IMG/VR virus record: IMGVR_UViG_3300030331_000836 | Span: 1 to 26,236 of that record | Source of the DNA: a virus | Reading direction: 5' to 3' (one strand) | Length of the DNA: 26,236 nt | Part shown: piece after piece, positions 1-26,236 of the stretch | How positions within the stretch are numbered: the first letter of the stretch is position 1 | Layout: every line of letters starts with the position of its first letter | Translations under genes and position numbers: made by a program | Notes under the pieces: generated by a model | Databases searched by the model: none | What the model saw: only the letters and a program-made list of their open reading frames with translations | What the model was told of the DNA's origin: nothing

Positions 1-300
1 CAACTGCGAGAACCAAGGGAGTCAATCCCAACCATACCGTGGGACGAAATGTTTTACAAAGACGCATACGACATTCCCGTAACCGAGGACTCTTTAAAAC
101 GGAAGTCCGACGCAATCCGATCAGCCTACAAAAGATATCTCGTAAAGGCGGAGAATCCGCCGCAAAGAGAGTTCTTTATCGGCAAGCAATACGTCGATCA
201 CGAATTGGTCGTGCGCGTATATTGCAAAAAAGGCCCGATGCGTGAAGATAACGAACCACCACAATCTGGCTGCACCGATAGTCAAGGCTTTGAGCCGTGA
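1..300 (+). CDS. 3' end of a conserved phage protein of unknown function (partial)
   Basis: The reading frame is open from the first base to the TGA at 298-300, so the gene probably begins outside the window. An internal ATG at 49 is possible, but the 16 codons before it (ending in IPTIPWDE) read naturally into the rest. About 99 residues are visible: a charged helical segment rich in Lys and Arg, then a short beta-like stretch (HELVVRVYCKKG) and a polar tail. I recognise no domain. The last 59 bases overlap the nuclease gene that follows in another frame, which suggests co-translation as part of the early/DNA-processing operon. Confidence 0.6.
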   Translation, partial: QLREPRESIPTIPWDEMFYKDAYDIPVTEDSLKRKSDAIRSAYKRYLVKAENPPQREFFIGKQYVDHELVVRVYCKKGPMREDNEPPQSGCTDSQGFEP

Positions 301-1102
301 TGACTACACCCGTGGGAATAGCCACAGATCCGTAACTCAACTGATTGACTCGCCTCGAGTACGCATACTCAGAGAAAGACACTGGGATTCTTTGGAAGAA
401 GACATCAGTGAAAAGCTCTGGAGTGTACTTGGCACTGCGGTACATAAGGTCTTTGAAGATCACTCCGGCGAGGATGTAATCAGTGAAGAGCGGCTGTTTG
501 TCGAGGTCGATGGTTGGGTGATATCGGGGGCAATAGATCTGCAAGATGCAGATGGCCCTAGTGATTACAAATGCACCTCTGTGTGGGCAGTGATCCACGA
601 AAAGGTTGAGTGGGAATATCAACTAAACGCCTACGCATGGTTGATGAGGCATGCCAAGGGTGTCCACTCCAAGAAGCTAAACATCATTGCGGTGATGCGG
701 GACTGGAACCGGCGGCAGGCGGAATCAAACAATGACTATCCCCAGGCACCCATCGCTACATTAGACATACCTATGTGGAGTGATGAGGAGCAAGACGCTT
801 TCATGGATCACAGGATAGGACTGCACAAAGATGCTGAGTTCCGCAACCTTGTGGACGAACGGCTTCCTGATTGCACCGACGAAGAGCGATGGACAAAGCC
901 ATCAACCTACGCAGTCAAGAAGGGAACGAACAAACGTGCGTTACGAGTGTTTGATTCGCAAGAGGAAGCACAGTCTTACATCGAACAAAACGAACTGGAT
1001 AACAAACATCATATCGAACACAGAATGGGCGAGTACACAAGGTGTGCCGGTAACTGGTGTCGAGTGGCAGAGTTCTGTGATCAGTGGAAGGAGATAGCAT
1101 GA
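242..1102 (+). CDS. PD-(D/E)XK superfamily nuclease (RecB/Cas4-like), probable phage recombination exonuclease
   Basis: A 286-aa protein with a GTG start at 242. The family's core motifs are visible in order: GTAVH with H68, the acidic strand GAID with D99, the D-Y-K triad at 108-110, and the helical Q-x3-Y motif at Q127-Y131. This is the metal-dependent fold of lambda exonuclease, RecB and Cas4. Near the C-terminus are C268, C273 and C279. Cas4 and AddB use C-terminal cysteines plus one N-terminal cysteine for an Fe-S cluster; no N-terminal cysteine is present here, so cluster binding is uncertain. The N-terminal pattern (TNHHNLAAPIVKAL, then SVTQLIDSPR) matches the usual start of related phage nucleases and supports the GTG. 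The likely job is end resection for annealing-type recombination with the downstream mediator and SSB-like protein. There is no cas1 or cas2 nearby. Confidence 0.85.
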   Translation: MKITNHHNLAAPIVKALSRDDYTRGNSHRSVTQLIDSPRVRILRERHWDSLEEDISEKLWSVLGTAVHKVFEDHSGEDVISEERLFVEVDGWVISGAIDLQDADGPSDYKCTSVWAVIHEKVEWEYQLNAYAWLMRHAKGVHSKKLNIIAVMRDWNRRQAESNNDYPQAPIATLDIPMWSDEEQDAFMDHRIGLHKDAEFRNLVDERLPDCTDEERWTKPSTYAVKKGTNKRALRVFDSQEEAQSYIEQNELDNKHHIEHRMGEYTRCAGNWCRVAEFCDQWKEIA

Positions 1103-1344
1103 TCAATCCAGATGAGCAGTTTGAAGAACAGCTAAAAGCTTGGGGTGAAAATAATCCTTGGTTCAAGAATCCAGAAACAGATCTAGAGTTGGAGATGGCA
1201 ATAGATGCCGCGAATCTTCATACGCAGATTACTGAAGCGCATGGCATGCCAACCACTGAGAAAGGCGTGAATCAGTACCTAGGTTTGATTGATGCAGGCA
1301 TGCGTAAGGCTTACCCAGAATATGATTGGAAAACAAATGATTGA
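1099..1344 (+). CDS. Small acidic conserved phage protein, function unknown
   Basis: An 81-aa acidic protein starting MINPDEQFEEQ. I chose the ATG at 1099 over an in-frame GTG at 1084 because it forms an ATGA overlap with the nuclease stop (1100-1102) and has GGAG about 6 bases upstream. It looks helical, with many Asp and Glu residues and the sequence GLIDAGMRKAYPEYDW near the end. No catalytic or binding motif is recognised. Its place inside the recombination operon suggests an accessory DNA-metabolism role, but that is inference only. Confidence 0.7.
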   Translation: MINPDEQFEEQLKAWGENNPWFKNPETDLELEMAIDAANLHTQITEAHGMPTTEKGVNQYLGLIDAGMRKAYPEYDWKTND

Positions 1345-1624
1345 AACCGACAAGACTGTCTTCGAGAAGATGGTGGGCATTTGGAGTATTACCCAAATAC
1401 CACAACTCAAGATGGTGCCAAACGCAGGCAAGGTCAAATTTACTTGGGCGAAAGGACTGATAGCCGAGATGGAGTTCCAGATGTTTGATTCTTTGGAACC
1501 GTTAGAGCTAGTGACCTTTATAGAATCACAGATAGAAAAGGAGCATGGGATAAATGCCAAGCAGTTCAGGTGTGATCTGTCTGGCTATCTAGTGCATCCG
1601 TTTTCAAGCCAAAGGAGTGGCTAA
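1337..1624 (+). CDS. Small conserved protein, function unknown
   Basis: A 95-aa protein read from ATG 1337, overlapping the previous gene by 8 bases. In-frame starts further upstream (1289, 1322) would lie deeper inside that gene. The ribosome site is weak (GGAAAA), as expected for coupled translation. The sequence has alternating strands (GKVKFTWAKGLIAEMEFQ) followed by a helix (PLELVTFIESQIEKEHG), giving a compact alpha/beta protein. I recognise no family. The stop overlaps the region of the next gene's ribosome site. Confidence 0.65.
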   Translation: MIETDKTVFEKMVGIWSITQIPQLKMVPNAGKVKFTWAKGLIAEMEFQMFDSLEPLELVTFIESQIEKEHGINAKQFRCDLSGYLVHPFSSQRSG

Positions 1625-1625
1625 C

Positions 1626-2303
1626 ATGGCGAAAAACAACGTACCTGAGAAGGTAATTGAAGTGCTAAAGGAGATAGGGCTGACCCCACAACAAGCGGGA
1701 TGGGATTGTCATGGCACCTATGTCCTGTTGCACAAAGCTCTGGAGAAGGTGGCTGCACACCGAAAGGTTGTATTTGATGCGCCACAAATACTGACCGCAA
1801 ACGTCTCAGCGAAAGAGGTGGTGGTGCTGGTGACAGGGCGCATGGGTGAGCTGTCCGAATGGAGCATCGGTGAGGCAGCGCCTTACAACAACAAGAACAG
1901 CTATCCATTTGCTATGGCAGAGAAGCGAGCCAAGGATCGAGTGATCCTAAAATTAGTCGGACTGCACGGTGATGTATATAGCGAGGACGAGGCTGATGAG
2001 TTTAAAGAAACGAGACCTGATCACGTCAACGCTCAACCACAAAGCGAACCAAGACCAGTAGCACCAGAACCTGCGCCACAAAAGATCGAAAGTTTGGATT
2101 GGACTGAGAAGCAAGCGAAGTTTTTCTGCAAGACCTGCATAAAAAATCTGAGAGACAATACAACTATCGATGGCTTGAAGAGCCATTGGCACAGTTTCCA
2201 AGCAGAAATAACCACAGTGCAGTCACACTATCCAGAAATGTTTGAAGAACTGAAGGCGGCGTTCACCGCCAAAAGAAAAGCCATAGAAGAAGGAGCAAAT
2301 TGA
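1626..2303 (+). CDS. Conserved phage protein, candidate single-strand annealing / recombination mediator
   Basis: A 225-aa protein from ATG 1626. An in-frame GTG at 1617 is rejected because it sits in the AAGGAG ribosome site (1612-1617). Residues 1-125 form a conserved alpha/beta domain: HKALEKVAAH helix, paired strands (VVFDAPQILT; KEVVVLVTGRMG), then EWSIGEAAPYNNKNSYPFA and the basic helix AEKRAKDRVILKL (98-110). A Pro/Glu linker (about 138-155) leads to a C-terminal helical region with C-x2-C (KFFCKTC). The layout, beta strands followed by a basic helix with a Lys-Arg-rich AKRA/AKDR motif, recalls Rad52- and Erf-like annealing proteins, and the position between an exonuclease and an SSB-like gene fits. 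I have not seen a diagnostic motif, so the annealase role is inference; close relatives are usually labelled hypothetical. Confidence 0.5.
   Translation: MAKNNVPEKVIEVLKEIGLTPQQAGWDCHGTYVLLHKALEKVAAHRKVVFDAPQILTANVSAKEVVVLVTGRMGELSEWSIGEAAPYNNKNSYPFAMAEKRAKDRVILKLVGLHGDVYSEDEADEFKETRPDHVNAQPQSEPRPVAPEPAPQKIESLDWTEKQAKFFCKTCIKNLRDNTTIDGLKSHWHSFQAEITTVQSHYPEMFEELKAAFTAKRKAIEEGAN
2291..2295 (+). promoter_or_regulatory. Ribosome binding site deciding the SSB-like start
   Basis: AGGAG lies seven bases before ATG 2303. It favours that codon over the TTG at 2300. Confidence 0.75.
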
Positions 2304-2635
2304 TGGCGGATTATGGAAGCGAAAAGAGCAAGGGAGGCTTGTTCATCAACAACAAAAGGGATAACCCTAGGCATCCGTACTGGAGGGGGCCAATGACCAT
2401 TACGGCGGCGCAAGGCAGACTTTTGGTGGAGCACTTCAAAGCTGGTGCCGAGACCGTAGAAGTCAGGCTTGCCGGATGGAAGAATCAAAACGAGAACGGC
2501 GATTATATCGGTCTACAGTTGGAAGTGGAGAAGCCAAGAGATAAGCAGGCAGCACCTACGCCTCCACCGCCGCCCCCTCCACCACCTCCAGCGCCCACAG
2601 GTTTTGATGACTTTGAAGATGACATCCCCTTCTAG
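2303..2635 (+). CDS. SSB-like single-stranded DNA-binding protein with polyproline linker and DDIPF tail
   Basis: A 110-aa protein starting at ATG 2303, sharing one base with the previous stop (TGATG) and preceded by AGGAG at 2291-2295. Residues 12-77 look like a small beta barrel (GLFINNKRDNPRHPYWRG; VEVRLAGWKN; YIGLQLEVEK). Residues 87-96 are ten consecutive prolines, and the protein ends FDDFEDDIPF. In bacterial SSB the acidic tail ending in Asp-Asp-Ile-Pro-Phe docks partner proteins such as RecQ, RecO and exonuclease I; here the match is essentially exact. The barrel itself has no textbook SSB signature, so the ssDNA-binding role rests on the tail, the linker layout and the neighbours. 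A run of ten prolines should stall ribosomes and depend on the host factor EF-P. Confidence 0.65.
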   Translation: MADYGSEKSKGGLFINNKRDNPRHPYWRGPMTITAAQGRLLVEHFKAGAETVEVRLAGWKNQNENGDYIGLQLEVEKPRDKQAAPTPPPPPPPPPPAPTGFDDFEDDIPF

Positions 2636-2987
2636 CCATCAAGACAGTCGTCACGATGAGATGCGCGAGCAGTGCCAGGCGTTTCACAACGCACACCCAG
2701 AGGTGTGGAAGCTGTTCGTGCATTTCACCTTTACGATGATCCGCAAGGGTTACCCGAACTATAGCGTCAACGCTATCTTTGAGCGTATCCGATGGGAGAA
2801 AGATCAAGGCGGCGATGGGATTAGTCAGTTCAAGCTGAACAACAACTACCGTGCTTTCTACGCCCGTCGTTTCATGCGGATGTATCCAAAGCATGATGGG
2901 TTTTTCAGAACGCGAGAACTTAAGAGTGTAGATCGACCGGCGACAGAGCTACCAGAACTGGCACCTAGTTACTTTGAAAATGGATAG
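2607..2987 (+). CDS. Widespread phage/prophage conserved protein, function unknown
   Basis: A 126-aa protein read from ATG 2607, overlapping the SSB-like gene by 29 bases. AGG at 2599-2601 favours this start, but ATG 2619 or 2661 are possible. The core is a recognisable phage family: HPEVWKLFVHFTFTMIRKG, then YSVNAIFERIRWEKD, FKLNNNYRAFYARRFMRMYP and GFFRTREL. Relatives commonly sit among phage recombination and replication genes. The many Arg and aromatic residues could suit nucleic-acid contact. No catalytic motif is visible and no function is assigned. Confidence 0.75.
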   Translation: MTLKMTSPSSHQDSRHDEMREQCQAFHNAHPEVWKLFVHFTFTMIRKGYPNYSVNAIFERIRWEKDQGGDGISQFKLNNNYRAFYARRFMRMYPKHDGFFRTRELKSVDRPATELPELAPSYFENG

Positions 2988-3135
2988 CTGGCACATGAAA
3001 TGCTTGGACTGCAATCGTAAAGGTTATCTTCAAGATTTCCCGAAGAAATGTCCGTCATGCGGCTCTGAGTCACTGCTGATTACAGATCTGAGGTTTAGAA
3101 AAAGGAAGCGAGAGAACAAGAAATGCGAATCGTGA
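2980..3135 (+). CDS. Small zinc-ribbon protein
   Basis: A 51-aa open frame from ATG 2980 to TGA 3133-3135. It carries two CxxC knuckles, C8-x2-C11 (KCLDCN) and C24-x2-C27 (KCPSCG), separated by 12 residues. That is the classic four-cysteine zinc ribbon of small phage and bacterial DNA- or RNA-binding proteins. A Lys/Arg-rich tail (RFRKRKRENKK) follows and would suit nucleic-acid binding. It overlaps the preceding gene by 8 bases and the following gene by 13, consistent with the operon style. There is no strong ribosome site, so expression probably relies on coupling. Could act as a small regulator or a replication/recombination accessory. Confidence 0.7.
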   Translation: MDSWHMKCLDCNRKGYLQDFPKKCPSCGSESLLITDLRFRKRKRENKKCES

Positions 3136-3308
3136 CGTGGATTATTCTATTGGCGGCAACGGTGCTGGCGCACTCGCACGTCCATCAGTGGCGTTTGGTT
3201 GACCAGTACACCAACGAAGATGGCGACACCGTTTGTTCTTGGTTATGCGACTACACTGGGCTTGAATACAGGATAGAGACAGTCGGCTGCTGGAATCCGA
3301 ACGATTAG
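3123..3308 (+). CDS. Small exported cysteine-containing protein, function unknown
   Basis: A 61-aa protein starting at ATG 3123 inside the zinc-ribbon gene's tail. Residues 1-17 are a short basic start plus a hydrophobic stretch (IVTWIILLAATVLA) ending AHS, which reads as a signal peptide or membrane anchor. The mature part has three cysteines (C38, C42, C56) and several aromatics, suggesting a small disulfide-bonded periplasmic domain. No family is recognised. The stop TAG at 3306-3308 overlaps the stop of the oppositely oriented giant gene. Possible roles such as superinfection exclusion or envelope modification are speculation. Confidence 0.55.
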   Translation: MRIVTWIILLAATVLAHSHVHQWRLVDQYTNEDGDTVCSWLCDYTGLEYRIETVGCWNPND

Positions 3309-6300
3309 TTGGCTATCGCTCTCAGCCTTGATCCAACATCTATCGTGGGAAGATCAGCTAATTTGTATAGCTCTGGCACAACTTCTAATACATAACGCTC
3401 TCGCAGATTAATCTCACGAATTAAGCGTTGTTTCTCTTCTGGCGTTCTGTCTTGTCGCATGACTGCCTCTCTCTCTTTTCTGAGAGCAGACAGATCTCTA
3501 CGCACACGGTCTACATCACGCTTCATACTGAGAAGATTCTCTCTACCAGCAGTGAATCGCTCCAGTTCTTCTAGTCTGCCAGCGTTGGCTAGGTCATTGT
3601 AACTATTGTAGAAACGGTTTATGTAGTTACTCATTTCGTAGAAGCGTTCTTTCTCTGCACCACCGAACTCGTTTGTGAAGAACCTTTTGATAACAGGATA
3701 TTCTCTGATCCTCATCGCAGGCATCACTGCTTGATTGTCGCCTTGCAGTCCCTTACTTCTCAAAACCAAGTCGCTCGTGTCTAACAGATAGGAACCTATC
3801 GTGCCGGTGTATCCTCGAATCAAATAGTCCGTCTTGATTGGACTCACGCCCAAAGTCTGGCCTATGAGCTTTGCTAACTCACTGGTGCCGATAGTTTCTT
3901 GAAACTCTTGTGCGTCTCCCTGATCAATAAATACAGGCGTTATAGGTCTGCCTCTGTATGCACTATAGTTTGCGAGCACCTCAATAGCAGGAGCTACCGC
4001 CTGCACCCCGAACGGGTTGATCTCTAAGGTGCTTACTATCCCTCTGCCTAGAGAAGCAGCGGTCTCTCTTGCTGTTGCATCATCTGTCGCGTATCTCAGT
4101 ATTCTTTCAGGAATAGTTTTGAATAACAGGCCAACCTCGAACGGTATTGGGTATCTAAACGCAACACCGTCAGGGCCTGGAACAATCCAGAAATTGTCTT
4201 TGATTTCTTCTGTTTGTTCTTTGTACTGCTCATCATCACTGACCATCATGTAGTACATGGCAGTCACTGCGGCTATCGTGGAGCCGCGCATAATAAAAGA
4301 GCGTGCCGCCTGACCGCGATCTAGATTCTTGTTGGCGTTTCTCTTGCCTCGAGCGGCATTCAACAGCAAGTCCAAACCCTGAAGCCTAGCATTCAAGAAA
4401 GGTATGGCTGTTGTTAACAGACGCATCACAGGGTGACTTCCACGGCGACCGAAGTTCATGACCTCTTTCGCTTGGAACACTGCTTCAGCTTCATCCCCTG
4501 TACGAGCGAGCACATCTTCATACACCGCCTTCCTAGTTGCGAAGTCTGATCTGGTGGTCACGTCACCCATAAAGTTCCACAACCCTATAAAAGGTTTGGC
4601 AACCCCAAGTGTGGTGTCTTGTACGAAACCGCGCTCTTTAAGAAGATTATTAAGATACTTGCCGATGTCTTTTGGATCTTTGGAGTAGTCATAACCACCG
4701 ACAACGCCGGTTCTTTCTAGATCCGTCATGTCCTCAGTGAAACCTTTCAAGGTGCTTGCCACTGGAACGAAGTTAGCGCCAGACGTTACATAGGCAGATA
4801 ACGTATCTCGCATCATGTTGGCTAGGATAAACCCTGGTTCTCTTGTGACCATCTCCCTTAATAGGTTTGCCGGTGCTCCAAGAACAGTCTCCAGTATGTC
4901 GAAACCGTTGCCTCCGGCGAGTGGCTGCAATGATTGATAGACAAGTGGGTCTTCTATCGTAAATTTACGATCTTTTCCGTTTACCCTGAAGCTGACCGTG
5001 GGTCTACCGTCTACAGCTTCCCCTTGGGGTATCTCGCTACTCATACCGTAACGAACCATGTTTCTAACAACACGCTGCTGGGCAACGTTCTTCATGCCCA
5101 TATCAATCGCGGCATTTAGATTCATAACAACAGCATCAAGCAACGGAACGTTAAGTTGTTTTTCGCTGCCTGTTATCGGCTTGAAGGTAGATACAGATGT
5201 GAGGTTGTTGAACATATTCGGTATGCTCGTTAAATCTTCACCCATAGCTTGTCTGTAGAACGGAACATAGTCTGACTTAGCGGCCCAGATCTCAGCCATT
5301 TCTTCTGTTAAAACACCAGTATCCCGCAAAAACTTAATCGTGTTTCTATTGTAGGACTGCCAAGCGTCATACCAGTCCTTGATGATTGAGTTTCCGTTTT
5401 CATCAAGATACTGCTCTGCATTCTCAATCACTAATCTGTGCTGCTCTGGCGTGCCTGGCGAGTCAATGCCTCTGGCCCTCAAACCTTGCGCTCTTTTAGC
5501 TATCGCATACGCCTGTGCGTCTTCCTCAAGAGAGCCATGTTCCTTGGTGAACAACATGCCCATGACATCTATCAAGCCATCAAACTTCACGGTCTCACCC
5601 GCTCTGTCAGAGTTCTCAGTAAACGTGTGCTCGAAATCTACGACTTTGGTCAGACCATTTTCGTATACAGGCACACCGTTTGCGATGGCTTGTGCAGCTA
5701 TCGCGTTCGATCTATCCGCTGCCATGAGCGCGGGTATCGCCGACGAACTAGCCAGCACGTCCCTATCAAATTTATTCTCATACGCCTCTATCTGTGCGTA
5801 CTGAAAGATAGCGCCCTGCTTTGCTCTGGTCAGGAGTTGATCTATCGGCCCTTGATCTAGGGCGTTTAGGTAAGTGTCGCCCGGAGTCTCATCCTCTGGG
5901 TTAGCAATGAGCATGTTATCCATAGCAGACTGCACATACTCTGGACGCTCTGGTGCATTTGCTCGAGAGAACATCGCTCTTTCTTCCGGCGGCAGCACTG
6001 CACCTCTTTCTGGGTCAGCGGCTACAGCTTGAGCGTATGGGTCTGCTGATGGATTGAACTTAGGGACAAAGCCGGTTGGTGCGTTCTCGGCAGTAGATAT
6101 GTTTTGCTCTACTACCTCTTTGACCTTGCCTTCTGGAATACGTTTAGATTCTAGCCTCGGCGCTGCTCGGCTAAACGCTGGGCCTTCTTCTTGGCGGTCA
6201 ACTGTTGTAGTCTCTGGACGAATAACCCCATCTTGCCTTCTGGCACTTGGCTGATCATCGTCGGCTCGCTTTCTGTCTGCGTCCCTGAGTGCTTTTTCAA

Positions 6301-9300
6301 CCCTTCCACGGGGTACTCCTTCTTTCTCAGCAAGTATCTCTGCTGCGTCAAGATAATCGTTGTCAGAGCCTCGACCGGGCTGAACCCCTAGTGCCCTGAA
6401 CAATTGTTTCTCAGGATACCACATCAGTGCCTGAAAGTCGGCGGTACTTATGTTGTAGTTTCTCTGCCTCAGTCTTTCCTTAGCCGCATCCACAACCTCA
6501 CGCATGTAAGCTCTCTCTACAACGCCCTTTGGCGTTGCCTGAAGCTGCGGTGCCATGTTCTTTACATAGGTTCCAGTCTTCTTGAAGATCTCTGGCTTGA
6601 CGTGATTTACGCCCTTTTCAGCTTTGTACTCCTTGTAGAACCTTTGGTATCGGCGCTCGACATCTCGTATAAACTCATCGAATAGCTGGGGATCTTGATA
6701 AACCTCAGTGCGTGTTTGATCGTTGCCCTTGAGAACTTCGTTGATCAGCTTACGAGGCAGTCCACCAGTCTTCTTTACCAGCGTCTTCAGTTCATTTCGA
6801 CGCTCTACCCTTGCCTCATCGCCCAAGCCATCTGTGAACGGCCTACCGATGGCTCTGTTCCACATACGCATCCACCAAATATCCATAGTCAACGGATCGT
6901 AGTTGCCTCGGATATTCTGATAAAAGCCTTGGCCTATCTTTGGCCCAAGGATGTAGCTGCCTTTGACAACCACATCAGCACCTTCTGCGCTGGGCACCTT
7001 GATAGCGTCAAATCCAACTTCAGCATTGAAGTCATCAGCGAAAGCAGAAAGCTCCCTGACTGTGAAGTCCTCATCTAAGAAGTCTCTAATCGCTTGGTTC
7101 TGACCGCTCTTGCTAAACTCATTGTGGAACTTGAACGCTTCCAACATGGCGGCGTTGCGCTCACCGCCTTTATTAAATTCTTTCGTGGTTTCTGGAAAGC
7201 GACCGTTCTTCATGTGATATCTAAAGATATCTGTCGCCATCTCGAAGTTATCCACAACCGCCTGTCCGTTTGATGTGACGGCAAGACCAAAATCAAACAC
7301 CGCCTCTGTATCAGGCGATTGCATAATCTGCGGCTCGACAAGTTGCATGACAGCCTTTGCTGCTTTTATCTTGCTGTCATACCAGCCAATAGCATTTGCA
7401 TCGTTCTCTAGGGCAACCAGAGCCTCTGTGGCGAGCATGTCTGACAATATGTCGATGTTCTCTGGCGTATAATCAAATGGCTCTGTGCGGCCTGTAGCGT
7501 TCTGCCAGCGGTCTTGTAAGAACTGTGCAGCCTCAACAAGCGTTCTCTTCTGCTGCGGTTTGTAGGTGTTGTCTTTCATCTGCTTCAACTCTTCCTGAGT
7601 CGGTAACAGATTCGTGTTAGTCATCCCTATTTGGGCTGCTTGACCCATAGGACTTAGAGGTGCAGTTCTAGAGAAAACAAAGTCTGCCATGCGAGGCTGA
7701 CCCAAGCGCCCCTCTTCCTCTGCTCCTGTCGTTGTTGAGGTGGATGTTCTGACGGTGCCTGTAGGAGCATAAGAAGCCTTACCGGCCTTACGCTCCGTTA
7801 GTTGTTCCGTCCTGACATCACGTGATCTGGCACCTATTCTGCCGGTGCTGATGTCCTGAATAATAGAATCGAATGATGTAAAGCCAGAGCCGTCCAAGGC
7901 GCTCTTTAGTTTCACCATGAACTGTCTGATTCTGTTTAGTAGTGCTCTTGGCTTTCCGGCGACAATCTTTGGGTTAGCTCTTTGGTCTCTTACAAGTTCA
8001 GCAACAGCCTCTTCATTCTGTTGAACAGGGTTCAGTTCCTTGTAGGTTGCTCTAGCCCAATCTAAATATGTTTGATTGCCAGACTTCTTGAGTTCCTTCG
8101 CTTTCTTGCTAAGTAGATTCCATTCTTTCACCTTGAAGAGATCCATCATCCTCATGGCGTGAACGCTTTCATGGTTCAGCGTACTGATGAGAGCCGCCTC
8201 GACTTGCTCTTCAGTCATTGACGGATCTGTTTTCACCGCGTCAACAGACAAGAAGATCCTGTTGAGATCTGGCGAAAAGTATCCTTGGCTATCTAGGCCA
8301 GCGGCTTTGCCCTCTGGATCGGCCTCCTCTAGGCGAACAAACGTGCGAGACCCTAGCTCACCACCAACAACATCTTCTCGAGCAACCTCTTCACCGGGCT
8401 GTCGCGGTCTGATGCCATAAACAACATTACCGTCAGCATCTCTTGATGATGATCGGAGAGCGTAGTCCACATTTACAGGAACATCCGAAAGTCCCAAGCC
8501 CTTCATCTCGCGCTCCATAGCTGCTCGGAACCGATCTAGTGCCGCTTCATCTACAGGGGTAGGAGAGGGCAGTAGTGCGACTGGTGCCGCCTGCTCAATG
8601 ACACCTTGGGCTTGAACGTCTGAGATAACCTGATTGGCTGAGTCAAGATCAGTGATACCCGACTCTTCAGCCACTGTCACTGCGCTTGCATTAGGATCTC
8701 TTTGAAGGGTTTCGACGGCTTTCTTGAACTGATAGCCAGTGTATGGCTTGAGCTTAAATACAGGCAGCTTGGTTGGAGAATCGAATCTTGGCAGAGAGCG
8801 AAGCTTTTGCGCGAATAGCTTGAACTCACCCTCCGTCATCTGACTGAGGTTTGTGTCTGGAGCAACCCCAGCAAAACGCTCAGCGAGATACTTCAACTCT
8901 GGGGAGTCTATTGGCGATGTAATGTTTTTAGCGTCTAGTACGTTTTGCAGAAACTGCCTAGAGACAAACTTATCTCTGTAAACGGATTCATCTACACGAC
9001 CGATACCAGTGTTTGCGTTGGCTTTGTCGGCAAATGCTTGAGCTTCGCCTGCATTTCTGCCGAACGGCACAATACGAGGCATGTTTTTCTTTGGCCTGCC
9101 GGTTTCTAGATAGGCTTGTTTTTCTTGGGGATTTAGCTTTCTGCCTCGAACAACTTCGCCTGCACTGCTGACAACAACATAGTTGGGCACTGTTGCATTA
9201 CGCTTGCGTCTGTCTTCTACACGATAGCTTTCTGTCTCTGGTAGACCATTAACGCGAGTGTCTGTCAGGTTGATTAGCTTGTCGCCTAAAACGCCCTTGG

Positions 9301-10960
9301 CTTCTTGCAACGTGAAGTTGTTTGAGGCGGCTTTTCCGTCTAGAAGTCGTTGACGGTTGATCTTCTGTGAAGCCGTCATTCTTGCTTCTTGACGCACCCC
9401 CGCACGAACATCTCGGATAACGTCTTCTAGCTTTTCGCCCTCGTAGAATCCTCTGTCAAATGTGGTTTCTGCGGCACTGTCTATAGCAGCGGATGTGAAG
9501 GTTTGTGCATCAGGATCATTTGCAGCAAAGTTATAGCGTTGAAGGGTTTTCTTCTGGTCATCAGAATACATTTCTGGCGAAGACTGAATGACTGCGTCAC
9601 CACCGTTGTAAACTGAGTCAACCTCCACTTGCTTATTGAGAGCAGACGCTAACGCCGCTGCGCGACCTTGGGTTTCTGATGGCTCTGCGTATGTGTAACC
9701 CTCAGAATCGACTACTTGATAACGCTTGACTCCGTCTTGCCCGACAGGCTCGTCTCGAACACTGAAAGAAGAGTTAGCTGATGGGAAATAAATGCCCATT
9801 AACTGCTTGATGCCTGAAGCAGTTTCATCAACAGGCGCTTGTTCGCCTATAGGCAACTGGCCTATACGCTCTCTTACAACACGAAACCTTTCTTCTTCAG
9901 CGGTGGGCGCATTTTCGCGCTCTTGTCTCAACGTCTCTTGGAATGCTTGATCTAGCTCAAGGTCTGCTGACAGAGCCTCTGATCTTGACTGTATGTTCTT
10001 TTCGTTTTGCTCTAGCTTGGCTTTTTCTTTTTCTAACTGGGCATCAAAAGACGCTTTGTTTCTGCGTCCTGCTATAGCATTTACTACCAAGTCTGCGCCA
10101 GCACCCACTGCACCGCCGATGGTTAAATCGTCGTACAAGTTGCCACCCAGCAACTCCAACTGCTCGTTGTAAACACCCTTCTCAATAGCGTTCTGGGCGA
10201 TAGTTGCGCTAACTTCTTGGATAGCCTCTAACGATCCGCTTCTCAAGGCAGACTTGAGTAGTTCCGTAGCACCAACAGGGAGCTTTTCCAGTGCGTCTGG
10301 GTTCAGGCGCTTGAGCAGTGTTGCTGGCAGTGCCAACTCGGACAAACCGACGAAGCCACCACTAACAATCGAGAGATCTTCTTGGTTTTCACTGACATCT
10401 ATACCGGCATCTCTTGCGGCCTGTATACGTTGAGCCTGATCACCAGCGCCAGCACCAGCGGCTAAGGTGCCACCAGCCACGGCTTCTGCCGCCCCCATAC
10501 CACCTAACGCGGCAACAGGTTTGCCTGCCAAACCAGCAAGTCTCAACGCTCCGGCAGGCGTAAAGAATGAAGCTAAAGAACCTACACCTTCTCCGAACTT
10601 TGTTAGCCAGGTATCTTGGTAGGCTTGATCAGCACCCATGTACTCATCGATTGCCTTTCTACCCTCGCGTGATGCAGCGACGAGAGCATTGTCATCACCA
10701 CTATCAATGACATCTTCCAGACCAACAACGTTTGTAGCTGCGTCAGCAAGCTCTGCTAAACCCTCGCCAGCAGACAAGAAGGTGTTTGCAAATCCTCGAG
10801 GTATGGCTTTGAGCGTTTCTCCTGCCTGACCGAGTGCAGTGCGCTCATCAGCAAACTGATCAATGCCGAGAACCTCATTAACCGCCCTCTGAATTACGTC
10901 ATCGTCAGTTCCATCAGGAAACTGTAATGTGCGCCCATCAGGAAGCTTTGCTCTGATCAT
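3305..10960 (-). CDS. Giant polyvalent internal virion protein with HExxH metallopeptidase motif and LPD38-like C-terminal half
   Basis: A 2551-aa protein, TAATG-coupled to the gene before it. Visible layout: an N-terminal motif found on many giant phage proteins (LPDGRTLQFPDGT, ending about 32); a Gly/Ala-rich helical hydrophobic region (about 50-300); coiled coil (about 300-370); a zincin-like domain with HESVH at 930-934 and a candidate third ligand in EEAVAE (983-988); a helical region (about 1100-1500) with conserved GFYQN...DPLTMDIWWMRMWNR near 1340-1365; and a C-terminal half (about 1664-2551) resembling large polyvalent protein associated domain 38, including PGFILANMMRDTLSAYVTS. FSR motifs at 1096, 1596 and 1664 lie in linkers. 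One hydrophobic segment is near 2224-2240, with a charged coiled coil at the end. By size and position it parallels T7 gp16-type proteins that are ejected with the DNA. The protease may process the virion protein or act in the host; both are inference. Confidence 0.8.
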   Translation of the reverse strand: MIRAKLPDGRTLQFPDGTDDDVIQRAVNEVLGIDQFADERTALGQAGETLKAIPRGFANTFLSAGEGLAELADAATNVVGLEDVIDSGDDNALVAASREGRKAIDEYMGADQAYQDTWLTKFGEGVGSLASFFTPAGALRLAGLAGKPVAALGGMGAAEAVAGGTLAAGAGAGDQAQRIQAARDAGIDVSENQEDLSIVSGGFVGLSELALPATLLKRLNPDALEKLPVGATELLKSALRSGSLEAIQEVSATIAQNAIEKGVYNEQLELLGGNLYDDLTIGGAVGAGADLVVNAIAGRRNKASFDAQLEKEKAKLEQNEKNIQSRSEALSADLELDQAFQETLRQERENAPTAEEERFRVVRERIGQLPIGEQAPVDETASGIKQLMGIYFPSANSSFSVRDEPVGQDGVKRYQVVDSEGYTYAEPSETQGRAAALASALNKQVEVDSVYNGGDAVIQSSPEMYSDDQKKTLQRYNFAANDPDAQTFTSAAIDSAAETTFDRGFYEGEKLEDVIRDVRAGVRQEARMTASQKINRQRLLDGKAASNNFTLQEAKGVLGDKLINLTDTRVNGLPETESYRVEDRRKRNATVPNYVVVSSAGEVVRGRKLNPQEKQAYLETGRPKKNMPRIVPFGRNAGEAQAFADKANANTGIGRVDESVYRDKFVSRQFLQNVLDAKNITSPIDSPELKYLAERFAGVAPDTNLSQMTEGEFKLFAQKLRSLPRFDSPTKLPVFKLKPYTGYQFKKAVETLQRDPNASAVTVAEESGITDLDSANQVISDVQAQGVIEQAAPVALLPSPTPVDEAALDRFRAAMEREMKGLGLSDVPVNVDYALRSSSRDADGNVVYGIRPRQPGEEVAREDVVGGELGSRTFVRLEEADPEGKAAGLDSQGYFSPDLNRIFLSVDAVKTDPSMTEEQVEAALISTLNHESVHAMRMMDLFKVKEWNLLSKKAKELKKSGNQTYLDWARATYKELNPVQQNEEAVAELVRDQRANPKIVAGKPRALLNRIRQFMVKLKSALDGSGFTSFDSIIQDISTGRIGARSRDVRTEQLTERKAGKASYAPTGTVRTSTSTTTGAEEEGRLGQPRMADFVFSRTAPLSPMGQAAQIGMTNTNLLPTQEELKQMKDNTYKPQQKRTLVEAAQFLQDRWQNATGRTEPFDYTPENIDILSDMLATEALVALENDANAIGWYDSKIKAAKAVMQLVEPQIMQSPDTEAVFDFGLAVTSNGQAVVDNFEMATDIFRYHMKNGRFPETTKEFNKGGERNAAMLEAFKFHNEFSKSGQNQAIRDFLDEDFTVRELSAFADDFNAEVGFDAIKVPSAEGADVVVKGSYILGPKIGQGFYQNIRGNYDPLTMDIWWMRMWNRAIGRPFTDGLGDEARVERRNELKTLVKKTGGLPRKLINEVLKGNDQTRTEVYQDPQLFDEFIRDVERRYQRFYKEYKAEKGVNHVKPEIFKKTGTYVKNMAPQLQATPKGVVERAYMREVVDAAKERLRQRNYNISTADFQALMWYPEKQLFRALGVQPGRGSDNDYLDAAEILAEKEGVPRGRVEKALRDADRKRADDDQPSARRQDGVIRPETTTVDRQEEGPAFSRAAPRLESKRIPEGKVKEVVEQNISTAENAPTGFVPKFNPSADPYAQAVAADPERGAVLPPEERAMFSRANAPERPEYVQSAMDNMLIANPEDETPGDTYLNALDQGPIDQLLTRAKQGAIFQYAQIEAYENKFDRDVLASSSAIPALMAADRSNAIAAQAIANGVPVYENGLTKVVDFEHTFTENSDRAGETVKFDGLIDVMGMLFTKEHGSLEEDAQAYAIAKRAQGLRARGIDSPGTPEQHRLVIENAEQYLDENGNSIIKDWYDAWQSYNRNTIKFLRDTGVLTEEMAEIWAAKSDYVPFYRQAMGEDLTSIPNMFNNLTSVSTFKPITGSEKQLNVPLLDAVVMNLNAAIDMGMKNVAQQRVVRNMVRYGMSSEIPQGEAVDGRPTVSFRVNGKDRKFTIEDPLVYQSLQPLAGGNGFDILETVLGAPANLLREMVTREPGFILANMMRDTLSAYVTSGANFVPVASTLKGFTEDMTDLERTGVVGGYDYSKDPKDIGKYLNNLLKERGFVQDTTLGVAKPFIGLWNFMGDVTTRSDFATRKAVYEDVLARTGDEAEAVFQAKEVMNFGRRGSHPVMRLLTTAIPFLNARLQGLDLLLNAARGKRNANKNLDRGQAARSFIMRGSTIAAVTAMYYMMVSDDEQYKEQTEEIKDNFWIVPGPDGVAFRYPIPFEVGLLFKTIPERILRYATDDATARETAASLGRGIVSTLEINPFGVQAVAPAIEVLANYSAYRGRPITPVFIDQGDAQEFQETIGTSELAKLIGQTLGVSPIKTDYLIRGYTGTIGSYLLDTSDLVLRSKGLQGDNQAVMPAMRIREYPVIKRFFTNEFGGAEKERFYEMSNYINRFYNSYNDLANAGRLEELERFTAGRENLLSMKRDVDRVRRDLSALRKEREAVMRQDRTPEEKQRLIREINLRERYVLEVVPELYKLADLPTIDVGSRLRAIAN

Positions 10961-13242
10961 TAGATTCTTTTGCCTTGATCATCAAACTCTATTACTTGAT
11001 CTTCGCCATTACCTTCATTTGTGGAACCAGAAAGTTCACCGACAGGCACATTCAGAATGTTTGCTGCCTCTCTCAAAAGCTGCTGCCTCATGGCATCTTG
11101 TGCTTGCCTATCCTGCCCAGCCATAGTTTGCCGAGTAATAATTCCCTCAACATAGTTTAGAATAGCTCTTCTACTGGTCGCTTTTTGCTGCTTACTAAGT
11201 TGATCATAGTAGTCTCGCTTGATGCCGATGTTTGCAAGTGTGGTGTCAATGCCATTTTCAAAATTTAGAACAGCTTGCTCTGCGGCGTCTTGCTTCGCTC
11301 CATAACTTTCTAGAGCACTAATCCTAGTCTTTTGCGCTTCAAGTTTATTAGCTTGCTTTTGAACCTCGCTTTGGAACGCTGCATCGATCTCTGATTTCCT
11401 GAGTCCCATCTGCATTGCTTGCTGTCTTGCTTCTAGCGCCCGTTTCTGTGCGTTGCTTGCGGCAGCAGCCTTACCCGCGTCAGACAGCCCAGCGCCCAAG
11501 TCACCTCTTGCAATACCTGCACCCAAAGCTATCAAGGCTTGAGATCCTTTCTCACGCTTTATGTCAGCGAGTTGAGACTCCATTTGTTTTTCAAAATCAG
11601 AAATCAAACCTTGATACGAAAGGGTTGGTCTTTCTTGGTTTTCGATCATTTCAGCCAAGCTCATTCTGCCGGAGAGTTCTCCTGCTCTTCTAATCGACCC
11701 AGCCTGTGCAAGCTCTCTAAATTCAGAGCCTTCTCCAACGCGACCAGCCAATCTACCTTCAGCAGACCCAGTGCCTTGTACCGCTTTTCCTCCACCAGTA
11801 CCCGTTCTGTTGGTGTCCTTTTCGTCTACCGTGGTAGATCTGTCTGAAAGGCTTGAGGATGTATCTCCAGTAAGGGCGGCTTCAACAACCTCTGAATCGG
11901 TCGCGGAGCCTGTTAACAACCCTCTTCCGCCATCAGTTTGCACTGCACTAGACTGATTTTCAGCTATCTCAAGCAATTCCATCATGTTGACGCGAGGAGA
12001 TTGACTTAGCGGTGAATCATAAATTCCCTCTAAAGGAGTTCCTTCTAATGAAGCGAGCATTCTTTCTCGGTTGCGCGCTAAATCATCAGCAGCCGCTCCC
12101 TCATTGATTTGAGAGAGAATTGGGTTTTCACGTCCTCTTGCAATAATTTGCGACTTTGTGCCTTTCAGGCCATAAGTAGGATCATCCTTAGCTCTTTCGA
12201 TTATTTCCATCGACCTCAACATAGCAGCTCTTTCTGGACTATCTGACACATTTCTGCCTGATGGATCTCTTAAAAAACTAAATAGATTAGTAGAGGGGTC
12301 TGCTTTAAGCTCTTGAATTAATGCAGTATTTTCTGGCAATGGCGCATTGAATGTTCCTACAGCAGGGCTTGGTTCTCTCATAGACGCCTGCGTACCCGGA
12401 GGGTTAGTTTGACGCTCTGATAATTCAACAAGCTCTTGCGCTGTTTGTATACCAGGGTATCTTGCGCCTCGCATGGCTGGAGGCGTTGAGTCCACTACAC
12501 TCCTAAAGCCACCAATGTTCTGATCGTACATTTCCTGAGTAAATGGCGTGGGTGCAGGCATTTGCGGCTCACCGAAAACTTGTTGTAAAGCATCAAACGC
12601 TCTGTTTCCGGGTTGAACGATGTCGGTCAAAGGGATGTTCTCAATAACAGTGCCAACGCCCTGTTTATTAGGCGGTAAAACCTCCGACATGGGAGTGGTC
12701 GCAACGCTTCTCAAAGATGTCTCGCCAGCCGTGTTGTAATACATATTGTTAAGTTGAGCTAAGATGTCTTCCATAGTGACGCCTTGATCCTTCAGTGCCT
12801 GAAGGTATCGCATCCTTTCGTCAACGTAAGCCAAACGCTCTGGATTGTTTTCATATTCTTCTGACGTTATTGGGGTGGGTTCTCCTTTTCTGCCCTCAAA
12901 ACTCAAGAATGGCACATCTTGACCAACAGCCATTCGGACTGCGCCACCTTCAAACATACCCATAACAGGCTGTCCCGTAGACATAGGCGGCTGCATACCC
13001 ATCATTGCTGCCTGCATCTGTGGCTCTGGTGGTGCCATTGCAGCTATACCCTCTTGCACTACTTGATCCTTCACTGTGCCTTGAGGCTGTCTTTCCTGAA
13101 ACCGTTTACGCATGTCAGATCGGCGCTGTATCTCAGATACAACAAGGAACTGAGGCACCTGACCTGATGGCATCTGCGCCTCTCGCTGTAAGGCTTGATC
13201 AGGCAAGCCTTTGATCATGTCTTCGATTTCTAAGATGTTCAT
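10960..13242 (-). CDS. Internal virion / ejection protein candidate (760 aa)
   Basis: A 760-aa protein joined by TAATG overlaps at both ends. The N-terminus (DMIKGLPDQALQREAQ, then QVPQFLVVSEIQRRSDMRKR) is a conserved block in marine podovirus-like structural proteins, followed by a Met/Pro/Gln-rich stretch and FEGGAVRMA. The middle (about 110-540) is polar and low in hydrophobics. Residues about 550-700 include a Gly/Ala segment (ALGAGIARGDLGAGLSDAGK) between long Lys/Glu/Gln helices typical of coiled coil. It has no enzyme motif. Its position between a 514-aa coiled-coil protein and the 2551-aa giant matches the gp14-gp15-gp16 order of T7-like internal core genes, so a channel or ejection role is likely but not shown. 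Confidence 0.65.
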   Translation of the reverse strand: MNILEIEDMIKGLPDQALQREAQMPSGQVPQFLVVSEIQRRSDMRKRFQERQPQGTVKDQVVQEGIAAMAPPEPQMQAAMMGMQPPMSTGQPVMGMFEGGAVRMAVGQDVPFLSFEGRKGEPTPITSEEYENNPERLAYVDERMRYLQALKDQGVTMEDILAQLNNMYYNTAGETSLRSVATTPMSEVLPPNKQGVGTVIENIPLTDIVQPGNRAFDALQQVFGEPQMPAPTPFTQEMYDQNIGGFRSVVDSTPPAMRGARYPGIQTAQELVELSERQTNPPGTQASMREPSPAVGTFNAPLPENTALIQELKADPSTNLFSFLRDPSGRNVSDSPERAAMLRSMEIIERAKDDPTYGLKGTKSQIIARGRENPILSQINEGAAADDLARNRERMLASLEGTPLEGIYDSPLSQSPRVNMMELLEIAENQSSAVQTDGGRGLLTGSATDSEVVEAALTGDTSSSLSDRSTTVDEKDTNRTGTGGGKAVQGTGSAEGRLAGRVGEGSEFRELAQAGSIRRAGELSGRMSLAEMIENQERPTLSYQGLISDFEKQMESQLADIKREKGSQALIALGAGIARGDLGAGLSDAGKAAAASNAQKRALEARQQAMQMGLRKSEIDAAFQSEVQKQANKLEAQKTRISALESYGAKQDAAEQAVLNFENGIDTTLANIGIKRDYYDQLSKQQKATSRRAILNYVEGIITRQTMAGQDRQAQDAMRQQLLREAANILNVPVGELSGSTNEGNGEDQVIEFDDQGKRI

Positions 13243-14786
13243 TAGCCGCCTCGCAATGCGTTATAGAGACCTACGCCGCCGATGCCTGCACCCAGTAGCT
13301 GTTGGGTTTCACTAGGCCCACCGAACGTAGAGGTGGTGGTTCCGGGCGTAACAGGTAATCCTTGAAGAATCTGGCTGAAGAAAGCGAGTTGCTCTCTTGG
13401 GAACGCTTGCTGACGCAGGAAGTCTTGATATCCAAGATCAAGTCCACGTTGCTGTAGCTCCCGCTGTATCTGTCCCGCTGCCTGTAAGTTACGCAGACGA
13501 TCAAACGCCATGCGCTGCTCGTCGGTGCCAAGCTGTCCAAGCAATCTGGCTGCATCAAGCTGCTGCCCTCTGGTAGCACGATCTGCCTCCAGACCGGCAA
13601 GACCAAGCCTTGCTCTTGTTTCTTGCAACTGAGCGTTTTCTGCTCTGGCTCGCATACGAGCTTCGTTCTCTGCTTGATTGATGCGCTCCTGCATCTCTTG
13701 CTCGTTGAGTCCAAGCCGCGCAGCTTCTTGTCTTGCAGCTTCTTGAGCTTGAAATACAGCACGGTCTTCTTGCTGTTGAGCCAGTCGAAGCTCCTCGTTC
13801 TGAGCAAAAGACGCTTGCTCAAATTGCTCTTGCGCTTGTCTCGCAGCATCCTCTTGCTGTTGTGCAGTCATACCCATCTCTGCTGCGCGTTGACGCGCCT
13901 GCTCGCCAGTCTGGAACGCTTGTTGTCTGAATTGTTCAGCTTGTTGCTTGGCTCTTTCTAGCTGCTCTGATGCGGTTAGACCAAACTGAGCTTCTTGCAG
14001 TCTAGCGGCCCGATCAGCCTCAAACGCTTGCTGTGCTTGCTCAAATGCAGCCTGACCACCGCGAGTTTGTATATCAGCCAACTGTTGGCCTAGGTTACGC
14101 TCACGCTCTGCTTGCATGATCGCCTCTCGATACCCGCCCAATCCGCCAGCTTGTGCGGCTGTTTGTGATATATCAGCGGCCTGTATGTCAGACTGACGTT
14201 GCGCCTCACGCTTTTCAATGTCCGTTACCAACTGCTGATACGGATTCATGTAGGACTCTAGCGTTGCAGGATCAGCGATAGTGCCTGCCTGAAACCCCGG
14301 CCCTAAATCTACTTGACCCATGTATTGCGACTCAATATCTCTAGCTTGATACAACGGATCAAACTCACCAGCCTGATAACCAGCGCCGCGTTGACCTGCT
14401 TGAAAGCCTTGACCTAGAGATCCAGCGTCATAATCTGCATCTATGTCTCCAGCGCGATAACCAGAAAACTGCATGGGAGGTCTGAATCCGCTAGCAACGT
14501 CCATCCCAGAACCAACGCCTTGGAATCCCACACCTGTGGCTATATCTGAAGCAGACCTGATCTGTTGTGGTGTGCCAGCTTGCGCTATCTCAGCCATGCC
14601 CTGCATACCCGCCTCCTCGAAAGGCGAGAACTCTGCTAGGCGCTGACCCGGAAAAGTTTCGTAAGGTCGAGTTGACTCATAGACCGTCCTACCAAGAAGC
14701 TCTTGAAAAAATGGTTTAGCATATTCTGGTAGATTTGTTTGTGTTACGACGCTCTCTTGTACGCCGCCGCCGCCACCTTTACTCAT
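13242..14786 (-). CDS. Gln/Ala-rich coiled-coil virion protein with nonapeptide repeat
   Basis: A 514-aa protein starting MSKGGGGGVQESVV. A conserved N-terminal block (LPEYAKPFFQELLGRTVYE; PYETFPGQRLAEFSPFEEAGM) is common in marine phage structural modules. Residues 101-168 hold a nine-residue repeat of aromatic-x-A-G, with aromatics at 101, 110, 119, 128, 137, 146 and 155, plus 165. Residues about 190-430 are extremely rich in Gln, Ala, Glu and Arg and read as long coiled-coil helices. The C-terminus is Gly-rich and hydrophobic (LLGAGIGGVGLYNALRGG). The order relative to its neighbours suggests the smallest of three internal virion / ejection proteins. TAATG overlaps flank it on both sides. 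Confidence 0.7.
   Translation of the reverse strand: MSKGGGGGVQESVVTQTNLPEYAKPFFQELLGRTVYESTRPYETFPGQRLAEFSPFEEAGMQGMAEIAQAGTPQQIRSASDIATGVGFQGVGSGMDVASGFRPPMQFSGYRAGDIDADYDAGSLGQGFQAGQRGAGYQAGEFDPLYQARDIESQYMGQVDLGPGFQAGTIADPATLESYMNPYQQLVTDIEKREAQRQSDIQAADISQTAAQAGGLGGYREAIMQAERERNLGQQLADIQTRGGQAAFEQAQQAFEADRAARLQEAQFGLTASEQLERAKQQAEQFRQQAFQTGEQARQRAAEMGMTAQQQEDAARQAQEQFEQASFAQNEELRLAQQQEDRAVFQAQEAARQEAARLGLNEQEMQERINQAENEARMRARAENAQLQETRARLGLAGLEADRATRGQQLDAARLLGQLGTDEQRMAFDRLRNLQAAGQIQRELQQRGLDLGYQDFLRQQAFPREQLAFFSQILQGLPVTPGTTTSTFGGPSETQQLLGAGIGGVGLYNALRGG
14283..14486 (-). repeat. Nonapeptide (27-bp) aromatic-x-A-G repeat in the 514-aa virion protein
   Basis: Aromatic residues occur at 101, 110, 119, 128, 137, 146 and 155 with exact nine-residue spacing, then 165 with one extra residue. 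Most are followed by x-Ala-Gly (YRAG, YDAG, FQAG, YQAG, YQAR, FQAG). The regularity suggests a small solenoid or a repeated binding surface. Confidence 0.75.
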
Positions 14787-15292
14787 TACAAGCTCCTCTC
14801 GTATACGACATACGATCTGCTGAAGTCATCTTGCTCTAGCCACCTCCAGAAACCCATACGGGCAGTAGCCTCTATGCCATCACAGTTGTTATCTCTGCCG
14901 AAGTCTTTAAATCTCTCCAACATATCCCACACCCAATCGTTGAATCGATCACCGCCCAGAAACTGAACAGCGATCATCCGCTTTTCTGGATACTGTAGTA
15001 TCTCAGTTGTACCCACACCATCAATGTTGTTCTCAGCATCGAAGGCTAACCAAAGTTGCTGATTTTCATTTAGTATCGAGGCATACAAATGCTCCATACT
15101 CCAGCGACCATTTGATCTCTTGATCGCTTTTGCCAACTGCTCTCTGACATCGGGCCACAAACTGTTTAGATAGTTGGGGGGCACCATCGTTATCGTGTGT
15201 GTGATCTCCCTCGGCGCGTCTTTGCGACACACCTTTGGCTCTCTGGAGATATCTTTGATCTTGCTTTCATCAAACTCTAAGAGACTGTTCAT
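14786..15292 (-). CDS. GNAT-like acyltransferase-fold phage protein
   Basis: A 168-aa protein whose ATG overlaps the upstream stop by four bases (ATGA). The central part (LWLAFDAENNIDGVGTTEIL, then RMIAVQFLGGDRFNDWVWDM) and the final helix-strand pair (FGRDNNCDGIEATARMGFWR, then SRSYVVYERSL) follow the strand-helix order of GNAT acetyltransferases. Relatives in phage structural operons are often annotated that way. The usual Q/R-x-x-G-x-G/A acetyl-CoA loop is not clearly present; FLGGDRF is the closest. It may therefore be a structural derivative rather than an active enzyme. Placement between virion genes argues for a role in, or modification of, the particle. Confidence 0.6.
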   Translation of the reverse strand: MNSLLEFDESKIKDISREPKVCRKDAPREITHTITMVPPNYLNSLWPDVREQLAKAIKRSNGRWSMEHLYASILNENQQLWLAFDAENNIDGVGTTEILQYPEKRMIAVQFLGGDRFNDWVWDMLERFKDFGRDNNCDGIEATARMGFWRWLEQDDFSRSYVVYERSL

Positions 15293-17235
15293 GCAGGCAA
15301 TGCTCCTCCTGCCATAGCACCCAGAGGTGCAGGCTGTTTGGTCGTGCCTGTGCGCTCTTGCCGCACTCGATCCATCATGCCCTCAAGCTCTTGCACCCCA
15401 GCGTTGGTGTCACCATCTCCGATGCCAGATACAACGTCAGCAGGAACGATAAACTCACCTGGAGAAACCGCTACAGGTTGTGAATCACCGATCATGCCGG
15501 GGATTTCATCATCCATACCGCCGCCTTGGCCTCTAATCACGCCTTCTTTTTGTGAATCTGGCACTATCGACTCTAGCACTTGTGATCGCAGCATTTGGAA
15601 TGCCTCAGAACCGAACTCGTCTATAAATCGATTGATGACCGCTTCAGACTCTTCTTCAGGCAATCTGCCTAGCAACGCCATAGACACCTGCTCTATTAGG
15701 CGCATCGCATCTTGCTGAGTCATCTCAGTCTCGCCACCCCCCTGCATACCGTATTCAGTGTCGTAGGTAGCATCCATCACAGCATCGAAGTAATCACGAT
15801 TACTGTCTTGCTCTTTTTCATAAGCATCAACTGTTGCTTGAGCAGCTTTGCGCTTACGCGTAGAAACTGACTTTCTGTTTAAGACATCCATAGCCTCTTG
15901 TATTTTGGCAGGAAGAGTCCTTGCTCCACTTACACCGCCTTTACCAACAGCGCCAATACCCTGATACAGGTCTGGATTTATAGGCACTACACTTGTGTTA
16001 ACACCCGTGATCTTTTCTAAAGAAGAAGCTGCTTCATCCCTTGTTGGTGCCCTGAAGTAACTGATCTCAGGCTGAAACCCAGGTCTAGTGCCAACAAGGT
16101 CTTCTGGTTTAATCACCTCTGGCCCTCGAATCCTAGACTGTCTTCCGGCTGGGGCACCAAATCCACCCGCCGCACTACCAGTCATAATCCCGGGGAAGGG
16201 TCTGATCATAACATCAGGGTTTGAAGGGCCTCCGACGTTCATCTGGATAGGCTCTCGGCCCATCATCTGTAACTCCATCATTCTGCGCTGGAAGTCATCT
16301 GGATCAACAGATGTTATGCCACCTTGAGCAGCGTATCTGGTGCCATACTCCCGCGAGTAGTCTATGCCGTAATCCGAACCAACTTGACGGATTGAGGCAT
16401 CGCGGATACCTGCCATCCTTTCAAGCTCTTCTTCTTTCTCAGCAGCCCTTCTACCGAACATGCGATCACGTTCGTCTTGAGCAGCCATCGCAGCACGTTG
16501 GCCTTCGCCTATAGCGATAGGTGCTGCCACTCCGGGAGACAATAGATTCTTGCCTGCCTCCATAGCGAACTTTCCAGGTTGATCTAAAAATGCTTGACCC
16601 AAACCTTTCTCAGCGGCCGCCCTTGCAGACTGCTCTGCGACCTGCGCTGCGGCAATATCTCTTGTTCCTTGGGTAGCAGCATCTTTAGCGGCTTGGATTG
16701 CAGCCTCTCTAGTACCGCCCCCGACTATACTTTGTGCTCCAGTTTTAGCTACGTTACCAACAGTCTCTGCCGCTACTGCTTTTGTGGCAGCGGTCTTAGC
16801 CGCTGCCTCTGTGACCGCTGGGTCTAAGGCTTGAGACGCACTTCCCAAAGCCTTACCAATACCGAAACCTGTAAGCCCAGAGACTAAGCCCTGTTTAATA
16901 TCGCCGGTCAATGCCGTTGTTGCTAAACCTGATCCGATAGCACCTGCCGCCGCTGAGCTTAATCCTGTGCCCAAGATGCCTCCCAGAGTAGAGCCTGTCA
17001 GTAGCGTTGATCCTGCAAGGCTTCCCAGCAGTGGAGCGAGGAAAGGCAAGAAAGCTTCAGGCTGTCCCGTCATCGGGTTGGTTGTAAGCTGCCCTGTGGG
17101 CGACAGAGAGGCGATACCAGCCACTTCTATCGGGTTCATGTGTACCATCATGCTGTCGCCAAAACGGCCTTGCTGGGCCATCTGATCAGCCATAGCTTGC
17201 ATGGGAGGTTGTGGCATTGGGTTTTGATACATCAT
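15289..17235 (-). CDS. Phage structural protein with Gly/Ala-rich hydrophobic region and conserved PGEF-VPADVVS tail
   Basis: A 648-aa protein with a Met/Pro/Gln-rich start. Residues about 62-131 are a long Gly/Ala/Leu-rich hydrophobic stretch (FLPFLAPLLGSLAGSTLL onward) that could insert in a membrane or pack as glycine-zipper helices. An Ala-rich helical section follows (about 135-260). The motif RYAAQGGITSVDPDDFQ occurs midway, and the C-terminus carries VAVSPGEFIVPADVVSGIGD (about 588-607) followed by a charged helix MMDRVRQERTG. The PGEF/VPADVVS motif recurs in tail-proximal proteins of marine phages. It has no catalytic motif. It is likely a virion component, perhaps a membrane-active ejection protein. 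TAATG and ATGA overlaps tie it to both neighbours. Confidence 0.65.
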   Translation of the reverse strand: MMYQNPMPQPPMQAMADQMAQQGRFGDSMMVHMNPIEVAGIASLSPTGQLTTNPMTGQPEAFLPFLAPLLGSLAGSTLLTGSTLGGILGTGLSSAAAGAIGSGLATTALTGDIKQGLVSGLTGFGIGKALGSASQALDPAVTEAAAKTAATKAVAAETVGNVAKTGAQSIVGGGTREAAIQAAKDAATQGTRDIAAAQVAEQSARAAAEKGLGQAFLDQPGKFAMEAGKNLLSPGVAAPIAIGEGQRAAMAAQDERDRMFGRRAAEKEEELERMAGIRDASIRQVGSDYGIDYSREYGTRYAAQGGITSVDPDDFQRRMMELQMMGREPIQMNVGGPSNPDVMIRPFPGIMTGSAAGGFGAPAGRQSRIRGPEVIKPEDLVGTRPGFQPEISYFRAPTRDEAASSLEKITGVNTSVVPINPDLYQGIGAVGKGGVSGARTLPAKIQEAMDVLNRKSVSTRKRKAAQATVDAYEKEQDSNRDYFDAVMDATYDTEYGMQGGGETEMTQQDAMRLIEQVSMALLGRLPEEESEAVINRFIDEFGSEAFQMLRSQVLESIVPDSQKEGVIRGQGGGMDDEIPGMIGDSQPVAVSPGEFIVPADVVSGIGDGDTNAGVQELEGMMDRVRQERTGTTKQPAPLGAMAGGALPA

Positions 17236-17564
17236 TAGCTCGTCTCCACTCCGAAGAGATTGAATGAGAAGTCTCCTGAACTAGCGTACACCTTCACCAC
17301 ATCTGTCTGGCTTAGGCATATACCGATGACTACCGTTCTAGTGGTGGTAGCCGCTAAGTCTTCATCGTAAAAAATAAACTGCTTGTTGTCGGCACTAGCC
17401 CCACCAACATGGATGCTGACGCGAAAGGTGCCAGAAGAACCGCCTCTGTTAACAGCCACTAACGAACTGACGGTTGTTTGTGTGAGATCTGGAACTGTAT
17501 ATAGAGTGGTCGTGGTTGTGGCGCTTGGCGCTACTTGACCTAATACTTTGATGACATCCGTCAC
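17235..17564 (-). CDS. Small beta-sandwich-like conserved virion-region protein
   Basis: A 109-aa protein with a GTG start at 17564 that forms a GTGA overlap with the preceding stop. The sequence is almost all beta strand (TTTTLYTVPDLTQTTVSSLV; SGTFRVSIHVGG; KQFIFYDEDL; VVIGICLSQTDVVKVYASSG; FSFNLFGVE). Relatives with the same VLGQ-x-APSA start and FNLFG end are common next to tail genes in marine phages. I infer a small decoration or adaptor protein; no direct evidence of function is visible. Confidence 0.7.
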   Translation of the reverse strand: MTDVIKVLGQVAPSATTTTTLYTVPDLTQTTVSSLVAVNRGGSSGTFRVSIHVGGASADNKQFIFYDEDLAATTTRTVVIGICLSQTDVVKVYASSGDFSFNLFGVETS

Positions 17565-17755
17565 GATGCACCCATCAACAAGAACTGAAACCGACGCATA
17601 GCAAGAGACCCTGGCTTATCGCCCTGAGTCTTAGCTAGCTCTACATCGTTTTCTATCTGATCTAACGCCTGCTCCAACGTGCGTCGAGTGATCGCTTCGT
17701 TACTAACGTCGTACTCTGGTGCAGGCACTGGCAATGGATTCTGTCTTGTTGCCAT
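17561..17755 (-). CDS. Small conserved phage protein (64 aa), function unknown
   Basis: A 64-aa protein starting MATRQNPLPVPAPEYD. A helix with the pattern ITRRTLEQALDQIENDVE is followed by the tail SLAMRRFQFLLMGAS. The same compact form (Pro-rich start, NE.. RR.. E helix, RR.QFLLMG end) is frequent directly after P22 gp10-like tail genes in marine phage contigs. It is coupled by TAATG to the tail gene upstream and by GTGA to the gene downstream. Probably a small virion or assembly factor. Confidence 0.7.
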   Translation of the reverse strand: MATRQNPLPVPAPEYDVSNEAITRRTLEQALDQIENDVELAKTQGDKPGSLAMRRFQFLLMGAS

Positions 17756-19611
17756 TAGCGCCTACCGTCCTGTCGCATGTCGAATCGCAAATCACCCAGA
17801 CGCCAGCCATAACCAACGCCAGAACTTTCGATACGCACAACTGCGTGTCGTGCGCGAGTCCTGATGTTGGACTGTGTGGTGCTAGATGTAACTGTTGCTG
17901 TGGCCTGTGTTGTCGGCGTCTCTAGCGGGAAGTTGCTGCCTTTGATCGTGAAGTCCACAGACGCATCGGAGGTCAACCCGCTAAATTTGAAGTCAGGCAC
18001 GATGCGGCTTATCATCATAAACCTATCGCCTTCCCCGATCTCCAGATCTCCTGATTCCACAAACGCTGTCATCGCTGACCCATCGTCATCGAAACCTGTT
18101 TCGTGGTTGTACAAGAAGTTTGCGTCCGTCACACCCGTATTCACAGATGACGCTATCGGATTGGAGTTTTGTGAGTATCCGATCCAAGCACCTCGATCTA
18201 ATGTGCCAACAGCCCACAGATTCTCTGCATAGTTATATGACACATAGTTCGTGATCTCTGTATCGTCGGTGCCTACAGGATAGAACCAGATTACCTCTGA
18301 AAAGTCATTGTTCTCAGCAGCAAACACCTTTAACGCTTGGCCTTTGTTCAAGTTAGAAAACACATGCTCCTTCACACTGCATGGTAGTGGCTGCACCGAA
18401 CCGTTGTAGACATAGAACCCACCAGAGTCCATGAAGTACACAGCACCTCTGGCGTTGACCGCTGCGTTAGGCGAGATCATAGATACATCGGTGCTAAGCG
18501 TTGCAAACTGAAATGTAAAAGGCGCACCCGTAAAGCGCATAGAATGCAGGCTCACGTCGGTAAATATCAGTATTTCTTGTCGTGTTTGCACCGCACCAAC
18601 GATCTGCGAGCCTGAGTTGATTCGCACACCACCGGCTGTATTAGTGGCTGTAGGTGTCCAGTCAGCCGCATTCTCTTGATCAGAAAATCTTACAAGCAGC
18701 GGGTCTATGTTTGATGAGCCTATCGGATTCACACCAAACGCAATGACGTGCTGATCTATGTCAGATACTAGAACCTGCAATGCTACAGTCGGTACGTTAG
18801 ATGCACCCGCCAATGCGGTAGCATTGATAGCTCTCGTCCCTGTACCCGATGACTCATCCCAATAGAAGATGCCGCCACCACGGACGTTGAAGATTAGATC
18901 CTCGCCAAAGTTATCTTGACTGAATAGTCGTAGCTGACCGGCAGCAGCAATACTGCTAGAACTACCCCATGTGCCAGAACCCCATGTGCCTGCACCCCAA
19001 CCTGTGCCCTGCACAAATGTATTCAGACCTGTATTGATCTGATAGGTCGCAACCGTCGAGCTACCACCGTTGCCTGTGTCACTAGAGTTAGCCGTAACAG
19101 CAGCGCCACTTGTGTCCTTAGCTTCAATGGTGAACGTATTCGTCGTGGGCACAGAAGCAATCTGATACTCCTGATTAAGAACGGTCGCCGTAATGTTGCC
19201 ACCAAGCGTTGCCGCATCACTGAACGTCACAAAATCGTTGACCACTGCGCCGTGTGCATTTTCGGTCACAGTGATGGTGGATGACCCGTTGGTTGCGGCA
19301 AAGGTGGCATCGCCAGCACCTGATGTCAGCCTGATCGGTGTGACATCGTTATACCCAGAACCCTCTGCCACATAGAACTTTAAGTTGGTGCCAATGCCTA
19401 TGTAGTTAATAGATTCTAGTGATGACCAGTTATGTAATGATCGGCACACGCCCAGAAAGCTGGAATCGCTGTATTTTGTCCAGCCACCTATCTTTTCTAC
19501 CCGACCTTTTCGGAATCGGATCTTGTCAGAGTCGAACCAGCCAGCGTCTGCTGTATATTCGGTTCCCTCTTTGTTCACGCCTGGGGCGAACTGTACCTTC
19601 GCCAGCGTCAT
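17755..19611 (-). CDS. Tail nozzle / phage stabilisation protein (P22 gp10-like)
   Basis: A 618-aa beta-rich protein. The start (KVQFAPGVNKEGTEYTADAG, then WFDSDKIRFRKGRVEKIGGW) and the end (RARHAVVRIESSG, then YGWRLGDLRFDMRQDGRR) are the characteristic termini of the phage stabilisation / tail hub family that includes P22 gp10. The middle holds repeated blade-like strands (for example YIGIGTNLKFYV; ILIFTDVSLHSMRF; GAVYFMDSGGFYVYNG), consistent with a beta-propeller. An insertion of about 100 residues (roughly 100-200) with GSSTITVTENAHG and DFVTFSDAA is an immunoglobulin-like extra domain. P22 gp10 and T7 gp12 form the short tail tube under the portal, and this is the best evidence for a podovirus-like particle. 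Its ATG directly abuts the preceding TAG with no gap. Confidence 0.85.
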   Translation of the reverse strand: MTLAKVQFAPGVNKEGTEYTADAGWFDSDKIRFRKGRVEKIGGWTKYSDSSFLGVCRSLHNWSSLESINYIGIGTNLKFYVAEGSGYNDVTPIRLTSGAGDATFAATNGSSTITVTENAHGAVVNDFVTFSDAATLGGNITATVLNQEYQIASVPTTNTFTIEAKDTSGAAVTANSSDTGNGGSSTVATYQINTGLNTFVQGTGWGAGTWGSGTWGSSSSIAAAGQLRLFSQDNFGEDLIFNVRGGGIFYWDESSGTGTRAINATALAGASNVPTVALQVLVSDIDQHVIAFGVNPIGSSNIDPLLVRFSDQENAADWTPTATNTAGGVRINSGSQIVGAVQTRQEILIFTDVSLHSMRFTGAPFTFQFATLSTDVSMISPNAAVNARGAVYFMDSGGFYVYNGSVQPLPCSVKEHVFSNLNKGQALKVFAAENNDFSEVIWFYPVGTDDTEITNYVSYNYAENLWAVGTLDRGAWIGYSQNSNPIASSVNTGVTDANFLYNHETGFDDDGSAMTAFVESGDLEIGEGDRFMMISRIVPDFKFSGLTSDASVDFTIKGSNFPLETPTTQATATVTSSTTQSNIRTRARHAVVRIESSGVGYGWRLGDLRFDMRQDGRR

Positions 19612-20409
19612 CTAGCGTCTACCCACCAGTGATGCGATACCTGAATGTATACCTACAGGGCCGCCCGTCGCCTTCCCGACGCTCATTGTTGGTCTGATGT
19701 TTGGCCTCACACTACCGAAACCAATGTTCGCGTTGGCTTCTCTGAGGCGCTGGCTCGCGTCCATCATTGGGGCAGGCGATCCCGTGTATTGTCGGACAGA
19801 GGTTTGCGGTGGATTGTTGGCAAACGTCGGGACTCTTCCCACAGCGTCCATAAATAAGTCAGATACTTGAACATTACCTGGTGCTAGTCTCGAAAACCCA
19901 CCACCTCTCCTTGATGCCAGTTCCTCTTGACGAAGCCTTGCTTGTTCAACCGTTAATCCCGATGGCAGTCCAGTGACCGTGCCATATGTGGGTGGCGGCA
20001 AAGATGCTCCAAGGGTGGGGTCTGGATTCCTATTATATTCATCTACCACAGCTTGCGAGCCTGGATTGACAGTCCTTGCCCCACCCACACCAGTTTTACC
20101 TCGACCAATTCTACCGAAATCTTGCCGCCCCATAACTGGTCTTGGGAATGATCTTCGAGCGAATCCTGTTGCTGGATCAACCATCCTACCAAAAGGGGAT
20201 TGCTGCCCTGAAAGCAAAGCTCCTAGCCCTGTAGGAACTCCGTAACTGTAGTTTGGGCGGCGATAAAAATTAGAAGCGCCAGATCCATAAAACTGATTCA
20301 TCGGAGGTCTAGGCTGCGCGTTAAATATAGGTAGAGGACGGAACCTTTTGTTTGGGACAGTCTGAGCAGAACCTTTAGATGCGCTAGTGCCTGGAGTGCT
20401 TTTTGCCAT
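19612..20409 (-). CDS. Disordered Pro/Gly/Arg-rich phage protein, function unknown
   Basis: A 265-aa basic protein with few hydrophobic segments. It is rich in Pro, Gly, Arg, Ser and Asn throughout (for example RRPNYSYGVPTGLGALLSGQ), so it is probably largely disordered. A short helix (SGLTVEQARLRQEELASRRG) occurs about 150-170, and the protein ends ATGGPVGIHSGIASLVGRR, a Gly-Gly turn also seen in neighbouring virion proteins. It sits between the endolysin and the tail nozzle gene, so a minor virion or tail-assembly role is plausible. I recognise no domain. Confidence 0.6.
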   Translation of the reverse strand: MAKSTPGTSASKGSAQTVPNKRFRPLPIFNAQPRPPMNQFYGSGASNFYRRPNYSYGVPTGLGALLSGQQSPFGRMVDPATGFARRSFPRPVMGRQDFGRIGRGKTGVGGARTVNPGSQAVVDEYNRNPDPTLGASLPPPTYGTVTGLPSGLTVEQARLRQEELASRRGGGFSRLAPGNVQVSDLFMDAVGRVPTFANNPPQTSVRQYTGSPAPMMDASQRLREANANIGFGSVRPNIRPTMSVGKATGGPVGIHSGIASLVGRR

Positions 20410-20828
20410 TATATGTATTCTCCAGATCTAATCATTTCGGTAACACGGATAGCTCTCGTACCTACTTGCTGCGCCCACTTGCTATCCATGAACTCATCGG
20501 CTGCAACGTCAAACTGCTCCCTGCTCATGGCAGTCAAAGCGTTAACAAATCCACGCAGTTTGGTAAGACCAAGATTAAAACAAATATCGACCATCGCATC
20601 GCGCCTAGCCTCGTTGAGTCCGCCGAACCAGAAGTAAGTGTCTTGTAGCTCTTCTGTCACCCGCTTAATATCGTTCTCCAGAAGATAGTCTATTTCGTCA
20701 TCGGACAGTCCTAAGCCAGACTCTGAGATATTTCTGCCTACGCCTATCGTTTCGTAGCCAGCAGAGCATAGGTAAACCTTTGACTTTACACCCTCATGGC
20801 GCTTAATCATTTCAACTAGCTTACTCAT
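20409..20828 (-). CDS. T4-type lysozyme / endolysin (glycoside hydrolase 24) with Asp-to-Cys catalytic variant
   Basis: A 139-aa protein, slightly shorter than T4 lysozyme (164). It cleaves the MurNAc-GlcNAc bond of peptidoglycan at lysis. The catalytic pattern Glu-x8-Asp/Cys-x5-Thr is intact: E12 in KRHEG, C21 where T4 has D20, and T27 in YETIGVG. Also visible are RRDAMVDICFNLG and the C-terminal RAIRVTEMIRSG (family RR...W region with Trp at KWAQQ). There is no signal peptide or SAR-type N-terminal membrane segment, so release should depend on the holin encoded just upstream (TAATG overlap). Cys at the second position is a known natural and functional variant in this family. Confidence 0.92.
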   Translation of the reverse strand: MSKLVEMIKRHEGVKSKVYLCSAGYETIGVGRNISESGLGLSDDEIDYLLENDIKRVTEELQDTYFWFGGLNEARRDAMVDICFNLGLTKLRGFVNALTAMSREQFDVAADEFMDSKWAQQVGTRAIRVTEMIRSGEYI

Positions 20829-21205
20829 TACTTACCAACACCTTTGACCCTTTCGTAGGATCTGGCACCGCCGAGACCCAACATGCCAAGAAGTAAAGGC
20901 ATCATCACAGAGGCATCCGCTTGAGGGATGATAACGCCGAAACCTGCTGCAATCGGAGCAACTAGAAAGTTAACCATAAGCCCCAACACACAAGTGTAAC
21001 CAGCTAGAGGACGCCAACTTGACTGAAACCAATTACCTTTAGCATCGAGCTTCAGTACCTCAATCTGCTCTAGGGCGATCTGCTGACCATGCTTTTCGCT
21101 CATCGTGGCAATTTCGTGGGCCAGCTTGTTCTTAGTGTCCACGTCAGGAATGAACTTATCTAGCAAACCTGTGACTGGGCCAATTAGCTGTCCGACTAAG
21201 CTCAT
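20828..21205 (-). CDS. Holin, GTA-type three-transmembrane family
   Basis: A 125-aa membrane protein read from the ATG at 21205, which makes an ATGA overlap with the preceding gene and has GAGGGA upstream. An in-frame start at 21229 would add eight residues and deepen the overlap. Family hallmarks of the 'Holin of 3TMs, for gene-transfer release' are visible: FIPD with a following KLAHEIAT helix, Gln-rich helix, SWRPLAGYTCVLGLMVNF at the start of a membrane segment (about 67-95), and MPLLLGMLGLGGARSYER in the last segment (about 100-118). It should form the lesions that let the adjacent endolysin reach the cell wall and so set lysis time. Confidence 0.88.
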   Translation of the reverse strand: MSLVGQLIGPVTGLLDKFIPDVDTKNKLAHEIATMSEKHGQQIALEQIEVLKLDAKGNWFQSSWRPLAGYTCVLGLMVNFLVAPIAAGFGVIIPQADASVMMPLLLGMLGLGGARSYERVKGVGK

Positions 21206-21546
21206 TTTCCGTTCCCTCGATTTTGCCATGCAGATGCGCCAAAGAATGCGGCGACCAGACCTGCGATTGCCACGAAGTATGTCGCAGCCATAGACCCCAG
21301 TATATTTGCTGCTTGCTCTAGACCTATCCAGCTACTTACAACCACAAGACTTGGGTATAACAACATTCCCCACAGAGCAAACCACGCCATGTATCTTTGA
21401 GACTGAGCCTTTTCATGCTGTAGCTTTAACGCTTGTAGCTGCTGGCTTGTTTCTAACTCATCATCGCTAACCACGCCATCACCATCCGCGTCATAACTAG
21501 CATATTCGCTGTCTTGTTCTAACTTCTTTGCTGCCATATCAATCAT
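21202..21546 (-). CDS. EF-hand-containing membrane protein of the lysis region
   Basis: A 114-aa protein (starting at 21546; M4 at 21537 is also possible, with no clear ribosome site for either). Residues 19-30 are a canonical EF-hand calcium loop, D19-x-D21-x-D23-G24 ... S27 ... E30 (DADGDGVVSDDE). A Gln/Lys helix follows, then two hydrophobic segments (about 51-73, AWFALWGMLLYPSLVVVSSW, and about 79-105). This predicts a cytoplasmic or periplasmic calcium-binding head on a two-pass membrane protein. It overlaps the holin gene by four bases. A single EF-hand can act as a dimer. A role in calcium-sensitive lysis or membrane assembly is inference. Confidence 0.75.
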   Translation of the reverse strand: MIDMAAKKLEQDSEYASYDADGDGVVSDDELETSQQLQALKLQHEKAQSQRYMAWFALWGMLLYPSLVVVSSWIGLEQAANILGSMAATYFVAIAGLVAAFFGASAWQNRGNGK

Positions 21547-21754
21547 AGAATTGTATGTTTGGTTGGACTTTAACAGGGATGCAGTAGGCTGTAATGTTTT
21601 CCTGTCCGCTTAATCTTCTACCCTCTACAGGCTTGATGGTTCCTTGTTCCAGCCAGTAAGCAAACTGATTACACCTGTGGATATTGCGGAAATAAAACTG
21701 CCCAGCAACTTGTTCGCCCTCTACTAACATGACCAGCAAGAAGGCCATTATCAT
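21539..21754 (-). CDS. Small membrane/exported protein of the lysis region
   Basis: A 71-aa protein with a hydrophobic N-terminus (MIMAFLLVMLVEGEQVAGQF) that could be a signal peptide or anchor, then a soluble part with two cysteines (C28, C58) and FYFRNIHRCNQFAYWLEQG. The pattern FRN..RCN.FA recurs in small proteins of marine phage lysis cassettes; no function is known to me. Its ATG overlaps the upstream stop (ATGA) and its stop lies within the start of the EF-hand gene. It could be a spanin-like accessory, but it lacks a lipobox and this is not supported further. Confidence 0.65.
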   Translation of the reverse strand: MIMAFLLVMLVEGEQVAGQFYFRNIHRCNQFAYWLEQGTIKPVEGRRLSGQENITAYCIPVKVQPNIQFYD

Positions 21755-22215
21755 CCGTACACCTTCACCATAATTGCAAACCCCGCTGCTATTATCATCC
21801 CACCAATAAGCAAAGTGGTGCCTCCTACTAAAATCTGGTTGGTCAGATGTTGTCGCGCCTTCTTTTTACGAGCAATCATTCTCAGATGCTCTTGCCTGTC
21901 CTGTTCTTGTTGGGCTTTTGCGGCCTTGAAGTCGTCGAGGAGCTTTGGGTCTGCGATGAGGAGCAAATCGTGGACGCTCTGCCAGTGCCGGTCATATTGC
22001 CTTTTTATCATCTGGAGCTTCAAGATTTCGTTCTGCGTCAGCGGCTTAAACGTGCTCTGGCGGCGTTGCGCCTCAAACTCGGTTATCCCTTCTCCAAAGT
22101 CCGAGATCATGCCCATGACTTGATGGACACCTTGACCTGTTTCGTTGCACTGCGCTATCAACCCGTTTATGGCAGACAAGGTGGCTGTGGCCGCTGCGAT
22201 GGATTCAATCACCAT
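21751..22215 (-). CDS. Coiled-coil protein with C-terminal membrane anchor, function unknown
   Basis: A 154-aa protein. The N-terminus is an Ala-rich amphipathic helix (IAAATATLSAINGLIAQ) followed by Gly-rich turns. Residues about 60-125 are a long charged helix (KAAKAQQEQDRQEHLRMIARKKKAR), and the last 27 residues form a membrane segment (LVGGTTLLIGGMIIAAGFAI). Related small proteins are found in the late regions of marine phages. It sits six bases after the 62-aa membrane gene and is coupled to the next gene. The topology (helical body plus single anchor) could fit a spanin-like or holin-modulating role, but spanins usually anchor at the N-terminus. Confidence 0.65.
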   Translation of the reverse strand: MVIESIAAATATLSAINGLIAQCNETGQGVHQVMGMISDFGEGITEFEAQRRQSTFKPLTQNEILKLQMIKRQYDRHWQSVHDLLLIADPKLLDDFKAAKAQQEQDRQEHLRMIARKKKARQHLTNQILVGGTTLLIGGMIIAAGFAIMVKVYG

Positions 22216-22221
22216 AGGGCT

Positions 22222-22410
22222 TCACCCCATAAAAAACTGCGGCAATGCTGCCGCTGCAATCAAGGCATATAGTCCATAAATAAGATGTTCTAGGTGTTTA
22301 AACTTGTCAGAGCCTTCTGCAAGACGTTCTTCGATACGCTGATAACGCAAGGCGCACTCACGCTCATGGGCGTTCACTTCATTCAGTGCTTTTTCGCCTG
22401 CGTCACTCAC
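22222..22410 (-). CDS. Small single-pass membrane protein
   Basis: A 62-aa protein with a GTG start at 22410, overlapping the preceding stop by four bases (GTGA). A charged N-terminal helix (ALNEVNAHERECALRYQRIEER) precedes a C-terminal membrane segment (HLIYGLYALIAAAALPQFFM). The size and layout, a short amphipathic coiled coil plus one TM, resemble hemolysin-XhlA-like or holin-associated phage proteins, but I cannot assign it to that family. Context points to the lysis cassette. Confidence 0.65.
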   Translation of the reverse strand: MSDAGEKALNEVNAHERECALRYQRIEERLAEGSDKFKHLEHLIYGLYALIAAAALPQFFMG

Positions 22411-22529
22411 TTCTTTTTCTTTTTTGCCAAAGTCTTTTCGATGCGATCTGCTTGACCGGCGTGAAGTTTGGAAGCCCCACGAAGTTCTTTTATCAGCTTT
22501 CTTTTTTGTGCATCACTCAGTTCAGCCAT
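22407..22529 (-). CDS. 40-aa Lys-rich conserved phage peptide
   Basis: A 40-aa protein from ATG 22529 to TGA 22407-22409. It has a strong ribosome site (AGGAG at 22537-22541) that is fused to the stop codon of the upstream gene. The sequence begins MAELSDAQKRKLIKELRGAS, continues LHAGQADRIEKTL and ends in a run of lysines. It looks like one basic amphipathic helix pair. Similar very small Lys-rich proteins occur in marine phage late operons; function unknown. The strong site and the GTGA overlap with the next gene argue that it is real. Confidence 0.7.
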   Translation of the reverse strand: MAELSDAQKRKLIKELRGASKLHAGQADRIEKTLAKKKKK

Positions 22530-22536
22530 CGTTTTT

Positions 22537-22542
22537 CTCCTA
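22537..22542 (-). promoter_or_regulatory. Stop codon fused to ribosome binding site (67-aa / 40-aa junction)
   Basis: Minus-strand TAGGAG: the stop TAG of the 67-aa gene overlaps AGGAG, seven bases before the ATG of the 40-aa gene. It supports the reality of the 40-aa gene. Confidence 0.75.
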
Positions 22543-22743
22543 AACGGTTATATTTACTCGTTGTATTGATGCTAATTGCTGCGCCTCGACCCTATTACCA
22601 TCTTTGGTGTAAATAGTCGGTATGATGGTTTCTACCGCCTCTCGCACGGTCTCGCCTTCAGCGCCCGTTCTTAACCGCTCTTGTTTTTCTACCGCTACTT
22701 GCTTCCAACTAATTCGAGCAGTATCACTAATGCTTACTTCCAT
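22540..22743 (-). CDS. Small conserved protein (67 aa), function unknown
   Basis: Read from ATG 22743 rather than the TTG at 22758, because GAGGGA lies just upstream at suitable spacing. The protein (MEVSISDTARISWKQVAVEK onward) has a helix followed by strands (IIPTIYTKDGNRVEAQQLAS). It overlaps the oxygenase gene by 17 bases. The sequence is soluble and mixed-charge, with no known motif. Confidence 0.65.
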   Translation of the reverse strand: MEVSISDTARISWKQVAVEKQERLRTGAEGETVREAVETIIPTIYTKDGNRVEAQQLASIQRVNITV

Positions 22744-23437
22744 CTTGCTGTCCCTCAACAGGAAAACAATTGATATTGGCGGCTACTGTCCTTCGCTCGC
22801 CTTCCCCTTGGAACGGATAGACCATGTGCTGCATCCACGATGGGAACATATATAAGCGCCCCACCTGCGGCCTCACTACGACGTTCTGCGTAGGTTTAAG
22901 CCGCTCTCTGTCCCATGTGCTGCTTTGCCCGTAGTTAAAGCACAAACAGCCGTCACTTTCGCCACTGGCGTTATACAAGCCGTATTCTTGCGATCCCGGT
23001 CTTGGCCCCTGCACGATTTGAGGCGGCACCCTCGTCCAAGTCGTACAGCTAATACCCATCACGGTTTTAGTGCCATGATCGTGTATCGGGTTGTAATCAC
23101 CCTCGTAGCTATGCACTGACCATAGCTCATCCATTTCGACGTTTCTGTTACCGTCCAGCACCTGACCAGACTGGGCCATGAACTGGTTAATATACGTCAC
23201 GCCTATCTCGCACAAGAACCTAGAAAACGGTGCCAGCCTTGGATCTTGGTGATCCATAACAAGCTGCTCACCTGTCTTAATCTGACCTACGAGCGTATGC
23301 GCTGCGCTGACCTTATCGTTTTGTGTAACTAACTCATCAAGATAGTCGTTACACGATTCAACAAACTCTGTCGGGATGTCCAACTCCATCAGGAACACTG
23401 ACGGGAGCGGGTGCATCTGATACTGAATCTCAGCCAT
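22727..23437 (-). CDS. Putative 2OG-Fe(II) oxygenase
   Basis: A 236-aa protein with the double-stranded beta-helix signature of the 2-oxoglutarate/iron dioxygenases found in marine phages (2OG-FeII_Oxy_5-like). Candidate iron ligands are H119 and H121 in NPIHDHG (an H-x-H form in place of H-x-D) and H204 in FPSWMQHMVYPF. R215 or R216 in GERRTVAANI is the likely 2-oxoglutarate-binding arginine. The upstream WSVHSYEGDYNPIHDHG and downstream VRPQVGRLYMFPS blocks match the family. Such enzymes hydroxylate proteins or small molecules. Here the gene lies two small genes after the tail fibre, so modification of a virion protein is possible, though the substrate is unknown. It overlaps both neighbours (8 and 17 bases). 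Confidence 0.82.
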   Translation of the reverse strand: MAEIQYQMHPLPSVFLMELDIPTEFVESCNDYLDELVTQNDKVSAAHTLVGQIKTGEQLVMDHQDPRLAPFSRFLCEIGVTYINQFMAQSGQVLDGNRNVEMDELWSVHSYEGDYNPIHDHGTKTVMGISCTTWTRVPPQIVQGPRPGSQEYGLYNASGESDGCLCFNYGQSSTWDRERLKPTQNVVVRPQVGRLYMFPSWMQHMVYPFQGEGERRTVAANINCFPVEGQQDGSKH

Positions 23438-23615
23438 TTATCGCTTCGACAGCAGCTTCTTCCTCGCCTTCTTCGTTCTCTTCTGGTTCAACCAACTGAG
23501 CATCAGCTTGCACTTTAATCTTCATCATCAAAGGCCACGTCCCAGTTTTGCTTGGCATATCGCCCAATATCGCTAGGATTACGTTGATGTCGTTTTCGTC
23601 TAGGTTGATTTGCAC
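23430..23615 (-). CDS. Small acidic conserved phage protein (61 aa)
   Basis: A GTG start at 23615 with AAGGA upstream, the latter fused to the stop of the preceding gene. The N-terminal pattern MQINLDENDINVILAILGDM is common to small marine phage proteins. The last 20 residues are strongly acidic (EPEENEEGEEEAAVEAING). It is probably a helical two-part protein with a disordered acidic tail; function unknown. It overlaps the oxygenase start by eight bases. Confidence 0.7.
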   Translation of the reverse strand: MQINLDENDINVILAILGDMPSKTGTWPLMMKIKVQADAQLVEPEENEEGEEEAAVEAING

Positions 23616-23628
23616 GGTCTATTTTTCC

Positions 23629-23889
23629 TTATGGTGTATATGCTTTGGCTGCGGTAACAGCACTGTCGATGGCGGTAAAGTCTTCTGACCCCCAATCACC
23701 AAGAGCTTTGCCATGCTCAAGATAACCAGCACTACGCAAAACCTTCTTTTGCTTTTCAGTGTTGGTCAGGTCGTTGCCGTACTCATTGTCGGCATCAAGT
23801 ACACTGGTGATGACATTCGCGCCATCCAGCATGGCTTGATACATCTGGGCTTTTTCTTCGTCGGTACGGGCTACTGCTTCTTCAGACAT
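23629..23889 (-). CDS. Small conserved protein downstream of tail fibre (86 aa)
   Basis: An 86-aa acidic protein with a strong AGGAGG ribosome site (23895-23900) fused to the fibre stop codon. A helical N-terminus (DEEKAQMYQAMLDGANVITS) is followed by a region ending WGSEDFTAIDSAVTAAKAY. The DFTAID-type ending recurs in small proteins directly after fibre genes in marine phages. The placement suggests a fibre assembly partner or attachment protein, by inference only. Confidence 0.7.
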   Translation of the reverse strand: MSEEAVARTDEEKAQMYQAMLDGANVITSVLDADNEYGNDLTNTEKQKKVLRSAGYLEHGKALGDWGSEDFTAIDSAVTAAKAYTP

Positions 23890-23894
23890 GATGT

Positions 23895-23901
23895 CCTCCT
23901 A
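23895..23901 (-). promoter_or_regulatory. Stop codon fused to a strong ribosome binding site (fibre / 86-aa junction)
   Basis: Read on the minus strand the bases are TAGGAGG: the fibre stop TAG shares its G with AGGAGG, five bases before the next ATG. Terminating ribosomes should re-initiate efficiently. It also fixes the start of the 86-aa gene. Confidence 0.8.
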
Positions 23902-26236
23902 TGATTCTAGCGCGGCAACACGCGCTGTAAGTGCGGTAATAATTGCGTCTTGGTCTTGAATGGCTTTAACAAGAATTGGTATGAACTTCTCGTACTGAAG
24001 ACCATATTGTTTACCGTCTTCACTCAGCGATACGGTGAGATTCTTCTTAGCAGCAGCGGTATACCCAGCAGCTTCTTCAAGATCACGCACAGCTTGTGCT
24101 TTGAAGCCAATATCCATCCAATCTTCTTTGTGGGTTCCGTCTGGTGTTTGTGCGTTCAGATCGTAATCATCAGCGTACTTATCGCCGTATTTAGAACGCT
24201 TGTCCCAGTAATAAGTGACAGGCTCTAAAGCCTTTACAAAGTCTAAGCCAAGGTCTAAGTCAACAAAGTCAGTTTTATCGCGCTGATCCGAAGCGACTGT
24301 TAGAGCTACTTGGCAGTTAAAAGACGAAATGTCGTCATCGCCTAAACCAATTTTATTACTACCTGTCGTTTGATTACCGCCGGGACTCCCTGTTCTTAAA
24401 GCGTCGTGACCTAATGCAAGATTATTAGAGCCACTTGTTACTCCAAATCCTGCGGCAAAGCCAAGCGCCGTGTTGTCAGATCCAGTAGCCTCAAATAAAG
24501 CGAGTGATCCAACTGCTGTGTTTACGCCTCCAGAGGCACCACTAAGAGCGGCGTATCCAACGGCAACATTACTACTTGTTGTGGTGGTTGCATCCCCTGC
24601 AAGGCCACCGATGAAGACGTTCTGTTCCCCTGTGGTGACGTTCGCGCCTGCTAAATAGCCAACTGCTACATTGTAAACGTCTGTAGGGCTGGTAAAGTTT
24701 TGATCAAACAAAGCACCATGGCCTACAGCAACAGACCGACCACCCCGTGTTTCGGCGCTTAGAGTTTGACTGCCTAGTGCGGTGTTAAAAGTTCCGTCGG
24801 TAATAGCATCCCCTGATTCATTACCAACTAATATGTTATGTTGACCCGTGGTGACTGACTTGCCTGCTTGATAGCCAACTGCTACGTTGAAAGTGTTAGT
24901 AGCCGTTGTGAAGTTTTGTTGTTCTAAGGCTGCGTAACCAATTGCAACGGATCGACTTCCTAAAGTATCAGAGTCTAATGCCCCATAACCTAATGCCGTA
25001 TTAAAGTCAGCGTCGGTTAAACCGTCACCAGCAAAAGCGCCGACAAGGGTATTGCGGATTCCCGTGGTGACTGAAAGACCTGCATCTGCGCCAACCGCCG
25101 TATTGAAAGAATCTGTAGCAGTAGTAAAGTTTTGAGCTTTAAGAGCACTATGGCCCACAGCTACATTATGCGACCCAAGGGTATCCCCTGAAAGACTCTC
25201 ATGCCCCAACGCCGTGTTGCTTGATCCTGTGGTCAAAGCATCACCTGAAAGACCGCCGACTACCACATTTGCAAAACCCGTGGTAATTACCGACCCCGCT
25301 TGAGATCCTATTGCTACATTGAATGAGTTTGTCGCGGTGGTAAAGTTTTGGGTCGACAAGGCCAAAAAGCCAAGGGCGGTGTTTTGACTGCCTAAGGTAT
25401 CAGACGATAAAGCACCGTAGCCTAATGCTGTATTGAAGTCAGCATCTGTCAAAGCATCACCTGCAAGACCGCCAACTAATGTGTTCTGGATTCCCGTAGT
25501 GACTGACCCACCTGCGTTTGCTCCAACTGCCGTGTTGTAAGCATTTGTGGCGGTTGTGAAGTTTTGAGCAAAAAGTGCGGCATAACCTAAAGCAACACTA
25601 TTTTGTCCTTTTGTATCGCCGCTTAAAGCTGCAAAACCGACGGATACATTACGAATCCCAGTTGTTAAAGCATCACCAGCATTTGCTCCAATGAACGTAT
25701 TCTCGGTTCCCGTAGTAACATCTTTGCCTGCTTGGTAGCCAACTGCTACGTTTAAACTGTTAGTAGCCGTTGTAAAGTTTTGTGATTCTAAAGCTGAGTA
25801 ACCTATTGCAACAGATTGACTTCCTAATGTGTCGGCTCCGAGTGCTGCCACACCTACAGCCACGTTATAGTCCGCGTCAGTCAGGGCATCACCCGCAAGA
25901 CCTCCGATGATCGTGTTCTCGACTCCCGTGGTGATTTCTCTACCGGCAGCCCGCCCAACAGCCGTGTTATAAACATCTGTAGCTGTTCCTAGTACTTGAT
26001 TGGATAATGCAAGTTGACCGACAGCAACAGAATAACTTCCGTGAGTATCAGTTCTTAAAGCACCTTTACCTACTGCAACATTAGAACTACCAACAGTAAG
26101 TGAATCCCCTGCTTGTCCACCGATCAAAGTGTTCTGAATGCCTGTTGTGACTGCCGCCCCTGCGCTAGAACCAACCGCTACGTTATGATTTGCAGCATCA
26201 TTGTTTTGTGCGGTGAGTGCGTTATATCCGATTGCA
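23899..26236 (-). CDS. Tail fibre / trimeric adhesin-like protein with Peptidase S74 chaperone domain (5' end outside window)
   Basis: The frame is open to the right edge, so at least 778 residues are seen and the start lies outside. From the edge to about 24350 the protein is an uninterrupted array of N-x-A-[VI]-G-x-x-A units of 17 or 21 residues, the pattern of YadA/trimeric-autotransporter head repeats that fold as left-handed beta-rolls in trimers. The last ~130 residues are the Peptidase S74 (intramolecular chaperone of endosialidase) domain: SDQRDK, LGLDFVKALEPVTYYW, GFKAQAVRDL, QYEKFIPILVKAIQDQ, and a final coiled coil. In this family the domain trimerises the fibre and then cuts itself off, with the serine of the SD-x-R motif (codon 24289-24291) as nucleophile. 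A receptor-binding fibre is the likely role. Confidence 0.88.
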   Translation of the reverse strand, partial: AIGYNALTAQNNDAANHNVAVGSSAGAAVTTGIQNTLIGGQAGDSLTVGSSNVAVGKGALRTDTHGSYSVAVGQLALSNQVLGTATDVYNTAVGRAAGREITTGVENTIIGGLAGDALTDADYNVAVGVAALGADTLGSQSVAIGYSALESQNFTTATNSLNVAVGYQAGKDVTTGTENTFIGANAGDALTTGIRNVSVGFAALSGDTKGQNSVALGYAALFAQNFTTATNAYNTAVGANAGGSVTTGIQNTLVGGLAGDALTDADFNTALGYGALSSDTLGSQNTALGFLALSTQNFTTATNSFNVAIGSQAGSVITTGFANVVVGGLSGDALTTGSSNTALGHESLSGDTLGSHNVAVGHSALKAQNFTTATDSFNTAVGADAGLSVTTGIRNTLVGAFAGDGLTDADFNTALGYGALDSDTLGSRSVAIGYAALEQQNFTTATNTFNVAVGYQAGKSVTTGQHNILVGNESGDAITDGTFNTALGSQTLSAETRGGRSVAVGHGALFDQNFTSPTDVYNVAVGYLAGANVTTGEQNVFIGGLAGDATTTTSSNVAVGYAALSGASGGVNTAVGSLALFEATGSDNTALGFAAGFGVTSGSNNLALGHDALRTGSPGGNQTTGSNKIGLGDDDISSFNCQVALTVASDQRDKTDFVDLDLGLDFVKALEPVTYYWDKRSKYGDKYADDYDLNAQTPDGTHKEDWMDIGFKAQAVRDLEEAAGYTAAAKKNLTVSLSEDGKQYGLQYEKFIPILVKAIQDQDAIITALTARVAALES
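24571..26082 (-). repeat. Seven tandem 216-bp super-repeats in the fibre gene
   Basis: Seven consecutive 72-residue cycles without any length change (7 x 216 = 1512 bases). Each cycle holds four units of 17, 21, 17 and 17 residues, recognisable by DTxGS, QNFTTATN, VTTG and AGDALT. Copies differ in DNA sequence, so this is an old protein-level repeat rather than a recent DNA duplication. A partial further cycle runs to the window edge, and degenerate shorter units follow on the low-coordinate side. Confidence 0.9.

Follow-up and report, generated by a model that had tools for sequence, protein, structure and literature searches.

Four-rung cassettes in the fibre shafts of uncultured phages and their probable recombination between genomes

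The tail fibre or spike encoded by an uncultured, probably marine phage is most plausibly built on a shaft of exchangeable four-rung cassettes that are recombined between phages, a reading to which we assign a probability of about 0.77. The window analysed here is the whole 26,236-base stretch of an IMG/VR virus record, and its fibre gene was compared with those of related loci, about 180 related fibre genes in all. Across this family, a conserved four-rung cycle, insertions and deletions of whole cycles, in-phase sharing of cassettes between distant phages, and the absence of a duplication signal are directly observed.

The fibre gene and its seven-cycle array

The fibre ORF occupies the last 2.3 kb of the window, where the contig end cuts its 5′ end. 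Its main parts, and the sites referred to below, are as follows.

23899..26235, minus strand: fibre/tailspike gene, an ORF of 778 codons with its 5′ end beyond the contig
26113..26157, minus strand: A/B rung junction (A10-B7) of cycle 1, recurring every 216 nt, where the ends of shared segments cluster
25969..26031, minus strand: long rung D of cycle 1, 21 residues
Beginning at 25815, 25599, 25383, 25167, 24951 and 24735, minus strand: long rung D of the other six cycles
24673..26184, minus strand: seven exact 72-residue cycles of rungs A17-B17-C17-D21 (residues 18-521)
24373..24672, minus strand: C-terminal rungs outside the cycle (17, 17, 16, 16, 17 and so on)
24067..24291, minus strand: Peptidase_S74 intramolecular chaperone domain (Pfam, E = 4.9e-7), starting with SDQRDK

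The original prediction, made from the sequence alone, had described the protein as a fibre, and this identity is upheld both by the PHROG tail spike profile phrog_4636 (E = 6e-106), which matches it in seven stretches covering the array and the C-terminus, and by the C-terminal S74 chaperone, whose score of 30.4 bits lies above the Pfam cut-off of 22. The start of the S74 domain, SDQRDK, is located at residue 649 of the ORF, and the motif SDxRxK is found in 65 of the 68 relatives with a complete 3′ end; this position is that of the known Ser-Lys self-cleavage motif of the S74 family, and SDQRDK is predicted to serve as such. At the opposite end, the window opens with a rung, AIGYNALTAQNNDAANH, that corresponds to the first long rung of the complete relatives L002 and L004, SVAVGYNALTAQNN[DE]AANY, so that by this comparison the ORF lacks about 230 residues, comprising the N-terminal domain and the first rungs.

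The rungs are designated A, B, C and D, with D being the 21-residue rung that carries QNFTTAT, the long-rung consensus over 337 cycles of the family. Residues 18-521 consist of seven cycles of 72 residues, each composed of 17+17+17+21 residues (216 nt) with no insertion or deletion, exactly as had been predicted, and the unit order of 17, 21, 17 and 17 given in that prediction describes the same cycle in another phase. The predicted start of the array at 24571, on the other hand, falls beyond cycle 7 among irregular rungs, as regularity extends to 24673. At the protein level, self-identity of the array reaches 57% at a lag of 72 residues versus 7-8% at lags of 71 and 73. The cycles are nevertheless old copies, as indicated by a DNA identity among them of 51-71% and by the failure of Tandem Repeats Finder to report the array. 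An alternation of TDAD and TTG endings, which had been taken as a hint of a 144-residue higher order, is present in the window (GDGDGDG by one residue) but represents only a weak tendency across 108 genes, in which 55% of neighbouring B-rung endings differ versus 50% when shuffled (12 of 2000 shuffles as high). Because this alternation is weak and cycles two apart are no more alike over their full length than adjacent ones (identity 0.586 at lag 2 versus 0.584 at lag 1, 47 genes), a fixed 144-residue unit is unsupported and was rejected.

Two other genes on the minus strand of the window deserve mention. A 2OG-Fe(II) oxygenase gene (phrog_81, 22727-23437) is situated a short way downstream of the fibre gene, from which a small ORF separates it, and genes of this kind are listed in metaviromic islands by Mizuno et al. 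2014. A 2551-residue protein with an LPD38 domain (E = 3e-36) is encoded at 3305-10960; it is probably an ejected or internal component of the virion, and a very large one.

Distribution and predicted structure of the cycle

A first scan gave 80 related loci, and the set of non-redundant genes numbered 76, including that of the window, and two further scans added 106 non-redundant genes, none of which had been used before; several arrays that recurred identically in different assemblies were dropped as duplicates. Cycle order, whose loss in relatives had been named in advance as evidence against the original prediction, is maintained: of the spacings between long rungs, 413 of 461 are four in the first set (about 89%, compared with 11% when rungs are shuffled), as are 531 of 604 in the further arrays. 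Cycle number, which was to be compared among related phages, ranges from none (L071 and L076) to more than ten, and 16 of the 106 further genes are devoid of any long rung. The L071 and L076 arrays comprise 44-57 uniform 17-residue rungs, whereas the longest related array found, L112, is a single gene of 2901 residues with 116 rungs. In 5′-complete genes, the first long rung has 19 residues in 70 genes and 21 in 60, and arrays of this one type follow at least six distinct N-terminal sequences.

All arrays with the four-rung cycle come from metagenome contigs. The rung itself is shared with known phage fibres, as 17-residue NTA[VI]G rungs form long fibre or spike arrays in the Pelagibacter phages HTVC111P and HTVC112P, Methylophilales phage Venkman (gp55), Roseobacter phage CRP-1, and Prochlorococcus phage P-SSM2 (phrog_4636), and an S74-type C-terminus lies within the alignments of several of them, as in the window. 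Unlike in the window, however, their parsed records show near-uniform rungs, without a long rung at each fourth place. A regular four-rung cycle was absent from all ten phage records parsed (HTVC111P, HTVC112P, Venkman, CRP-1, CRP-7, CRP-831, P-SSM2, SPO1, AG-345-E02, and LR756500), most of which have near-uniform 17-residue rungs, and the rung is therefore common, whereas the cycle is a specialised form. With two window cycles as the query, no phage record matched at 60% identity or more, and megablast of window positions 1-24500 against the phage collection retrieved no DNA relatives. A search of species genomes for prophages returned three matches, one of them 43% identical to the window array and carried on a 14-kb contig of a Flavobacteriaceae metagenome-assembled genome (L239), possibly a prophage or a phage contig.

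Structural predictions were obtained with AlphaFold2 as monomers for four cycles (pLDDT 65.6) and for the complete L018 protein (pLDDT 68.5). In both models, one short strand occupies positions 2-4 of nearly every rung, with a spacing of 17 or 21 residues. In the L018 model, D gains no strand from its additional residues, and confidence falls at steps of about 72 residues. The periodic loop that had been proposed at every fourth rung may therefore exist, since it fits the L018 model weakly, although both models are monomeric and of moderate confidence. Solved relatives were also sought by sequence, with none convincing, and Foldseek searches with the monomer models (pLDDT 65-69) gave no PDB match at E ≤ 0.001. 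BFVD, in contrast, gave similar proteins from phages and giant viruses (best E = 1e-19), all of them predicted and none solved; the best viral match of the L018 model was an FhaB-like adhesion protein of the giant Bodo saltans virus (E = 1e-19), and rung arrays of this type may thus occur beyond phages. The units had also been assigned to the YadA head, whose fold is a trimeric left-handed beta-roll. Pfam YadA_head (PF05658) finds no match in the window, even with the E-value limit relaxed to 10; of 57 four-cycle fragments it hits 36 weakly (best 5e-6), alongside spurious families of somewhat weaker strength. Together with the lack of a confident PDB fold, this leaves YadA-head membership unsupported and the likeness a resemblance.

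Cassette sharing between phages

The comparison of 170 non-redundant genes, with shared segments defined by a length of at least 140 nt and an identity of at least 92%, revealed 84 segments lying wholly inside two arrays, 80 of which occupy different ordinal rungs in the two genes. The phase of the cycle is the same in both genes for all 105 segments with a placeable start. Segment lengths peak at 160-200 nt, which is a cassette minus its conserved ends, and at 220-240 nt, which is a whole cassette. In five phage pairs, the stabilisation protein is 44-74% identical while the shared cassettes are 92-99% identical. The 72-residue four-rung cycle is accordingly the unit of exchange between phages. 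The window itself shares two segments with the phage contig L067.

24632..25038, minus strand: 407 nt, about two cycles (window rungs 22-29), matching L067 rungs 6-13 at 98.3% identity
25286..25473, minus strand: 188 nt, about one cycle, matching L067 at 98.4% identity

The closest relative found, the sister contig L254, has a stabilisation protein 99% identical to that of the window, and its DNA is 94.2% identical over 2334 bp and 81.6% identical over the S74 end and the next genes. Its array, however, shows only the generic similarity of 64-71% to that of the window and is thus a different array.

The ends of shared segments cluster in the A10-B7 stretch at the A/B junction, which contains 27 of 35 starts and 20 of 35 ends in the first set, 35 of 57 starts and 35 of 59 ends in the held-out comparison, and 53 of 82 starts and 47 of 83 ends in all data. 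A random-end null that allows overshoot into conserved stretches places 23% of starts and 19% of ends there. The corresponding expectations are 42% and 27% under a 12-nt identity null (all data, p = 3e-5 and 7e-9) and 53% and 38% under a 15-nt homology null (p = 0.019 and 0.0004), with p-values that assume independence of events, an assumption that holds only approximately. Much of the clustering therefore follows from short local homology, yet it exceeds both nulls. Codon sameness at the junction is ordinary, and no codon-level conservation marking a special site was found there; a nucleotide-level recombination site at the junction was rejected on this ground.

These observations bear on a possibility that we take seriously without favouring it, namely that structure alone, such as the twist of the shaft, preserves the four-rung pattern, that the A/B ends reflect short homology plus tolerance of folding, and that the shuffling is non-adaptive. 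Consistent with it, the 15-nt null reproduces much of the clustering, the junction codons are not unusually conserved, and arrays without any long rung exist (L071 and L076); yet segment ends exceed even the 15-nt null, and the QNFTTAT rung, with about equal homology, is used less for ends.

Cycle number changes by whole cycles. The genes of L009 and L018, which come from different metagenomes, show 98.9% identity for 832 nt as far as rung 14 and 100% for the 1092 nt that follow; one is longer by exactly 216 nt, located at the A/B junction, which bears out the proposal that whole cycles are gained or lost. Similarly, L006 and L021 are 99.9% identical over 2066 nt, then carry different cycles, and return to 99.8% identity with a shift of exactly four cycles, while the identity between L019 and L023 alternates along the array between about 100% and about 70%. 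Whole-cycle steps such as that between L009 and L018 would also be expected if cycle number changed by tandem duplication and slippage within one gene, as the original prediction implied, with similarity between phages reflecting descent only. This account is improbable and largely refuted: the extra L009 cycle is not a copy of its neighbours, cycle-to-cycle identity does not fall with distance (0.58 at lags 1-4), and cassettes are common to phages just 44-74% identical elsewhere. Moreover, near-identical cassette pairs (at least 92% identity in the core) are no commoner within genes than between them, with 1 in 3144 within-gene pairs compared with 0.88 expected from the between-gene rate, at which a random pair is near-identical with a probability of about 1 in 3,600; this null is strong for older events and weaker for the newest, because assemblers could hide recent exact duplicates. 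The original interpretation thus stands as regards the fibre, the kept order and the whole-cycle gain and loss, whereas the cycles move between phages instead of being duplicated in place.

Finally, assembly chimeras between strains are a very improbable source of the mosaic pattern: although every array is metagenomic and repeats are hard to assemble, just 2 of the 115 gene pairs with shared segments derive from a single assembly (one pair includes the window, whose assembly is not named), several arrays are identical across different assemblies, and exact matches of at least 25 nt cover less than 0.1% of codons between arrays, so that joining errors would need homology that is absent.

A possible mechanism and its implications

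The 5′ part of the window encodes a candidate recombination module.

242..1102, plus strand: exonuclease (phrog_2139, E = 4e-53)
1617..2303, plus strand: candidate annealing protein; 120 residues align at 49% identity with a "recombination protein" from Pseudanabaena phage Pam5
2300..2635, plus strand: possible single-strand DNA-binding protein (weak; phrog_7364, E = 0.001)

Judged by sequence similarity, these three products would make up a plausible exchange machinery. Among 10 related records, each of which may be a fragment, one yielded the exonuclease. The Pam5-related protein, of 228 residues, belongs to no Pfam or PHROG family and possibly represents an undescribed group of annealing proteins.

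In the mechanism that we propose, the array would form the shaft of the tail fibre or spike as a beta-solenoid in which each turn is one rung of 17 residues, enlarged at every fourth turn, and the S74 chaperone closing the shaft, by analogy with its family, would probably trimerise the protein and then cleave itself off. During coinfection, the arrays of two phages would pair in the same rung phase by homologous recombination, and crossovers would occur mainly near the A/B junction, where segment ends are observed to concentrate, transferring B-C-D-A cassettes, singly or a few together, to any site in the recipient, in keeping with the displaced segments. Unequal pairing would change fibre length in steps of 216 nt with the reading frame kept open, and the phage's own exonuclease and annealing-type protein may drive the process. 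The probable benefit would be a rapid change of fibre length and surface in the face of changing hosts.

Recombination within a fibre gene has a precedent in the T4 gp37 adhesin, in which small conserved "His boxes" reportedly guide recombination or duplication (Tetart et al., 1996). Duplication there reportedly takes place within the tip, whereas in the present family shaft cassettes are exchanged between phages and a duplication signal is absent. The Bartonella adhesin BadA is likewise reported to be trimeric and repetitive, with domain arrays that recombination reshuffles (PMC8859334); it differs in being a bacterial autotransporter shuffled in a genomic island with pseudogenes, and in having no four-rung cassette. 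Among phages, mosaic receptor-binding proteins are well known (PMC10684548), pelagiphage fibres contain repeats, one with a YadA domain (PMC3909814), and YadA domains occur in pelagimyophages (PMC7029224). Domain mosaicism (PMC10684548) and metaviromic islands (PMC3909814) involve the exchange of unlike domains or whole regions, in contrast to the homologous, in-register 216-nt unit of the window family. No description of in-register four-rung cassette exchange between phages was found in the open-licence literature searched, which is not proof of novelty.

Tail fibres determine which bacteria a phage attaches to. It is tempting, if still rather speculative, to picture the phage community as pooling a large number of interchangeable shaft cassettes, with each phage carrying a combinatorial string for recognition or escape and the cycle being kept because it is the exchange unit. 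In-register exchange of a fixed-length homologous unit inside one gene, between distant phages, could speed the evolution of fibre length and surface beyond that of the rest of the genome. The 216-nt cassette offers a concrete, countable unit for measuring recombination among wild phages, and the cassette array provides a test of whether the composition of the shaft, and not the tip alone, affects host recognition.
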